From: Noviherbaspirillum cavernae
Lineage (GTDB): Bacteria > Pseudomonadota > Gammaproteobacteria > Burkholderiales > Burkholderiaceae_D
Reading direction: 5' to 3'
Assembly: GCF_003590875.1 (NCBI RefSeq)
Contig: NZ_QYUN01000003.1
Coordinates: 124,001 to 188,000, forward strand
DNA length: 64,000 bases
The translations under genes were made by a program, and so were the position numbers. How positions within the stretch are numbered: position 1 is the first letter of the stretch; each line of letters begins with the position of its first letter. The notes under the pieces are model-generated. The model was not told the DNA's origin and searched no databases. It saw only the letters and a list, made by a program, of their open reading frames with translations. Positions 1-64,000 of the stretch are shown piece by piece.

Positions 1-3000
1 GTGCGCGGAAATTCGGAGCACGCGATCAGTTACGCCGATCTTGTTCGGGGACGCCACACCGCCTTGCTGCTCGACTTGAATACGGCGGTGAAGCGGCCCG
101 AGGATTATCGTCTGGTCGGACAGAGCACGCCGCGCGTCGATATTCCGTCCAAGGCCGTGGGCGAGCTGACTTTCGTGCATGATGTGCGCGTGCCGGGGAT
201 GCTGCACGGTCGCGTGATCCGGCCGCCATACGCCGGTGCCGACCATGGCGACTTCATCGGTAATACGCTGGAGTCGGTCGATGAAAGTTCGATCGCACAT
301 ATTCCGGGTATCGTCACGACGGTCGTGATCGGCGACTTCGTCGGCGTTGTCGCGCTGCGCGAGGAACATGCGGAGCAGGCGATGCGGGAGTTGGCCGTGA
401 AGTGGAAGGAATGGCCCGCCTTGCCCGACCTCGCCAATCTCGAAGTGGCGCTGCGCGACAACCCTTCCACGCGCAGGGTGGTCGCCAATCAGGGCGACGT
501 CGATGCTGCACTCGCCAATGCCGCGGTGCGCATGGACAGGACGTATGTCTGGCCTTACCAGCTGCATGCATCCATCGGGCCTTCCTGTGCGGTGGCCGAT
601 TGGCATGCCGAACGAATGACGGTATGGGCGGGAACGCAAAACCCGCACGTCCTGCGCGCGGATCTCGCCAAGCTCATGGACCTGCCCGATGTCGCCATCG
701 ACGTCATCCGCATGGAAGCGGCCGGATGCTATGGACGCAACTGTGCCGACGATGTTGCGGCGGACGCCGCGTTGCTATCGCGCGCGGTCGGCAGCCCGGT
801 GCGCGTGCAACTGACCAGAGAGCAAGAGCACCAATGGGAGCCGAAGGGCGCGGCGCAATTGATGGAAATCCACGGCGGCTTGAATGCCGACGGCAGCGTT
901 GCCGGCTACGATTTCCAGACTTCCTATCCGTCGAACGGTGCCGTCACGCTGGCGCTGCTGCTGACCGGAAAAGTCAGTCCGCAGCCGATTGCCTACGAAA
1001 TGGGCGACCGCACTTCGGTGCCGCCCTACGATTACCAGAACCTCCGTGTGACGATCAACGACATGGCGCCGATCCTGCGCGCGTCGTGGCTGCGCGGCGT
1101 ATCCGCATTGCCCAATTCGTTCGCGCACGAGTGTTACATCGACGAGCTGGCCGCCGAGGCGGGTGTCGATCCGGTCGAATATCGTTTGCGCTACCTGAAG
1201 GACGACAGGGCCGCCGAACTGCTGCGTGCCACGACCGAGCGCGCCGGCTGGATGCCGCATGTGAAGCCGCAGCAACAGGAAGCCGACGGTGATTTTCTCA
1301 AGGGGCAGGGTGTCGCCTATGCTCGCTATGTCCATAGCCGCTTTCCCGGCTTCGGCGCAGCCTGGGCAGCGTGGGTCGCGGATGTGGAAGTCAATCGCAA
1401 CACCGGCGAGGTCCACGTGCGGCGCGTCGTGGTCGGTCACGATGCCGGTCTGATGATCAATCCGGATGGCGTGAAACACCAGATTCACGGCAATGTGGTG
1501 CAGACAACCAGCCGCGCGCTCAAGGAAGAGGTCAAGGTCGATGCGCGAACCAACACAGTCATCAGCAAGGAGTGGGGAAGTTATCCGATCCTGAATTTCC
1601 GCGAAGTGCCCGTCATCGACGTGATGATGATGCCGCGCAACGATCAGCCGCCGCAGGGGGCGGGCGAATCCTCATCGGTGCCGGGGACCGCCGCCATTGC
1701 CAATGCCATTTTCGATGCGACCGGTATCCGTTTCCGGCAGCCGCCCTTTACTGCCGAGCTGGTCAAGGCGGCCTTGAGTCCGCCGCCGGCCGAGCCCGCA
1801 AACCCGCCACGCACGCGCCGGCCATGGTGGGCGGTTCCGGGCGCCTTGCTGGCGGGAGCGATGGGAATCGGCGCGGCCATGCTGGGATGGAAGTCCGCCA
1901 TTCCCGAGGTGACGCGCATCGATCCGTCGATCTACTCGGCGGAGGTCATCGAACGCGGTCGCCGTCTGGCCGCCGCAGGCGACTGCTCGGTGTGCCATAC
2001 CGCGTCCAACGGCGTGCGCAATGCCGGAGGGCGGGCGCTGGACACGCCGTTCGGCAAGATTTACACCACCAATCTGACACCCGATCCGGAGACCGGCATC
2101 GGCAAATGGTCGTTCACCGCTTTCCAGCGCGCGATGCGCGAAGGGATTTCCCGCGACGGTCACCATTTGTATCCGGCCTTTCCCTACACTTCGTTCACCA
2201 AGACCACCGACGACGACCTGATGGCGATCTATGCCTATCTCATGTCGCAGGAGCCGGTGCGGGCCGAAGTGCCGAAGACCGCATTGGCATTTCCGTTCAG
2301 CGTGCGTCCGCTGATGGGATTGTGGAATGCGCTGTACCTGAAACCCGGCCCGGAAACCGCCGATCCGGCGCGTTCTGCGCAATGGAATCGCGGCGCGTAT
2401 CTGGTGAATGGACTTGGGCATTGCACCGCATGCCACACGCCCCGCAATGAACTGGGTGCGGAAAAATTCGGGAAGTACTATCTGGGCGGCGCGATGGTTG
2501 AGGGTTGGGAAGCGCCGCCGCTGACCGCTATTACTCACGCGCCGGTACCGTGGAGCGAAGAAGAGTTGTTCCGCTATCTGCGCCATGGACATACCGAGCA
2601 TCACGGCGTGGCGTCGGGGCCGATGCTGCCAGTAGTGCAAGAACTCGCAGCACTGCCGGAAACAGATGTGCGGGCAATGGCGCACTACCTCGCGTCTTTC
2701 AATACGCCGGTGTCGGAGCAGGAGGCGAAGAAGGCTTCGCAGGAACTGGTTACTGCCTCCAGGCTCGGTGCGGAACGCGTCGTCAACGCCGATAGCCGGC
2801 TTTTCACGACGGCATGCGGCAGTTGTCATCACGACGGCGATGGACCTGCCTTGGTGGGCGTCAATCGTCCGCTTGTATTGAACAGCAATCTGCACAGCAG
2901 CACACCCGACAATCTGGTGCAGATCATCCTGCGTGGTGTTCGTGAAACCGCAAGCCACGATGCCGGCTACATGCCCGCATTCATGCATAGTTTGAACGAC

Positions 3001-3120
3001 CAGCAGATTGCGCAGATCGCCGCTTACATGCGGCAACGATATGCGCCCGACAAACCTGTCTGGAACGATATAGAGAGTACGGTTGCGCGATTGCGCAATG
3101 CCGAGCACGCGAAAAATTGA
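1..3120 (+). CDS. Molybdopterin-dependent dehydrogenase large subunit fused to tri-haem cytochrome c (5' truncated)
   Basis: This is the 3' part of a xanthine-dehydrogenase-family molybdenum subunit of the isoquinoline 1-oxidoreductase/nicotinate dehydrogenase (NicB) type. Such enzymes hydroxylate N-heteroaromatics or aldehydes and pass electrons to cytochrome c. Residues 1-590 are the molybdopterin region, with a QGAGE motif whose E556 matches the family's catalytic glutamate. A transmembrane segment lies near 609-630. It is followed by three CxxCH haem motifs at C662-H666, C808-H812 and C939-H943. The frame is open at the window edge and relatives are longer at the N-terminus, so the GTG at base 1 is probably internal. 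The partner 2Fe-2S subunit would lie upstream. The substrate cannot be read from sequence. Confidence 0.85.
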   Translation: MRGNSEHAISYADLVRGRHTALLLDLNTAVKRPEDYRLVGQSTPRVDIPSKAVGELTFVHDVRVPGMLHGRVIRPPYAGADHGDFIGNTLESVDESSIAHIPGIVTTVVIGDFVGVVALREEHAEQAMRELAVKWKEWPALPDLANLEVALRDNPSTRRVVANQGDVDAALANAAVRMDRTYVWPYQLHASIGPSCAVADWHAERMTVWAGTQNPHVLRADLAKLMDLPDVAIDVIRMEAAGCYGRNCADDVAADAALLSRAVGSPVRVQLTREQEHQWEPKGAAQLMEIHGGLNADGSVAGYDFQTSYPSNGAVTLALLLTGKVSPQPIAYEMGDRTSVPPYDYQNLRVTINDMAPILRASWLRGVSALPNSFAHECYIDELAAEAGVDPVEYRLRYLKDDRAAELLRATTERAGWMPHVKPQQQEADGDFLKGQGVAYARYVHSRFPGFGAAWAAWVADVEVNRNTGEVHVRRVVVGHDAGLMINPDGVKHQIHGNVVQTTSRALKEEVKVDARTNTVISKEWGSYPILNFREVPVIDVMMMPRNDQPPQGAGESSSVPGTAAIANAIFDATGIRFRQPPFTAELVKAALSPPPAEPANPPRTRRPWWAVPGALLAGAMGIGAAMLGWKSAIPEVTRIDPSIYSAEVIERGRRLAAAGDCSVCHTASNGVRNAGGRALDTPFGKIYTTNLTPDPETGIGKWSFTAFQRAMREGISRDGHHLYPAFPYTSFTKTTDDDLMAIYAYLMSQEPVRAEVPKTALAFPFSVRPLMGLWNALYLKPGPETADPARSAQWNRGAYLVNGLGHCTACHTPRNELGAEKFGKYYLGGAMVEGWEAPPLTAITHAPVPWSEEELFRYLRHGHTEHHGVASGPMLPVVQELAALPETDVRAMAHYLASFNTPVSEQEAKKASQELVTASRLGAERVVNADSRLFTTACGSCHHDGDGPALVGVNRPLVLNSNLHSSTPDNLVQIILRGVRETASHDAGYMPAFMHSLNDQQIAQIAAYMRQRYAPDKPVWNDIESTVARLRNAEHAKN

Positions 3121-3148
3121 TTAGCCAATCACCATCGAAGGAGTTGTC

Positions 3149-4336
3149 ATGAGTTTGTCCAAGGCCAAAGCAAGTTTCCACTGGGATGATCCGCTGCTGC
3201 TGAACGAGCAGCTGACCGACGAGGAACGCATGGTGCGCGACGCCGCGCATGCCTATTGCCAGGACAAGCTGCAGCCGCGCGTGCTGGAAGCCTTCCGCCA
3301 TGAGAAGACCGATCCCGCGATCTTCCGCGAAATGGGCGCGCTCGGCCTGCTCGGCCCGACCATTCCCGAGCAGTACGGCGGCCCCGGCCTGAACTACGTC
3401 AGCTACGGCCTGATCGCGCGCGAGGTCGAGCGCGTCGATTCCGGCTACCGCTCGATGATGAGCGTGCAATCCTCGCTGGTGATGGTGCCGATCCTTGAAT
3501 TCGGCAGCGAGCAACAGAAACAGAAATACCTGCCGAAACTGGCGTCCGGCGAATGGATCGGCTGCTTCGGCCTGACCGAGCCGAACCACGGCTCCGATCC
3601 GGGTTCGATGGAAACCCGCGCCCGCAAGGTGCAGGGCGGCTTCAGCCTCACCGGCAGCAAGATGTGGATTTCGAACTCGCCGATTGCCGATGTGTTCGTC
3701 GTGTGGGCCAAGGATGATGAAGGCGAAATCCGCGGCTTTGTGCTGGAAAAGGGCATGAAGGGCCTGTCGGCGCCGGCGATCCACGGCAAGTTCGGCCTGC
3801 GCGCCTCGATCACCGGCGAGATCGTGATGGACAACGTGTTCTGCTCGAACGAAAACGCCTTCCCCGACGTGCGCGGCCTGAAGGGCCCGTTCACCTGCCT
3901 CAATTCCGCCCGCTACGGCATCGCCTGGGGCGCGCTGGGTGCCGCCGAAAGCTGCTGGCACACCGCGCGGCAGTACGTGCTCGACCGCAAGCAGTTCGGC
4001 AAGCCGCTGGCGGCCAACCAGCTGATCCAGAAGAAGCTGGCCGACATGCAGACCGAGATCACGCTCGGCCTGCAGGGTTGTCTGCGCCTCGGCCGCATGA
4101 AGGACGAAGGCACGGCGGCAACCTCGATCACCTCGATGATGAAGCGCAATTCCTGCGGCAAGGCGCTGGACGTGGCGCGGCTGGCGCGCGACATGCTGGG
4201 CGGCAACGGGATTTCGGATGAGTTCGGCGTGATCCGGCACATGGTGAATCTGGAAGTGGTGAACACCTACGAGGGCACGCACGACATTCATGCGCTGATT
4301 CTCGGCAGGGAGCAGACCGGCATCGCCGCCTTCTGA
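3149..4336 (+). CDS. gcdH: Glutaryl-CoA dehydrogenase
   Basis: This 395-residue acyl-CoA dehydrogenase fold enzyme should oxidise and decarboxylate glutaryl-CoA to crotonyl-CoA with FAD, in lysine, tryptophan and benzoyl-CoA breakdown. The N-terminal helical half contains an [24 protein letters not shown] stretch typical of GcdH. The C-terminal motif [16 protein letters not shown] places the catalytic base at E375. Length is normal for the family. A GAAGGAG ribosome site precedes the ATG. The stop is one base before the ATG of the CoA-transferase, so the pair is almost certainly co-transcribed and translationally coupled. Confidence 0.93.
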
Positions 4337-4337
4337 C

Positions 4338-5594
4338 ATGAACACTGCAACTCCATCGGCGCAGGAACAATCCTCGTCCCTGCAGGGCATCAAGGTGCTG
4401 GACCTGTCCCGCGTCCTTGCCGGCCCTTGGTCGGGACAACTGCTTGGTGATCTCGGTGCGGACGTGATCAAGGTCGAGCGCCCCGGAGCAGGTGACGACA
4501 CGCGTAGTTGGGGGCCTCCCTGGCTGCGCGATGAAGCAGGAAACCCGACCGAGGATGCCGCCTACTTTTTCAGCGCCAATCGCAACAAGCGTTCGCTTGC
4601 CATCGATATCAGCACGGCGCAGGGACAGTCACTGATTCGCGAGCTGGCATGCAAGGCGGATGTGCTGCTTGAAAATTTCAAGGTCGGCGGACTCAAGCAA
4701 TACGGCCTGGACGCCGAATCGCTGCTGAAACTCAATCCGCGATTGATCTATGCGTCGATCACAGGCTTCGGCCAGGACGGTCCCTATGCGACGCGCGCCG
4801 GCTACGACTTCCTGATTCAGGGCATGGGTGGCCTGATGAGCGTGACCGGGCGGCATGAACGGGAAGAGGGCGCCGGACCGCAAAAGGTCGGCGTTGCGCT
4901 CACCGATGTCATGACCGGACTGTATGCCACCGTCGGTGTGCTGGCGGCGCTGGCCGCCAGGGAAAAGACCGGCAGAGGGCAGCACATCGACGTTGCATTG
5001 CTCGATGTGCAAGTGGCCGCCTTGGCGAATCAGGCGGCCAATTACCTCATCGGAGGCATCGTCCCCGAGCGCATGGGTAATGCGCATCCGAATATCGTTC
5101 CCTATCAGGACTTTCCGACAGCCGACGGCGACATGATTCTCGCCATTGGAAACGATGCGCAGTTTGCCCGCTTCTGCGAGGTTGCCGGTCATCCCGAATG
5201 GGCAAGCGATGCGCGTTTTTCCACCAATCGCGCCCGCGTCGAAAACCGTGCGACGCTATTGCCCCTGATTCGGCAAGCGACCGTATTCCGCCCGACGCAG
5301 GAATGGATTGTCGCACTTGAACAGGCGGGTGTTCCGTGCGGGCCGATCAATCGCATCGATCAGGTATTCGACGACCCGCAAGTGAAAGCGCGGCAACTAC
5401 GCGTGACGCTGCCGCATCCCGTCGCAGGCACGGTGCCGCTGGTCGCCAATCCGATCCGGCTGTCGGAGTCCCCAGTTCAATACCGGCGTGCTCCGCCATT
5501 GCGTGGCCAGCATACGGATGAAGTGCTCGCCGACTGGCTTGGCTTGTCCGATAACGAGCTGCGACGACTGAAGGATGATGCGGTCATCCGGTAG
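4338..5594 (+). CDS. Class III (CaiB/BaiF) CoA-transferase, probably glutarate CoA-transferase
   Basis: This 418-residue family III CoA-transferase moves CoA between acids by a mixed-anhydride mechanism on an aspartate. The N-terminus shows the family signature LAGPWSGQLLGDLGADVIKV, and the mid region has GQHIDVALLD, the area of the active-site aspartate. It starts one base after the gcdH stop. That linkage suggests it activates glutarate with succinyl-CoA to feed GcdH. The pairing is common in Burkholderiales, but substrate choice is inferred from context only. Confidence 0.85.
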   Translation: MNTATPSAQEQSSSLQGIKVLDLSRVLAGPWSGQLLGDLGADVIKVERPGAGDDTRSWGPPWLRDEAGNPTEDAAYFFSANRNKRSLAIDISTAQGQSLIRELACKADVLLENFKVGGLKQYGLDAESLLKLNPRLIYASITGFGQDGPYATRAGYDFLIQGMGGLMSVTGRHEREEGAGPQKVGVALTDVMTGLYATVGVLAALAAREKTGRGQHIDVALLDVQVAALANQAANYLIGGIVPERMGNAHPNIVPYQDFPTADGDMILAIGNDAQFARFCEVAGHPEWASDARFSTNRARVENRATLLPLIRQATVFRPTQEWIVALEQAGVPCGPINRIDQVFDDPQVKARQLRVTLPHPVAGTVPLVANPIRLSESPVQYRRAPPLRGQHTDEVLADWLGLSDNELRRLKDDAVIR

Positions 5595-5744
5595 TCGGCG
5601 TAGCCTTGTCGTTTGAGGGATGTGTCAGGAAGGTTATTTAATGAGGCATAATTTGTCTTATGTAAAATCATGGCGCAGATGGACGTATATTGACAACGCA
5701 CGCAATCCCTCGGCGATTGAAGTAAAAGCGTCGGCTTTCAGAGG

Positions 5745-5777
5745 AAAAAATCGGCCGGCGTGATGCCGGCCAAAAAA
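5745..5777 (-). terminator. Rho-independent terminator for phnW (minus strand)
   Basis: A perfect 7-bp stem GGCCGGC / GCCGGCC (5753-5759 and 5765-5771) with a 5-nt loop is flanked on both sides by runs of six A. Read on the minus strand, the hairpin is followed by GATTTTTT, a good intrinsic terminator about 210 nt beyond the phnW stop. Read on the plus strand it lacks a T run. The rest of the 5595-5985 gap shows no convincing gene. Confidence 0.6.
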
Positions 5778-5985
5778 CACCTCACCTTGATGACAAGAAT
5801 TTGCGGATTGTGCGACGCCCGTACCGCTGGTTATATGTGTCTCCGACGCATAGCCAGAAGGACGCACGTCGACCGGTATCGGTTGCAGCAATTGGCAACT
5901 GCGATGATCGAGTAGGCGGCGATCAGGGTTTTGTGTGCCACCTGCGCGCCATGAAGTCGATCCTGGGCGCGCAAGCGGCACTTCC

Positions 5986-7113
5986 CTATGCAGCCACAAC
6001 CGATTCGCTTATTCCCATCTCGATCAACGCATCGCGCATGGCATTGACTGCCTGCCGCATTTCCGCGGCACCGATCGCGCCGATGCAGCCGACGCGGAAG
6101 GTTTCGGCCTGCGTCAGCTTGCCCGGATACAGGATGAATCCCTTGTCCCGCACGCGGTTGTAGAAGTCCTTGAAGTTGTACTTCGGGCTGTCGGGTGCGT
6201 GGATGGTGACGATGATGGGTGCCTGGATTTTCGGATCAAGAAACGGTTTCAGTCCCAGTTCTTCCATGCCGGCCATCAGCGTTTCGTAGTTGTTCGTGTA
6301 GCGCGCCAGGCGGGCGCGCTGCCCTCCTTCGGCGACGAACTGGTTGAGCGCCTCGTGGAAGGCCATCACGATGTGCGTCGGCGGTGTGAAGCGCCACTGC
6401 GTGGTCTTTTCCATGTAGACCCATTGGTCGTAGAGGTCGAGCGACAGCGACAGCGAGTTGCCAGCGGATTGTTCCAGCACGCTCCTGCGCGCAAGAACGA
6501 ATCCCATTCCCGGAGGGCCTTCGATGCACTTGCCGCTGGCGGCGATCACGGCGTCGAAGGGCACGCTGCGGGCGTCGATTTCCAGCGCGCCGAAGGAACT
6601 CATCGCGTCGATGATCAGGCTTTTGCCGTGACGCGCGATGACCGAGGCAATTTGCGGCAGCGGATTCAGGATGCCGGTGCTGGTTTCGCAATGGATCAGG
6701 CCGACATGGGTGATGCTCTTGTCGGCGGAAAGTAGGCGATCGACGTCGGCGGCGGTGGTCGGCACGTGCTCCGCGGTCTCGAAGACCGACACCTTGCGTC
6801 CCATCATTTCCACCAGACGCGCCATGCGCTTGCCGTAGGCGCCGTTGATCAGGATCAGCATGTGGCCGTTGCGCGGCACCAGCGTGTTGACGGCGGCTTC
6901 GACCGAGAAGGTGCCGCTGCCCTGCATCGGCACGCAGACATGCGTTTCGTGGCCGTGAATGATGTCGAGCAATTGCTTGCGCACCTTGGCGGTGACGGCG
7001 TTGAACGCGGCGTCCCAGGATCCCCAGTCGCGCAGCATGGCGTTCTTGGTTTGCAGGGACGTGGTCAGCGGGCCAGGTGTAAGAAGAACAGGATCTCGGC
7101 TAACTAGACTCAT
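5986..7113 (-). CDS. phnW: 2-Aminoethylphosphonate--pyruvate transaminase
   Basis: This PLP enzyme of the class V aminotransferase fold transfers the amino group of 2-aminoethylphosphonate to pyruvate, giving phosphonoacetaldehyde and alanine. It is the first catabolic step of this island. The N-terminus [10 protein letters not shown] and the motif [13 protein letters not shown], whose lysine should hold PLP, are characteristic. I chose the ATG at 7113 (375 aa) because GAGG lies nine bases upstream; the ATG at 7122 has that GAGG directly abutting it. Its order (last gene, downstream of the importer genes on the minus strand) suggests one uptake-plus-transamination operon. Confidence 0.93.
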
Positions 7114-7187
7114 GGTTTTCATCCTCGTATTGGTAATGACACAGCACACAACGGTTGCGAACGTGACGCGCTCGCGGCGTTTTCAAT

Positions 7188-8915
7188 CTAGCTTCTCCAG
7201 CCCTGCGTTCTCTTGAGCAGGACTCGCGTTGCCAGCGCATACAGCAGGCAGACTCCGGTCGAAGTGAACACGATCAGCGTGGCCATGGCCGCCGCCGGTC
7301 CGATCTCGCCCGCCTCTTCCAGGTTCAGGATCGCCACTGAAGCGAGCGTGCTGTCCGGCGAGTACAGGAACACCACTGCCGAAATCGTCGTCATGGCATT
7401 GACGAACAGGTAGCGGCCGATGTCCAGAATCGCCGGCAGGCACACCGGCACCGTGACGCGGAAGAAGGTCTTGTAGAACGGCACCTTCAGCGAGGCAGAC
7501 ACTGCTTCGAATTCGTTGTCGATCGCCTTCAGGGCCGTGACTGCAGTGAGATGGCTGGAGGTGTAGTAATGGATCACGGTCGATACGACCAGGATGGCCA
7601 TCGTGTGGTACATGAAGTTCAAGGGGTTGCCCGGCTCATTGAAGAACAGGATGTAGCCCAGACCCAGCACCAGTCCCGGCACGCCCATCGGCAGTACCGC
7701 CAGCAGCCGGATGATGGGCCGCACGCTGTCCATGCCGCGCGTCTTCTCGGTGAGATACGCTGTGCCGAACACCAGCGTGATGCCGGCCACGACCACCCAC
7801 AGCGCGAGCTTCACGCTGTTGAAGTACGACTCCAGGATGCCCCCTTCCACCAGGCCGAAATAGTAGTGGCGCAGGCTGAACGAGAGGTCGTAGGGCCACA
7901 GCTTGATCACCGAGGTGAACATGGCCATGCCCAGCACGCCGAGCATGAAGATCGAGATGAGCGAGCAGTAGGTGAACATCGCGGCGTCGAACAGCTTGTT
8001 CTTCTTCGGCACGTAGGGTACGGCGCGGGCGGAAAGCTGGGCGCGCAGCTTGCGGCGGATGATGATGTCGATCGCGAACGCGACCAGTGCCGGCAGCAGG
8101 AGCAGCAGGCTGACGACCGCGCCCTTGTTGAAGTTCTGCTGTCCGATCACCTGCTTGTAGACGTCGATCGACAGGACGTTGAAGTTGCCGCCGATGACTT
8201 TCGGCACGCCGAAGTCGTTCACCGTAAACGTGAACACGACGAGCGCGGCGCTGATCAGGCCGTATTTCGCGCCGGGCAAGGTGATCGTCCAGAACTTGCG
8301 GAGGCGGCTGGTGCCGAGCGATTCCGCTGCCTCATACAGGCGGCCGTCGGCCATCGTCAGCGCGGTGATGAGGATCATCAATGCGTGCGGGAACACGCCA
8401 TAGCATTCGCTGATGATGATGCCGAGCGGTCCGTAGATCGAGGTGCTGCCGAGCAAATGCTTCAGGATGCCCTGCGTGCCGAACCACTGGATGAAGGAGA
8501 TTGCGGCCAGCAGCGACGGCGCGAGGATGGGCACGAGCGAAATCGTGCGGAACATCGATTTGCCCGGCATCGTGCTGCGCGTGAGCGCGTAGGCGAAGGT
8601 GAACGCTGCGGGGATCACGATCACCGTCACCGCACTCGCCATCAGGAAGGTGTTGAGGATGGACTGCTGCAATGCCGGCGTCGACATGTAGTCGATGAAC
8701 AGGCTCAAGCCGACGAAGTTGCCGTCCTTGTCCTGCACGCTCTTGACCAGGATCGCGACCACCGGCAGCAGCAGGAAGATGCAGAGGATCGCGCACACCA
8801 GCAGCAGCAATACATGCGCAATGCGGTCGTGCCAGTGGTTCTGCTGCCGTCCGGCGGCGGTCGGGCGCGAGGCGACCGGCGGAGGCGCGGCGATGGTCGC
8901 CGCCGTCGGCTTCAT
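7188..8915 (-). CDS. phnU: 2-Aminoethylphosphonate ABC transporter permease (fused two-domain type)
   Basis: This 575-residue inner-membrane permease has two complete binding-protein-dependent transport domains in tandem, so one polypeptide replaces the usual permease pair. Many hydrophobic helices are visible. EAA-like loops occur in both halves, for example YEAAESLGTSRLRKFWTITLPGAKYG in the first and FEAVSASLKVPFYKTFFRVTVP in the second. It matches the iron(III)-type permeases of AEP clusters. The start is the ATG at 8915, which overlaps the ATPase stop as ATGA and implies translational coupling. A TTG further upstream is less likely. Confidence 0.88.
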   Translation of the reverse strand: MKPTAATIAAPPPVASRPTAAGRQQNHWHDRIAHVLLLLVCAILCIFLLLPVVAILVKSVQDKDGNFVGLSLFIDYMSTPALQQSILNTFLMASAVTVIVIPAAFTFAYALTRSTMPGKSMFRTISLVPILAPSLLAAISFIQWFGTQGILKHLLGSTSIYGPLGIIISECYGVFPHALMILITALTMADGRLYEAAESLGTSRLRKFWTITLPGAKYGLISAALVVFTFTVNDFGVPKVIGGNFNVLSIDVYKQVIGQQNFNKGAVVSLLLLLPALVAFAIDIIIRRKLRAQLSARAVPYVPKKNKLFDAAMFTYCSLISIFMLGVLGMAMFTSVIKLWPYDLSFSLRHYYFGLVEGGILESYFNSVKLALWVVVAGITLVFGTAYLTEKTRGMDSVRPIIRLLAVLPMGVPGLVLGLGYILFFNEPGNPLNFMYHTMAILVVSTVIHYYTSSHLTAVTALKAIDNEFEAVSASLKVPFYKTFFRVTVPVCLPAILDIGRYLFVNAMTTISAVVFLYSPDSTLASVAILNLEEAGEIGPAAAMATLIVFTSTGVCLLYALATRVLLKRTQGWRS

Positions 8916-10012
8916 GCGGCCCCCGCTGTGCAACGGTGTTCAAACACGCGCGCGCGGTCGGGCACGATGTCGATGCCGGTGCGGCTGCCGACGGTCAGAC
9001 CGGATTCCTCAAGCTGGTTCAAGGGGATCGAGGTCAGCACCGGCTGATTCTCCATGCCCTCCACCGTCATCGTCAGATAGCTGTGCGAGCCGAGGAATTC
9101 GATCTTCTGGATGACCGCCACTGCGCATGGCGCAGCGCCGTCGGTCTTGCGTGCAACAAAGTCTTCCGGCCGCAGGTAGAGCTTGACGGTCTGTCCGGCG
9201 GGCACGTGATGCAGGGTCGCGCCGCAGCCCAGTTCGACGTTGCCGAGCCGGAAGCGGCCGCCGCCCAGCGATTCGCCATGCAGCGCATTGACCTTGCCGA
9301 CGAATGAGGCGACGAAGGACGATTTCGGCTTGAGGTAGATTTCCTCCGGCGTACCGATCTGTTCGATCACGCCATGGTTCATCACGACGATGCGGTCGGC
9401 CATGCTGAGGGCTTCTTCCTGATCGTGCGTGACCATGATGGTGGTGACGCCGAGCCGTTGCTGCAGCTGGCGTATCTCGCTGCGCAGGCGCACCCGTTCG
9501 AGCGCGTCGAGCGCGGACAGCGGCTCGTCGAGCAGCAGCAGGCCGGGCGAAGTTGCCAGCGCGCGCGCCAGCGCGATGCGCTGCTGCTGGCCGCCGGACA
9601 GCTGGCCGGGATATTTCTTGCCGCTGTCGGGCAGGCCCGCCAGTGTCAGCAATTCCTGTACGCGCTTGTTGATGTCCGCTTTCGACTGACCGCGATTGAC
9701 GAGGCCGTAGGCGACGTTGTCGTGGATCGTCAGATTGGGGAACAGCGCATAGGACTGGAACACGATGCCGTAATCGCGCTTGATCGGCGGCAGCCAGGAA
9801 ATGTCCTGGCCGGACTGGCTGATATTGCCCTCGTCCTGGATTTCGAGTCCCGCGATGATGCGCAACAGGGTCGTCTTGCCGCAACCGGACGGTCCGAGGA
9901 AACAGACGAACTCACCTTTGGCAATATCGAGTTCGATATCGTGCAGGGCATTGAAATTGCCGAACGACTTTTTGATGCCCTTCAGTGACAGGTAATTCGC
10001 TTGCATGCTCAT
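8912..10012 (-). CDS. phnT: 2-Aminoethylphosphonate ABC transporter ATP-binding protein
   Basis: This 366-residue cytoplasmic ATPase powers the AEP importer. The Walker A GPSGCGKTT, the signature LSGGQQQRIALARAL, the Walker B LLLLDEPLSALD and the switch histidine in MVTHDQEEA are all present. A C-terminal TOBE-like regulatory region follows from about residue 250. I placed the start at the ATG 10012 because AGGAG lies ten bases upstream; an ATG six bases further in is possible. The stop overlaps the permease start. A strong hairpin separates it from the binding-protein gene upstream. Confidence 0.92.
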   Translation of the reverse strand: MSMQANYLSLKGIKKSFGNFNALHDIELDIAKGEFVCFLGPSGCGKTTLLRIIAGLEIQDEGNISQSGQDISWLPPIKRDYGIVFQSYALFPNLTIHDNVAYGLVNRGQSKADINKRVQELLTLAGLPDSGKKYPGQLSGGQQQRIALARALATSPGLLLLDEPLSALDALERVRLRSEIRQLQQRLGVTTIMVTHDQEEALSMADRIVVMNHGVIEQIGTPEEIYLKPKSSFVASFVGKVNALHGESLGGGRFRLGNVELGCGATLHHVPAGQTVKLYLRPEDFVARKTDGAAPCAVAVIQKIEFLGSHSYLTMTVEGMENQPVLTSIPLNQLEESGLTVGSRTGIDIVPDRARVFEHRCTAGAA

Positions 10013-10066
10013 TTGGTGGGGTCTCCTTCCAATCATGGCCGGGCTGGCTGTTGCAGTTTTTCCGGG

Positions 10067-10099
10067 CATGCGCAGCCTGTGTCGAGCAGGCTGCGCATG
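10067..10099 (-). other. Intercistronic hairpin between phnS and phnT
   Basis: A perfect 13-bp stem CATGCGCAGCCTG (10067-10079) pairs with 10087-10099 around a 7-nt loop. On the minus strand it sits just after the binding-protein stop and about 55 bases before the ATPase start. No T run follows, so it is not a classical terminator. Such structures often protect the upstream message and raise binding-protein levels over the rest of the operon. That role is inferred. Confidence 0.5.
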
Positions 10100-10121
10100 T
10101 TCAAGCTGTTTGATGCACTGA

Positions 10122-11171
10122 TTAACTGCCCTTCGCCTCCGCCTTCGCGTTGTAACGCTTGCTCCATTCGGTCAGGATGCGGTCGCGGTTCTTCGCCGCC
10201 CATTCGAAGTCGTTGGGCTTGACCAGCATGCTTTCATAGTTGTCGGGGATACCTTCCATCTTCTGGGCGACGCCCGGGTATGCCACGATGGCCCACCAGG
10301 TGGAGCTGATCTGGTTCGCTTCCTTGCTCGCCATCCAGTCGACGAGCTTCTTGGCGGCGTCCAGCTTCTTGGTGTTCTTGATGATGCCGCTGGCCTCGAT
10401 GTCCCAACCCAATCCCTCCTTCGGGAAGATCAGGTCGATCGGCGCTCCGCTGCGCTGCACCTGATGCGCGCGGAACTCGAAGGAAATGCCGATCGGGAAT
10501 TCGCCTGCGCCGGCCTGCTTGCAGGGCTTGGAGCCGGAGTGCACGTATTGCGCAATGTTTTCATGCAAGGCATCCATGTACTTCCAGCCCTCGGCCTCGC
10601 CCCACATCTGCAGCCAGGCGGTGACGTCGAGATAGCCGGTGCCGCTGGAAGCCGGATGCGGCATGCTGATCTTGCCCTTGTAGATCGGCTTGGTCAGGTC
10701 TTTCCAGGTTTCCGGCTTGGGCAGGCCCAGCTTCTTCGCTTCGACGGTGTTGTAGCAGATCACGGCACCCCATACATCCATGCCGACCCATGCCGGCGGC
10801 TGCTTCTGGTCAGAGTAGCGCCGCGTCAGTTGCGAAAAACCGACCGGTTCGTACGGCAGCATCATGCCTTCCTGCGACAGCAAGGCAAGGCTGCTGGCGG
10901 CGAGGCCCAGCACCACGTCGGCTTGCGGATTCGCCTTCTCGGCGAGTAGCTTGGCGGTGATGACGCCGGTCGAGTCGCGCACCCAGCGGATCTCGATATT
11001 GGGATTGGCCTTTTCGAATGCGGTCTTGTAGGCCTTCATCGCGTCGGTTTCGATCGCGGTGTAAACAAGCAGCGGGGTCTTGGATTGCGCGCCGGCATCG
11101 GCGGCAAACAAACCGAGGACCGGTACGGCGGCGGCGCACAAGCGCAATAACCTGGTGAGGGAATGTTTCAT
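10122..11171 (-). CDS. phnS: 2-Aminoethylphosphonate-binding periplasmic protein
   Basis: This 349-residue iron(III)-type extracellular solute-binding protein captures AEP for the importer. A signal peptide with basic start, hydrophobic core and AGAQS-type cleavage site covers about residues 1-28. The mature part begins KTPLLVYTAIETDAMKAY, typical of this family. It is the first gene of the minus-strand phn operon and is divergent from phnR across a 242-bp AT-rich intergenic region that holds a GntR-type operator. A TGATTAATGAG-type AT-rich leader precedes the start. Confidence 0.9.
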   Translation of the reverse strand: MKHSLTRLLRLCAAAVPVLGLFAADAGAQSKTPLLVYTAIETDAMKAYKTAFEKANPNIEIRWVRDSTGVITAKLLAEKANPQADVVLGLAASSLALLSQEGMMLPYEPVGFSQLTRRYSDQKQPPAWVGMDVWGAVICYNTVEAKKLGLPKPETWKDLTKPIYKGKISMPHPASSGTGYLDVTAWLQMWGEAEGWKYMDALHENIAQYVHSGSKPCKQAGAGEFPIGISFEFRAHQVQRSGAPIDLIFPKEGLGWDIEASGIIKNTKKLDAAKKLVDWMASKEANQISSTWWAIVAYPGVAQKMEGIPDNYESMLVKPNDFEWAAKNRDRILTEWSKRYNAKAEAKGS

Positions 11172-11352
11172 CGCGAATCTTCTCCTTGTGATTAATGAGA
11201 AATCAAAAAAGATGCAGCTTCGTTGCTTTGTTACCTGTGCCTCATTGGCAATGGTCTATATCCCCAGCCCTTGCCTGTTGCAGTTTCTACCAAGCAGTAC
11301 CAAAAAATAACAACATATCAAAAAAATCATAACGACAAATGAATTGTATATC

Positions 11353-11372
11353 GTAGATTGTAGACAATCTAC
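11353..11372. promoter_or_regulatory. Palindromic operator, probable PhnR (GntR/FadR type) site
   Basis: GTAGATTGTAGACAATCTAC is a 9-bp inverted repeat around a 2-bp centre, located 41 bp before the phnR start and about 180 bp before phnS. The TTGTnnACAA core fits the short dyads bound by FadR-subfamily GntR regulators. Its place in the divergent region suggests autoregulation and control of the transporter operon. The binding is inferred from position and symmetry. Confidence 0.6.
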
Positions 11373-11413
11373 ATTTTTTCGCATAAAATTATTTTCACTG
11401 AAATGGAGCATGC

Positions 11414-12100
11414 ATGAACCCTAGTGAAACCAAGCCAATTGCCTTCTTGCAGCAGCACTCGCTCCCGGATTTGGTGCAGATGGAAATCGAGCGACGCATC
11501 CTTTCGGGCGAGCTGACAGCCGGTTCGAAGCTGAATGAAGCCCTCTTCGCGGAACTGCTGGGCGTGTCGCGCGGACCGGTGCGCGAAGCCTTTCGTGCGC
11601 TCGAAGCTTCCGGCCTGGTAAAGCAAGAAAAGAACCAAGGTGTGTTCGTACGGCAAATCTCGGTGGAAGAAGCCGACGAGATTTACGAAGTCCGCGCCTC
11701 GCTGGACGAACTGGTGGGACGCAAGCTGGCGCAGCAGATCACGGAAGAACAGCTGGCCCAACTGCGCGACATGCTGGCGCGCATGGATCAGCATGTCGAC
11801 AACAAGAACGTCGACGCCTACGCCAAACTGAATCTGGAATTCCACGACACCCTGGTGCAGATGGCCGGCAACCGCAAGCTGCTGGATACCTACCGCCGTC
11901 TGGTGAATGAACTGAACCTGTTTCGCCGCACGGCACTGGGCCAGAAAGGTTCCTTGCCGATTTCCACGCGCGAGCACCATGACATTGTCGACACCATTGC
12001 CAGCCGGGATGCCACGGCAGCCGGTGAAATGATGCGCGCTCATGTCATGGAGAGCGTGAGCCGAATGCATAAAGCCCGGGCAGGCAGCACGCCCAATTGA
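11414..12100 (+). CDS. phnR: GntR/FadR-family regulator of phosphonate use
   Basis: This 228-residue protein has an N-terminal winged helix (about residues 15-85, containing GSKLNEALFAELLGVSRGPVREAFRALEASGL-like GntR signature split over helices) and a C-terminal FCD ligand domain (about 95-215) with EHHDIVDTIASRD and a late histidine. It resembles the regulator recurrent in Burkholderia phosphonate clusters. GGAG lies five bases before the ATG. It is divergent from the importer genes and precedes phnA by 32 bp. The likely effector is AEP or a breakdown product. Confidence 0.88.
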   Translation: MNPSETKPIAFLQQHSLPDLVQMEIERRILSGELTAGSKLNEALFAELLGVSRGPVREAFRALEASGLVKQEKNQGVFVRQISVEEADEIYEVRASLDELVGRKLAQQITEEQLAQLRDMLARMDQHVDNKNVDAYAKLNLEFHDTLVQMAGNRKLLDTYRRLVNELNLFRRTALGQKGSLPISTREHHDIVDTIASRDATAAGEMMRAHVMESVSRMHKARAGSTPN

Positions 12101-12129
12101 TTTTCCCTCTAGCCACCATGAAAGGTTGA

Positions 12130-13359
<1,230 letters not shown>

Positions 13360-13387
13360 ACCTACTTTCGCCATAGGAGACAACGAG

Positions 13388-14851
13388 ATGTCGATGTTGA
13401 CTGAATTGAGCGCGCTGCGTCGCGGCGAACCCCTGCACCAGAAAATGCGCATCGCCGGCAAGCTGGTCGGCGGCGATGGCGTCATCGAAGTGCGCAATCC
13501 GTACACCGGCGCGCTGGTGGGCAGCGTGCCCAGGGCGAATGTCGAGCAGATCAAGAGTGCCTTCCGTACCGCGAGGGAATTCAAATCCCCCCTCACCCGC
13601 TACGATCGCTACAAGATCATGCTGCGTACTTCGGAGCTGCTGCGGGCGAACGCGGAGGCGATTTCGGACCTGATCACCGCCGAAGCCGGCCTGTGCAAGA
13701 AGGACACGCTGTACGAAGTGGGCCGCGCCTGCGACGTCTTCCTGTTCGCCGGCAATCAGGCGCTGGTCGACGACGGCCAGGTGTTCTCCTGCGACCTGAC
13801 GCCGCACGGCAAGCAACGCAAGGTGTATACGCTGCGCGAGCCGCTGCTGGGCGCGATCTCGGCGATCACGCCGTTCAACCATCCGCTCAACCAGGTCGCG
13901 CACAAGGTCGCGCCGTCGATTGCGACCAACAACCGCATGGTGCTCAAGCCCACCGAGAAGACGCCGCTGACCGCCTTGTTGCTGGCCGATATTCTGTATG
14001 AAGCAGGACTGCCGCCCGAAATGTTTTCCGTCGTCACCGGCGACCCGCGCGATATCGCCGACGAGATGCTGACCAATGCCGACGTCGATCTGGTTACCTT
14101 CACCGGCGGCGTACCCATCGGCAAATACATCGCGGCCAAGGCGGTGTACAAGCGCCAGGTGCTGGAACTGGGCGGCAACGATCCGATCATCGTCATGGAA
14201 GACGCGGATATCGAGGAAGCCGCCGCGCTGGCCGTGTCGGGTTCGTACAAGAATTCCGGCCAGCGTTGCACCGCGATCAAGCGCATGATCGTGCATCAGG
14301 CAGTGGCCGATCGCTTCGTCGAACTGCTGGTCGAAAAGACCAAGGCGATCAAATACGGCGATCCGATGGACGCAAGCAACGACATGGGCACGGTGATCGA
14401 CGAGGGCGCCGCGCGCGCCTTCGAAGCGAAGGTCAACGATGCGGTCGCGCATGGCGCAAAGCTCTTGCATGGCAACGTGCGGCGCGGCGCGCTCTATTCG
14501 CCGACGGTGCTCGATCATGTGCCGGAAACCTGCACGCTGGTGGCGGAAGAAACCTTCGGACCCGTGTCGCCGGTGATCCGCTGCAAGGACATTGCCGATG
14601 CGATCCGCATTTCCAACTCCACGCCCTACGGCTTGTCGTCTTCCGTCTGCACCAACCGCCTCGACTACATCACGCGCTTCGTGCGCGAACTGCAGGTCGG
14701 CACCGTGAACGTGCGCGAAGTGCCGGGCTACCGCCTGGAGCTGACACCATTCGGCGGCATCAAGGATTCCGGCCTCGGCTACAAGGAAGGCGTGCTGGAA
14801 GCGATGAAGAGCTTCTGCAATACCAAGACCTATTCGCTGCCATGGGGATGA
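13388..14851 (+). CDS. phnY: Phosphonoacetaldehyde dehydrogenase
   Basis: This 487-residue NAD(P)-dependent aldehyde dehydrogenase oxidises phosphonoacetaldehyde to phosphonoacetate. The catalytic cysteine is C294 in [12 protein letters not shown], and the upstream LELGGNDP motif supplies the general base. An AGGAGACAACGAG ribosome site precedes the ATG. The location between phosphonoacetate hydrolase and the HD oxygenase fixes the substrate better than sequence alone. Note that the name PhnY is also used elsewhere for an unrelated 2-oxoglutarate dioxygenase. Confidence 0.92.
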
Positions 14852-14855
14852 CGCG

Positions 14856-15401
14856 ATGCTGACGATCGAACAGATTTGCAATTTGTTTGATGAAAAAGGG
14901 CATCGCGCCTATACGGGCGAACCGGTCACGCAGCTCGAGCACGCGCTGCAATCGGCAACCATGGCGCAGCAATCCGGCGCCTCCTCCGCGCTGGTTTGCG
15001 CTGCATTGCTGCACGACCTCGGACACCTGATCAATGACCAGGGCGAGACGCCGACCGAGCGCGGCATCGACGACCTGCACCAGTATCAGGTGCTGCCCTT
15101 CCTGCGCGGACTGTTCCCCGACGCCGTGCTGGAACCGATCCGGCTGCATGTTGACGCGAAGCGCTACATCTGCGCGACCGACTTTGAATACGCGCTGCAT
15201 CTGTCGCCGGATTCGAAGCGCAGCCTGCAGTTGCAGGGTGGTATCTTTACGCCAGAGCAGGCCACGCAATTCATCGGGAAGCCCTTTGCGGAGGACGCGA
15301 TACGCCTGCGCAGATGGGACGATCTGGCGAAGGTGGCGGGCATGGAAACGCCTTCGCTTGCGAGCTTTGTGCCCGTAATGCGTGCGTGCGCCTGTTCATA
15401 G
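14856..15401 (+). CDS. PhnZ-like HD-domain protein of phosphonate operons
   Basis: This 181-residue HD protein starts four bases after phnY. It belongs to the HD family linked to phosphonate degradation operons, whose characterised relative PhnZ is a mixed-valent di-iron oxygenase cleaving 2-amino-1-hydroxyethylphosphonate to glycine and phosphate. Visible residues are Y19, E22, H29, H53-D54 and H57. Their spacing equals that of PhnZ Y24, E27, H34, H58-D59 and H62 as I recall them. A late D175-type acidic ligand was not assigned with certainty. The hydroxylase that would make its substrate is absent from the window. Confidence 0.8.
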   Translation: MLTIEQICNLFDEKGHRAYTGEPVTQLEHALQSATMAQQSGASSALVCAALLHDLGHLINDQGETPTERGIDDLHQYQVLPFLRGLFPDAVLEPIRLHVDAKRYICATDFEYALHLSPDSKRSLQLQGGIFTPEQATQFIGKPFAEDAIRLRRWDDLAKVAGMETPSLASFVPVMRACACS

Positions 15402-15425
15402 AGGACAGGGGACCATCAGTCCGTC

Positions 15426-15461
15426 GAGGAAAGTGTCCGCTATTTGAGCGGACACTTCCTC
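15426..15461. promoter_or_regulatory. Long dyad upstream of the chemoreceptor, possible enhancer site
   Basis: GAGGAAAGTGTCCGCT (15426-15441) pairs with 15447-15461 around ATTTG, with one bulged A. It lies about 80-105 bp upstream of a sigma-54-like promoter, the usual place for an enhancer-binding-protein site. No T run follows, so it is a weak candidate for a terminator of the phnA-phnY-HD transcript. Both readings are inference. Confidence 0.45.
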
Positions 15462-15529
15462 AATGCGAATCAGGAATTTCCGGGTTCGATGAAAGACGAG
15501 ACGGGTCATTTTTCCTGCCTGGAAATTGC

Positions 15530-15544
15530 GGCATGGAAATTGCA
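15530..15544 (+). promoter_or_regulatory. Sigma-54 (-24/-12) promoter
   Basis: GGCATGGAAATTGCA fits the consensus TGGCACG-N4-TTGCA, with GG and GC separated by exactly ten bases. A start of transcription near 15555 would leave an approximately 90-base leader before the chemoreceptor ATG. The element was found by eye, and an activator protein would be needed in the cell. Confidence 0.5.
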
Positions 15545-15643
15545 TCTTTTTCCTGATCGCGAATGTCCCGCAATTTGGCAGCGGGCCGCGGCATGCAACT
15601 TTGTGCAGACGTTTTTTTGGCGTATGACCTTCAAGGAGTCGGC

Positions 15644-17218
15644 ATGAAGAACTTGAGAATTGGCACCCGTCTGGGTATTGGTTTCGCCATCGTGCTCGTG
15701 CTGCTGGCGCTCATGACTGCCATCGGCATATGGCGGCTGCATGCGGTTGCAGAGGCCACGCGTGACATGATGGAAAATCCCGTCGCGAAGGAGCGCATCA
15801 TCAGCGACTGGTACAGAAACATTCATACCGGCGTGCGCCGCACGACGGCCATCGTGAAAAGTTCGGATGAGGAGTTGGGTGCCTTTTTCGCGGATGAGGC
15901 GGCGGCAAGCGGGAAGGCTTCCGGGGAACTGCAAAAGGCGCTCGAGGCGCGTCTGGAAACGCCGGAGGAAAAGACCCTGTTTGCAAAGATCGCAGAGAAA
16001 AGAAAAATCTATCTCTCGTCGAGCGACACCATCTTCAAGATGAAAGCGGACGGCGGATTCGACAGCGCCAACCAGATCTTCGAACGCACCTTTGTTCCCG
16101 CTTCGAAAGCCTATGTCGAGCTGATACAGGAACTGCTCGACATGCAGCGCGCCCGCATCGATGCGACCGCAAATGAAATTGACGGCATTTACAAGACAAG
16201 CCGCAACCTCCTCGTTGCGCTCGGCGTATTTGCACTCGCCTTTGGCACAATCTGCGCCGGGCTGCTGGCCGTCGGCATCACGCGACCGCTGAAGAGGGCT
16301 GTCGGCATTACGCGCACGGTTGCCTCGGGCGACCTGACCAGCGACATCGATTCGAGCGGCAAGGACGAGACGGGCCAGTTGCTGCTGGCCTTGAAAGAGA
16401 TGAACAGCAGCCTCGTGCGCATCGTCAGCGAAGTACGCAGCGGCACCGAATCGATCGCGGCCGCCTCGAGCCAGATTGCGACGGGCAACCATGATCTGTC
16501 CGCGCGCACCGAGCAGCAAGCCGGTTCGCTCGAAGAAACCGCGTCATCGATGGAGGAACTGACGTCGACCGTGAAGCAGAACGCGGTCAACGCACTCGAA
16601 GCCAATCAGTTGGCGGCCACCGCATCCGGCGTGGCGATCAAGGGCGGCGACGTGGTGGCGCAAGTGATCGAGACGATGGACTCGATCAACGCCTCGTCCA
16701 GAAAGATCGTCGACATCATCAGCGTGATCGACGGCATCGCCTTCCAGACCAACATCCTCGCATTGAACGCTGCAGTCGAAGCCGCGCGCGCCGGGGAGCA
16801 AGGGCGCGGCTTCGCGGTGGTCGCTGCCGAAGTGCGCAGCCTGGCGCAACGCTCGGCCAGCGCCGCCAAGGAGATCAAGTCGCTGATCGACGATTCGGTG
16901 GAGAAGGTCGACGCCGGCAGCACGCTGGTCGCCCAGGCCGGCACGACAATGGACGAGATTGTCGCGAGCGTGAAAAAGGTGACCGACATCATGACCGAGA
17001 TCACCGCCGCCAGCGAGGAGCAAAGCCAGGGTATCGAGCAGGTCAATCAGGCGATCACGCAAATGGACCAGGTCACGCAGCAGAATGCGGCGCTGGTCGA
17101 GCAGGCGGCTGCAGCCGCGCAGGCGATGCAGGATCAGGCTGGTTCGCTGTCACGGGCCGTCAGCGTGTTCAAGCTGGACCAGCGGCAAGTCAACGCGATT
17201 GGCATGTCACCTGAATGA
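15644..17218 (+). CDS. Methyl-accepting chemotaxis protein in the phosphonate island
   Basis: This 524-residue transmembrane chemoreceptor has TM1 at about 9-30, a periplasmic four-helix-bundle ligand domain at about 31-187, TM2 at about 188-211, HAMP at about 212-265 and a long cytoplasmic coiled coil. The tip contains the invariant [34 protein letters not shown] (shown in part). AAGGAG lies five bases before the chosen ATG. No C-terminal WxxF pentapeptide is present. The gene is inserted between the HD oxygenase and the FAD oxidase, suggesting that it senses a phosphonate or amine, which is inference. Confidence 0.9.
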   Translation: MKNLRIGTRLGIGFAIVLVLLALMTAIGIWRLHAVAEATRDMMENPVAKERIISDWYRNIHTGVRRTTAIVKSSDEELGAFFADEAAASGKASGELQKALEARLETPEEKTLFAKIAEKRKIYLSSSDTIFKMKADGGFDSANQIFERTFVPASKAYVELIQELLDMQRARIDATANEIDGIYKTSRNLLVALGVFALAFGTICAGLLAVGITRPLKRAVGITRTVASGDLTSDIDSSGKDETGQLLLALKEMNSSLVRIVSEVRSGTESIAAASSQIATGNHDLSARTEQQAGSLEETASSMEELTSTVKQNAVNALEANQLAATASGVAIKGGDVVAQVIETMDSINASSRKIVDIISVIDGIAFQTNILALNAAVEAARAGEQGRGFAVVAAEVRSLAQRSASAAKEIKSLIDDSVEKVDAGSTLVAQAGTTMDEIVASVKKVTDIMTEITAASEEQSQGIEQVNQAITQMDQVTQQNAALVEQAAAAAQAMQDQAGSLSRAVSVFKLDQRQVNAIGMSPE

Positions 17219-17253
17219 TGTCGAGTTGTGCGAACACCTGATGTGGAGAACAA

Positions 17254-18645
17254 ATGATGCGCCCTTTCTGGCTTGAACAAGCCCTCTTCCGGGACGGCGA
17301 ACTCGCCCCCGCGCTGGTGGGCGATCACACCGCCGACGTCGCCATCGTTGGCGGCGGCTTCACCGGCCTGTGGACCGCGATCCAGCTGAAGCAGCAGAAT
17401 CCGGCGCTCGATATCGCCATCATCGAAAGCGATTTGTGCGGCGCCGGCGCCAGCGGGCGCAACGGCGGCTGTCTGCTCACCTGGTCCACCAAGTTCTTCA
17501 CGCTGCGCCGGTTGTTCGGTGAAGCCGAGGCAACGCGCCTCGTGAATGCTTCCGAAGCGGCGGTACAGCACATCGCGGATTTCTGCCGCGCGCATCGCAT
17601 CGATGCCGAGCTGCGGCTTGACGGCACCCTGTACACCTCGACCGCGCAGGCGCAGATCGGTGTCCTCGATCCGGTGCTGCGCGAGCTGGAAGCGCGCGGC
17701 ATCAGTTCCTGGCAGCCGCTCGCGCCGGAGGAAGTGCAGCGCCGCTCCGGTTCGGCAAAAAACCTGTCCGGCGTGTTTTCGCCAAACGCCGCGACCGTCC
17801 ATCCGGGCAAGCTCGTGCGCGGCCTGCGTCGTGTCGCGCTGGAGATGGGCATCCGCATCCATGAACGCACGCCGATGCTCGACTTCGCCAACGGCGCAAA
17901 AGTCACGGTGCGTACGCCGTCCGGCACCCTGCGCGCCGGCAAGCTCGTGCTGGCGATCAATGCGTGGATGGCCAGCAGGTTTCCGCAATTCGAACGCACC
18001 ATCGCGGTGGTTTCGAGCGACATGGTGATCACCGAAAAATGTCCGGAACTGTTGCAGCAGATTGGCTTGAGCAATGGCGTGTCGGTGCTCGATTCGCGCA
18101 CCTTCGTCTATTACTACCGCACCACGATGGATGGCCGCCTGATGTTGGGCAAGGGCGGCAATACCTTTGCGTGGCGGGGTCGCATCCTGCCGGTATTCGA
18201 TCAGCGTTCGCCGTACGAACAGGCCTTGACGGCAAGCCTGCGGGAATTCTTTCCGGCGCTGGCGGGCGTTCCCATTACTGCGAGCTGGAATGGCCCGTCC
18301 GATCGCTCGGTCACCGGCTTCCCGTTTTTCGGCAGGCTTGATGACGCGTCGAACGTGTTTTACGGCTTCGGCTATTCGGGCAACGGCGTCGGCCCCAGCT
18401 ACATGGGAGGACAGGTGCTGTCCTCGCTGGTGCTCGGGCTCGACAACGCATGGAGCCGCAGTCCGCTCACCAGGGGGCCGTGCGGCCACTTCCCGCCCGA
18501 GCCGATCCGCTACATCGGCTCGCTGGTGGTGCGCAATGCGATTCGCCGCAAGGAAAATGCCGAGGACCACAACCGCAATCCCTGGCTGCTGGACAAGATG
18601 CTGAGCAAGTTCGCGAACGCGGCCGGCAAGGCGGACAAGGCCTGA
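17254..18645 (+). CDS. FAD-dependent aminophosphonate oxidoreductase (DAO fold)
   Basis: This 463-residue D-amino-acid-oxidase-fold flavoprotein has the dinucleotide motif VAIVGGGFTGLWTAIQL at about 29-45 and a C-terminal FAD motif YGFGYSGNGVGPSYMGGQ. It matches the family annotated as a putative aminophosphonate oxidoreductase, which recurs in AEP clusters and is thought to oxidise substituted or N-methylated aminophosphonates to phosphonoacetaldehyde. That would feed PhnY and PhnA. It starts 35 bp after the chemoreceptor. The exact substrate is not decided by sequence. Confidence 0.82.
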   Translation: MMRPFWLEQALFRDGELAPALVGDHTADVAIVGGGFTGLWTAIQLKQQNPALDIAIIESDLCGAGASGRNGGCLLTWSTKFFTLRRLFGEAEATRLVNASEAAVQHIADFCRAHRIDAELRLDGTLYTSTAQAQIGVLDPVLRELEARGISSWQPLAPEEVQRRSGSAKNLSGVFSPNAATVHPGKLVRGLRRVALEMGIRIHERTPMLDFANGAKVTVRTPSGTLRAGKLVLAINAWMASRFPQFERTIAVVSSDMVITEKCPELLQQIGLSNGVSVLDSRTFVYYYRTTMDGRLMLGKGGNTFAWRGRILPVFDQRSPYEQALTASLREFFPALAGVPITASWNGPSDRSVTGFPFFGRLDDASNVFYGFGYSGNGVGPSYMGGQVLSSLVLGLDNAWSRSPLTRGPCGHFPPEPIRYIGSLVVRNAIRRKENAEDHNRNPWLLDKMLSKFANAAGKADKA

Positions 18646-19107
18646 CAAGCTGCGCGGAGTGGCAAGGTGAACGCCTGCCACTCATGGCTGGAGAACTGGC
18701 TGCCCTGTCGCAATATTTTCCGCAACCGTCAGGTCACTGAACAATGTGTTCAGGTAATCAACGTCTCGCTAGTATTGATAAATTCGAATCCCGCCGGATT
18801 GCTTTGTCGTCGCTTTGCCATTCGAATTTACTTATCAATCTGCTTTCCACTGATGTGCGAGGAATTGATTATGGAAACGGTACGGCTGTGATTCGCGTGG
18901 ATTTCCGAATGCCATCCGAGAGTTGGTTGTCGGCGTAACGAAGCGAGGAGTTTATGTTGGCGTTGGCGGACTGATCCGGATCGTGCCGTGCGCGGAAACT
19001 GAATTGCGGGCGCTCACCGTTTTCCGAAAACCGGAAAGTCCTCGGTTCGGCCTGAAGCGATCTGGCACAATCCCGTATTCAAACAACAAGTTTTTAAACG
19101 ATTCAAG
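18646..19107. other. Intergenic region with an imperfect inverted repeat
   Basis: No gene is supported here. A hairpin with arms GAGTGGCA (18657-18664) and TGCCACTC (18676-18683) follows the oxidase stop but lacks a T run. Further on, TTGATAAATTCGAAT (18775-18789) faces an inverted copy at 18820-18838 that carries four extra bases. The end of the region is AT-rich and probably holds the acyltransferase promoter. Confidence 0.3.
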
Positions 19108-20313
19108 ATGAATGAAAATGCCAGCAGAATCCTGTCCCTTGAATCCTTGCGTGGGTTATTGGCCTTGTGGGTCACGGTGGGGCACACGATCAAGCACTCG
19201 GGCTACACGGACGCCGAACTGGGCGTCTTCGCGATCCTGGGCAATCCGGGACTTGCGGTGGATTGTTTCATTATCCTGAGCGGCTTCGTCATTTTCATGC
19301 TGCTCGACCGTCAACGAAGCTCCTATACCGAATTCATTGTCGGCCGCTTTTTCCGCCTTGCCCCGCTGTTCTTCTTGATCCTCGTGATATCCGCCCTCAC
19401 GCTGGATTGGCAGGTTTCGGTGATTGCCAATACGCCATGGAAGAATCAATCGATTGCCAACGACATGCGGATTCACCTCGACGCCCTGCAATACCTGCCG
19501 CAACACCTTCTCGCGCATTTTGCGATGCTGCACGGCGCGATTGCGGACAGTATTCTGCCGAGCAGTCAGTATGCGATCGTCGGACCGGCGTGGAGCATTT
19601 CGGTTGAATGGCAGTTTTACCTGATTGCGCCTGCATTGTTCTTCCTCATCGCGGCGCGTCGATGGTATGCACTGGCGGCGGTCATTGTCGTGGTGTGCGT
19701 CTTGCGGGCCGTGAACTATGGCAGTGCAGGATTTGCGATCAATCAAGGCGCATACTTCTTGATCGGGATCGTTTCGTATTTTGTCTGGAAAAAGTCCAAC
19801 CTCATCCGGCAACATGATTTCCGCTTCATTGAAGTCATGGGATTGCTTGCGATTGCAATCGTGTATTTCACGATGAGCAGAACCATTTCGCTGATGTTGT
19901 GGGTTGTCGTTTTCATCGCGATCATCGCTGAAAGGCATCCTGCGCCATCGCTGTTCCAAAGGATGTTTATCGGCGTCCTGCGACAACCCATGCTGCAATG
20001 GATGGGAAGGATTTCGTATTCGATCTACATGATCCACATGCTTGTGTTGTACGCGTGGTTTGCCTGCTTGCAGCATGCATTCCCCGAGATAGGAAAATTC
20101 AACTTTCTGATGTACGCCCTCCCGTTGATCGTCTTGACGACATTGATGCTTTCGGCGCTTGCATACAGATTCATCGAAGTCCCGGGCATGAGGCTGGGAA
20201 AATGGCTTGGCAAGCGATCCCGTCCGCGAGAGAACCGTGCGGCGCCATCGCTGGCGAAGGAATTTGTTGGTGCAGACACCTTGATGCGTCGTGGTGGAGA
20301 TGCAGCTCATTGA
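19108..20313 (+). CDS. Acyltransferase 3 family membrane protein (OafA/YrhL type)
   Basis: This 401-residue integral membrane acyltransferase begins with LSLESLRGLLALWVTVGHTI, the family signature whose histidine is thought catalytic. It has about ten hydrophobic helices and a short basic tail. Such enzymes O-acylate surface polysaccharide, LPS or exported metabolites. It stands alone beside a recombinase gene and its sequence is visibly more AT-rich than the phn and hpa genes, so it may be acquired. The start ATG at 19108 has no strong ribosome site. Confidence 0.85.
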   Translation: MNENASRILSLESLRGLLALWVTVGHTIKHSGYTDAELGVFAILGNPGLAVDCFIILSGFVIFMLLDRQRSSYTEFIVGRFFRLAPLFFLILVISALTLDWQVSVIANTPWKNQSIANDMRIHLDALQYLPQHLLAHFAMLHGAIADSILPSSQYAIVGPAWSISVEWQFYLIAPALFFLIAARRWYALAAVIVVVCVLRAVNYGSAGFAINQGAYFLIGIVSYFVWKKSNLIRQHDFRFIEVMGLLAIAIVYFTMSRTISLMLWVVVFIAIIAERHPAPSLFQRMFIGVLRQPMLQWMGRISYSIYMIHMLVLYAWFACLQHAFPEIGKFNFLMYALPLIVLTTLMLSALAYRFIEVPGMRLGKWLGKRSRPRENRAAPSLAKEFVGADTLMRRGGDAAH

Positions 20314-20548
20314 GCGTCCGAGAGTCCGCGATCGATTGGTTATGGGTTCTCATCACGCACGCCGACGTAGTTCGTGGCGGAAATACCTCGAAACAGAAAT
20401 TTGCCGTGGCTGCATGGCTCTGCTTTCGCGCCGCGTCAAAATGGGGAAACCATCGGATGACTTGAGTGTGGCGACGCAAGGGCACGCAAGGAATCTTCGA
20501 GCGTGCCGCAAGAGACGCGCCGAGGTCCCCGGTCGCTCGGGAGGAGAT

Positions 20549-21580
20549 TCAATCAGGAAGCGTTGTTCCGGGCTTTTGCAAAAGGTATTTTTCCGTCGAT
20601 TTTCGCTTCTTGTGTCCGAGGAACTGTCCGACCAGTTCGACGCTGCCACCTGACTCCAGTTCGCGCACGGCGAATGAATTGCGCAGTGTTCGGCCCCCCT
20701 TTCGGTGTACGTCGATGCCGGCTCTGGCAAGGGTTTCCTTGACATACCGATAGACGGTGGCCTTGTTCAGGAGGCCGCCTTGCAGGCTCGCGGGGAACAG
20801 CAGCTCGCCCGGGATGTTGCGCATCTTGCGCTCTGCGATCCATGCGGTCACCTCCCTCGCGGCGAAAGGACGCAGCTGCGTCTCGTGGTGTTTCGCGCTG
20901 CCGCCGACCGACCTCGGCGTGATGGTCACCGGAATCGAACCCGTGGTGTCCATGACGCCCACGCTGGCGGTGCGGATGCCGATGACTTCGGAAACCTTCA
21001 AGCCGGCGCCCAGCATCATCGCCAGCATCGCGCGGTCGCGGCGGCGCTTCCATGAAGGATTGTCCATGTCTTCCTCGACCAGCGGCGGCGCGGACGGCAA
21101 GGCGCGCATGAATTCCGCGTGCTGCGCGGGAGACAGGACGGCCTTGGGCTTGTCCCGGCCGGCGGCCGGGGTGCGATAGACGTCGAACGCGGCATGCCGG
21201 GCGGGATTGGGCTGCAACTGAAGATGGGCAAATACCCGTTCCAGCATCCGCAGATAGCGCACGCGGATCGAGCTGGTCAGTGCCCTCGGCGGCTTGCCCT
21301 CCTCGCTCTCGCGATATTCCAGAAAGGCGCGCAGGTGCGCGGCAGTGATGCTGAAGACATCGAGATTTTCCCGTGCCATCCAGCGCGCAAATCGGCTGAA
21401 CATGTGGATATACACCTGGGCCGAGCTGTCTCGCAAGGGGCGGGAGGTTTCATCCTCCTTTTCCCTGGACGTTGTACGCCGCGACAGCTTCAGATAATCC
21501 TCGGTCTTCACGAAGGCGGAAAACGCCTCGACCGGAGCGGTCTTCCAGAAATAGTGCGTTTCGAACAGGTCTTGGGCCAT
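20549..21580 (-). CDS. Tyrosine recombinase with degenerate catalytic residues
   Basis: This 343-residue protein has a SAM-like core-binding half (about 45-125) and a C-terminal catalytic half. The box II/III layout RTLRNSFAVRELESGGSVEL ... LGHKKRKSTEKYL keeps the second arginine, the last histidine and the nucleophilic tyrosine. Two conserved positions differ: the first arginine is lysine (AGLKVSEVIGI instead of GLRxSEL) and the box II histidine is arginine (GRTLR instead of HxLR). It may be inactive or specialised. A TTG 15 bases upstream is an alternative start. A 14-bp inverted repeat begins just upstream of the ATG. Confidence 0.75.
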   Translation of the reverse strand: MAQDLFETHYFWKTAPVEAFSAFVKTEDYLKLSRRTTSREKEDETSRPLRDSSAQVYIHMFSRFARWMARENLDVFSITAAHLRAFLEYRESEEGKPPRALTSSIRVRYLRMLERVFAHLQLQPNPARHAAFDVYRTPAAGRDKPKAVLSPAQHAEFMRALPSAPPLVEEDMDNPSWKRRRDRAMLAMMLGAGLKVSEVIGIRTASVGVMDTTGSIPVTITPRSVGGSAKHHETQLRPFAAREVTAWIAERKMRNIPGELLFPASLQGGLLNKATVYRYVKETLARAGIDVHRKGGRTLRNSFAVRELESGGSVELVGQFLGHKKRKSTEKYLLQKPGTTLPD

Positions 21581-21590
21581 GGCTTGGAAT

Positions 21591-21747
21591 TGCAACTAAC
21601 GGTCTTCAAAATATATCAAAACTGCAGGTGGGGGAGAAGAATCGAAGTTTACCTGCCTGCCGAGGTGGCTCTTTTCATCGATTGGGCTGATGACGAGCGC
21701 GCGCAGCGCGATGGATTGCTGTTGAGTTTTCTGGACCGTTAGTTGCA
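21591..21747. repeat. 14-bp inverted repeat next to the recombinase start
   Basis: TGCAACTAACGGTC (21591-21604) is repeated exactly in inverted orientation at 21734-21747, enclosing 129 bp. The left arm lies 10-24 bases before the recombinase ATG. A looser copy, TTAGTTGTAA, follows the right arm. The spacing is too long for a core crossover site, so the arms may be regulatory or accessory recombinase sites or ends of a small inserted segment. Confidence 0.5.
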
Positions 21748-22231
21748 TTTTTAGTTGTAAAGCCACCCCTCTCCACGCCTCCCCTTAATTCCTGAATCAG
21801 ATCGCAGTGGCGTGTGGGACATAAATCGCATCGTTATTTGGCTTATCGAAGAGGCCCGCTCGGACATATCCTCATGAAGGACAGCGTTGTTTCCATCGCA
21901 TGCTTGATGTTCGAGGCGGGTTGCATCAGCAGACGACCGATGTTTCGATTTGGGATTCAGTGCCCCATCAAGTGAATGCTGTTCCTTGCGTTTTGCTGGG
22001 GCTGATCGTGATTCTCCCAGTCCGAAATGGCTGTCGTTTGCTCGGACCTTGCGTCACGTCGAAGCGCTTCACGCAGTCCCTGCTGTTCGAATGGAGAAAC
22101 TGTACTTGTGAAGTTCTTCATTCCGAAACGCGATCGTTTGAGTGCCAATAAAACCAGCACAGAGGGCTTGCATGTTCCGCTCAACCGACAACGACCATCG
22201 GCACAGGCAACGTGGGCAAACCGACCAAAAC
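21748..22231. other. Gap without a supported gene
   Basis: About 480 bp between the recombinase region and the Rieske reductase gene. I see no open frame with family resemblance, no clear terminator and no repeat shared with the other elements of this window. It may be residual DNA from past recombination. Confidence 0.3.
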
Positions 22232-23188
22232 CTAAATGTCCAGAACCAGCCTGTCCATCTTCGCGCGTGAACAGCATGGCGTGAATTGGTCGTTCCTGTC
22301 GCGCTCGGCATCGCTGAAATACGTGTCCCGATGGTCTGGCGTGCCACCGAGAACCCGGGTAATGCAGGTGCCGCATATCCCCTGCTCGCAAGACACAGGG
22401 ATTTCGATGCCCTGCTCTCCCAGCGCCTCCACAACAGTGCGGCCGGCAGGAATGACATAGCACTTGCCGGTGCTGGCGATTTGGACTTCGAATTCGCTGT
22501 CGCCCGTCGACTCGACCGCAACTGCACCGAAATGCTCCAAATGCACGTGCTCACCGGCCCAGTCCAGTCGCTTCGCTGTGCTGACGACATGCTCGATGAA
22601 ACCGGCCGGTCCGCAGACGTAGAGATGCTTGCCGTCATTTGGCTTGGCAAGCACCTCCTCCAGGATCAGCTTCTGGTCCGGGGGGCCATCATCGAAGTGA
22701 AAATGCACCCTTGATGCAAAGGATGTCGCCTTGATCCGATCGAGAAAGGCGGTGCGTTCCCTTGCGCGAGTACAGTAATGCATCTCGAAATCCGCATTGA
22801 TCCGGGCGAGGCGTTCAGCCATGCAAAGGATGGGAGTCACGCCGATGCCGCCTGCAAACAGCAATGTCTTGTCTGCCTGCGCCAGGGGAAAGTGATTCTT
22901 CGGTGGGCTGATCTTGAGGGTATCGCCCACATGTACCTTGTCGTGCATGGCAACGGACCCGCCACGGGAACGCGGATCGCGCAGTACACCGATCTGGTAG
23001 CGCTGGTTTTCCGTTGGATCATTGCAAAGCGAATATTGACGGGTCAATTTCGCGCCGATGTGCACGTCAATGTGCGCACCGGCACTGAATGGCGGCAGTG
23101 GTGCGCCATCGATGCGAGCCAGCTCATAGCAGAAGACGTCCTCCGCTTCCTTGACTTTCCTGACTACCTTGACTGCGATGCTGTCCAT
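22232..23188 (-). CDS. vanB: Vanillate O-demethylase-type reductase (VanB family)
   Basis: This 318-residue flavin reductase supplies electrons to a Rieske oxygenase. It has an N-terminal flavin domain with RQYSLCND, an NAD domain with AGGIGVTPILCMAERL, and a C-terminal plant-type 2Fe-2S domain with CEQGICGTCITR and a late CC pair. The ATG at 23188 gives the usual family length; the open frame continues upstream without a plausible start. It lies 103 bp after the oxygenase stop on the same strand. VanB-type reductases also serve other demethylases, so the substrate may not be vanillate. Confidence 0.85.
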   Translation of the reverse strand: MDSIAVKVVRKVKEAEDVFCYELARIDGAPLPPFSAGAHIDVHIGAKLTRQYSLCNDPTENQRYQIGVLRDPRSRGGSVAMHDKVHVGDTLKISPPKNHFPLAQADKTLLFAGGIGVTPILCMAERLARINADFEMHYCTRARERTAFLDRIKATSFASRVHFHFDDGPPDQKLILEEVLAKPNDGKHLYVCGPAGFIEHVVSTAKRLDWAGEHVHLEHFGAVAVESTGDSEFEVQIASTGKCYVIPAGRTVVEALGEQGIEIPVSCEQGICGTCITRVLGGTPDHRDTYFSDAERDRNDQFTPCCSRAKMDRLVLDI

Positions 23189-23291
23189 TGGATGTTGATA
23201 CCTTCTTTGCCGGCAGATGCCTGGTCTGCCGGTTCTCGGATTGAACGTGGTAATCGAATACGGTCCGCATTGAGCACCAGGACCTGTTGCC

Positions 23292-24332
23292 CTAGGCAGC
23301 TGCCTGCGCCTGCCCATCTTCCTTGAGCATGCGCTCGACGGTGCGTCGCATGTGAATGCGTGCGCGGTCGGAGACGACGTCGACAAGCGCCTCCTCCCCC
23401 ATTTCGGTGATGCGCTTCTGCTGTGCTTCGACGATTTCCTTGTCCTCCAGGAACGCCTTGCCGATCTCCTGATACAGAAGCTCGGTTACCTCCGGGTCGT
23501 CTTGCCGGTAGCCATTTGCAGTGGACCAGAAATAGAATGTGGTCGTCTCCGTCTCCGGCGTCAGGCCATGAAACAGCTTCAATGAAAAACCTGGCTGGTC
23601 ACGGTTTGTCCGTGCTTCCTTGCCGACGTCGATGGCCCCGCTCCATTGAATGATCGATGTCGGTGCGACATACTCGAATTCCTGCCAGCGGTCGACGTTG
23701 CCCGCGAACGGCACGGCTTTGGAGTACGTGGGCGGTGGTGCGGAATTCGGCATCCAGCGCGTGAACTTCAGGCCGGTATCGGTCGGTGTCGTTTCCATTT
23801 CCGCCTGCACGTGGGTCATTGGGCTGCCGCCAATGGTTTTCCCATGGATGTACCCGATGTGGGTCAGGTCCATCAGGTTATCGACGAGGAGCATGTAGTT
23901 GCACTTGACCTGGTACAGGCCATGCTTGTGCGGCCACTTCTTGTAGTCGTTGTGGTATGGGTAATCGAGGATCTTCGAGACGTCCGCCTTCTCGGCTTCC
24001 CCCATCCAGATCCACAGGAATTCATCTTTCTCAACCAGCGGGTAACTGCGCACGCGTGCCTTCTGCGGAATTTTTTCCTGGCCGGGAATGGCAACGCACC
24101 GGCCTGAGCAATCGAATGTCAGCCCATGGTAGCCGCACTGCAACCCTGCATCCGTTACCTGCCCGAGCGACAAGGGTGCGGCGCGATGGCAACAGCGGTC
24201 GGCGAGGGCTCCAGCTTTTCCCTCCTTGTCTCGAAACAGCACCACGGGCTCGTTCAGAATCCGTCTTGCCAACGGCGTATCACTGACTTCGTTCGCCCAG
24301 GCGGCGATGTACCATGCATTGCGAATGAACAT
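23292..24332 (-). CDS. vanA: Rieske non-haem iron oxygenase, vanillate demethylase-like
   Basis: This 346-residue oxygenase subunit has the Rieske ligands C47-x-H49 and C66-x2-H69. The mononuclear iron site is in DNLMDLTHIGYIH (H158 and H163 with a following carboxylate). The family removes methyl groups from aromatic methoxy acids as formaldehyde, or hydroxylates related rings. GGAG precedes the ATG by five bases. It sits between a hydrolase and VanB in a minus-strand operon headed by a periplasmic binding protein. The exact aromatic substrate is unknown. Confidence 0.85.
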   Translation of the reverse strand: MFIRNAWYIAAWANEVSDTPLARRILNEPVVLFRDKEGKAGALADRCCHRAAPLSLGQVTDAGLQCGYHGLTFDCSGRCVAIPGQEKIPQKARVRSYPLVEKDEFLWIWMGEAEKADVSKILDYPYHNDYKKWPHKHGLYQVKCNYMLLVDNLMDLTHIGYIHGKTIGGSPMTHVQAEMETTPTDTGLKFTRWMPNSAPPPTYSKAVPFAGNVDRWQEFEYVAPTSIIQWSGAIDVGKEARTNRDQPGFSLKLFHGLTPETETTTFYFWSTANGYRQDDPEVTELLYQEIGKAFLEDKEIVEAQQKRITEMGEEALVDVVSDRARIHMRRTVERMLKEDGQAQAAA

Positions 24333-24361
24333 GATGTCTCCTCTTTGTTCAGATGTGAGGC

Positions 24362-25150
24362 TCAGGCTGTGCGGCCTTGCAGAAAACCCATCATTGCCGT
24401 GGCCAGTCCTGTTGCTTGCTCAACGTTGGAAAGGTGGCCGCCCGACAGCTCCGTATAGACGGCGGCCTGGATCGAATTGGCAATATGTCTGGCATCGGCC
24501 ACAGGCGTTGCCGCATCCGCGCTGCTGGCAACGACCAGCGTCGGAATCCTGATCGTGCTGATCGATTCGCGCTGGTCCATGTCGCGAATTGCGGCGCAGG
24601 ATCCGATGTAGCCCGCGACCGGCGAGCCGAGCGCCATGGCCAGCACCCGTTCCGCGCCTTGCGGATTTGCCGATACGAAGTGGGGAGAAAGCCAGCGTTC
24701 AAGCACCGCCGGACGGATCGCCTGCATGCCCCGTTCAAGTACCGCAGCCGCCCTTGCATCCCAGGATTCCGGCGGGCCGACCCGGGCCGCGGTATTGCAA
24801 AGCACAAGCCGCTCGATACGTTCCGGATGATGCGTCGCGATCCACATTCCGACCATGGCACCAAGAGACAGGCCGCACAGGTTCACCCTGACCAGGCCAA
24901 GCGCATCGAGCAAGCCGATCAGATCGCTTGCGAGCAACTCGATCGAGTATGGTCCGTCCGGCGCGCTCGATTGCCCCTGCCCTCGTGCGTCATAGCGCAA
25001 TATCCGGAACGAGCTCTGCAAGACCGAAGTCACTTGATCCCAAATGGACAGATCGGTGGCAATGGAGTTGACGAATACGAGCACCGGAGCCGATTCCGGC
25101 CCGTCCAGCTGGTAGTGAAGGTGAATGTCATTGACGGAAATCTGCGTCAC
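24362..25150 (-). CDS. Alpha/beta hydrolase, 3-oxoadipate enol-lactonase-like
   Basis: This 262-residue alpha/beta hydrolase has the nucleophile S95 in CGLSLGAM and the catalytic histidine H239 in SGGHLSNVE. It resembles PcaD-type enol-lactonases of the beta-ketoadipate route (RYDARGQGQSSAP and LERLVLCNTAA-like stretches). It is 29 bp upstream of the Rieske oxygenase start on the same strand, so it may open a ring-cleavage lactone or an ester from the same substrate. The other Pca enzymes are not in the window. Confidence 0.8.
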   Translation of the reverse strand: MTQISVNDIHLHYQLDGPESAPVLVFVNSIATDLSIWDQVTSVLQSSFRILRYDARGQGQSSAPDGPYSIELLASDLIGLLDALGLVRVNLCGLSLGAMVGMWIATHHPERIERLVLCNTAARVGPPESWDARAAAVLERGMQAIRPAVLERWLSPHFVSANPQGAERVLAMALGSPVAGYIGSCAAIRDMDQRESISTIRIPTLVVASSADAATPVADARHIANSIQAAVYTELSGGHLSNVEQATGLATAMMGFLQGRTA

Positions 25151-25213
25151 TTGTTACTCCTGAACTGACTTATCAAAAAAATGCGTGAAAAAATGAGCTG
25201 GTGTAGAGAGTCG

Positions 25214-26410
25214 TTACTTCGCGGCGTCTTTGCCGGGGTCCTTGACATTCTTGTAGCCACTGTCGAACTCGACGTTTGCCATTTTTCCGTTACGCATTTC
25301 CACTCTGCGAACGTAGACGGTCTGTACTGGATCCCGGGTCTCGGCATCGATCACCAGGGGGCCGCGCGGGCTATCGATCTGCAAACCCTTGAGAACTTTC
25401 ATAGCCTGTTCGCCGTCGATTTGCCCGCCCAGCTTGTTGGCGACCGCATAAATGGCTGCCATGCCGTCGTAGGCGGACACGGCCATGAAGTCGGGGACCA
25501 TCCCGGACTTGTCGATGTCGAGATAGGTCTTCACGAATTCCCTGTTCTTCGCACTGTCATGCGTCATGGAATAGAAGCCGGTCGAAACCGCGCCCATGGC
25601 GGCGTCGCCGATCAGGTTCAGCTCACGATCGTCGGCCCAGCCCTCGGTTGAAAGAATGCGGATGCCGCTTTGCTTCATCCCGCGTTCGCCATAGGCCTTC
25701 ATGAACGAAACCGTAGGCTCGCCGGCAGCGAGGAACACGAAGACCGCTTCAGGCTTGGCATCCTTGACGCGCTGGAGATATGAAGAAAAATCCCTGGCGG
25801 AAAGCGGCACGCGCACTTCCCCTGCTATCTGCCCACCGCCTGCCTGGAAGCCCTTCTTGAAATAGGTTTCCGCATCGTGTCCCGGCCCGTAGTCGGAAAC
25901 GACCGTGAAGACCTTCTTGATGCCATTCTTGCCAGCCCAGTCCCCCATCGGCATGGAGACTTGCGGTGTCGTGAAGGAAACACGGGCAATGTAAGGCGAG
26001 CGCGTCGAGATGGTAGATGCCGCAGCATTCATCACGATCATTGGCGTCTTTGCCGCCGTGGCGATTGGTGCGGCAGCCAGGGCATTCGGAGTGAATCCAA
26101 AACCGGCCAGGAAATGCACTTTATTGTTGACGATCAATTCCTGTGCCAGTCGCTTGGCGACTTCGGGAGCCGGGCCCGTGCTGTCACGCACGAACAACTC
26201 CACCTTCTTGCCGGCTACCTTGTCCCCATGGATCTTCATGAAGGATTGGATACCGTTCTCCATCTGCTTGCCATAGCTGGCGAACGGGCCCGACTTTTCC
26301 AGAATCAGACCGACCCGAATCGTGTCTTCCTGGGCAGTGGCATAGGGAGCGGAAAGGAATGCGAAGCCGGCCGAGGCCAGTAGCAAGGTGAATTGCCGAC
26401 GAGTGCTCAT
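25214..26410 (-). CDS. Branched-chain-amino-acid-type ABC substrate-binding protein (orphan)
   Basis: This 398-residue periplasmic binding protein (Peripla_BP_6, LivK-like) has a signal peptide with an RR at residues 4-5 and an APYATAQ cleavage region. The mature start is DTIRVGLILEKSGPFASYG. No cognate permease or ATPase is near, so it either shares a transporter encoded elsewhere or acts in sensing. AGGAG lies six bases before the ATG at 26410; the longer open frame is not preferred. It heads the minus-strand Rieske operon, divergent from the LysR gene, and so probably binds the aromatic substrate. Confidence 0.85.
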   Translation of the reverse strand: MSTRRQFTLLLASAGFAFLSAPYATAQEDTIRVGLILEKSGPFASYGKQMENGIQSFMKIHGDKVAGKKVELFVRDSTGPAPEVAKRLAQELIVNNKVHFLAGFGFTPNALAAAPIATAAKTPMIVMNAAASTISTRSPYIARVSFTTPQVSMPMGDWAGKNGIKKVFTVVSDYGPGHDAETYFKKGFQAGGGQIAGEVRVPLSARDFSSYLQRVKDAKPEAVFVFLAAGEPTVSFMKAYGERGMKQSGIRILSTEGWADDRELNLIGDAAMGAVSTGFYSMTHDSAKNREFVKTYLDIDKSGMVPDFMAVSAYDGMAAIYAVANKLGGQIDGEQAMKVLKGLQIDSPRGPLVIDAETRDPVQTVYVRRVEMRNGKMANVEFDSGYKNVKDPGKDAAK

Positions 26411-26512
26411 TGATGTCTCCTGTAGATCCAAGCTGAATGGAAGGTGCTTGTTATATGAATCAAGCAGCAAAGTGTTCTTTGCTCTTGGTTCGATTCTGCG
26501 AGCCGGGGTATT

Positions 26513-26527
26513 ATCTGTCAATCAGAT
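26513..26527. promoter_or_regulatory. LysR-type box in the divergent intergenic region
   Basis: ATCTGTCAATCAGAT is a 5-bp dyad with the T-N11-A pattern (T26514, A26526) of LysR-family binding sites. It lies 25 bp before the LysR start and about 100 bp upstream of the binding-protein start, the expected place for an activator that controls the divergent operon and itself. Confidence 0.55.
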
Positions 26528-26551
26528 GAACAAATAACTGGAATTTACGCC

Positions 26552-27463
26552 ATGAATATTGCAGAAATCGACTTGAACTTGCTGCGCGTCTTCGATGCTC
26601 TGATGCGCACCAGGAACGTCACATTGGCCGGGGAAATTGTCGGCCTGAGCCAGCCTGCGGTGAGCTTTGGCTTGAACAAACTGCGCACGCTGACGGCGGA
26701 TCCCTTGTTCGTCCGAACCTCCAGGGGAATGGAACCGACACCCAGAGCGTCAAGGATGGCCGATCCGGTTCGGCATGTATTGGAAGTGGTGCAGCGAGAC
26801 ATCTTCCTGCAAGACGAATTCGATGCACGCACAAGCCAGCGCACATTTACGCTGAGTCTGTCAGACGTCGGCGAGATGGTCTTCCTGCCCAAGTTGCTCA
26901 GGCGTCTGCGTACGGATGCACCGGGCATCACCCTCAAGTCGGTGTCCATGCCACCGGCGCGTCTGGAAGAGGCGATGGCAGCGGGTGATGTGGACCTGGC
27001 GCTGGGCTATTTCCCGGACATCACAAAGGCCAATTTCTACCAGCAGCATCTGTTTACACATACGTTTGCCTGTCTGGTCCGCCGTGATCACCCCACCATC
27101 AAGACGAAGCTCACCATGAAGCAGTTCCTGGATGTCTATCATGTCGTGATACGGGCTGAAGGGCGAAGTCAGGAGATCATCGAGCGCTATCTGGAAGAGC
27201 AGAAAATTGTCCGCAAGGTCGGACTGAGCATTCCTCATTTCATGAGCATTCCGCACTTGCTGCCCGAGTCCGACATGCTGGTCACCGTTCCCTACTCATG
27301 CGCCCAGTCGTTCGCGAGACTTGGCGAGTTACGAATGCTGGAGTTGCCGATGAAGGCGCCCACATTCGATCTCAAGCAGCATTGGCATGCCCGTTATCAT
27401 CGAGACGCCGCCAACCAATGGCTACGCGGGATCATTTATGACTGCTTCTCCATGGGCATTTAG
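26552..27463 (+). CDS. LysR-family regulator (NodD/NahR-like)
   Basis: This 303-residue regulator starts MNIAEIDLNLLRVFDALMRT, followed by a helix-turn-helix in LAGEIVGLSQPAVSFGLNKL. The C-terminal effector domain follows. The N-terminus is closest in style to the NodD/NahR/PcpR group, which often responds to aromatics. It is divergent from the Rieske operon across a region with a T-N11-A box. Its TAG stop coincides with the first bases of a family A repeat, so the present C-terminus ends exactly at a repeat boundary. Confidence 0.88.
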   Translation: MNIAEIDLNLLRVFDALMRTRNVTLAGEIVGLSQPAVSFGLNKLRTLTADPLFVRTSRGMEPTPRASRMADPVRHVLEVVQRDIFLQDEFDARTSQRTFTLSLSDVGEMVFLPKLLRRLRTDAPGITLKSVSMPPARLEEAMAAGDVDLALGYFPDITKANFYQQHLFTHTFACLVRRDHPTIKTKLTMKQFLDVYHVVIRAEGRSQEIIERYLEEQKIVRKVGLSIPHFMSIPHLLPESDMLVTVPYSCAQSFARLGELRMLELPMKAPTFDLKQHWHARYHRDAANQWLRGIIYDCFSMGI

Positions 27464-27515
27464 AGCGTCTAACAAAATGAAGCGAAGCGGTTCTGAGTAG
27501 GCGCGCCGCCGCAGA
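27461..27515 (-). repeat. Family A palindromic repeat, half copy (A1)
   Basis: From AGAGCGTCTAACAAAATGA onward, about 53 bases are identical to the inverted right half of copy A2 (37098-37152). Copy A1 starts on the TAG of the LysR gene and stops where an IS3-type transposase remnant begins. Only one terminal inverted repeat is present, so the rest was lost or replaced. Confidence 0.8.
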
Positions 27516-27791
27516 CTGGCCGAATACGGCATGATGGCGAGCATCAGCCGCAAGGGCAATTGCTGGGAGTCAGAGCACTGCTCTGACGCGCCGATAGAAA
27601 GTTTCTTCAACAGCTTGAAGAACGAGCGCGTGTTTCATGAAGACTACGCCACGCGGGAAGAAGCCAGGCAGGATTTGTTTGACTATATCGAAGTGTTTTA
27701 CAACCGGACACGTCGCCACTCCGCGTTGCGCTACAAGAGCCCGGCGCAGCATCATGCTGCCTGGATGGCGGAACAAAAGCTGGTGGCGTGA
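27516..27791 (+). pseudogene. IS3-family transposase OrfB, C-terminal remnant
   Basis: The frame reads LAEYGMMASISRKGNCWESEHCSDAPIESFFNSLKNER and then YIEVFYNRTRRHSALRYKSP, the end of the rve DDE domain of IS3-family OrfB. The motif ending in the last catalytic glutamate (IESFFNSLKNE) is kept, but the N-terminal two thirds, OrfA and both IS ends are missing. It abuts repeat A1 directly. It is unlikely to make a functional transposase. Confidence 0.85.
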
Positions 27792-27892
27792 TGAAGTCGT
27801 TGGTATCCGGAAAATACAACCAAGCTCACGCCAATGGCGGACCCGGAAGCGGCAATCGTCGTCAGAAGTCAGATAAGGAAGTCGGATCGTAT

Positions 27893-28459
27893 TTACTTGT
27901 CTCCTTGCTGCCGCTTGCCTGCGAATGCTTTCTGTGCTGTCTGCCGCTTTTGCACTTTTCCTGCCCCCCTGACCGAGGCGCGTTCCAGTGATACGGATTT
28001 TGCGGCCGGCAACGCGACATGCTCGACCGATGCGTCGTCCGCCAGCACGAATTTCTCAAGCACCTTGAACACATCGCCGAACAGCTTCACGCCGTACGCT
28101 TCCTCGATATGGTGGTACTGGGCCTCGATCAGCGGCGCGATGTCGTCCACCAGCAATTCGCCCTTGCGCGAAAGGCGCACCAGCACGCGCCGCTGATCCT
28201 CCGCGCTGCGGCTGCGTACGATGAGATCCATGTCTTCCATGCGCGCCAGCACGCCGGCCATGTTGGAGCTGATGATCTGGCAGATGTCGCAGATCTCTCT
28301 GGGCTCAAGCTGCCTGTCCTCGTCCAGCGCGCGCAGTATCCGCCACTGCTGCTCGGTGAGGCCGAAGTGATTGAGGATGGGCCGGAAGTGCGACATCAGA
28401 TGCTCGCGCGCCTTCAGAAAAAGCTGGGGCAGGTTGCGATAGGAAATCCGCTGATTCAT
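27893..28459 (-). CDS. hpaR: MarR-family regulator HpaR of homoprotocatechuate degradation
   Basis: This 188-residue MarR protein has a winged helix in FGLTEQQWRILRALDEDRQLEPREICDICQIISSNMAGVLARMEDMDL (seen over residues 32-80) and the wing RSRSAEDQRRVLVRLS. HpaR represses the 4-hydroxyphenylacetate/homoprotocatechuate genes until the aromatic binds. Here it is divergent from the TRAP transporter, with two dyad operators between. The last 45 residues are basic and longer than usual, probably disordered. Confidence 0.9.
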   Translation of the reverse strand: MNQRISYRNLPQLFLKAREHLMSHFRPILNHFGLTEQQWRILRALDEDRQLEPREICDICQIISSNMAGVLARMEDMDLIVRSRSAEDQRRVLVRLSRKGELLVDDIAPLIEAQYHHIEEAYGVKLFGDVFKVLEKFVLADDASVEHVALPAAKSVSLERASVRGAGKVQKRQTAQKAFAGKRQQGDK

Positions 28460-28533
28460 GAATCAATCCACCTTCTTGTGAGATTGCAGCAATGTGAAAT
28501 GGGTGATGCGACGCATCAATTATATCGCTTGAC

Positions 28534-28575
28534 TTGCTATGATCATAGCGAATATATTACTATCATCATAGCAAA
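28534..28575. promoter_or_regulatory. Twin HpaR operators
   Basis: GCTATGATCATAGC (28536-28549) is a perfect 14-bp palindrome. A second, slightly imperfect copy CTATCATCATAGCAAAT lies at 28560-28575, with dyad centres 23 bp apart, roughly two helical turns. They sit between hpaR and the TRAP genes and suit a MarR dimer binding in tandem. Assignment to HpaR is by location. Confidence 0.6.
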
Positions 28576-28675
28576 TGTCGCTGCCCGTTCCCTGCACCCG
28601 TCTTGCTGTGATCACCGTGAATATGCAGCAGGTCCGAGGGCCTGACTAATCAAAACAACGCATCGAGGAGGAGTC

Positions 28676-29692
28676 ATGAAATTTCATCGTTTCGCCGCAA
28701 TTGGCTGTCTGGCTGTCGCGCTGCCTGTCGCAGCCCAGGAATTCACGATCAAGGTCGCCCACTTTCTGCCGCCGGCCGCACCGGCGCAGGTGCGCGTGCT
28801 GCAACCCTGGTGCGATGCCCTGAAGAAGGATTCGGGCAGTCGCATCGCGTGCCAGATTTATCCGGCCATGCAACTGGGCGGCACGCCCGCGCAACTGGTG
28901 GACCAGGTGAGGAACGGCGTGGCGGACGTGGTGTGGACCGCGCCCGGATATTCCACCGGGCGTTTCCCGCTGATCGAAGCCTTCGAATTGCCCTTCATGA
29001 TTTCCGACGCAAGCTCGGGCAGCCGCGCCGCATGGAAGTTCTACCAGCAGCACGCGCAGCAGGAGTTTTCGGCCTTTAAGATGCTGGCGCTGCACGTCGA
29101 TGGAGGCCAGGCGGTCCATACCGCTAAGAAGGAAGTGAAGTCCGTAGCGGACTGGAAGGGACAGAAGCTGCGCTCCTCGACACGGCTGGGCGCGAAGACC
29201 CTGATCGCACTCGGCGCCACGCCGGTTGCGATGCCGCCGGCACAAGTGACCGAAGCGATCTCCAAGGGCGTGGTCGATGGCGCGATGGGCGCATGGGAAG
29301 TGGTGCTGCCGACCAAGCTGGATGAAGTGGCCAAACTGCATTCGCAGCCGCCCACAGGCCAGCCCTATCCTTCCACCACCGTGCTGATGCTGCTGATGAA
29401 CAAGCAGAAATTCGACGGCATGCCGGCAGACCTGAAAGCCATCATCGACAGGCACAGCGGCGCGGAGCTGGTCGAGCGTTTCGGACGTGTGTGGGATGAG
29501 GAAGCGACAAATTCGCGCAAGAAGGTGCTGGCCTCCGGCGGGCAGATCATCGACTTCACACCGGCCGAGATGGCTGCCATGCGCAGCGCAACGGCGAGCG
29601 TCGATGAAGACTGGATCAGGCAGGTCACCGAGAAAGGCCATGACGGCAAGCGCCTCGCTGCCGCCGCGCGCACGCTCGCGACTGGACAGTAA
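28676..29692 (+). CDS. dctP: TRAP transporter substrate-binding protein (DctP type)
   Basis: This 338-residue periplasmic receptor has a signal peptide ending at AAQE (about 1-20). The mature chain EFTIKVAHFLPPAAPAQ and the region containing STRLGAKTLIALGATPVAMPPAQ carry the DctP hallmark arginine and are typical of TRAP receptors for organic acids. It precedes the DctQ and DctM genes and follows the HpaR operators. The ligand is probably 4-hydroxyphenylacetate, homoprotocatechuate or a related aromatic acid, inferred from linkage to the hpa genes. Confidence 0.88.
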   Translation: MKFHRFAAIGCLAVALPVAAQEFTIKVAHFLPPAAPAQVRVLQPWCDALKKDSGSRIACQIYPAMQLGGTPAQLVDQVRNGVADVVWTAPGYSTGRFPLIEAFELPFMISDASSGSRAAWKFYQQHAQQEFSAFKMLALHVDGGQAVHTAKKEVKSVADWKGQKLRSSTRLGAKTLIALGATPVAMPPAQVTEAISKGVVDGAMGAWEVVLPTKLDEVAKLHSQPPTGQPYPSTTVLMLLMNKQKFDGMPADLKAIIDRHSGAELVERFGRVWDEEATNSRKKVLASGGQIIDFTPAEMAAMRSATASVDEDWIRQVTEKGHDGKRLAAAARTLATGQ

Positions 29693-29726
29693 GACCATCG
29701 GATAAACCATTTTCGGAATCGAAACA

Positions 29727-30359
29727 ATGATGAATCCAATGGAGTTGCCGCGCCAGTCGGTGGCACACGAGCCGGTGGCACACGAGCCGGTGGCACACGA
29801 GCCGGTGGCACACGAGCCGGTGGCGCACGAGCCGGTGGCGCACGAGCCGGTGGCGCACGAGCCGATGAAGCACGTCCTGATTGCCGCCGCCAAAACGGCG
29901 GCAATCGCGGGCGGTCTGCTGTTCATCGCATTGATTGTCATGTCGCTGATATCCATCATCGGGCGCAAGCTCGGCTTTGGCCCGGTCGAGGGCGATATCG
30001 AGTTGATGCAGGCGGGCACGGCCGTGGCGGCGATGGCTTTCCTGCCGTATTGCACGCTGCAGGGCGAGCATATCAAGGTGGATTTTTTCACCGAGAACAT
30101 GCGCGAATCGCTCAAGCGCCCGATCGACGGCGTCGCCGAGTGTCTGCTGGCGCTGGTCGTCGCCCTGCTGACGTGGCGCACCGCGCTGTCTGCGGTTGCC
30201 CTGCATGAGGCGGGCGAAGTCACCACGCTGGTGTCGCTGCCGGTATGGATTCCGGTCGCCGCGCTGGTGCCGATCCTTGCACTCACGACGCTGTGTGCGA
30301 TGTACCGCGCCGTCGCGTCGTTCCGTTCGTCGAAACCATTGTCAGGGAGAACAGCATGA
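29727..30359 (+). CDS. dctQ: TRAP transporter small permease (DctQ) with N-terminal VAHEP repeats
   Basis: This 210-residue four-helix membrane protein is the small TRAP subunit. Residues 12-46 are seven exact copies of VAHEP, encoded by 15-nt tandem repeats, before the first membrane helix (about 52-73). Family members normally start close to that helix, and a possible older start is M47 at 29865. The stop overlaps the DctM start as ATGA. Repeat number could vary by slippage without changing frame. Confidence 0.85.
   Translation: MMNPMELPRQSVAHEPVAHEPVAHEPVAHEPVAHEPVAHEPVAHEPMKHVLIAAAKTAAIAGGLLFIALIVMSLISIIGRKLGFGPVEGDIELMQAGTAVAAMAFLPYCTLQGEHIKVDFFTENMRESLKRPIDGVAECLLALVVALLTWRTALSAVALHEAGEVTTLVSLPVWIPVAALVPILALTTLCAMYRAVASFRSSKPLSGRTA
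29760..29864 (+). repeat. Seven-copy 15-nt coding tandem repeat in dctQ
   Basis: The unit GTGGCACACGAGCCG occurs seven times with no interruption. The first four copies have GCA and the last three GCG for alanine, so the array probably grew by at least two expansions. Each unit encodes VAHEP. It is in frame, giving a length-variable, histidine- and acid-rich N-terminal tail. Confidence 0.95.
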
Positions 30360-31684
30360 GCGGAACCACCGTCGGCCTGCTCGGCTTTGCCATTCTGCTG
30401 CTGTTGCTGGCGGCACGCTTTCACATTGCCATCACGATGTTCGTCGTCGGCTCCGGCATTTATCTCGTGATGAGCAAGGGCGAGCTGAACGGCCTGATGT
30501 TCACTCTGAACAACCTGGTCTATGCACGGGTATCCAACTACGATCTCGCGGTCATCCCCCTGTTCATTCTGATGGGGCAATTCGCGACCCATGGCGGGCT
30601 GTCGAAGGCGCTGTTCCATGCCGCTGGCACGCTGATCGGCCATTGGCGCGGCGGCCTGGCGATGGCGTCAACGGCGGCTTGCGGCGCATTCGGCGCGATC
30701 TGCGGCTCATCGCTGGCTACGGCCGCGACCATGGGACAGGTTGCGCTGCCCGAACTGCGCAATCACGGCTACTCCGGCAAGCTCGCCACCGCCACGCTGG
30801 CGGCCAGCGGCACGCTGGGCATCCTGATCCCGCCCTCGGTGCCGCTCGTCATCTACGCGGTCCTGACGCAGGAATCGATCGGCAAGCTGTTCGTCGCGGC
30901 GGTCGTGCCCGGCGTGATCGCTGCCCTCGGCTACCTGCTCGTCATCGCGCTGATCGTGCGACGCGACCCCAGCGCCGGACCGGCCGGCAAGAAGGCGTCG
31001 TTCGCGGAGGTGGTCAAGGCGCAGGTCAGGATCATTCCGGTGCTGATCGTGTTCCTCGTCGTCATCGTGGGTATCTACGGCGGCTGGGCCAATCCGACCG
31101 AGGCAGCATCGATCGGCGCGGCCTCCTGCGGCATCATCGCCGTGCTGTCCGGCGGCATGCGCATGCGCAGCTTCCTCGCCAGCATCTACGGCACCGCAGT
31201 CGCCTCGGCCATGATCTTCATGGTGCTGATCGGCGCGGACCTGCTGAACTCCAGCCTCGCACTGTCGCAGATGCCGACCGAACTCGCGCACTGGGTGCAG
31301 GGCAGCGGCCTGCCGCCGCTGCTGGTGCTGTTCTCGATCCTCGTGATCTACATCATCCTTGGCTGCGTGATGGATTCACTCGCGATGATCCTGCTGACCA
31401 TTCCGATTTTCTATCCGGTCGTGATGGGTCTGGACTTCTTCGGCATGTCGGTCGCCGACAAGTCGGTCTGGTTCGGCATCCTCGCGCTGATGGTGGTCGA
31501 GATCGGCTTGGTGCATCCGCCCGTCGGCATGAATCTGTACGTGATCAACAAACTCAGCAAGGATGTGCCGATGAAGGACACGGCATGGGGCGTGATGCCC
31601 TTCCTCGCTTCGGATTTTCTGCGCATCATCGCATTGGTATTCATCCCGGGCCTGAGCCTGTGGCTGGTCCATGCGTTCGGCTGA
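30356..31684 (+). CDS. dctM: TRAP transporter large permease (DctM type)
   Basis: This 442-residue permease has about twelve hydrophobic helices and carries out sodium- or proton-coupled uptake with DctQ and DctP. Family features include GAFGAICGSSLATAATMG and GILIPPSVPLVIYAVLTQESIG. I chose the ATG at 30356, which overlaps the DctQ stop (ATGA); the open frame extends upstream inside dctQ. A structured repeat lies about 60 bp after its stop and may end the transcript. Confidence 0.92.
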   Translation: MSGTTVGLLGFAILLLLLAARFHIAITMFVVGSGIYLVMSKGELNGLMFTLNNLVYARVSNYDLAVIPLFILMGQFATHGGLSKALFHAAGTLIGHWRGGLAMASTAACGAFGAICGSSLATAATMGQVALPELRNHGYSGKLATATLAASGTLGILIPPSVPLVIYAVLTQESIGKLFVAAVVPGVIAALGYLLVIALIVRRDPSAGPAGKKASFAEVVKAQVRIIPVLIVFLVVIVGIYGGWANPTEAASIGAASCGIIAVLSGGMRMRSFLASIYGTAVASAMIFMVLIGADLLNSSLALSQMPTELAHWVQGSGLPPLLVLFSILVIYIILGCVMDSLAMILLTIPIFYPVVMGLDFFGMSVADKSVWFGILALMVVEIGLVHPPVGMNLYVINKLSKDVPMKDTAWGVMPFLASDFLRIIALVFIPGLSLWLVHAFG

Positions 31685-31740
31685 CATGCGCTGAAATACT
31701 CAGTAGTCGGAAATTTGGACAACGGCTGCATTGCTTCAAC

Positions 31741-31909
31741 TCCTTCCCCTTCAAGGGGATGAAGCAGGGGTTTCGCAAAGCATGCTTTGCGCCTGCTGAA
31801 TCGCATTGCCTTGCAAGGCAATGCGTGGGACGGCCGGGATGGGGATGGGTTTTACGTTGCGGATTTAACCCATCCCCACCCTAACCCTCCCCTTGAAGGG
31901 AAGGGGATG
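31741..31909. repeat. Inverted-repeat element D carrying the two-hairpin module
   Basis: Outer arms (CCTTCCCCTTCAAGGGG at the left and an inverted GA-rich counterpart at 31887-31908) enclose this element. Inside, 31764-31796 forms stem GCAGG/CCTGC with a 5-nt bulge and an 18-bp inner palindrome, and 31802-31825 is a 24-bp perfect palindrome. GGGGATGGGTT and AACCCATCCCC (about 31840-31877) add a further arm pair. The same module occurs inside repeats A3 and B1 with changed but still paired stems. No gene is supported between dctM and hpaG1. Confidence 0.65.
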
Positions 31910-31978
31910 CGATCGCAATGTTGCCACCTGAATTACTACGGACTTCTCTGTAAGTGACATATGCAAGGGAGAATTGAC

Positions 31979-32668
31979 ATGCAATCTGCAAGCACGCGCC
32001 AACCGCCCTGCCCCGCCATCAGCGGCACGGTCTATGGCGTCGTCCTCAACGACCGCGCCTCGCTCAACAGCATCGGCGCTGCGCTGGAGGATGCGCCATA
32101 CAAGGGCGCGCCGAAAGCGCCGGTCATGTACATCAAGCCGCGCAACACGCTGACCGGCTCCGGCGCGGTGGTGCAGCTGCCGGCAGGCGCCGATGCAGTC
32201 GAGATCGGCGCCACCGTCGGCATCCTGATCGGCCGGCCGGCGGCGCGCCTGCACGCGGCCGATGCAATGTCGGTCATCGCCGGCTTCGCGCTGGTGGCCG
32301 ACCTGAGCCTGCCGCATGCGAGTTACTACCGTCCCGCGATCCGGGAGAAGTGCTTCGACGCTTCCTGCCCCGTCGGGAATGTCGCCGCCGCCGATCTGGC
32401 CGGCGATCTGCGTGAACTGGTTTTGCAGACAACGATAGACGACCGGCTGGTCGCGCAGTGGCCGTTGGCCCATCTGGTGCGCGACGTGCCGCAACTGCTG
32501 GCCGACATCACCGAATTCATGTCCCTCGACACCGGCGACATGGTGCTGGTTGGCGTTCCCTATCTCGCGCCGCAGGCCGTTGCCGGCAGCCGCGTCCAGG
32601 TAGGCGCGAACCGGCCGGAACTGGGTACGCTGACATTCTCCATCGCAGCGGAAGGAGGCAAGGCATGA
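31979..32668 (+). CDS. hpaG1: 4-Hydroxyphenylacetate degradation isomerase/decarboxylase, HpaG1 half
   Basis: This 229-residue fumarylacetoacetate-hydrolase-fold protein corresponds to the N-terminal half of E. coli HpaG (HpcE). Together with HpaG2 it decarboxylates and isomerises 5-oxopent-3-ene-1,2,5-tricarboxylate to 2-hydroxyhepta-2,4-dienedioate. The ATG at 31979 has AGGGAGA at 31966-31972; an ATG 18 bases upstream is less likely. The stop overlaps the hpaG2 start (ATGA), so the halves are separate here but translationally coupled. Confidence 0.87.
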   Translation: MQSASTRQPPCPAISGTVYGVVLNDRASLNSIGAALEDAPYKGAPKAPVMYIKPRNTLTGSGAVVQLPAGADAVEIGATVGILIGRPAARLHAADAMSVIAGFALVADLSLPHASYYRPAIREKCFDASCPVGNVAAADLAGDLRELVLQTTIDDRLVAQWPLAHLVRDVPQLLADITEFMSLDTGDMVLVGVPYLAPQAVAGSRVQVGANRPELGTLTFSIAAEGGKA

Positions 32669-33441
32669 AGCGCGGACGCATCGCCTGGGAAGGCGCGATT
32701 CACGAAGTCACGCAGGCAGTAGATGGCTGCGTGCTGCTGGCGGATGGCCGCATGCTGGCCGAAACCGAACCGACATGGCTGCCGCCAGTCGCGCCGCGCA
32801 CCGTGTTCGCGCTCGGCCTGAACTACGCCGATCACGCAAAGGAACTCGCGTTCAAGGCGCCGGAGACGCCGCTGGTCTTCCTCAAGGGGCCCAACACCTT
32901 CATCGGCCACCGCGCGCATACGCGGCGGCCCGCGGATGCCACCTACATGCATTACGAATGCGAACTCGCGGTCGTGATCGGCAAGGAAGGCCGCCGCATC
33001 GCGAAGGAAGATGCATACGAATACGTCGCCGGCTACACCGTCGCCAACGACTACGCGATTCGCGATTACCTGGAGAACTATTACCGGCCGAACCTGCGCG
33101 TGAAGAACCGCGACGGCTGCACGCCGATCGGCCCTTGGCTGGTCGAGCGCGACGACATCGCGGACCCGATGCGGCTGGCGCTGACCACGCGTGTGAACGG
33201 CAGCGTGACGCAGCGCGGCACCACCGCCGACATGATCTTCGACATTCCGACGCTGATTTCCTGGCTGTCCTCATGCATGACGCTGTCGCCCGGCGACATC
33301 ATCCTGACCGGCACGCCGGAAGGACTGGCCGACGTCAAGGCGGGCGACGTGGTGGAAACCGAAATCGAAGGCATCGGCTGCCTGATGAACAGCATCGTCG
33401 ATGACGAAACCTTCTTCGGCAATGCAAAACACACTGGATAG
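32665..33441 (+). CDS. hpaG2: 4-Hydroxyphenylacetate degradation isomerase/decarboxylase, HpaG2 half
   Basis: This 258-residue FAH-fold protein has the metal-binding pattern HYECELAVVIG, the stretch VANDYAIRDYLENYYRPNLRVKNRDGCTPIGPW, and DIILTGTPEG near the end. It is the catalytic half of the HpaG bifunctional enzyme. GGAGG lies nine bases before the ATG inside the end of hpaG1. It is followed nine bases later by hpaE. Confidence 0.9.
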   Translation: MKRGRIAWEGAIHEVTQAVDGCVLLADGRMLAETEPTWLPPVAPRTVFALGLNYADHAKELAFKAPETPLVFLKGPNTFIGHRAHTRRPADATYMHYECELAVVIGKEGRRIAKEDAYEYVAGYTVANDYAIRDYLENYYRPNLRVKNRDGCTPIGPWLVERDDIADPMRLALTTRVNGSVTQRGTTADMIFDIPTLISWLSSCMTLSPGDIILTGTPEGLADVKAGDVVETEIEGIGCLMNSIVDDETFFGNAKHTG

Positions 33442-33450
33442 AGGAACAAC

Positions 33451-34905
33451 ATGCTGAAACACATGATCAACGGCAAGCGCGTCGAAAGCCGCGAGGTATT
33501 CGAGACGCGCAATCCGGCCACCAACGAAGTGCTGGCCGAAGTCGCAGCCGGCGGCGCGGAAGAAATTGCAGCGGCAGTGCAGGCGGCCAAGGACGCCTTC
33601 CCTGCATGGGCCGCGAAACCGGCGGCCGAGCGCGCGAAGCTGATGCGCAACCTGGGCGAACTCATCACGAAGAACGTGCCGGAAATCGCCGAGATGGAAA
33701 CGAATGACACCGGCCAGGTAATCGGCCAGACAAAGAAGGCATTGGTGCCGCGCGCAGCCGACAACTTCCACTTCTTCGCGGAAGTCTGCACGCGCATGGA
33801 TGGCGATTGCTACCCGTCCGATGACACGCATCTGAATTACACGATGTTCCAGCCGGTCGGCGTCTGTGCGCTGATCTCGCCGTGGAACGTGCCGTTCATG
33901 ACCGCGACATGGAAGACCGCGCCCTGCCTCGCGCTTGGCAACACTGCCGTTCTCAAGATGAGCGAACTGTCACCGATGACCGCCGACCGCCTGGCGGAAC
34001 TCGCGCTGGAGGCAGGAATCCCCGCCGGAGTGCTGAACGTGGTGCAGGGCTACGGCGCAACCGTCGGCGACGCGCTGGTGCGCCATCCCGATGTGCGCGC
34101 GATTTCGTTTACCGGAAGCACCGCAACCGGCACCCGCATCATCCAGAATGCCGGCCTGAAAAAATACTCGATGGAACTCGGCGGCAAATCTCCCTTCATC
34201 ATCTTCGATGACGCCGACTACGAACGTGCGCTCGATGCGGCCGTGTTCATGATCTTCTCCAACAATGGCGAACGCTGCACGGCAGGCTCGCGCATCCTGA
34301 TTCAAGAGTCGATCTACGACCGCTTCGTCGCCGACTTCGCCGCGCGTGCGTCGCGCCTCAAGGTCGGCGATCCGCTCGATCCCGATACCATCATCGGCCC
34401 CATGATCAGCCGCGACCATTGGGAAAAGGTCACCAGCTACATCGAACTCGGCAAACAGGAAGGCGCGCGCGTGGTGTTCGGCGGCTGCACGCCGGAGGTG
34501 CCGGAAAAATTCCGCAACGGTTTCTGGGTACAGCCCACGGTATTCGCCGATGTCGACAACCTCATGCGGATCGCACAGGAAGAAATTTTCGGACCGGTAC
34601 CTTGCCTGATCCGCTTCAAGGACGAGGCGCAGGCGCTGCAGATCGCGAACGATGTCGCCTACGGCCTGTCGTCCTATGTGTGGACCGAAAGCACCGGCCG
34701 CGCCTTGCGCATGGCGCGCGGCATCGAATCTGGCATGGTGTTCGTCAACAGCCAGAACGTGCGCGACCTGCGCCAACCCTTCGGCGGCACCAAGGCATCG
34801 GGCACCGGCCGCGAGGGCGGACACTGGAGCTTCGAAGTCTTTGCCGAGGCGAAGAACGTCTGCATGTCGCTGGGCGGGCATCCGATTCCGCGCTGGGGCG
34901 TTTGA
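33451..34905 (+). CDS. hpaE: 5-Carboxymethyl-2-hydroxymuconate semialdehyde dehydrogenase
   Basis: This 484-residue aldehyde dehydrogenase oxidises the ring-cleavage semialdehyde to 5-carboxymethyl-2-hydroxymuconate with NAD. C276 in NNGERCTAGSR is the nucleophile, and MELGGKSP carries the general base. AGAGGAAC precedes the ATG. It lies inside the tightly packed hpa operon between hpaG2 and hpaD, which fixes the role. Confidence 0.92.
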   Translation: MLKHMINGKRVESREVFETRNPATNEVLAEVAAGGAEEIAAAVQAAKDAFPAWAAKPAAERAKLMRNLGELITKNVPEIAEMETNDTGQVIGQTKKALVPRAADNFHFFAEVCTRMDGDCYPSDDTHLNYTMFQPVGVCALISPWNVPFMTATWKTAPCLALGNTAVLKMSELSPMTADRLAELALEAGIPAGVLNVVQGYGATVGDALVRHPDVRAISFTGSTATGTRIIQNAGLKKYSMELGGKSPFIIFDDADYERALDAAVFMIFSNNGERCTAGSRILIQESIYDRFVADFAARASRLKVGDPLDPDTIIGPMISRDHWEKVTSYIELGKQEGARVVFGGCTPEVPEKFRNGFWVQPTVFADVDNLMRIAQEEIFGPVPCLIRFKDEAQALQIANDVAYGLSSYVWTESTGRALRMARGIESGMVFVNSQNVRDLRQPFGGTKASGTGREGGHWSFEVFAEAKNVCMSLGGHPIPRWGV

Positions 34906-34929
34906 ATATTCTGACAAGGAGACTGCAAC

Positions 34930-35778
34930 ATGGGCAAGCTCGCACTCGCTGCAAAAATCACTCACGTACCGTCGCTGTACCTGTCCGAGCAGGACGGTCC
35001 GCACAAGGGTTGCCGCCAGCCCGCCATCGACGGCCATATCGAGATCGGCCGCCGCTGCCGCGCACTCGGGGTCGATACCATCGTCGTGTTCGACACGCAC
35101 TGGCTGGTCAATTCCGGCTACCACGTCAATTGCGCGCCGCACTTCGAAGGCATCTACACCAGCAACGAATTGCCGCATTTCATCAAGAACATGCCGTTCG
35201 CCTACGACGGCAATCCGGTGCTCGGGAAGCTGCTGGCGGAAGAAGCGACCGCCGGCGGCGTCCACACCCGCGCGCATGATGCGACCACGCTGCAGCTGGA
35301 ATACGGCACGCTGGTGCCGATGCGCTACATGAACTCCGACCGCCACTTCCGCGTGGTGTCGGTATCGGCCCTGTGCACCGTGCACAGCCTAGAGGACAGC
35401 ATTGCGCTGGGGCGCGCCGTGCGCCATGCCATCGAGGAAAAATACGACGGCACGGTGGCGGTCTTCGCCAGCGGTTCTCTCTCGCATCGCTTCGCGCAGA
35501 ACGGCGTCGCCGAACAATTCATGCACAAGGTCTGGAATCCCTTCCTCGAAGCCACCGACCATCACGTGGTCGAAATGTGGAAGAACGGCGACTGGAAAAC
35601 CTTCGTCGGCATGCTGCCGGAGTACGCCTACAAGTGCCATGGCGAAGGATTCATGCACGACACCGCGATGCTGCTCGGCGTGCTGGGCGCGGAAGAATAT
35701 ACCGGCAAGGCCGAAATCGTGACGCCCTACTTCGGCAGCTCCGGCACCGGGCAGATCAATGCAGTCTTTCCGCTTTGA
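34930..35778 (+). CDS. hpaD: 3,4-Dihydroxyphenylacetate 2,3-dioxygenase
   Basis: This 282-residue class III (LigB-fold) extradiol dioxygenase opens the homoprotocatechuate ring with non-haem Fe(II). It begins AAKITHVPSLYLSEQDGPHKGC, with early histidines in VFDTHWLVNSGYHV and later ones in FASGSLSHRF, consistent with HpaD/HpcB of the Oxalobacter-E. coli type. AAGGAG is ten bases before the ATG. Confidence 0.92.
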   Translation: MGKLALAAKITHVPSLYLSEQDGPHKGCRQPAIDGHIEIGRRCRALGVDTIVVFDTHWLVNSGYHVNCAPHFEGIYTSNELPHFIKNMPFAYDGNPVLGKLLAEEATAGGVHTRAHDATTLQLEYGTLVPMRYMNSDRHFRVVSVSALCTVHSLEDSIALGRAVRHAIEEKYDGTVAVFASGSLSHRFAQNGVAEQFMHKVWNPFLEATDHHVVEMWKNGDWKTFVGMLPEYAYKCHGEGFMHDTAMLLGVLGAEEYTGKAEIVTPYFGSSGTGQINAVFPL

Positions 35779-35799
35779 CCACGACGCAAGGAACCTGCG

Positions 35800-36201
35800 A
35801 TGCCTCATCTGACACTCGAATATTCCGGCAATTTGAAAGCGACGGGCGAGCTATCGGCCTTGTGCGCCAAGCTTGCAAGCTGCCTGGTCGCGCAGCAAGC
35901 CGACGGCAAACCTGTCTATCCGATCGGCGGCGTGCGCGTGCGCGCAATCGCGGTCGATGAATATTGCATCGCCGATGGCGCAGCCGATGCGGCCTTCGTG
36001 CACGCCACGTTGAAGATCGGCAGCGGACGCAGCGAAGCGGTGCGGCAAATCACCGGAAACGCGCTGTTCGACACGATGAAGACGCACTTCGCCGCCCTGT
36101 ACGACAGCATGGGCCTGGCGCTATCGCTCGAAATCGCCAAATTCAGCGAAGCGGGCACCTGGAAGCACAACAACCTGCATGCGCGTTATCGCCGCTCCTG
36201 A
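35800..36201 (+). CDS. hpaF: 5-Carboxymethyl-2-hydroxymuconate delta-isomerase
   Basis: This 133-residue tautomerase-superfamily enzyme isomerises 5-carboxymethyl-2-hydroxymuconate. After the initiator methionine the catalytic P2 is present ([12 protein letters not shown]), and R-rich residues such as VRVRAI follow, as in HpaF/HpcD. It lies 21 bp after hpaD in the same operon. Confidence 0.9.
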
Positions 36202-36236
36202 TCCAGCAACCATCACCGAATTCACCGAGAAGACCA

Positions 36237-37040
36237 ATGCTGCCAACCAATGTGATTCAAGATCTGGCCCATCAATTGCATCGTGCCGAAAAGGCGCGCA
36301 CGCAGTTGCGCCACTTTTCCCAGGCGCATCCCGCCATGACCATCGAGGATGGCTACGCGATCCAGCGTGAATGGGTCAAGCTGAAGCTGGCAGAGGGACG
36401 CGTAATCAAGGGCCGCAAGATCGGCCTGACCTCGCGCGCGATGCAGATTTCCTCGCAGATCACCGAGCCGGATTACGCGCCCTTGCTGGACGATATGTTC
36501 TTCGAGTCTGGCACCGACATTCCGTTTTCGCGCTTCATCGCGCCGCGCATCGAAGTCGAACTGGCTTTCATCCTCGGCAAGCCGCTCAAGGGACCGGGCA
36601 TCACCTTGTTCAACGTACTGGCCGCGACCGAATATGTCACGCCGGCAATCGAGATCATCGATGCCCGCATCGAACAGTTCGACCGCGAAACGAAAGCGCC
36701 GCGCAAGGTATTCGACACCATCTCCGATTTTGCGGCCAATGCAGGCGTCGTGCTCGGTGGCCGCCCGGTTCGGCCGCATGACATCGATCTGCGCTGGATC
36801 AGTGCGATGCTCTATAAAAATGGCGTGATCGAGGAAACCGGCGTGGCCGCGGCGGTGCTGAATCACCCTGCCACCGGCGTGGCATGGCTGGCGAACAAGA
36901 TTGCGCCGCATGACGAGCAACTCAACGCCGGCGACGTGGTGCTGGCTGGCTCGTTCACGCGGCCAGTGCTGGCCGTGCCGGGCGACAATTTTCAGGCAGA
37001 TTATGGCCCGCTCGGGCAAATCGCCTTCCGCATCGTTTAG
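36237..37040 (+). CDS. hpaH: 2-Oxo-hept-3-ene-1,7-dioate hydratase
   Basis: This 267-residue hydratase of the MhpD/HpaH family adds water to 2-oxohept-3-enedioate using a divalent metal. It shows [12 protein letters not shown], the metal region [12 protein letters not shown], and [10 protein letters not shown] near the C-terminus. The ATG at 36237 is 35 bp after hpaF. The TAG stop is the first triplet of repeat A2, so the gene ends on a repeat boundary. Confidence 0.92.
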
Positions 37041-37155
37041 AGCACCTAACAAAATGATTCTGAGGGTGTTGCGCCGCCTTGCCGTACAAACTGTACTGTC
37101 TGCGGCGGCGCGCCTACTCAGAACCGCTTCGCTTCATTTTGTTAGACGCTCTTAA
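37038..37155. repeat. Family A palindromic repeat, full copy (A2)
   Basis: This element of about 115 bp has terminal inverted repeats AGAGC(AC/GT)CTAACAAAATGA at 37039-37057 and 37134-37152. The interior is also largely self-complementary (GCGCCGCC facing GGCGGCGC around GTACAAACTGTAC), so it can fold into one long hairpin. TTA flanks both sides. The left end supplies the hpaH stop codon; the right end is 12 bp before hpaI. It encodes no protein. Confidence 0.85.
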
Positions 37156-37166
37156 GGAAAATCAGC

Positions 37167-37964
37167 ATGGACATGCCACTCAATTCATTCAAGCGCGCGC
37201 TCGCCGCGCAACAGACGCAAATCGGCCTCTTTCTCGGCCTTGCCAATCCGCTATCGACGGAAATTCTCGCCGGCTGCGGTTTCGATTTCCTGTTGATCGA
37301 CGGCGAGCACGGTCCCAACGACCTGCGCTCGATCCAGGCGCAGCTGCAGGCGATGGCACCGTATCCGGTACAGGCCGTGGTGCGCCCGCCCAGTCATGAC
37401 GTCGCACTGATCAAGCAACTGCTCGGCATCGGCGTGCAGACCCTGCTGGTGCCGATGGTGCACAGCGCGGAGCAGGCGCGCACGCTGGTGCAGGCAACGC
37501 GCTATCCGCCGGTCGGCATTCGCGGCGTCGGCACGGCGCTCGAACGCGGCGCGCGCTGGAACGGCGTGGCCAACTATCTGCAGCAGGTCGATGCCGAAAC
37601 CTGCCTGATCGTGCAGGTGGAGTCGCAGGCCGGACTGGACGCGCTCGACGACATCCTGCAAGTCGATGGCATCGATGGCGTGTTTCTCGGGCCGTCCGAC
37701 CTTGCCGCATCGATGGGGCATCTCGGCAATCCGGGCCATGCCGACATCAAAAGCGCGATCGAGAAGGCATTGGCGCGGATCGCAGCATCCGGCAAGGCGC
37801 CCGGCGTGTTCGCGTCGGACGTCGCCACGGGACGTCTCTATCAGGCGAGCGGCGCGCGCTTTTTCTCGGTCGGCGTCGATACGCTGATCCTGCGCAATGC
37901 GGCGATCGGCCTTGTGTCTTCATTCAGGACGCAAACGATGGTCAAGACCGGCGCGGCATACTAA
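37167..37964 (+). CDS. hpaI: 4-Hydroxy-2-oxoheptane-1,7-dioate aldolase
   Basis: This 265-residue HpcH/HpaI class II aldolase releases pyruvate and succinate semialdehyde. Motifs include FDFLLIDGEHGPNDL, VRPPSHDVALIKQLLGIGVQTLLVPMV, RGVGTALERGARW and MIQVESQ-like IVQVESQAGLD, covering the metal glutamate and substrate arginine. It follows repeat A2 and is ten bases before the semialdehyde dehydrogenase. Confidence 0.93.
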   Translation: MDMPLNSFKRALAAQQTQIGLFLGLANPLSTEILAGCGFDFLLIDGEHGPNDLRSIQAQLQAMAPYPVQAVVRPPSHDVALIKQLLGIGVQTLLVPMVHSAEQARTLVQATRYPPVGIRGVGTALERGARWNGVANYLQQVDAETCLIVQVESQAGLDALDDILQVDGIDGVFLGPSDLAASMGHLGNPGHADIKSAIEKALARIAASGKAPGVFASDVATGRLYQASGARFFSVGVDTLILRNAAIGLVSSFRTQTMVKTGAAY

Positions 37965-37974
37965 GGAAACAAAC

Positions 37975-39429
37975 ATGTTGCAATTGAAAGATGCATCCCT
38001 GCTGCGTCAGCACTGCTATATCGGCGGTAACTGGAGTGCTGCGGACTGCGGCGAAACACTGGATGTGACCGATCCGGCTACCGGCGAGACGATCGCTTCA
38101 GTGCCGTACTGCGGTGAGTCGGAGACGCAGCGCGCGATCGCGGCGGCGCAGGCGGCATTCCCGGCATGGGCGGCGCGTCCGGCGGTCGAGCGCAGTCGCA
38201 TCCTGCGCCGCTGGTTCGAGCTGCTGATGGAAAACCAGGATGACCTGGCGCGGCTGATGACGGCTGAGCAGGGCAAGCCGCTGGCGGAGGCGAAGGGCGA
38301 GATCGCCTACGCGGCTTCCTATCTGGAATGGTTCGCCGAGGAAGGCAAGCGCGCCTACGGCGACGTGATCCCTTCGCCTTTCCCCGACAGCAGCATCGTC
38401 GTCACCAAGGAGCCGGTCGGCGTTTGCGCGGCAATCACGCCGTGGAATTTTCCGATGGCGATGCTCACCCGCAAGGCAGGGCCCGCACTCGCAGCCGGCT
38501 GCACGATGGTGGCCAAGCCGGCCGAGCAGACGCCATTGTCCGCGCTCGCATTGGCCGAACTCGGCGTGCGCGCCGGCATTCCGCCGGGCGTGTTCAACGT
38601 GGTTACCGGCGATGCACGTGCCATCGGCGGCGCCCTCACATCCAGTCCGCTGGTGCGCAAGCTCAGCTTCACCGGCTCGACCGCGACCGGACGGCTGCTG
38701 ATGCGGCAATGCGCGGAAACGGTAAAGAAGGTATCGCTGGAACTGGGCGGCAACGCGCCGTTCATCGTTTTTGACGATGCCGATCTGGATGCGGCGGTGG
38801 CCGGAGCGCTTGCCTCCAAATTCCGCAACGCGGGCCAGACCTGCGTATGCAGCAATCGCTTCCTGGTGCAGGACGGTGTGTTCGAGGCGTTCGCCAACCG
38901 ACTCGCCGAGGCAGTACGGGCGCTGAAGGTCGGCAAGGGTATCGACGATGGCGTGGTACAGGGACCTCTGATCGACGAGCGTGCACTCGCCAAGGTGGAG
39001 GCGCTGGTTGACGACGCAATCGGAAAGGGCGCACGGCCACTGGCAGGCGGCCGCCGGCATGCGCTGGGCCGCACCTGGTACGAGCCGACGGTGCTGGCTG
39101 ACGCGACACCGGATATGCACCTGGCGCGGGAAGAGATCTTCGGGCCGGTCGCCCCATTGTTCCGCTTCAAGACCGAACAGGAAGCGATCGCGATGGCCAA
39201 CGACAGCGAATACGGCCTCGCCGCCTACTTCTACAGCCGGGATCACGGGCGCGCCTGGCGCGTATCGCGCAAGCTGGAATACGGAATGGTGGGCGTCAAC
39301 ACCGGCATGATTTCCACCGAGGTAGCCCCGTTCGGCGGCATCAAGAATTCCGGTCTGGGCAGGGAGGGCTCGAAGTACGGTCTGGAGGATTATCTTCAGA
39401 TCAAATACGTCGCGATGGCCGGCCAGTAG
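37975..39429 (+). CDS. gabD: Succinate-semialdehyde dehydrogenase
   Basis: This 484-residue aldehyde dehydrogenase converts the succinate semialdehyde made by HpaI to succinate. C290 in NAGQTCVCSNRF is the nucleophile, with the GabD-typical neighbouring C292. It has TPWNFPMAMLTRKAGPAL and LELGGNAPFIVFDDADLD. The ATG at 37975 follows AAGGA. Its place after hpaI completes the route to the TCA cycle. Confidence 0.9.
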   Translation: MLQLKDASLLRQHCYIGGNWSAADCGETLDVTDPATGETIASVPYCGESETQRAIAAAQAAFPAWAARPAVERSRILRRWFELLMENQDDLARLMTAEQGKPLAEAKGEIAYAASYLEWFAEEGKRAYGDVIPSPFPDSSIVVTKEPVGVCAAITPWNFPMAMLTRKAGPALAAGCTMVAKPAEQTPLSALALAELGVRAGIPPGVFNVVTGDARAIGGALTSSPLVRKLSFTGSTATGRLLMRQCAETVKKVSLELGGNAPFIVFDDADLDAAVAGALASKFRNAGQTCVCSNRFLVQDGVFEAFANRLAEAVRALKVGKGIDDGVVQGPLIDERALAKVEALVDDAIGKGARPLAGGRRHALGRTWYEPTVLADATPDMHLAREEIFGPVAPLFRFKTEQEAIAMANDSEYGLAAYFYSRDHGRAWRVSRKLEYGMVGVNTGMISTEVAPFGGIKNSGLGREGSKYGLEDYLQIKYVAMAGQ

Positions 39430-39525
39430 AGACGACGATACAGATCAGGCGGCCTGGGCAGGGCGATGTTGCCCCATGTCGTGGCCGGAGTTCGATCCAC
39501 ATAAAAAGAAAACGAGGGAGACGTC

Positions 39526-41016
39526 ATGCGACTCAAGCACATGAAATTGAGCGTTCGTCTGGGCCTGGCGTTCGGCTCGATGCTGCTGGCCCTGGCTGGC
39601 ATGACCGCTGTTGCTCTGAGCGTTGCACCCGATGCAGCGCGTGCTGCGGTGGCGTGCGCCGGCCTGGCTTGCCTCGTGGTGAGTCTTGTTTCGGCCCTGC
39701 TGGGCGTGCGCAGCGTCCTGCACCCTTTGCGGCAACTAAGAACCGATGCTGCCCGGCTGGCGGCCGGCGATCTGACGGCCGAACTCGGCTCCAGGCGTGT
39801 TGACGAGATCGGCGATGTGCAGAACGCATTGGTAGAGATCGGCAAACGGATGTTCAAGGTCATCGCCGGAGTCCGTTCCGGCACCGTGGCAGTGGCGACC
39901 ACCTCGGGCCAGATCAATGCCGACAGCGCCGCCCTCGCCTCTCACGCCGAGACGCAGGCCAGCTCGCTGGAAGAAACCGCCTCGTCGATGGAAGAGCTCA
40001 CCGCCACCGTCCGCCGGAATGCAGACCACGCAGAAACCGCTCGGCACATGGTCGATTCGGCCGCAGCCCATGCGCATCGCGGCGGCGAGGCTGTTGACCG
40101 GGTGATCGCCACGATCACTTCAATCAAGGATAGCTCGAAGAAAATCGCCGACATCATTGGCGTGATCGATGGCATCGCCTTCCAGACCAACATCCTTGCC
40201 TTGAATGCGGCGGTGGAAGCGGCACGGGCCGGCGAGCAGGGCCGCGGCTTCGCGGTGGTGGCAGCCGAAGTGCGCAGCCTGGCGCAGCGCTCCGCGCAGG
40301 CCGCCAGGGAAATCAAGGACTTGATCAAGGATTCCGTCGAGAAGGTCGATACCGGCGTCCGGCTGGTCGATGATGCCGGCAGCGCGATGGGCGACATCGC
40401 CACGTCCGTGCGGCATGTCGCCGCCATCGTGAAGGAAATCGCGGATGCGAGCCGGGAGCAGAGCAGCGGTATCGAGGAGGTCAACCACGCCGTCATCCAA
40501 CTCGACGGCATGACGCAGAAGAACGCAGCCTTGGGCGAAGATGCGTCGAGGGCCGCGGCCAGCTTGCATGAGCAGGCCATAGCATTGACGCAGGCGGTGG
40601 CATCGTTCGACCTCGGCGCACGCGAATTCGGCAATGCCGATGATGCGGTCGCAATGATCAAGGAAGCAGCCGCCTTTGTACGGCAGCACGGCGCACAGGC
40701 ACTGATCGATGAAGTCAATCGCTTCTCCAAGGGGCGGTTCATCGATCGCGATCTCTACTTGGTCGTCAACGATCTCAATGGCAACCGGCTTGCCCACGGC
40801 GCCAACGCGCGCCAGTACGGCGCCAGCAACATGGAACAGAAAGATGCCGGCGGCAAGTTCTTCGTCAAGGAGATGAATGCAGTCGGGCGAGGACCGGGCA
40901 GCGGTTGGGTCGAGTACAAATTCCCGCATCCGGTCACGAAGGAAATCATGCAAAAGGCCGCCTACGTGGAACGCGTCAATGACATTCTGCTCATTTGCGG
41001 CTGTTACAAGCGATAA
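39526..41016 (+). CDS. Chemoreceptor with C-terminal Cache-like domain
   Basis: This 496-residue protein has two membrane helices near 13-32 and 40-60 with almost no periplasmic loop, then a HAMP-like linker and a full signalling coiled coil ([20 protein letters not shown]). From about residue 373 an extra domain of about 120 residues follows (AVAMIKEAAAFVRQHGAQAL ... YLVVNDLNGNRLAHGANARQ ... YVERVNDILLICGCYKR) that resembles a single Cache sensor. Cache domains are usually periplasmic, so a cytoplasmic C-terminal location is unusual. The TAA stop is the start of repeat B2. Confidence 0.85.
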   Translation: MRLKHMKLSVRLGLAFGSMLLALAGMTAVALSVAPDAARAAVACAGLACLVVSLVSALLGVRSVLHPLRQLRTDAARLAAGDLTAELGSRRVDEIGDVQNALVEIGKRMFKVIAGVRSGTVAVATTSGQINADSAALASHAETQASSLEETASSMEELTATVRRNADHAETARHMVDSAAAHAHRGGEAVDRVIATITSIKDSSKKIADIIGVIDGIAFQTNILALNAAVEAARAGEQGRGFAVVAAEVRSLAQRSAQAAREIKDLIKDSVEKVDTGVRLVDDAGSAMGDIATSVRHVAAIVKEIADASREQSSGIEEVNHAVIQLDGMTQKNAALGEDASRAAASLHEQAIALTQAVASFDLGAREFGNADDAVAMIKEAAAFVRQHGAQALIDEVNRFSKGRFIDRDLYLVVNDLNGNRLAHGANARQYGASNMEQKDAGGKFFVKEMNAVGRGPGSGWVEYKFPHPVTKEIMQKAAYVERVNDILLICGCYKR

Positions 41017-41085
41017 GGCTACGCTGAACAAGTCCCACGATGGCGCGCGCCTGGGTTCGGGATGGGCTGCAAGGCGCAAGCCGCA
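41014..41085 (+). repeat. Family B palindromic repeat, single end (B2)
   Basis: Seventy-two bases match the left end of repeat B1 (60775 onward) with four substitutions, beginning TAAGGCTACGCTGAACAAGT. The element begins on the TAA of the chemoreceptor gene and breaks off after CCGCA. The right end is missing, so this is a solo or deleted copy. Confidence 0.8.
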
Positions 41086-41126
41086 TATCGTTCCCGCTTC
41101 ATTCAATTCGTTCAAAGGAGAGGAAG

Positions 41127-42257
41127 ATGCGCAATGGAATCCTGATCAAGCTCCTGCTGCCGGTGGCGGCGCTTCTGTGCGGTGTGCAGCCAGGCTGGGC
41201 AGAAGACATTCTGATAGGCCATGTGTCCGGGTACACCGGCCCGGTTTCCAAGGACGCGAACGACCTTCATCTCGGCGCGAAGATATTCTTTGACAATGTG
41301 AACGAAAAAGGAGGCTACGAAGGCCGGAAATTCAGAATCGTGACAGCAGACGACAAATACAACCCTGCCGAGACCTTGCGACTGGTCGGTGCGATGATCG
41401 GCAAGGCTTCCGCGCTGTTGCCGACCACCGGTTCCGCAGGACTGCTCTCGGTCATCAAGAGCGGAATACTGGACAGGGCCTCTCTGCCTATCGTTGGCGC
41501 GGTGCCGAGCCCGATTTCGTCCCGCGTGCTGCAGAGGAATATCTTTCACTTCCGTGCCGGCGACCGGGATCAGATCACGGCGCTGACGAGGCAATTGGTG
41601 ACCGTAGGTTACCGCGACATCTGCATCGTCATGTCCGAAAATCCGTTCGGGCTGCAGGCGGGCGATCTGGCGGAAAAGGCCCTTGCCGGACATGGGGCCA
41701 AGGCGGACTGCAAGCCGATCTTCAAAATCGCGCCCTCGACCGATTTCAGCGGGGTGATTGCGGCATTGAAGTCGCATCCCCAGCAGGCAATCATCGTCTT
41801 TGCCCCGCCGAAGGCAGTAGTGGAAACGGTGGTCGCCATCCGGCAGGCCGGAGTTCGCTCGCCCGTGTATACCTTGTCATATACCGATCATCAGATGCTG
41901 ATCGATGCATTGGGTCAGAGGAATGCTGCCGGCATTGGCATCGTGCAGGTGATGCCAAATCTGAACAAAACTATCCTGCCGCTGATTCGCTCCTTCCAAG
42001 ACGACTACGAGAAATTCGGCGGCACAACGCAGCCCCCCACCTACTTCAATCTCGAAGGCTATGTGAGCGCCAGGCTGATCTACGAAGCAATCAGGAAGTC
42101 GAAAGACGCTTCGGCAGAAGGTGTGCGCAGAGGGCTGGAGCAAATGCAGAACATCGACTTGGGAGGCTTTTTGCTGAGTTTCTCGCCTGACAACCATACC
42201 GGCTCGCGCTTCGTCGATTTGTCGGTCATTACGTCCAGTGGAAGGCTTATTTACTGA
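41127..42257 (+). CDS. Branched-chain-amino-acid-type ABC substrate-binding protein (orphan)
   Basis: This 376-residue Peripla_BP_6 protein has a clear signal peptide (cleavage near QPGWAED). The mature chain starts ILIGHVSGYTGPVSKDANDLHLGAKIFFD. AAAGGAGAGGAAG precedes the chosen ATG. No permease or ATPase lies near. Its neighbour is a chemoreceptor with a Cache-like domain, so a sensing role is possible. The next 1.6 kb downstream is IS debris. Confidence 0.85.
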   Translation: MRNGILIKLLLPVAALLCGVQPGWAEDILIGHVSGYTGPVSKDANDLHLGAKIFFDNVNEKGGYEGRKFRIVTADDKYNPAETLRLVGAMIGKASALLPTTGSAGLLSVIKSGILDRASLPIVGAVPSPISSRVLQRNIFHFRAGDRDQITALTRQLVTVGYRDICIVMSENPFGLQAGDLAEKALAGHGAKADCKPIFKIAPSTDFSGVIAALKSHPQQAIIVFAPPKAVVETVVAIRQAGVRSPVYTLSYTDHQMLIDALGQRNAAGIGIVQVMPNLNKTILPLIRSFQDDYEKFGGTTQPPTYFNLEGYVSARLIYEAIRKSKDASAEGVRRGLEQMQNIDLGGFLLSFSPDNHTGSRFVDLSVITSSGRLIY

Positions 42258-42280
42258 AAAGGGTCTGCTGGCCTGTTCGT

Positions 42281-42324
42281 GCCGATTGAATTTTGACCCA
42301 GGGCCGATTGAAATTTGACCCAGG
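42281..42324. repeat. Tandem 22-bp repeat, likely IS21-type end remnant
   Basis: GCCGATTGAATTTTGACCCA plus GG is repeated immediately with one T-to-A change, and a partial third unit follows. Tandem GATTGAAA-TTGACCC motifs are typical of the multiple transposase-binding sites at IS21-family ends. No istA or istB gene is nearby, so this would be a solo end. The stretch 42325-42474 shows no confident gene. Confidence 0.5.
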
Positions 42325-42474
42325 GCCGGTTGCGGCACTTTGACTATGCCGCTGTGGATAAGTGTACCAAACGGAAGAATACCGCCGGTCTTTTTCAGGA
42401 TAGTCGCGAACCTTGCGCCATGCCCGGCGCGCCGCTTTATTGATCCGGCATAGGTTTGTTCAACTCGCTATAAG

Positions 42475-42678
42475 TCAAGCGGCGTACTTCACTGGCGCAT
42501 GTTGAAAGTACTTTTTCACGCGATTCGGTGAATTGCTAATTCTGCGCAGATGCCGGATGACGACTTTTTTCAAATCTCCCTTGTGGCGCACAGGCGCCTT
42601 CTTGGTGACGGCTTCTTTCAAATTGGCATTCAACAGTTCGTCCGGGTTCAATTCCAGGCTGTAGGACGGCAGATATCC
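42475..42678 (-). pseudogene. IS630-family transposase, C-terminal remnant
   Basis: The minus strand reads GYLPSYSLELNPDELLNANL, then KEAVTKKAPVRHKGDLKKVV, ending KKYFQHAPVKYAA and a stop. SxELNPDE is the last part of the DDE domain of IS630/Tc1-like transposases. The rest of the enzyme is missing. The upstream end joins the higA remnant in a different frame at a TA-containing junction (GATATC), fitting the TA target of this family. Confidence 0.75.
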
Positions 42679-42770
42679 GACGCCAACCGTGCATTGGTTA
42701 TTTCCATCGGCTTGACGAATTCTTCCACCAGAATCTCGCCGGGGTGAATTTCATCCAGTTTCTTTGCCAT
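42648..42770 (-). pseudogene. higA: higA antitoxin, truncated
   Basis: The frame reads MAKKLDEIHPGEILVEEFVK, then PMEITNARLASDI, the start of HigA/VapI-type XRE antitoxins. After about 33 residues it runs into IS630-derived sequence and stops. The helix-turn-helix core is lost, so neutralising or repressing activity is not expected. It is ten bases downstream of the higB remnant, matching the toxin-first order of hig loci. Confidence 0.75.
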
Positions 42771-42779
42771 CATTTACTC

Positions 42780-42993
42780 CTAGTGGTAATCCACGACTTC
42801 TACGTCATATACGCCATCGTCGGCCCATCGAAAGCAAACGCGCCACTGGTCGTTGATTCGGATGCTGTACAGTCCTTTGCGATCACCGTACAGTGGCTCC
42901 AATCGGAGCCCCGGAGGGACTTTCAGCGTATCCAGCATGGTCGCTGCATGAATCATCAGCAGCTTCCGACGCGCAACGCGCTCGATGTTCTTA
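42780..42993 (-). pseudogene. higB: higB toxin, 5' end removed by IS insertion
   Basis: The minus strand reads NIERVARRKLLMIHAATMLD, then LKVPPGLRLEPLYGDRKGLY and SIRINDQWRVCFRWADDGVY, ending DVEVVDYH, the C-terminal three quarters of a HigB (RelE-superfamily) mRNA interferase. It is interrupted at 42993 by the IS5-family element. The frame does not resume as a recognisable N-terminus beyond the element, so further loss is likely. Confidence 0.8.
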
Positions 42994-43838
42994 GAAAGTA
43001 TTTACGATCTTCTGAGCAGAATCGCCAAGAAGGCCAGGTGGATGAACTGCAAGCTGGTATTGAGCCAACGTTCGCAGTTTTTCCACAAGCGGCGGTTTTT
43101 CTCCAGCCAGGCAAAGCTGCGTTCGACCACCCACCGTTTGGGGATCACTGCGAACTTGTGCAACTCACTGCGCTTGGCGATTTGCACCGTGACCGCCTCT
43201 CCCAAGGTGTCCCGCACCCCTTGGGCAAAGGGTTCGTCCACATAGCCGCTGTCGGCCAGCACGCTTGCACCTTGTCCAGACGGTCCTTGCCACGCTGCAT
43301 CGCCTGCAGCGCGCCCTTGCGGTCGGTCACGTCGGCCGTCGTCACGGCAATGGCGTGAGGCAGTCCCTGCGTGTCCACGCCGATATGGCGCTTGATGCCC
43401 GAAACCTTCTTGCCTGCGTCATAGCCTTTGTTACCGGCCGTGTCCGAGTTCTTCACGCTCTGCGCGTCCACGATCAACAGCGTCGGCTTGGCGTTGCGCC
43501 CCAGTCTCTCGCGGGCCGCGCCAACCTGATTTTTTTAATGCCCGCTCCAGCACGCTCACGCCGTGCTGGTCGGGCTGGCTCCACTTGGAGAAGTAGGCAT
43601 AGACTATTTGCCACTTCGGAAATTCACTCGGCAGAAACCTCCACTGGCACCCCGTACGTAGCAGATACAGCACCGCGCAGAACACTTCATACAGATCCAC
43701 CGTCGTTGGCTTCGTGCGCCGCCGCACGCTACGCAGCAGCGGCTCAATTTCTTCAAACTTCTCTCGGCTGATATCGCTCGCGTATCGTTTTCTCTTCATC
43801 CTCACATTATCGTGATTGAAGGGATCGTAAACAAGTTC
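42994..43838 (-). mobile_element. IS5-family (IS427-like) insertion sequence, 845 bp
   Basis: Ends GAAAGTATTTACGATC (42994-43009) and GATCGTAAACAAGTTC (43823-43838) are imperfect terminal inverted repeats. Both are flanked by TTA (42991-42993 and 43839-43841), a 3-bp target duplication usual for this group. One transposase region on the minus strand fills the element, but its frame is broken twice. The element sits inside higB. Confidence 0.8.
43002..43805 (-). pseudogene. IS5-family transposase with two frame breaks
   Basis: Three frames give one transposase: MRMKRKRYASDISREKFEEI ... QWRFLPSEFPKWQIVYAYFS (43805-43530), IVDAQSVKNSDTAGNKGYDA ... (43477-43270) and LADSGYVDEPF ... RWVVERSFAWLEKNRRL (43262-43002). 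The first change is at a run of seven A (43530-43536 on the plus strand as T). Removing one A restores frame, so it may be programmed or mutational. The second change, near 43262, has no slippery run and looks like a one-base loss. Confidence 0.8.
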
Positions 43839-44036
43839 TTAGAACTCTTTGCTCGGTTGCAGCGCATTGCATTGCCGATGCCGTTTTCGCCTGCGGTTGC
43901 CAATTGATCTATCGCTTCCCTCCTGCCTGCCAGACGGACAAGCGTGCGCTTTTACGTTAAAGTAGCTGCAGGCAGCATCCTGTATACAAGACTCTTAAGA
44001 CATCGCGCCCGCCGCGCAATGTCCCATTTTCCAGCC

Positions 44037-44813
44037 ATGTCAAATTCCATCCCCATCGTCAGTCCCGATCCCTCCTCCGCCTATGCCTCATTGAGCGTCG
44101 AGGAATTGCGCAACCGCTGCTCGGCATGCAGCATGCACGAACTGTGTCTGCCGATGGGACTGGACGAAGCGGACATGAACCGGCTGGATCAGATCATCGG
44201 CCGCCGCCGCAAGGTAGTACGCGACAGCACCCTGTACCGGGTCGGCGATCCGTTCACCAACCTGTACGCGATCCGCCTCGGCCACTTCAAGACGTATCAG
44301 ATCAATCCCGACGGCGACCAGCAGATCACCGGTTTTCAGATGGCCGGCGAATTGCTCGGCATGGATGCGATCAGCACCGATCGCCATCATTGCAATGCGG
44401 TCGCGCTGGAAGACAGCGAGGTATGCGAGATTCCATTTGCGCGGCTGGAGAATCTGTTCAGCGACATGCCGACGCTGCTGCGCCACTTCCATCGCATGAT
44501 GAGCCAGGAAATCACGCGCGAGCAGAGCGTCATGCTGTTGCTGGGCAATATGCGGGCGGAGCAGCGCTTTGCCGCGTTTCTCGTGAACCTCTCGTCGCGC
44601 TATGCGGCGCGCGGCTACTCGTCCACCAGTTTTCAGTTGCGCATGAGCCGCGAGGAAATCGGCAACTATCTCGGCCTGACGATCGAAAGCATCAGCCGCC
44701 TGCTGTCGAAGTTCAAGAAACGCGGTCTGCTGAAGGTCAGCAACCGCGAGCTCGAGATCGTCGATCTTCCGATCGTGAAGGCACTGGCGGCCGGCACCGA
44801 AACCTGCAGTTAA
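44037..44813 (+). CDS. fnr: Fnr-type oxygen-sensing regulator
   Basis: This 258-residue Crp/Fnr protein has cysteines C28-x2-C31-x5-C37 and C130 (VCEIPF), the four ligands of the oxygen-labile 4Fe-4S cluster in FNR. The C-terminal helix-turn-helix shows LTIESISRLLSKFKKRGL, with the E-S-x-S-R recognition pattern for TTGAT half sites. A second ATG 18 bases upstream is possible; neither has a strong ribosome site. It converges on the cbb3 operon, whose promoter carries an FNR-like box. Confidence 0.92.
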   Translation: MSNSIPIVSPDPSSAYASLSVEELRNRCSACSMHELCLPMGLDEADMNRLDQIIGRRRKVVRDSTLYRVGDPFTNLYAIRLGHFKTYQINPDGDQQITGFQMAGELLGMDAISTDRHHCNAVALEDSEVCEIPFARLENLFSDMPTLLRHFHRMMSQEITREQSVMLLLGNMRAEQRFAAFLVNLSSRYAARGYSSTSFQLRMSREEIGNYLGLTIESISRLLSKFKKRGLLKVSNRELEIVDLPIVKALAAGTETCS

Positions 44814-44820
44814 ACACCTG

Positions 44821-45060
44821 TCAAAGCCGGCTGCGCTGGTTGTCCGGCACACTCATCAAATAGCAGGTCAGCATGCTCGCCAGCGCGCAGAACAGCCAGA
44901 AGCAGAAGAATCCGACGGTATAGACGGCAGCGAGCGGCGCCTCGACATGGTTGCCCGCCACCGACAGGTCGCGCGGATCGAACAGCGAGAAAAAGAAGCC
45001 TTCCGCGACGATCGCCACGAGAAAAGACGGCCACAAAACGACCATCACGAGTCGCACCAT
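44821..45060 (-). CDS. Small two-helix membrane protein at the end of the cco operon
   Basis: This 79-residue protein MVRLVMVVLWPSFLVAIVAE ... has membrane helices at about 4-25 and 42-67. AAGGAGGAGATAT precedes the ATG, a strong ribosome site. It is 94 bp downstream of fixH on the same strand and its stop is seven bases from the fnr stop. I do not recognise a characterised family; similar small proteins occur at this place in Burkholderiales cco operons. A role in oxidase assembly is only a guess. Confidence 0.65.
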   Translation of the reverse strand: MVRLVMVVLWPSFLVAIVAEGFFFSLFDPRDLSVAGNHVEAPLAAVYTVGFFCFWLFCALASMLTCYLMSVPDNQRSRL

Positions 45061-45154
45061 ATATCTCCTCCTTTTTTTCTGCTTGTAATCCGCCGTGCCA
45101 TCCGGCTGCGACGGATAGGTTCCGGTCTTCGCCGGGATGAAAATTCCGTGACGT

Positions 45155-45694
45155 CTACCCTGCCAGCGCCGTGTCCGTCCTGATATCCATTTCCTTCTGC
45201 TGCGGCCATGGCCATACCCCGTGCAGACGCCAGTCGCGGCGCTCGCCTTCGACCACCACTTGCCAGCGCGCGATGTCGAGCATCGGCAATGCCACGGAAA
45301 AACCGCCCTGTGCATCCGGCGTCGCGTGCAGCGCGATGTCCTTGTCGGGCTGCGTCGAATGAACCAGCTTGATCAGGATGTTCCCCTGCTGCGGCACGCG
45401 GCTTGAAACCTTGCCCTGCAGTCGACCGGCCTCGGCGTCGTAGCGCAGCTGTATCGCCATGCCAAGACCTTGCGCCAGGCGATCGCGCCGCAAGTCCTGA
45501 TTGATCGCCTTGCCCTGCTTGTAATAGTCATCCACCACCAGTGCGTCCGGCTGCGAGAACGCCAGCCATGTCGTGTGAATGCCTGCGAGGATGACCAGCA
45601 CGGGGCCGAGCATCAACAGCCACGGCCAGCGATGGGCGTACCAGGGTTTTTCAGTGCCGGCAGTGACACACGGCATGGAGTTTGTGGTTTGCAT
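45155..45694 (-). CDS. fixH: FixH-family protein
   Basis: This 179-residue protein has a single membrane helix at about 25-46 (WPWLLMLGPVLVILAGIHTTWLAF), followed by DALVVDDYYKQGKAINQDLRRD, the FixH signature, and a periplasmic beta domain. FixH/CcoH supports copper loading and maturation of cbb3 oxidase with CcoI and CcoG. AAGGG lies six bases before the ATG. Repeat A3 separates it from ccoG. Confidence 0.9.
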   Translation of the reverse strand: MQTTNSMPCVTAGTEKPWYAHRWPWLLMLGPVLVILAGIHTTWLAFSQPDALVVDDYYKQGKAINQDLRRDRLAQGLGMAIQLRYDAEAGRLQGKVSSRVPQQGNILIKLVHSTQPDKDIALHATPDAQGGFSVALPMLDIARWQVVVEGERRDWRLHGVWPWPQQKEMDIRTDTALAG

Positions 45695-45708
45695 TGCGAT
45701 CCCTTCGT

Positions 45709-45893
45709 GCGTCTAACAAAATGATTCTGAGGGTGTTGCGCCGCCTTGCCGTACAGTCGTACTGTCTGCGGCGGCACCCTTGCAGGGCGCGCACAGGCTT
45801 GCATGCCTGTGCCGTTACGCAGGCGGGCAGCAGGCTGCCCGAATTCCCTGCTCAACCCTACTCAGAACCGCTTCGCTTCATTTTGTTAGACGC
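45709..45893. repeat. Family A palindromic repeat with nested two-hairpin module (A3)
   Basis: Ends GCGTCTAACAAAATGA (45709-45724) and its inverse (45878-45893) match A2, as do the flanking parts on both sides. Between GGCGGC (45770-45775) and TACTCAG (45869) about 90 bases replace a 5-bp stretch of A2. This insert is, in inverse orientation, the two-hairpin module (45791-45851) also found in B1 and D. The element lies 20 bp beyond the ccoG stop and 15 bp before fixH. Confidence 0.85.
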
Positions 45894-45913
45894 CCTTATT
45901 CTGAAAAAAGCTC

Positions 45914-47320
45914 TCAGCGCGGCACGAAAAACACCGCATTTTCCTTCACTTGCAGCGCCGCATCATCCAGCGCCTCGAGCTTGAACATGATCCTGTTCGA
46001 ACCCTTTTCACCCATGCCGTGTGCCACGCGCACCCGCACCGGCACGGCGCGCGCCTCGGTTCCCTTCAGTTCCACGATATCCGGCGTCGCCAGCGTGATC
46101 GAATCGATCCCGGATACCGAGATCCGGTATCGATGCACGCGCTCATCGGTGTTCATGATCTGCAGGCGATAGACGTTCTCGATGATGCCGTCCTCGACTT
46201 CGCGCCCCATCGAGCCGCGGTCGCGGATGACGTCGAGCTTGAGCGGCGTGCGGGTCACCAGCGAGCCGAGGAAGGCCGTCACGATCAATAGCAGGATGCC
46301 GGTGTACACCAGCACTCGCGGCCGCAGCGCGCGCTGCCAGATCTGCCTTGGCGACAGATGGTTCTTGATGGCGTTGTCCGTCGCGTAGCGAATCAGGCCG
46401 CGCGGCGTGCCGACCTTGTCCATCACCGAATCGCAGGCATCGATGCAGGCCGCGCAACCGATGCAGTCGTACTGCAGGCCGTTGCGGATATCGATTCCGG
46501 TCGGACAGACCTGCACGCACATCGTGCAATCGATGCAGTCGCCCTGTACTGTCTTCTGCGCCGGCTTGCTCCCCGACTTTTTCCATGCTCCGCGCGGTTC
46601 GCCGCGTTCCTGGTCGTAGGTGATGATCAGCGTGTCCTGGTCGAACATCGAACTCTGGAAGCGCGCATACGGACACATGTACTTGCACACCTGCTCGCGC
46701 ATCCAGCCGGCATTGCCGTAGGTCGCGAAGGCGTAGAACAGCACCCAGAACCATTCCCACGGCCCCAGTGTCAATGTCCCTGCTGCACCCCACAGAATAT
46801 GAATCGGCGTGAAGTAGCCGACGAAGGTGAAACCGGTCCACAGCGCGACCGCGCCCCATGCGGCGTGCTTGGCGGATTTGCGGGCGAGCTTTTCAAGCGA
46901 CCATGGCTGCCTGTCCAGGCGCATGCGCGCGCTGCGGTTGCCCTCGATCTTGCGCTCCATCCACATGAAGATTTCGGTATAGACCGTTTGCGGACATGCG
47001 TAGCCGCACCACAGGCGCCCGCCCACCGCCGTGAACAGGAACAGCGCGTACGCGCAGATGATCAGGAGCGCGGCGAGATAGATGAAATCCTGCGGCCACA
47101 GCACCACGCCGAAGATGTAGAACTTGCGTGCGCCGAGGTCGAACAGGATCGCCTGCCGCCCGTTCCACGACAGCCACGGCAAGCCGTAGAACACCAGTTG
47201 CGTCAGCCAGACGCAGACCCAGCGCCAGTTCGCATACCAGCCCTTGATCTCGCGCGGATAGATTTCCTCGCGCGCGGCGTACATCTTGATGACGGAAAAT
47301 TCCGGAGCAGCTTCGCTCAT
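45914..47320 (-). CDS. ccoG: Cytochrome c oxidase accessory protein CcoG (FixG/RdxA)
   Basis: This 468-residue membrane ferredoxin-like protein has about five helices. Two 4Fe-4S motifs, CIDCTMCVQVCPTG and CIGCAACIDACD, are present, as is the conserved CGYACPQTVYTEIFMW stretch. CcoG is thought to reduce Cu(II) for delivery to cbb3 oxidase. The C-terminal Ig-like domain ends near the stop. It follows ccoP across a 105-bp spacer containing a GC-rich hairpin. Confidence 0.93.
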   Translation of the reverse strand: MSEAAPEFSVIKMYAAREEIYPREIKGWYANWRWVCVWLTQLVFYGLPWLSWNGRQAILFDLGARKFYIFGVVLWPQDFIYLAALLIICAYALFLFTAVGGRLWCGYACPQTVYTEIFMWMERKIEGNRSARMRLDRQPWSLEKLARKSAKHAAWGAVALWTGFTFVGYFTPIHILWGAAGTLTLGPWEWFWVLFYAFATYGNAGWMREQVCKYMCPYARFQSSMFDQDTLIITYDQERGEPRGAWKKSGSKPAQKTVQGDCIDCTMCVQVCPTGIDIRNGLQYDCIGCAACIDACDSVMDKVGTPRGLIRYATDNAIKNHLSPRQIWQRALRPRVLVYTGILLLIVTAFLGSLVTRTPLKLDVIRDRGSMGREVEDGIIENVYRLQIMNTDERVHRYRISVSGIDSITLATPDIVELKGTEARAVPVRVRVAHGMGEKGSNRIMFKLEALDDAALQVKENAVFFVPR

Positions 47321-47379
47321 TGCAATCTCGTTACGTCTATTGATGATTTGAAAAACGGGTAAAGGTGCCGCAAAGCGGT

Positions 47380-47406
47380 CGTCATCCCGGCCTTCGCCGG
47401 AATGAC
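47380..47406. repeat. REP-like hairpin between ccoP and ccoG
   Basis: CGTCATCCCGGC and GCCGGAATGACG form an imperfect stem around CTTC. This type of sequence (GTCAT-CCCGG-CGCCGGAATGAC) is widely dispersed between genes in Proteobacteria. A related partial copy, TTCCGGTCTTCGCCGGGATGA, lies near 45119 between fixH and the small membrane gene. It may trim or stabilise the cco transcript. Confidence 0.55.
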
Positions 47407-47425
47407 GAGACAGCTATCCACCTGA

Positions 47426-48358
47426 CTACTTCCGCGCCAGACTGGTCGTGTCATTGGACAGACTCCAGACATAGGCAGACAGCACATGCACCTTCGCTTC
47501 ACCAAGGAAATTCTTGAATGGCGGCATGGTGTTGTCGCGGCCCTTGCGGATGGTTTCCATCACCGATTCGGAACTGCCGCCATACAGCCAGACCTTGTCT
47601 GCAAGGTTCGGCGCGCCGAGCGCCTGGTTGCCCGTGCCGTCCGCACCATGACAGGCGGCGCACGCGCCATACTTGCCCTTGCCGAACGCGGCCTTGATCG
47701 GATCGGACATCGCCGAGCCGGAGAAACTCAATATGTAATGCGCGACGTTCTCCACATCCTTGTCCGAGCCGAGCGCCGCCGCCATCGACGGCATCTGTCC
47801 GTGCCGCCCTTCCATGATCGTGGTCTTGATCACGCCCGGCTCGCCGCCGTACAGCCAGTCGCGGTCGGTCAAGTTCGGAAAGCCCTTGCTGCCGCGTGCA
47901 TCCGAGCCGTGGCACTGGGCGCAATAGGTCAGGAACAATCGCTCGCCGATGGCGCGCGCCTGCGGATCGGCAGCGACGGTCTTGATGTCCTGCTGCTGAT
48001 ATTTGGCGAACAATGGACCGTAGTCGGCATCGGCCTTCTTCAGTTCCGCCTGATATTGGCCAGTTGACTCCCAGCCAAGCTTGCCGGCAAACGCACCAAG
48101 CCCCGGATACAGCACCAGATAAACGACGCTGAACACGATGCTGATGTAGAACATCCACATCCACCAGCGCGGCATCGGGTTGTTCAGCTCTTCCAGCCCT
48201 TCGTCCCAGTTGTGACCGGTAGTCTGCTGTTTGCCGTCCTTCGAGACCGGTATTTTCACCTTGGATTGCGCCCACAACAGGATGCCGCAGCCGGCAAGAC
48301 CGAGCAGCGTCAGCAAGGCGATGTAGGCACTCCAGAAATCGTTTGTGAAATCAGCCAT
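47426..48358 (-). CDS. ccoP: Cbb3-type cytochrome c oxidase subunit III
   Basis: This 310-residue diheme subunit has two membrane helices (about 13-30 and 65-86). Haem motifs are at C146-H150 (CAQCH) and C233-H237 (CAACH), with downstream methionines. It passes electrons from cytochrome c to CcoO. The ATG at 48358 overlaps the last eight bases of ccoQ. Order and overlap show a single ccoNOQP transcript. Confidence 0.94.
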   Translation of the reverse strand: MADFTNDFWSAYIALLTLLGLAGCGILLWAQSKVKIPVSKDGKQQTTGHNWDEGLEELNNPMPRWWMWMFYISIVFSVVYLVLYPGLGAFAGKLGWESTGQYQAELKKADADYGPLFAKYQQQDIKTVAADPQARAIGERLFLTYCAQCHGSDARGSKGFPNLTDRDWLYGGEPGVIKTTIMEGRHGQMPSMAAALGSDKDVENVAHYILSFSGSAMSDPIKAAFGKGKYGACAACHGADGTGNQALGAPNLADKVWLYGGSSESVMETIRKGRDNTMPPFKNFLGEAKVHVLSAYVWSLSNDTTSLARK

Positions 48359-48539
48359 GACCCTGCTCCGTGTTCCGTGCATCCATGTCGTCGTCGGCGA
48401 ACGGCAGGTTGGCCGCTTCCGCGAAGTCTGCCTTGCGCCGGCCGCTGTAGGCCCACCAGACGATGCCGAGGAAGGAGAGGAAGCTCGCCACCGTCACAAA
48501 GCTGCGCGCATCAAAAATCAGATTGTCGAAATTCATCAT
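48351..48539 (-). CDS. ccoQ: Cbb3-type cytochrome c oxidase subunit CcoQ
   Basis: This 62-residue single-helix protein has membrane span TVASFLSFLGIVWWAYSGRR, followed by an acidic tail. CcoQ stabilises the assembled oxidase. Its ATG overlaps the ccoO stop by one base (TAATG) and its stop overlaps the ccoP start. A second ATG one codon later could also serve. Confidence 0.9.
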   Translation of the reverse strand: MMNFDNLIFDARSFVTVASFLSFLGIVWWAYSGRRKADFAEAANLPFADDDMDARNTEQGHG

Positions 48540-49153
48540 TACCTCTTTGCCTTGATCTGTGTGCCCATGCCCTGGAGATATGCGATCAAGGCATCTTGTT
48601 CGGTCTTGTCGGCCAGCGTCTGCGCCGCCTGCCCGATCTCTTCTTCCGTGTACGGATGCCCCAGCTTCTTCAGCGCCCGCATCTTCGACGCGCCCTCCAG
48701 CGGATTGAGCTTGGCCGTCGCCAGCCACGGATAGCCGGGCATGTTCGATTCCGGCACCACATCGCGCGGGTTGTTCAGATGCACCCGATGCCATTCGTCG
48801 CTGTAGCGACCGCCGACGCGCGCCAGATCCGGGCCGGTACGCTTGGAGCCCCACTGGAACGGACGGTCATAGACGAATTCGCCGGCGACGGAATAGTGAC
48901 CGTAACGCTCGGTCTCGGCGCGGAACGGCCGGATCATCTGCGAATGGCAGTTGTAGCAACCCTCGCGCACATAGACGTCGCGGCCAGCCAGTTGCAGGGC
49001 CGAGTACGGCTTCAGACCGGCCACCGGTTCGGTCGTCGATTTCTGAAAGAACAGCGGCACGATCTCGACCAGTCCGCCGACACTGACCACCAGCACCACC
49101 ATCACCAGCAGCAGCCAGGGATTCTTTTCAATCCATTCATGTGAAAACTTCAT
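48539..49153 (-). CDS. ccoO: Cbb3-type cytochrome c oxidase subunit II
   Basis: This 204-residue monohaem subunit is anchored by an N-terminal helix (about 13-35), with the haem motif C66-H70 in [14 protein letters not shown] and a late methionine in [10 protein letters not shown]. It carries electrons from CcoP to CcoN. It starts 14 bases after the ccoN stop. Confidence 0.95.
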
Positions 49154-49167
49154 CGATTACTCCAGAT

Positions 49168-50616
49168 TCAGGCATTCGCCGGGACGAGTTGCGGAATGCG
49201 CGCGGTCACGCTCTTGCCGTCGCGCATCGTCATGGTCATGTTGTACGCCATCAGCACCATGCCGACGAGGTACAGCAGGCCGCCGCTAAAGCGGATGACG
49301 TAGTAGGGATACGTTGCCTTGACCGATTCGACGAAGGTGTAGGTCAGGGTGCCGTCGGCATTGACCGCGCGCCACATCAGGCCCTGCATCACGCCGGCAA
49401 TCCACATCGAGGCGATGTACAGCACGATGCCGATGGTCGCCACCCAGAAGTGCAGATCGATCAGACGCGTGCTCCACATCTCGCTCTTGCCGACGAGGCG
49501 CGGGATCAGGTAGTAGATCGAACCCATCGTGATGAAGCCGACCCAACCCAGCGCACCGGCATGCACGTGACCGACAGTCCAGTCGGTGTAGTGCGACAGC
49601 GCGTTCACCGTCTTGATCGACATCATCGAACCCTCGAAGGTCGCCATGCCGTAGAACGACAGCGAGACGACGAGAAACTTCAGGATCGGATCGGTGCGCA
49701 GCTTGTGCCATGCGCCGGACAGGGTCATCATGCCGTTGATCATGCCGCCCCACGACGGTGCCAGCAGCACCAGCGAGAACACCATGCCGATCGATTGTGT
49801 CCAGTCAGGCAGCGCGGTGTAGTGCAGATGGTGCGGGCCAGCCCACATGTAGGTGAAGATCAACGCCCAGAAGTGGACGATCGACAGACGGTAGGAGTAC
49901 ACCGGGCGCTCGGCCTGCTTGGAGATGAAGTAATACATCATGCCGAGGAAGCCGGCGGTCAGGAAGAAGCCCACGGCGTTGTGGCCGTACCACCACTGGA
50001 TCATCGCGTCCTGCACGCCGGAATAGGCGGAGTACGACTTGCCTGCGGAGACCGGCAACGCGGCGCTGTTGATGATGTGCAGCAGGGCCACGGCGAGAAT
50101 GAAGCCGCCGTAGAACCAGTTGGCGACGTAGATGTGAGACACCTTGCGCTTGATGAGCGTGCCGAAGAAGACGAAGGCATATGCCACCCACACCAGCGCG
50201 ATCAGAATATCGATCGGCCATTCGAGTTCGGCGTATTCCTTGCCCTGCGTGTAACCCAGCGGCAGCGTGATCGCGGCAGCGACGATCACCAGTTGCCAAC
50301 CCCAGAACGTGAAGGCTGCCAGCGCGTCGGAGAACAGCCGCACCTGGCAGGTACGCTGCACCACGTAATACGAAGTCGCGAACAATGCGCAACCGCCGAA
50401 TGCGAAGATGACCGCATTGGTGTGCAGCGGACGCAGGCGTCCATAGCTCAACCATGCGATATCGAAATTGAGCGCCGGCCACGCCAGTTGCGCGGCGATG
50501 AATACGCCGACCAGCATGCCGACCACGCCCCACACTACGGTCGCGATCGTGAACTGCTTCACGACCTTGTAGTTGTAGTCCAGTGACTTGTTCACAAACG
50601 ATCTCCAGGTGTCCAT
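49168..50616 (-). CDS. ccoN: Cbb3-type cytochrome c oxidase subunit I
   Basis: This catalytic subunit of about 482 residues has twelve helices, reduces oxygen at a haem b3-CuB centre and pumps protons at low oxygen. Conserved histidines occur in [26 protein letters not shown]-like [27 protein letters not shown], and [20 protein letters not shown]. Two starts are possible: the ATG at 50616 or a GTG at 50595, the latter with GGAG seven bases upstream. An FNR-like box lies upstream. Confidence 0.94.
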
Positions 50617-50658
50617 CAATGATGGAAGCGAGGTTACGAGTTCGGATGTGAAAAAACT

Positions 50659-50672
50659 TTGACCTGAGTCAA
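50659..50672 (-). promoter_or_regulatory. FNR-type box upstream of ccoN
   Basis: TTGACCTGAGTCAA is a perfect dyad close to the FNR consensus TTGAT-N4-ATCAA. Its centre is 50-70 bp before the candidate ccoN starts, suitable for activation under low oxygen by the Fnr protein encoded at 44037. Confidence 0.7.
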
Positions 50673-50924
50673 AAATGCCGGACTTGACGATGCGTCGCAG
50701 CGGATATCATCGAGCGCGCTTTTGCGAGTCGTATCGCGAAATGAAAAGACGAGATCCACCCTTGCGCGATGAGCGCACGAAAGAGTCGATGAGGGTATTG
50801 GTGCGGCGCGCTTGCATCAGGAACAGGCAACGCGCCACGCTGTCATTCCGAACGAACGTGAGGAATCTCCAACACCCGCATGGTCGCCGCGCCGAAGATG
50901 CCTCGGTTGCAAATCACGTCAATG
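50673..50924. other. Intergenic region with a dispersed-repeat motif
   Basis: No gene is supported between the ccoN promoter and the ccoS stop. GTCATTCCGAACGAACGTGAGGAATCTCC (seen at 50841-50869, quoted in concept only) resembles the GTCATTCCGAnnnnnnnGAGGAATCT repeat scattered in many bacterial genomes. A terminator for the ccoI-ccoS transcript was not clear. Confidence 0.35.
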
Positions 50925-51077
50925 CTAGCCCTCGGGCCGATCGTCATCCTGCAGAATACGCAAGGCCGGTCCCGTCATGTCATCGAACTGCCCGCTGTCC
51001 GACATGCGGAAAAACACCCAGATCGCGACGAACACGATCAGCACGCTTAAGGGCACCAGTATGTAGAGCGATTCCAT
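50925..51077 (-). CDS. ccoS: Cbb3 oxidase maturation protein CcoS
   Basis: This 50-residue protein has one membrane helix (LYILVPLSVLIVFVAIWVFF) and a short acidic cytoplasmic tail with FDDMTGPALRILQDDD. CcoS is needed to insert cofactors into cbb3 oxidase. AAGGA lies about nine bases before the ATG at 51077, so it can be made alone. However, the ccoI frame runs into it without a stop. Confidence 0.88.
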   Translation of the reverse strand: MESLYILVPLSVLIVFVAIWVFFRMSDSGQFDDMTGPALRILQDDDRPEG

Positions 51078-53666
51078 GTGTCTGATCCTTTCACGTGTTC
51101 GCACGCGATGCGTCGATGGATGGCCTCGGGGGCGACGTTTCTCCTGCAGCGTGCGTGCGCGGCGCAGACGCAAGGCATTCACGACGACGATGGCAGAACT
51201 GAGCGACATGCCGATGCCGGACAGCCATGGATTGAGCAGGCCGATTGCCGCAGCGGGAATCGCGACGGCGTTGTAGAGCATCGCCCACGCCAGATTCTGC
51301 CGGATCACGGACATCGTCCGCGATGCGATATCCGCCGCCTCCCACACCGACACCAGCCGCCCCGACAGCAAGACCGCGTCCGCGTGGGTCTGCGCCAGCG
51401 CCGCGCCGCTGCCCATGGCAAACGACACATCGGCGGCGCGCATGACGGCGGCATCGTTGATGCCGTCGCCCGTCATGGCAACCACCGCGCCGCCGGCCTG
51501 CAGGCGCTGCACGTATTCGACTTTCTGCTGCGGCAGACACTCGCCGTGTGCAATGCCGATGCCAAGCTCGCGCGCGATGTGCTGCGTGATGTCGTCCTGA
51601 TCGCCGCTCAACAGAACCACGGTCTTGCCGATGGATTGAAACTGCTGGACCACGCTTCTTGCATCGCTGCGCACCGCATCCACCAGGTCGAACCGCGCGA
51701 GCCATCCATCGGCGCAGCCCAGATACACCTGGGTCGTGCCGGCGACGGAACGCCCTCTCGCCGGCGAGCCCGCGAGCTCCCCGACAAAGCCGGCATTGCC
51801 GAGCCGATAGCGAATACCATCGACGATGCCTTCCAGCCCTTTCCCCGCCACGTAGCGCACTTCGCTTGCGTTCCGTCTTGCGGCCGGAGCTCCCTGTACC
51901 GCATTGATGATCGCCGCGGCGAATGGATGGTCGCTGTTCGTCTCCAGTGCCGCCGCAATCGACAGGTAATCGGCGGATTGCATGGTGCCGAAGCGTTCGA
52001 TGCTGCGCAGGACCGGTTTGCCGGCAGTCAGCGTGCCTGTCTTGTCGAACACGACATGCGTGGCGCGATGCAGGGTTTCCAGGACGTGCGGCTGCACCAC
52101 CAGCACGCCCTGCCCCGTCAGCCTGCCGGTTGCCGCCGCCAGTGCGGTCGGCGTCGCCAGCGACAACGCGCATGGACATGACACCACGAGCACGGCAATC
52201 GCGATCGGCCAGGCGCGCGCAGGATCGTGCCACTGCCACAGCACGAACACGCACGCGGCAAACAGCAGCAGTCCTGCGATGAACCATGCCGCGACCTTGT
52301 CCGCCCACAGCGACAAGCGGGGTTTCGCATGCCCTGCCTTGTCGATCAGTTTCAGCAGCATCGACAAGGTGCTTTCCCTCATCGGCTTGACGACGCGGGC
52401 GGCCACCGGCTGCGTCATGTTGACCGCCCCGCCCGGCAGAATCTCGCCCGACAGCTTGTGCACCGGCTGGCTTTCGCCGGTCAGCAGCGACACATCGATT
52501 GCCGTGCTCGGGTCGAGCAGCATGCAATCGGCGGCGATCGCCTCGCCCGGCTTGATCAGGATGACATCGCGCTCGCACAACTGTGCCGCCGGCACGCATT
52601 CGACCGCGCGGCTGGCCGGATAATCCGGCATGCGCGACGCCGATGCGGGCAGAGCATGTTGCAATTTTTCCAGCGCGGAAGCGGCCTTGCGCCGCGCGAT
52701 GGATTCCAGATAGCGGCTGCACAGCAGCAGGAAGATGAACATCGTCACCGTATCGAAATACACCTCGCCTTCCCCGCGCCATGTCGCCACTGTGCTGGCC
52801 GCGAACGCGGCGGCGATACCAAGCGCGACCGGCACATCCATCCCCAGTGCGTGGTTCTTCATGTCGGCCCATGCGCCGCGGAAGAACGGCAGCGCCGAGT
52901 AGAACACCGCCGGCACCGTCAGCAGCAGGCTGGCCCAGCGCATCAACCCCGCCATGTCGGCGTCCAGCGTGCCGTCGTCGGCGATGTAGGCCGGCACCGC
53001 ATACATCATCACCTGCATCATCGACAGCGCGGCGACAAACATCTGCCTGAACAGCGTTCTGCTTTCGCGGCGCAACTGCTCTTCGTGCCGTACCGCGTCG
53101 AACGGATAGACGGTGTAGCCGATCTCCCGCGCCGCCTTCAGGATGTCGCTCGGCTTGCACAGGTCGTTTCGCCAGCGCACATGGAGCCGCTCGGTCGCCA
53201 CGTTCAGATTGGCGCTCTGCAGACCGGCGACGCGCTTCAAGCGCCTTTCGATCAGCCATACGCATGCGGCGCAGCGGATGCCTTCGACGGAAAAGGTGGC
53301 TTCGCGCATCTCGTCCTGCTCGCCGGATCGCTCCGCGAACTGTCCGATCACTTCCGGCTGGTCATAGTGCGCCAGCTCCGGCGGCACCAGCGCCTCCTTG
53401 TCGGCAGACGCGGAGAATCCGCTGCGGGTCCGGTAGTAGTCGCCCAGGCCGCTGTCGACAATCGTGCGCGCCACCGCTTCGCAGCCGGGGCAGCACATGC
53501 GGCGCTCCGTGTCGCCGATGCTGACTGACCATGTTGCGCCGGCCGGCACCGGCAGGCCGCAATGAAAGCATGTCGTGTCCTGTGTCGTGTCCTGTGTCGT
53601 GTCCTGTGTCGTGTCCTGTGTCGTGTCCTGTGTCGTGTCCTGTATCGTGTCCTGTATCGCGTTCAT
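50925..53666 (-). CDS. ccoI: Copper-exporting P1B-type ATPase CcoI (FixI), open into ccoS
   Basis: This ATPase supplies copper for cbb3 assembly. It has an N-terminal CxxC region, a heavy-metal domain with GIRCAACVWLIE, eight membrane helices with the CPC motif in VVSCPCALSLATP, the phosphorylation motif DKTGTLTAGKP, and GDGINDAAVM. Residues 5-32 are seven QDT[TI] repeats. The frame has no stop before ccoS and predicts a 913-residue fusion, about 863 of which are CcoI. The ATG at 53666 overlaps the TauE-like stop (ATGA). The longer upstream open frame is antisense-like noise in another gene's territory and was not used. Confidence 0.88.
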   Translation of the reverse strand: MNAIQDTIQDTTQDTTQDTTQDTTQDTTQDTTCFHCGLPVPAGATWSVSIGDTERRMCCPGCEAVARTIVDSGLGDYYRTRSGFSASADKEALVPPELAHYDQPEVIGQFAERSGEQDEMREATFSVEGIRCAACVWLIERRLKRVAGLQSANLNVATERLHVRWRNDLCKPSDILKAAREIGYTVYPFDAVRHEEQLRRESRTLFRQMFVAALSMMQVMMYAVPAYIADDGTLDADMAGLMRWASLLLTVPAVFYSALPFFRGAWADMKNHALGMDVPVALGIAAAFAASTVATWRGEGEVYFDTVTMFIFLLLCSRYLESIARRKAASALEKLQHALPASASRMPDYPASRAVECVPAAQLCERDVILIKPGEAIAADCMLLDPSTAIDVSLLTGESQPVHKLSGEILPGGAVNMTQPVAARVVKPMRESTLSMLLKLIDKAGHAKPRLSLWADKVAAWFIAGLLLFAACVFVLWQWHDPARAWPIAIAVLVVSCPCALSLATPTALAAATGRLTGQGVLVVQPHVLETLHRATHVVFDKTGTLTAGKPVLRSIERFGTMQSADYLSIAAALETNSDHPFAAAIINAVQGAPAARRNASEVRYVAGKGLEGIVDGIRYRLGNAGFVGELAGSPARGRSVAGTTQVYLGCADGWLARFDLVDAVRSDARSVVQQFQSIGKTVVLLSGDQDDITQHIARELGIGIAHGECLPQQKVEYVQRLQAGGAVVAMTGDGINDAAVMRAADVSFAMGSGAALAQTHADAVLLSGRLVSVWEAADIASRTMSVIRQNLAWAMLYNAVAIPAAAIGLLNPWLSGIGMSLSSAIVVVNALRLRRARTLQEKRRPRGHPSTHRVRTRERIRHMESLYILVPLSVLIVFVAIWVFFRMSDSGQFDDMTGPALRILQDDDRPEG
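53571..53654 (-). repeat. Seven-copy 12-nt coding tandem repeat in ccoI
   Basis: The minus-strand unit CAGGACACGACA, encoding QDTT, occurs six times after one variant CAGGACACGATA (QDTI). The array lies between the initiation region and the first CxxC of CcoI. It is in frame, so changes in copy number alter length only. The units are nearly identical, which points to recent expansion. Confidence 0.93.
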
Positions 53667-54451
53667 TGTTCTGTCCGATCCGATGCATGGGAACTCAAGG
53701 GGCTGACGCAGACCTCTTCGAGCCAGTCCGCCGTGAAGCCGCTGCCTGCCCTTGCCAACCCCGCGATGCCGAACGCCAGGATCACCAGGCCGCTCGCCAC
53801 CCGCACCCGGCGTCGGCGCAGCCAGCCCTGCAGGCGCATGCCGAGCATGCCCATGCTCGCCACCATCGGCAGCGTTCCCAAACCGAACGCGGCCATCACC
53901 AACGCACCATCCAATGCCGATCCGCTCAGCATCGCCGTCAGCAGCACGCTGTACACCATGCCGCACGGCAGCCAGCCCCACAATGCGCCGAGGGCCAGCG
54001 CCTTGCGCGAATTGTCCATCGGCAGCAAACGCGCGGTGAGCGGCTGCACGCGACGCCAGACGAATCTGCCCGCGGCTTCCAGCCGCGTCAGCCCGTGCCA
54101 TGCATCCATCAGATACAGGCCGAGTGCAATCAGCATCAGGTTGGCAAGCCAGTACGTGCCAAGCTGCAGCGAGGGCATCACGGACAGTCCGCGCACGCCT
54201 TGCGCAATACCGCCCGCCACTGCGCCCGCCATTGCGTAACTGCCGATCCTGCCGGCGTTGTAGGCAATGACATGCATGACATCGGCGTGCACGGCCGTCG
54301 GTGCGGCAATCCCGGACCCGCCGGCCAGCGCGACCGGAAAAACCTTGCGCGTGCCGGGCGCGATCGACAGCGCACTCACGATGCCGCCGCACATGCCGAT
54401 GCAATGCACGCTGCCCAGCAGGCCGATCATGAATACGGGCACAAGGTTCAC
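53663..54451 (-). CDS. Sulfite exporter TauE/SafE-type membrane protein (COG2836-like)
   Basis: This 262-residue protein has about six membrane helices. It begins with FMIGLLGSVHCIGMCGGIVS, and the conserved cysteine pair in HCIGMCGG resembles the DsbD/CcdA-like copper-associated group. It is found between hemN and ccoI in many cbb3 clusters and probably assists copper handling or thiol transfer. Its stop overlaps the ccoI start and it begins 19 bp after hemN. Confidence 0.85.
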   Translation of the reverse strand: MNLVPVFMIGLLGSVHCIGMCGGIVSALSIAPGTRKVFPVALAGGSGIAAPTAVHADVMHVIAYNAGRIGSYAMAGAVAGGIAQGVRGLSVMPSLQLGTYWLANLMLIALGLYLMDAWHGLTRLEAAGRFVWRRVQPLTARLLPMDNSRKALALGALWGWLPCGMVYSVLLTAMLSGSALDGALVMAAFGLGTLPMVASMGMLGMRLQGWLRRRRVRVASGLVILAFGIAGLARAGSGFTADWLEEVCVSPLSSHASDRTEQ

Positions 54452-54470
54452 CGCGATTCCTCCAGTCGTC

Positions 54471-55898
54471 TCAAATCGTTTTCGAATAGCGCAGACGTTG
54501 CGGCTTCATCTCCTGCCTGCCGTTCAGATAGCGGTCGAAAACCATGCAGATATTGCGGATCAGAAGACGCCCCTTTGGCGTGATGGTCAGCCATTCATCG
54601 CCGATCTGCAGCAGACCGTCCGACTCGAACGAGCGCAACTTGTCCATTTCCTCCGCGAAGTACGCCGTGAACGCAATCGGATAAGCCAGCTCCAGAGACG
54701 CGATCGACAACTCGAAGTTGCACATCAATGTCTGGATGACAATGCGACGCAGCAGGTCATCCATGTCCAGCCGGATGCCGCGCGTGATCGGCAGCCGGCC
54801 CTGCTCGATGCACTCGTAATAGGCATCCAGCGTTTTTTCGTTCTGGCTGTAAGTGCCGCCGACCGAGCTGATGGCGGACACGCCGCAGGACACCATCTCG
54901 GCTTCGGCGTGGGTCGAGTACCCCTGGAAGTTGCGATGCAATCGTCCCTGCCTTTGCGCAATCGCCAGATCGTCGCCCGGTCTGGCGAAATGATCCATGC
55001 CGATATACGCATAACCGGCCCCGGTCAGCCGTTCGATGCAAAGCGACAGCATGTCGATTCTGGTTTCGGCACTCGGCAGTTCCGCCTCGTCGATGCGGCG
55101 CTGCGGCTTGAACAGATGCGGCAGATGCGCATAGTTGTAGATCGAGATGCGATCCGGGTCGGCGGCGATGACCTTCGCCAGGGTCTGTTCCATCGTGACG
55201 ACGGACTGCTTCGGCAGGCCGTAGATCAGGTCGATGCTGACGGATCGGAAACCGGCATCGCGCGCGGCGCGAATCGCTTCGAGCGTCTTTTCTTCCGGCT
55301 GAATGCGGTTGACCGCCTTCTGCACATCCGCATCGAAATCCTGCACGCCGAGGCTGATGCGGTTGAATCCCTGCGCGCGCAGCGAATGAATGCGCGCCGC
55401 CGTGACGGTGCGCGGATCGATCTCGATCGAATACTCGCCATCCCCGTCCGCCGCAAAACTGAACCAGCGGCGCAGATGCGCCAGCAGGTCGCCCAGCTGC
55501 GCGTCGCTCAGGTAGGTCGGCGTGCCGCCGCCGAAATGCATCTGCTCCACCCGGTTCATGCCGGCGAACAGCCGCCCCTGCATGTCGATCTCGCGCTTGA
55601 GATAGGCGAGATAGGTGTCGGCCTTGCCGCGGTTCTTCGTGACGATCTTGTTGCAGGCGCAGTAATAGCAGACGGTATCGCAGAACGGGATGTGCACATA
55701 CAGCGACAAGGGATTGCGTGCGCCCATTGCGCGCACGCCGGACACCGCCTGCAGATAATCGCCGGAACGGAAATCCTCGGTGAAACGATCCGCCGTCGGG
55801 TACGAGGTATAGCGCGGCCCCTGCTGCGAGAGCTTGTGGATCAGCGGCGCATCGAACTGGATGGGCGCAATCGCGGACTGTGCTGCGTGGAATGTCAT
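54471..55898 (-). CDS. hemN: Oxygen-independent coproporphyrinogen III oxidase
   Basis: This 475-residue radical SAM enzyme makes protoporphyrinogen IX under low oxygen. The cluster motif C73-x3-C77-x2-C80 sits in HIPFCDTVCYYCACNK, and the HemN-type C82 follows. The C-terminal HemN domain is complete. It heads the operon hemN-TauE-ccoI-ccoS, and an FNR-like box lies about 90 bp upstream, linking haem supply to the cbb3 oxidase. Confidence 0.95.
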   Translation of the reverse strand: MTFHAAQSAIAPIQFDAPLIHKLSQQGPRYTSYPTADRFTEDFRSGDYLQAVSGVRAMGARNPLSLYVHIPFCDTVCYYCACNKIVTKNRGKADTYLAYLKREIDMQGRLFAGMNRVEQMHFGGGTPTYLSDAQLGDLLAHLRRWFSFAADGDGEYSIEIDPRTVTAARIHSLRAQGFNRISLGVQDFDADVQKAVNRIQPEEKTLEAIRAARDAGFRSVSIDLIYGLPKQSVVTMEQTLAKVIAADPDRISIYNYAHLPHLFKPQRRIDEAELPSAETRIDMLSLCIERLTGAGYAYIGMDHFARPGDDLAIAQRQGRLHRNFQGYSTHAEAEMVSCGVSAISSVGGTYSQNEKTLDAYYECIEQGRLPITRGIRLDMDDLLRRIVIQTLMCNFELSIASLELAYPIAFTAYFAEEMDKLRSFESDGLLQIGDEWLTITPKGRLLIRNICMVFDRYLNGRQEMKPQRLRYSKTI

Positions 55899-55979
55899 GT
55901 TGCCAACTCCTGCCGTGTCCCCGGGGTGGGGAATGGTTCAACCGGGAGGCAGTGTACGTTTGCGATACGCGGCGCTACC

Positions 55980-55993
55980 TTGATCCATGTCAA
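55980..55993 (-). promoter_or_regulatory. FNR-type box upstream of hemN
   Basis: TTGATCCATGTCAA matches TTGAT-N4-ATCAA with one change. The centre is about 88 bp before the hemN start, leaving room for a promoter and a leader of about 45 bases. This fits activation by Fnr. Confidence 0.65.
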
Positions 55994-56216
55994 AAATGGC
56001 CGGGTTGATCCTCGCGAACGGATGGGCGTGCACCGCGCCATCGTCTGGAAAACCGGCAGGCGGCATGTGTCGAATCGCGCTCTGCAGAATGCGAAATCGG
56101 CGGCATGGGTTTTGCGGCACACGCTTGTTCACTGCGACTTGCTGCCGCCGTTTCACGTCGCGCGGGCCGCGCATAGCATCATGTCAACAATGCACGCGAC
56201 AAGCGCGATGCCGCGC

Positions 56217-57389
56217 CTACGCCGCAGACGGCTCCGGCAACGGCGGACGCACGCCCGAAAGCAGATACCGGATCAGCTCGACCACAGACCTGATCTCGCT
56301 GCCGAACGGCAGCGGCTCCGAGCCACGGAAGAACAGGCCGCGCTTGATATCGCCGTTCAGCGCGAAGGCAAGCTGCGTGTCAATGCAGAATTGCCCCGCC
56401 TTGCCGATGCCGTCGCGCAGGCCGCACTGCTGCAGGCAGTCGAAGCCGACGGTGCATGGCTTCTGCCCTGCCTTCTTCTGCAGCTTCGCCTCCTTGTCCA
56501 GATAGTTCGCCAGCCACGGCGTGCGCACCGCACGCGCCGGCAATCCGGCAACGCTCATGAAGGTCACGATGTCTTCCGGCTTCGCCTGCGCCAGCACCTT
56601 CTTGAAAGCGGGCTGCGCGTCTCCTTCCGCCGTCACCGCGAATGCCGTGCCGAGCTGGATGGCAGCCGCGCCCATCGCAAACAATTCACGCACGGTGTCG
56701 TGGCTGTTCACGCCGCCCGCCGCGATCAGCGGAATGCGCTCGCGCTCGATACCCAGTTGCCGGAACAATTCCAGCGTACCCTCGATCACCACGGAAAATG
56801 CAAAGTGCGGATCGTTCACGTCCTCCAGCCGCGATGCGCCGAGATGTCCGGCCGCGTGGCGCGGATTCTCGATCACGATGGCATCCGGCAGGCGATTCTT
56901 GCGCATCCACTTCTTCAGCACGAGGGAGATGCCGCGCACGTCGGACAGGATCGGGATCAATGCGACCTGCGGATGGTCCGCCGTCAGTTCGGGCAAGTCC
57001 AGCGGCAGGCCGGCACCGACGACCACCGCGTCCGCACCGCTCTCGCAGGACTGCCTGACATACGCGGCGTACTCCGCCACTGCGCGCATGATGTTGACCG
57101 CGATCATGCCCTTGCCTTCCGCGAGCACTCTGGCTGCCTTGATCTCGCGGTCGAGTGCTATCAGGTTGGCGCGGTCGATCAATTCCTTGTCGCGCGACTT
57201 TCCGGTTTGCGCCATCAGGTCGGCATGATGCCGCCGCAGATCGACGCTGGAGATGGTGCCGAGCGCGTCCTGCCTTGCCACGCTGCCGGCCAGCCGGTGC
57301 GCCGAAATGCCCACGCCCATGCCGCCTTGCACGATGGGCAGCAAGGCTTTGCCCCTGATGTTCAGTGACCGGCATTCGGTTTGCAGCAT
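56217..57389 (-). CDS. Nitronate monooxygenase family flavoprotein
   Basis: This 390-residue FMN TIM-barrel protein is related to 2-nitropropane dioxygenase. It has an N-terminal LLPIVQGGMGVGISAHRLAG and a central stretch VVGAGLPLDLPELTAD; AAGGVNSHDTVRELFAMGAAAIQLGTAFAVT (seen near residues 240-270) is the phosphate-binding part. A CTVGFDCLQQCGLRDG segment adds cysteines not found in the simplest members. GGAGG precedes the ATG at 57389. A perfect FNR box upstream suggests use under low oxygen. The physiological substrate is unknown. Confidence 0.82.
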   Translation of the reverse strand: MLQTECRSLNIRGKALLPIVQGGMGVGISAHRLAGSVARQDALGTISSVDLRRHHADLMAQTGKSRDKELIDRANLIALDREIKAARVLAEGKGMIAVNIMRAVAEYAAYVRQSCESGADAVVVGAGLPLDLPELTADHPQVALIPILSDVRGISLVLKKWMRKNRLPDAIVIENPRHAAGHLGASRLEDVNDPHFAFSVVIEGTLELFRQLGIERERIPLIAAGGVNSHDTVRELFAMGAAAIQLGTAFAVTAEGDAQPAFKKVLAQAKPEDIVTFMSVAGLPARAVRTPWLANYLDKEAKLQKKAGQKPCTVGFDCLQQCGLRDGIGKAGQFCIDTQLAFALNGDIKRGLFFRGSEPLPFGSEIRSVVELIRYLLSGVRPPLPEPSAA

Positions 57390-57448
57390 CTCGATTCCTC
57401 CCGTTTCATTGTCGGCAGCGAATGTAGCAAAGCGCAACTTCAATTTGT

Positions 57449-57462
57449 TTGATCTTGATCAA
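57449..57462. promoter_or_regulatory. FNR-type box between the nitronate monooxygenase gene and cheW
   Basis: TTGATCTTGATCAA is a perfect match to the FNR consensus. It is centred about 66 bp upstream of the monooxygenase start. It is also about 200 bp upstream of cheW on the other strand, where an effect is less likely. Confidence 0.7.
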
Positions 57463-57657
57463 GCATTGCCGTCTTGAGGAGAACAGCCGTGCGCATTGTC
57501 GAAATGTCCAGCCGATGCCGCATGGCGTCAGCGAATGAACAGTTTCATCTATCAAGTCACATGGCGTGCCGTCGTTACAGGGAGAACCGGCGACAGCGTC
57601 AGGACGACAAGATTGCGCCGGCATGTTGGTGACACAGGCAAACACTGGATGCAAACA

Positions 57658-58134
57658 ATGGAAAACGTTCAAGACAATCAAGGCCAGATCGAAGCACTGG
57701 CATTCAAGCTCGGCAGCGAGGAATACGGCATCAACATCCTGAAGGTGCAGGAAATCCGCGGCTACGACGCGGTGACGAAGATCGCCAACGCGCCGGAGTT
57801 CATCAAGGGCGTGGTCAATCTGCGCGGCGTGATCGTGCCGATCGTCGACATGCGCATCAAGTTCAATCTCGGCACGCCCACCTACGACCAGTTCACGGTC
57901 GTCATCATCCTCAACATCGGCGAGCGCGTGGTCGGCATGGTGGTCGACAGCGTGTCGGACGTGATCACGCTACCCGCCGAGCAGATCAAGCCGGCGCCGG
58001 AGATGGGCACCGCGCTCAACACCGACTACCTGATCGGTCTGGGCACCATCGACCAGCGCATGGTGATCCTGGTCGACATCGACCGCCTCATGTCGAGTAC
58101 GGAAATGGGATTGATTGAACAGCTTGCCGCGTAA
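57658..58134 (+). CDS. cheW: Chemotaxis coupling protein CheW
   Basis: This 158-residue CheW-domain protein links chemoreceptors to CheA. It has [46 protein letters not shown] and a C-terminal LVDIDRLMS. An ATG nine bases upstream (MQT) is an alternative. It is 56 bp before a chemoreceptor gene and probably co-transcribed with it; no CheA gene is in the window. Confidence 0.92.
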
Positions 58135-58190
58135 GCGTCCAACGGACACATAGCCTCCCCTTTTACAGTTTCCAACATCGAGAAGACATC

Positions 58191-59927
58191 ATGAAATGGT
58201 TTTATGACCTGAAAATCGCGACCAAGCTGCTTGTGTCGTTCATTGTCGTGCTGTTGCTGACGGCATGCCTCGGCATCTTTTCCATCATCCAGCTGCAGCG
58301 GGTGAACCAGACCGCCACCGATCTGGCGGACAACTGGATGCCATCCATCAAGGCTGCAGGCGATATCAAATACGGCCTCTCGCGGCTGCGTTCGGCAACC
58401 CTGCAACACATCATGTCGGACGACATGGCCTCCAAGGACAGATACGAGAAGACGATAGGAGAAATGCTGGACAAGCTGCAGCAGGACCTGCAGAAGTATG
58501 AATCGCTCATGTCCGAACCGGAGGAGAAGAAGATCTACGGTGAGTTCATCAAGCTGCGGGAAGCGTACACGGTGCAGCGAAAGACCGCGATCGACCTGTC
58601 TCGTGCGATGAATACGGCGGAAGCCGCGGCACTGATGCGGGGCGATGGATTGAAGCTGTACAGCGAAATGGAAGCCAAGATACAACAGATCGTCCAATTC
58701 AACGAGGACAGCGGTGTCAAGGCCAGCGACCTCGGCGACGAACTCTATGCGACCTCGCGCATCTGGATCATCTCCCTGCTGGTGGGCTCGATCGCGCTCG
58801 GCTTCGTGCTGGCGCTGTGGCTGTCGCGCATGATCGCCAACTCGCTGCAGGAAGCCGTGACCGTGGCGCAGGCCGTGGCTGCCGGCGACCTCACCAGCCG
58901 CATCGAGGTCAAATCGAAGGACGAGACCGGCCAGCTGCTGGTGGCACTGAAGAACATGAACGAGAGCCTGGTGACCATCGTCAGCGAGGTGCGCAGCGGC
59001 ACCGACACCATCGCCACCGCCTCCAACCAGATTGCCAGCGGCAACCTCGACCTGTCCTCGCGTACCGAGGAGCAGGCCAGTTCGCTGGAGGAAACCGCCT
59101 CCTCGATGGAGGAACTGACCAGTACCGTCAAGCAGAACGCCGACAATGCGCGCCAGGCCAACGGCCTCGCGCTGTCGGCCTCGGAAGTGGCGAGCAAGGG
59201 CGGCGCGGTGGTCGGCCAGGTGGTGGACACGATGGCCTCGATCAATGCGTCGTCGAAGAAGATCGTGGACATCATCGGCGTAATCGATGGCATCGCCTTC
59301 CAGACCAACATCCTCGCACTGAACGCGGCGGTCGAGGCGGCCCGCGCCGGCGAGCAGGGCCGCGGCTTCGCGGTGGTGGCATCGGAGGTGCGCAGTCTCG
59401 CGCAGCGCTCGGCTTCGGCGGCAAAGGAGATCAAGTCCCTGATCGACGACTCGGTCAACAAGGTCGACACCGGCGCGAAGCTGGTCGACGAGGCCGGCGC
59501 GACGATGCAGGAGATCGTCGACAGCGTCAAGCGCGTGACCGACATCATGGGTGAGATCAGTGCCGCCAGCCAGGAGCAGACCGCCGGCATCGAACAGATC
59601 AACCAGGCGATCAGCCAGATGGACGAGGTGACGCAGCAGAACGCTTCGCTGGTGGAGGAAGCCGCCGCCGCCTCCGAGGCCTTGCAGGAACAGGCCGGCA
59701 AGCTGGCGCAAACGGTCAGCGTGTTCAAGGTGGATGGACACCAGGCGCGGCTGTCTGCCAATGCCGGGCGAACGGTCGACCTTGCGAAAGTGAAAGCCAA
59801 TGTCAATCGCTTGACTCCCAAGGTCACGGCAAAACGGAGCATCGGCGGCGTTGGCATCAACGCGCCCAAACCAGCGCGTATCGCCAATGCGCAAGCAGTC
59901 AGCGGCGATGAATGGGAACAGTTCTGA
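58191..59927 (+). CDS. Methyl-accepting chemotaxis protein with C-terminal tether pentapeptide
   Basis: This 578-residue receptor has TM1 at about 11-33, a periplasmic four-helix bundle (about 34-190), TM2 at about 191-212, HAMP (about 213-265) and a signalling coiled coil with [20 protein letters not shown]. After a linker of about 60 residues it ends DEWEQF. The last five residues EWEQF resemble the NWETF-type site that tethers CheR methyltransferase, absent from the two other receptors in the window. It follows cheW, and an intrinsic terminator follows its stop. Confidence 0.92.
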
Positions 59928-59946
59928 ACCGTTGAAAAACAGGAAC

Positions 59947-59977
59947 GGGCGGGAGCTTCGTCTCCCGCCCTTGTTTC
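59947..59977 (+). terminator. Rho-independent terminator after the chemoreceptor
   Basis: GGGCGGGAG (59947-59955) pairs with CTCCCGCCC (59962-59970) around a 6-nt loop, followed by TTGTTT. It lies 20 bases after the chemoreceptor stop on the plus strand. Confidence 0.75.
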
Positions 59978-60036
59978 ATCTCCGTCCCTTGATCGCCGTT
60001 ATTTCACGAGCAAGGGCGCTGACTCAACGTCGAATA

Positions 60037-60050
60037 TTGATATTGATCAA
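60037..60050 (+). promoter_or_regulatory. FNR-type box upstream of a small hypothetical gene
   Basis: TTGATATTGATCAA is a perfect FNR consensus. It is centred about 90 bp before the TTG start at 60133 and no gene on the minus strand begins nearby. It suggests low-oxygen control of the small gene(s) that follow. Confidence 0.65.
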
Positions 60051-60132
60051 GGTGAGGTTCATCGCTCAAACGCATCAGAGAGGGACATGCCTATAGTGAA
60101 AGCAGCATGACCATCTGACAAAGGCACCCAAG

Positions 60133-60456
60133 TTGTCACGTTTAGAGTCGGAAACCCGCTTGCCGGACTTGAAAGTCCGCTGGTCCAATCTGAAAGGCGT
60201 GCTGGATCAGCTTACGGCAGACCAACGATGGCTCAGCACCCGGTTGGAGCTGCATGATCCTCTCGTGAAGGAAGTACAAGCCTGCAAAGTGCCAGCCCCC
60301 AGTCCGTTGACTATCGGGACCCTGCTGGCGTCCGTTCTGGGCGAAATCGATAGCGTTGAAAACGCCATAAGAAGCATGGAACGGCGTGAAAGACCCGGTC
60401 AGGAGCATGCCGGACCGACCGGCAGCGCACGAACAGATTCAACGAAAGGCGCATGA
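60133..60456 (+). CDS. Hypothetical protein, 107 aa
   Basis: This hydrophilic, mostly helical protein begins MSRLESETRLPDLKVRWSNL with a probable TTG start; AAGG lies eight bases upstream. No membrane segment, cysteine cluster or known motif is visible. The C-terminal 25 residues are rich in charged and small residues and look disordered. A perfect FNR box lies upstream. I do not recognise the family. The coding call rests on the open frame, codon use and the promoter-like context. Confidence 0.55.
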   Translation: MSRLESETRLPDLKVRWSNLKGVLDQLTADQRWLSTRLELHDPLVKEVQACKVPAPSPLTIGTLLASVLGEIDSVENAIRSMERRERPGQEHAGPTGSARTDSTKGA

Positions 60457-60564
60457 GCCCTTTGTCGTGAAAGGCGAACGCAACGGCATGTTCTCGCCAG
60501 GAGATCGATGTCATGCGCACGTGTGACAAAAGCTGCCGTAATCCGATTGGCAAGAGCAACAAGG

Positions 60565-60777
60565 ATGAAAACAACTGCTCTTGAATCAATCGTGACCTGT
60601 CCGCAATGCGGTTTTGCAAAGCAGGAAATCATGCCGACGAATGCCTGTCAGTTCTATTACGAATGCGAAAATTGCCACGCAGTTTTACGCCCAACGCCTG
60701 GTGACTGCTGTGTCTATTGTTCCTACGGGTCGGTGAAGTGTCCGTCAGTACAGGAACAACGCAGATGCCGTGATTAA
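60565..60777 (+). CDS. Small zinc-ribbon protein with GDCCxYCSYG motif
   Basis: This 70-residue protein has four cysteine pairs: CPQC, CENC, GDCCVYC and KCPS. The string TPGDCCVYCSYGSVKCP is a motif I recognise from small conserved proteins of unknown function, often near metal or stress genes. A start 57 bases upstream (60508) has AGGAG four bases before it and would add 19 basic residues; the shorter form fits the motif spacing better. The TAA stop is the first triplet of repeat B1. Confidence 0.65.
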   Translation: MKTTALESIVTCPQCGFAKQEIMPTNACQFYYECENCHAVLRPTPGDCCVYCSYGSVKCPSVQEQRRCRD

Positions 60778-61024
60778 GGCTGCGCTGAACAAGTCCCGCG
60801 ATGGCGCGCGCCTGAGTTCGGGATGGGCTGCAAGGCGCAAACCGCAGACATGGCGGGGCCATGGCGAGGGTGAAGCAGGGAATTCGGACAGCATGCTGTC
60901 CGCCTGCGTAACGGCACAGGCTTGCAAGCCTGTGCGCGCCCTGCAGGGGTTGCAACGCCGCGGACCGCCCGAACTCAGGATGCACAATGCACCGAAGCGT
61001 GAGGACTTGTTCAGCGTAGCCTTA
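60775..61024. repeat. Family B palindromic repeat with nested two-hairpin module (B1)
   Basis: This 250-bp element has ends TAAGGCTGCGCTGAACAAGT and GGACTTGTTCAGCGTAGCCT plus TA. Inner arms GCGCCTGAGTTCGGG and CCCGAACTCAGG also pair, so the whole can fold as a branched hairpin. The two-hairpin module lies at 60875-60935. The element starts on the TAA of the zinc-ribbon gene. It has no protein-coding potential that I trust. Confidence 0.85.
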
Positions 61025-61411
61025 AGTCGGCCTCCGGAAGTTCTGCCGTAACAGCAACGCAGCGGTTACAAATCGTCCGTTCTACCCGCAGATAAGCATC
61101 TTTACGCGCGCGCCGAGATATCATTGACCGTTGCCGAACGTGCGCGCTTCTTGATCACATTCCCGGCATAGCCGACGGCAACGGCGCCAGCCACCGTTGC
61201 CGAACGTGCGGCCATTGCCCTCGCCCATTCACTGTGAGCTTTCATCTCGGCAATGAAATTGCTAATACAAAGCATGCACCAGCACAAAGTCAAACAGGCT
61301 CCGCTGACTTATGCTTCTTGAATGTGCGAGCGCACTCTTGTGCGGCCGCACATTCAAGGACTGATCCTTCCCACGACGACATGTGAAGTTCAAGAAATAA
61401 CGGCGCTGACA
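61025..61411. other. Intergenic region before the GGDEF-EAL gene
   Basis: An 18-bp direct repeat ACCGTTGCCGAACGTGCG occurs at 61130 and 61194. A minus-strand open frame of 63 codons spans it but lacks a ribosome site and family resemblance, so I do not call it. A hairpin around CTTGAATGTGCG and GCCGCACATTCAAG (61315-61356) is visible. Promoter elements for the next gene were not obvious. Confidence 0.3.
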
Positions 61412-64000
61412 ATGGCTATGGCTACGAGTTATCTGGCGAACATTCGTGAAAGGCTGGCCTTCCTGTCCGGAAATTACCGCTTGGCAGCTGTGTGGCCGAT
61501 CGTCGCACTGATTTCAGGCATCGTCGGATGGAACTTCCTGCTTTCGGGGTTGAACGCAGACCGGGAATCGCTTGAAACACACGCTCTGCGAGAAGCGGAA
61601 GCCATGGCCAGACGCTATGCCGACCAGGTTACCCGAACCGTGGAGGCAATTGACCAGATCACGCTTCACGTTCGATATGACTGGAAGCTTTCGAACGGCA
61701 AGCTCCAATTGGACGACGCCAAGGCAGAAGGATTATTCCCTCCCACCTCCATCTTTTTCGTCGCTGTCATTGATCGCAATGACATGCTCATCACGGGTAC
61801 GCTACCACCACCGAAGAATAGATTCCTGGGAAATACAGAAGACTTTCTGGCGCAAAAAGCGGCGACCGAAGATTTCCTGTATGTCGGTGCGTCCTTTGTC
61901 GGCCCCGTTTCCGGAAGAAACACCATTCCGTTCACGCGGAGACTATTGGATCAGGATGGAAGCTTTGACGGCATCGTGGTGGTTTCCGTTTCTCCTGATT
62001 ACTTTACGTCGAGCTATAACGAAGCAATTCTTGGAAAGAATGGTCTTTTGGGGATCGTCGGTGATGACCATAAAATGCGCGTCACGCGCATAGGTCACAC
62101 CGTTCACTCCGCAAACGTGCACGCCTTTGTTTCGGTGCCGCGTTTTGCTCCACAAAAAAGCGGAAGCGCCGTCCTGAACGGCAATGAATGGTTCGCTGAC
62201 AAACGCAGCCGGTACGTCGGGTGGCACGCCGTTGAGCGATATCCCCTTATTGCAATGGCCGGGCTGGACGCGCAGGACATGCTGACGCCTTACCGGGAAA
62301 ATCGGGCCGCTGCAATCCGCACCGCGTTGGGAGCCACGCTGGCATTGGCAGTATTCACACTGATCGCGATGATACTTTCGCTACGCCTGGCCTGGAGGAA
62401 GCATCAGCTGGAGATGACCCGCACTACCTATCGCATGGCCACGGAAGGAGGGAACGAGGGATTTTACATATCTCGTCCCATTCGGGATGTGCATGGGGCA
62501 ATTGTGGACTTCATGACAATTGACTGCAACCAGCGAGGTGCAGAGCTTTTCCTTCATCGACGTGAAGAGCTGATCGGCAAGACGATTTCGACCCTCTATG
62601 ACCGGACCCCATCTGACCGAATAATCAAATTGCTTTGCCTGGCCATGGAGGCCGGCTCGCATGAAACCGAGTTGGAAGTGCCTGGCGAAAGCCCGTTTAC
62701 GGGCCGATGGGCACACCTGAAAGCCATCCGCTCCGACGGCGACCTTGCGGTAACACTACGCGACATCAGTGACACAAAAGCGCATGTCGCGGAACTTGAA
62801 CGGCGCAGCAATGAAGATGCATTGACCGGCCTGCCGAATCGACATTGGGTCCAGACCTCGCTCCCGACGGCAATCGAACATGCGGCGGCAAACAATGACA
62901 TGCTGGCGGCGCTGTTCATCGACCTGGACGGATTCAAGGCGGTCAACGACACGCTGGGCCATGAGGCGGGAGATGAGGTCTTGCGCAATGCAGCCCGGCG
63001 TTTGAAAGTTGCTGTTCGCCCTCATGACTGCGTGGCCCGTCTGGGCGGCGACGAGTTCGTGGTTATCCTCGAACGCATTGCGCAGAAGGCGGACGCCGCG
63101 CATGTCGCGGAACGCATACTGCATGCCTTCCAGGATGGTTTCCATCTTTTGCAGGGCGTGCACGCGATTGGAACATCGATCGGAATCAGCATTTTCCCGA
63201 CTGACGGAACAGACTCCGAAACATTGTTACGCAATGCCGACATTGCCATGTATTCGGTAAAAACCAGCGGAAAAAGGAACTACCGCTTTTATGATGAGAA
63301 GTTCCATGACGCCTTGCGTGCGCGTCTGGAGAGAGAAGCAGAGCTTCGGCATGCCATAGGGCATGACCAGTTGGTGATGCACTACCAGCCGCGTGTCGAT
63401 ATCTCGACTGGCACGACATCCAGCATGGAAGCACTGGTACGCTGGGCGCATCCATCAAGAGGGGTGCTAGAACCGCTCGAATTCATTCCGCTGGCAGAAG
63501 AGACCGGCCTTATCCTGGACCTGGGCGCGCTGGTGATCGACAAGGTGTGCGCCCAGCTGGCATGCTGGGCGCAACGGGGTCAGCAACTGGTACCTGTGTC
63601 CATCAATGTCTCTCCCCGTCAATTCAATGAGACGGACGTCGCCAAAATCCTTTCAACGTCTCTGGCACGCCACAACGTCGATCCGAGACTGATTGAAATC
63701 GAACTCACCGAATCGTCGATGATGGGAGACAGTCACGATGTTGCCAATGCGCTCACGGCAATCCAGAAAATGGGCATCAAACTGCTGGTCGATGACTTCG
63801 GAACTGGCTATTCATCGCTGTCACAGCTGCAACGGCTGGATTTTGATGTACTGAAAGTCGACCGCGCGTTTACATCCGGGCTGGAGAGAACCGGGGAAGG
63901 CAACGTGTTTTTCAAGGCCATCATCACCATGGCGCATGCACTCGGGATGCGGGTAGTGGCCGAGGGCGTTGAAACCCTCGAACAGATAAGAATACTCAAG
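61412..64000 (+). CDS. Membrane-bound GGDEF-EAL cyclic-di-GMP protein (3' truncated by window)
   Basis: 863 codons are visible and the frame is still open at the edge. TM1 is at about 27-48, a periplasmic Cache-type sensor at about 50-300, TM2 at about 303-326, and a PAS-like domain at about 330-460. A GGDEF domain with intact GGDEF at 545-549 and DLDGFKAVNDTLGH follows. An EAL domain with EAL at 673-675, ELTES and DDFGTGYSS comes next. Both enzymatic halves look intact, so it could make or degrade c-di-GMP in response to an outside signal. The end of the EAL domain lies beyond the window. Confidence 0.92.
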   Translation, partial: MAMATSYLANIRERLAFLSGNYRLAAVWPIVALISGIVGWNFLLSGLNADRESLETHALREAEAMARRYADQVTRTVEAIDQITLHVRYDWKLSNGKLQLDDAKAEGLFPPTSIFFVAVIDRNDMLITGTLPPPKNRFLGNTEDFLAQKAATEDFLYVGASFVGPVSGRNTIPFTRRLLDQDGSFDGIVVVSVSPDYFTSSYNEAILGKNGLLGIVGDDHKMRVTRIGHTVHSANVHAFVSVPRFAPQKSGSAVLNGNEWFADKRSRYVGWHAVERYPLIAMAGLDAQDMLTPYRENRAAAIRTALGATLALAVFTLIAMILSLRLAWRKHQLEMTRTTYRMATEGGNEGFYISRPIRDVHGAIVDFMTIDCNQRGAELFLHRREELIGKTISTLYDRTPSDRIIKLLCLAMEAGSHETELEVPGESPFTGRWAHLKAIRSDGDLAVTLRDISDTKAHVAELERRSNEDALTGLPNRHWVQTSLPTAIEHAAANNDMLAALFIDLDGFKAVNDTLGHEAGDEVLRNAARRLKVAVRPHDCVARLGGDEFVVILERIAQKADAAHVAERILHAFQDGFHLLQGVHAIGTSIGISIFPTDGTDSETLLRNADIAMYSVKTSGKRNYRFYDEKFHDALRARLEREAELRHAIGHDQLVMHYQPRVDISTGTTSSMEALVRWAHPSRGVLEPLEFIPLAEETGLILDLGALVIDKVCAQLACWAQRGQQLVPVSINVSPRQFNETDVAKILSTSLARHNVDPRLIEIELTESSMMGDSHDVANALTAIQKMGIKLLVDDFGTGYSSLSQLQRLDFDVLKVDRAFTSGLERTGEGNVFFKAIITMAHALGMRVVAEGVETLEQIRILK

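Follow-up and report, generated by a model that had tools for sequence, protein, structure and literature searches.

The Beta-proteobacterial repeat element (BRE) is a mostly intergenic repeat of 75-91 bp with a GC content of 64-79% (mean 69%), known from Alcaligenaceae, Comamonadaceae and Rhodocyclaceae at a copy number of 1 to 29, with Bordetella, Polaromonas, Delftia and Azoarcus among its carriers (Hot et al. 2011, PMC3110155, in its available part). Copies sometimes lie in tandem with no or few bases between them, the parent RNA candidate was found by a structure-conservation scan (RNAz), and BRE orientation is not tied to the replication fork according to the authors (same part of PMC3110155). 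Here we analysed a 64,000-nt stretch of a Noviherbaspirillum genome, referred to as the window, which holds three copies of a short module built from hairpins. The module is like BRE in unit size, GC, tandem habit and broad range, as far as the available part of the BRE report goes; its size was taken from the net gain of ~78 bp per module and from 69-nt units in Noviherbaspirillum humi, and the match lengths of our covariance model R1 were left out of this comparison because the model shapes them. Compared by description only, BRE and the module family are probably one family. For BRE, the available part of PMC3110155 mentions neither a fold or bulge nor covariation, nesting in hosts or a rule of insertion. 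The initial annotation had named no known element for the module, and this is doubtful, as BRE fits by description in size, tandem habit and taxonomic range; the two-hairpin layout itself we recognised in no paper in a literature search. The structure, the nesting and the insertion rule appear to be new. A link to BRE through lexA neighbours was not found: of the ORFs listed for family f20, 20 were compared and none matched LexA at E ≤ 1e-20 (NCBIfam) or 1e-15 (Pfam).

REP, BIME and REPIN repeats share with the module that they are short extragenic hairpins in high copy number. In E. coli, REP activity depends on a bulge, and the REP families described in the available parts of PMC3733652, PMC2817692 and PMC8266576 (the last also the source for the bulge) do not match the module. 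In contrast to the REP/RAYT system, the module combines two or three different hairpins in fixed order over ~69-80 nt, where a REP is a single hairpin of 20-40 nt; it has no constant GTAG tetranucleotide (columns 3-6 of the layout given below read G-N-M-G, with column 4 free), and its repeats flank none of the 33 Y1/RAYT loci examined. It resembles a MITE in being short, non-coding, mobile and of high copy number, but shows neither terminal inverted repeats nor a target duplication; it is one of its hosts, host A, that is MITE-like. The ends of IS200/IS605 elements and their palindrome-associated derivatives form strand-specific hairpins with unpaired bases and cause no target duplication. The module is similar in its strand-specific hairpins, its unpaired bases and the lack of a target duplication, but differs in that host bases are replaced and that no TnpA is linked to it. 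The positions of the modules and their hosts in the window are collected in Table 1.

Table 1 Modules, host repeats and other repeats in the window
Feature	Position in window	Strand	Details
Module in host B1	60870..60949	+	Full 80 nt; 103.6 bits with the covariance model (training copy), best copy in the genome
B1 module, hairpin 1	60870..60912	+	
B1 module, hairpin 2	60914..60935	+	
B1 module, hairpin 3	60939..60949	+	
Module in host A3	45777..45856	-	Full 80 nt; left site of host A; 101.8 bits (training copy)
Module in host D	31759..31825	+	Hairpins 1 and 2; hairpin 3 absent from the tail; 64.5 bits (not a training copy); model match reaches 31835
Host A3	45707..45895		MITE-like, 189 bp, one module; terminal inverted repeats, degenerate at the low end; ends set by eye
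Host A2	37040..37151		Module-free empty site, 112 bp; TTA on both flanks
Third A element, part	27459..27516		No module in this stretch
Host B1	60774..61025		23-bp terminal inverted repeats
B2, one end of a B element	41014..41085	+	Without module
Host D	31740..31906		Palindromic repeat of the CCCCTTCAAGGGG ... CCCATCCCC type, flanks the module; limits set by eye
Short tandem repeats	29731..29895 and 53559..53690		15-nt and 12-nt period

Fold and covariation of the module

The unit spans ~80 nt and consists of hairpin 1 (outer stem, bulge and inner stem), hairpin 2 and often a small hairpin 3. Columns 1-5 (GYGNM) form a foot that pairs in part with columns 39-43 (GNAAC or GNAGC). This is followed by the outer stem, in which columns 6-10 pair with 34-38 (GCAGG/CCTGC), by the unpaired G-R-W-T-T bulge of columns 11-15, and by the inner hairpin of columns 16-33, the apex of which is usually GCATGC. 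Hairpin 2 occupies columns 45-66, usually around TTGCAAG, and hairpin 3 columns 70-80, CNCTGCAAGN'G; the latter is swapped for other tails in many copies, including the D copy of the window. The GC content of 80-nt copies is mostly 0.61-0.70. The bulge read G-R-W-T-T in 22 of 22 listed copies of one set by eye and is near-constant overall (exceptions are L077, L081 and L086). The retrieval pattern for copies from named genomes already specified the bulge, the outer stem and the apex; constancy of these parts is therefore no evidence there, whereas the free stem positions are. Integron attC sites carry the outer boxes RYYYAAC / GTTRRRY; we rejected an attC identity, as the consensus of the module foot is GTGNAGC/GCGNAAC, with G at column 3 in at least 90% of copies.

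The initial annotation had placed three modules at 31764-31825 (+, 62 nt), 45791-45851 (-, 61 nt) and 60875-60935 (+, 61 nt). The letters at these positions agree with it, as do the GCAGG/CCTGC outer stems, the bulges GGTTT, GAATT and GAATT, and the matched stem changes in all three; likewise, the second hairpins of D and B1 differ at three positions, each compensated when read by eye. Two details required correction. The inner "18-bp palindrome" measures 18 nt, equivalent to 9 bp, and in A3 its central part lacks palindromic symmetry. What had been called a 5-nt linker is in part the 3' side of a longer hairpin-1 foot, in which columns 1/43 pair in 59 of 59 copies and columns 2/42 in 58. Moreover, the A3 and B1 modules start 5 nt earlier and run 14 nt further, into the third small hairpin, which gives the 80-nt unit. 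Folded as single-stranded DNA, the three modules of the window have predicted z-scores of -3.15 to -4.13. In conclusion, the earlier observation is real, and the family is larger than was described.

We assessed covariation in three alignments, all of them chosen in ways that favour regular copies. Among 26 copies of the own genome (24 distinct), 97.8% of cells pair and double changes occur at 15 of 25 pairs; we counted 90 double-change cells, compared to 26.1 ± 4.3 after shuffling (0/500) and 5-12 in slid controls. This alignment holds 26 of 32 rows, its copies having been found with a pattern that fixes the outer stem; L003, the second L007 copy, L014, L028, the plus-strand copy of L032 and the D copy of the window were left out as indel variants, truncated, spurious or different in the tail. 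A second alignment comprises 59 copies of the 80-nt layout from many genera, for which 113 named copies contributed 38 of 43 type-I, 6 of 64 unclassed and 0 of 6 type-II copies. Here 91.4% of cells pair, double changes affect 22 of 30 pairs, and 316 double-change cells stand against 96.2 ± 8.9 in shuffled and 16-39 in slid controls. Within the foot, columns 2/42 covary in this set, whereas pairing is lost at columns 3/41 in 52, at 4/40 in 26 and at 5/39 in 44 of the 59 copies. The third alignment covers hairpin 1 in 32 copies from many families (19 of 22 listed, L440, L452 and L456 being left out, plus 13 others), mostly found via R1 instead of a fixed pattern. It contains 121 double-change cells, compared to 36.9 ± 4.3 shuffled and 10-25 slid, and its outer stem varies as well, with 10 and 20 double changes at columns 7/38 and 8/37. 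The shuffles ignore relatedness, so their results are counts and not probabilities, and the slid controls keep relatedness, yet favour a structure that was read from the same sequences. Covariation is strong against both kinds of control, and the three alignments support the conserved structure with compensating changes and conserved bulge that had been proposed from three copies. In the 59-copy alignment, types of hairpin-2 stem (e.g. TCTGCG) recur across genera together with differing types of hairpin 1, as if stems had been swapped in blocks.

Copy number and taxonomic range

The modules are not a chance finding: a 29-37-nt pattern gave 42 matches in the own genome, 31 of which were real by eye, and 0 matches when reversed. 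Of the real copies, 26 share one rigid 80-nt layout, and from these, the A3 and B1 copies of the window included and the D copy not, we built R1, which its training copies match by construction, unlike the remaining own copies and those of the relatives. The model found 51 matches in the own genome at E ≤ 1 and 44 at E ≤ 0.001, beyond the three copies first noticed. With the own genome included, the module was detected in 31 of 60 relatives (E ≤ 0.001), 72 of 116 family genomes (E ≤ 1e-5) and 47 of 399 genomes of the order (E ≤ 0.001), 36 of the last in 14 other families, and it was thus seen in 15 families of Burkholderiales. It gave no match in 183 other genomes of a class sample (E ≤ 1e-5). 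Searches of more than 40 genomes used stricter filters, with 11 to 78 candidates scored per genome, so that these counts are lower bounds. The genera among the matches listed (80 rows, from 119 stretches) include Noviherbaspirillum, Herminiimonas, Herbaspirillum, Collimonas, Pseudoduganella, Undibacterium, Massilia, Pseudothauera and Methylophilus, and copy number varies widely between genomes of one genus. Viral contigs gave 0 matches to the exact pattern and phages 0 matches by similarity to the B1 copy; the only plasmid matches came from the Cupriavidus metallidurans megaplasmid (2 records). Copies can also adjoin one another: a tandem array in N. humi (L111, C25:118000-119100, 577-931) of units set head to tail includes four adjoining ones of 69 nt, and in L466 module copies lie 1 and 27 nt apart.

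Host repeats and insertion junctions

Host A has inverted ends. We measured 20 A elements, a set that does not include A3, and took their module content from the loci themselves. Ten elements are 111-112 bp long and hold no module, eight of 189-190 bp hold one and two of 267-268 bp hold two, so that each module adds ~78 bp net. Flanks of TTA/TAA that are the same on both sides, read as target duplications, border 10 of the 20 elements, and the module occupies three distinct internal sites of host A. The other hosts are of different kinds. With 40 of 76 candidates scored, B1 was the sole full-length match in the genome at E ≤ 1e-5, and ~12 further D-hosted copies are spread across the genome, as judged by eye. 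The entry of the module into unrelated hosts, which the initial annotation had regarded as independent, is supported by the empty and occupied A elements and by a shared junction rule, and we conclude that the module moves independently of its hosts.

To define the junctions, we compared 82 distinct type-I flank pairs with possible empty sites over 3.1 Mb of DNA. A candidate empty site was found for 58 pairs, the top candidate having CG in 17 and TG in 8; for the other 24 no empty site was found in the 3.1 Mb, and weak matches were mixed. Of the 13 empty matches with at most 2 mismatches, 8 are in host A, so these are not 13 independent events; 11 lost CG and 2 lost three bases (TTG and TTA, both in D-like hosts), and replacement of TG comes from weaker empty-site matches only. 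After similar hosts had been merged, the base before the module was G in 28 of 29 cases and GG in 22 of 29. A module is preceded by G, in most cases as part of GG, and as a rule CG or TG of the host is lost to it. A preference for the tips of host hairpins was rejected, with 6.03 pairs observed and 6.05 after shuffling. For host D the empty site, itself a weak match, has T; the occupied junction there carries G if column 71 holds C, and T if it holds A. Two other copies combine a C junction with G. Four copies, L159, L177, L189 (minus strand) and L255 (plus strand), keep C opposite C.

A few further observations concern the hosts themselves. Of the 30 modules listed for another genome (G143; L387, L407-L435), 29 sit in an A-like composite whose ends differ from those of A but whose inner GACAGTACG part is similar. 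Near C2:1.115 Mb of the own genome, hairpins 1 and 2 lie 1.2 kb apart, the sole such case; we considered an autonomous element and rejected it by eye in favour of an IS within hairpin 2, as a ~1.2-kb IS-like insertion (C2:1.115-1.116 Mb; L061, L109) appears to split hairpin 2 in a double-module A element. The ends of A elements, including the one at window 37040-37151, contain ...CTAAC ... GTTAGAC. These resemble the R boxes of integron attC sites, which we take to be probably a coincidence with the inverted repeat of A.

Explanations for the family and its genomic context

Our preferred reading, at slightly better than even odds, is a fold-defined mobile DNA element, short and non-autonomous, that a putative enzyme recognises through its shape and that MITEs then carry further. 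This reading is based on stems that change in pairs, a bulge that stays and several sites in unrelated repeats. A candidate trans-acting enzyme would recognise the folded single strand, probably via the hairpin-1 bulge and apex, and would join it to G|YG targets, of which extragenic repeats contain many; hitch-hiking in other mobile repeats, above all host A, would then account for a large share of the copies. A more specific version seems doubtful to us: that these are order-wide fold-defined DNA elements with their own undescribed single-strand recombinase. Its address would be the two hairpins with their five-base bulge, and it would insert after GG and rewrite the two host bases that follow, using the small hairpin 3. 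The four copies with C opposite C slightly lower our confidence in such rewriting. The family is widespread and has a precise address, its insertion rule can be measured, and a single genome offers natural pairs of empty and occupied sites. This makes it directly testable what moves small palindromic repeats without a linked RAYT, and, if the module is BRE, an orphan repeat of 2011 gains a structure and a mechanism to test.

Selection on RNA could also explain paired changes, if the module were a structured element acting in transcripts through processing, stability or as a small RNA. The strong covariation, which includes some G-U pairs, fits this, and if the module is BRE, transcripts of 80 nt and ~200 nt overlap one Bordetella copy (PMC3110155, available part). 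However, copies sit inside other repeats and vary in number within one genus, no Rfam family matched in the window above its gathering score, the only other hit being a chance match around B1 (E 0.18), and direction relative to neighbouring genes is balanced. In the own genome, 38 of 44 copies are outside genes predicted by a codon-usage script, and the neighbouring genes of these 38 run ++ in 13, -- in 11, +- (convergent) in 11 and -+ in 2 cases, with one ambiguous; module direction is thus not tied to transcription. We regard the RNA explanation as unlikely. It is quite unlikely, in our estimation, that MITE A and its relatives simply contain the module as a passive domain, which would reach other sites by recombination between repeats and keep its palindromes by template-switch correction. 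Many copies are indeed in A-like hosts (20 of 44 in the own genome, by eye, and 29 of 30 listed in G143), and mutational palindrome correction can produce paired changes. Such correction should erase the bulge and the foot mismatches, yet both persist, and the module has entered A at three sites with a gain of ~78 bp each, while its junction in other hosts is the same as in A. Mobilisation of a REP/REPIN-type repeat by a RAYT (TnpA_REP, a Y1 transposase) would account for a bulged, intergenic, high-copy hairpin, and the own genome encodes 4 Y1 transposases. The search for Y1 covered the own genome, 13 genomes with modules and 116 genomes of the family. Of the family genomes with Y1, 67 of 103 contain modules, a somewhat higher share than among those without (5 of 13). 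Against this, none of 33 Y1/RAYT loci of ~3 kb each contains a module (best E 0.14), five module genomes (G002, G022, G029, G086 and G149) have no detectable Y1, and the GTAG tag is inconstant, which makes a RAYT very unlikely as the mover.

The initial annotation had suggested looking for a linked transposase or RAYT-like gene, and neither was found: in addition to the negative result at the 33 Y1 loci, no transposase or reverse transcriptase was recognisable by eye among the 30 ORF clusters listed from 119 named loci. The mover that we propose is thus an inferred one. Two of the own Y1 genes adjoin repeats of other types by eye (L036, 1394-1413 and 1984-2003; L037, ~1950-2100), which are likely those genes' own REPs.

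Finally, we compared module strand with replication, with replichores set from GC skew. In the own genome, 32 modules are on the lagging and 12 on the leading strand (p = 0.004); in G143 a hand tally gave 35 vs 21 of 56 (p = 0.08), and both genomes pooled gave p = 0.0009. With A pairs counted once and the D copy near the skew switch left out, the own count was 28 vs 11 (p = 0.009). Outside A, 16 own copies are lagging vs 7 (p = 0.09), and empty A elements lean to the lagging strand likewise (10 vs 6, hand count). We treat the lagging-strand bias as unproven, since copies inside A share the orientation of A and the signal outside A is weak. The GC skew of C3 switches sign near window position 32000 (C3 ~156000), close to the D module, and this switch may mark a replication terminus of the replicon.
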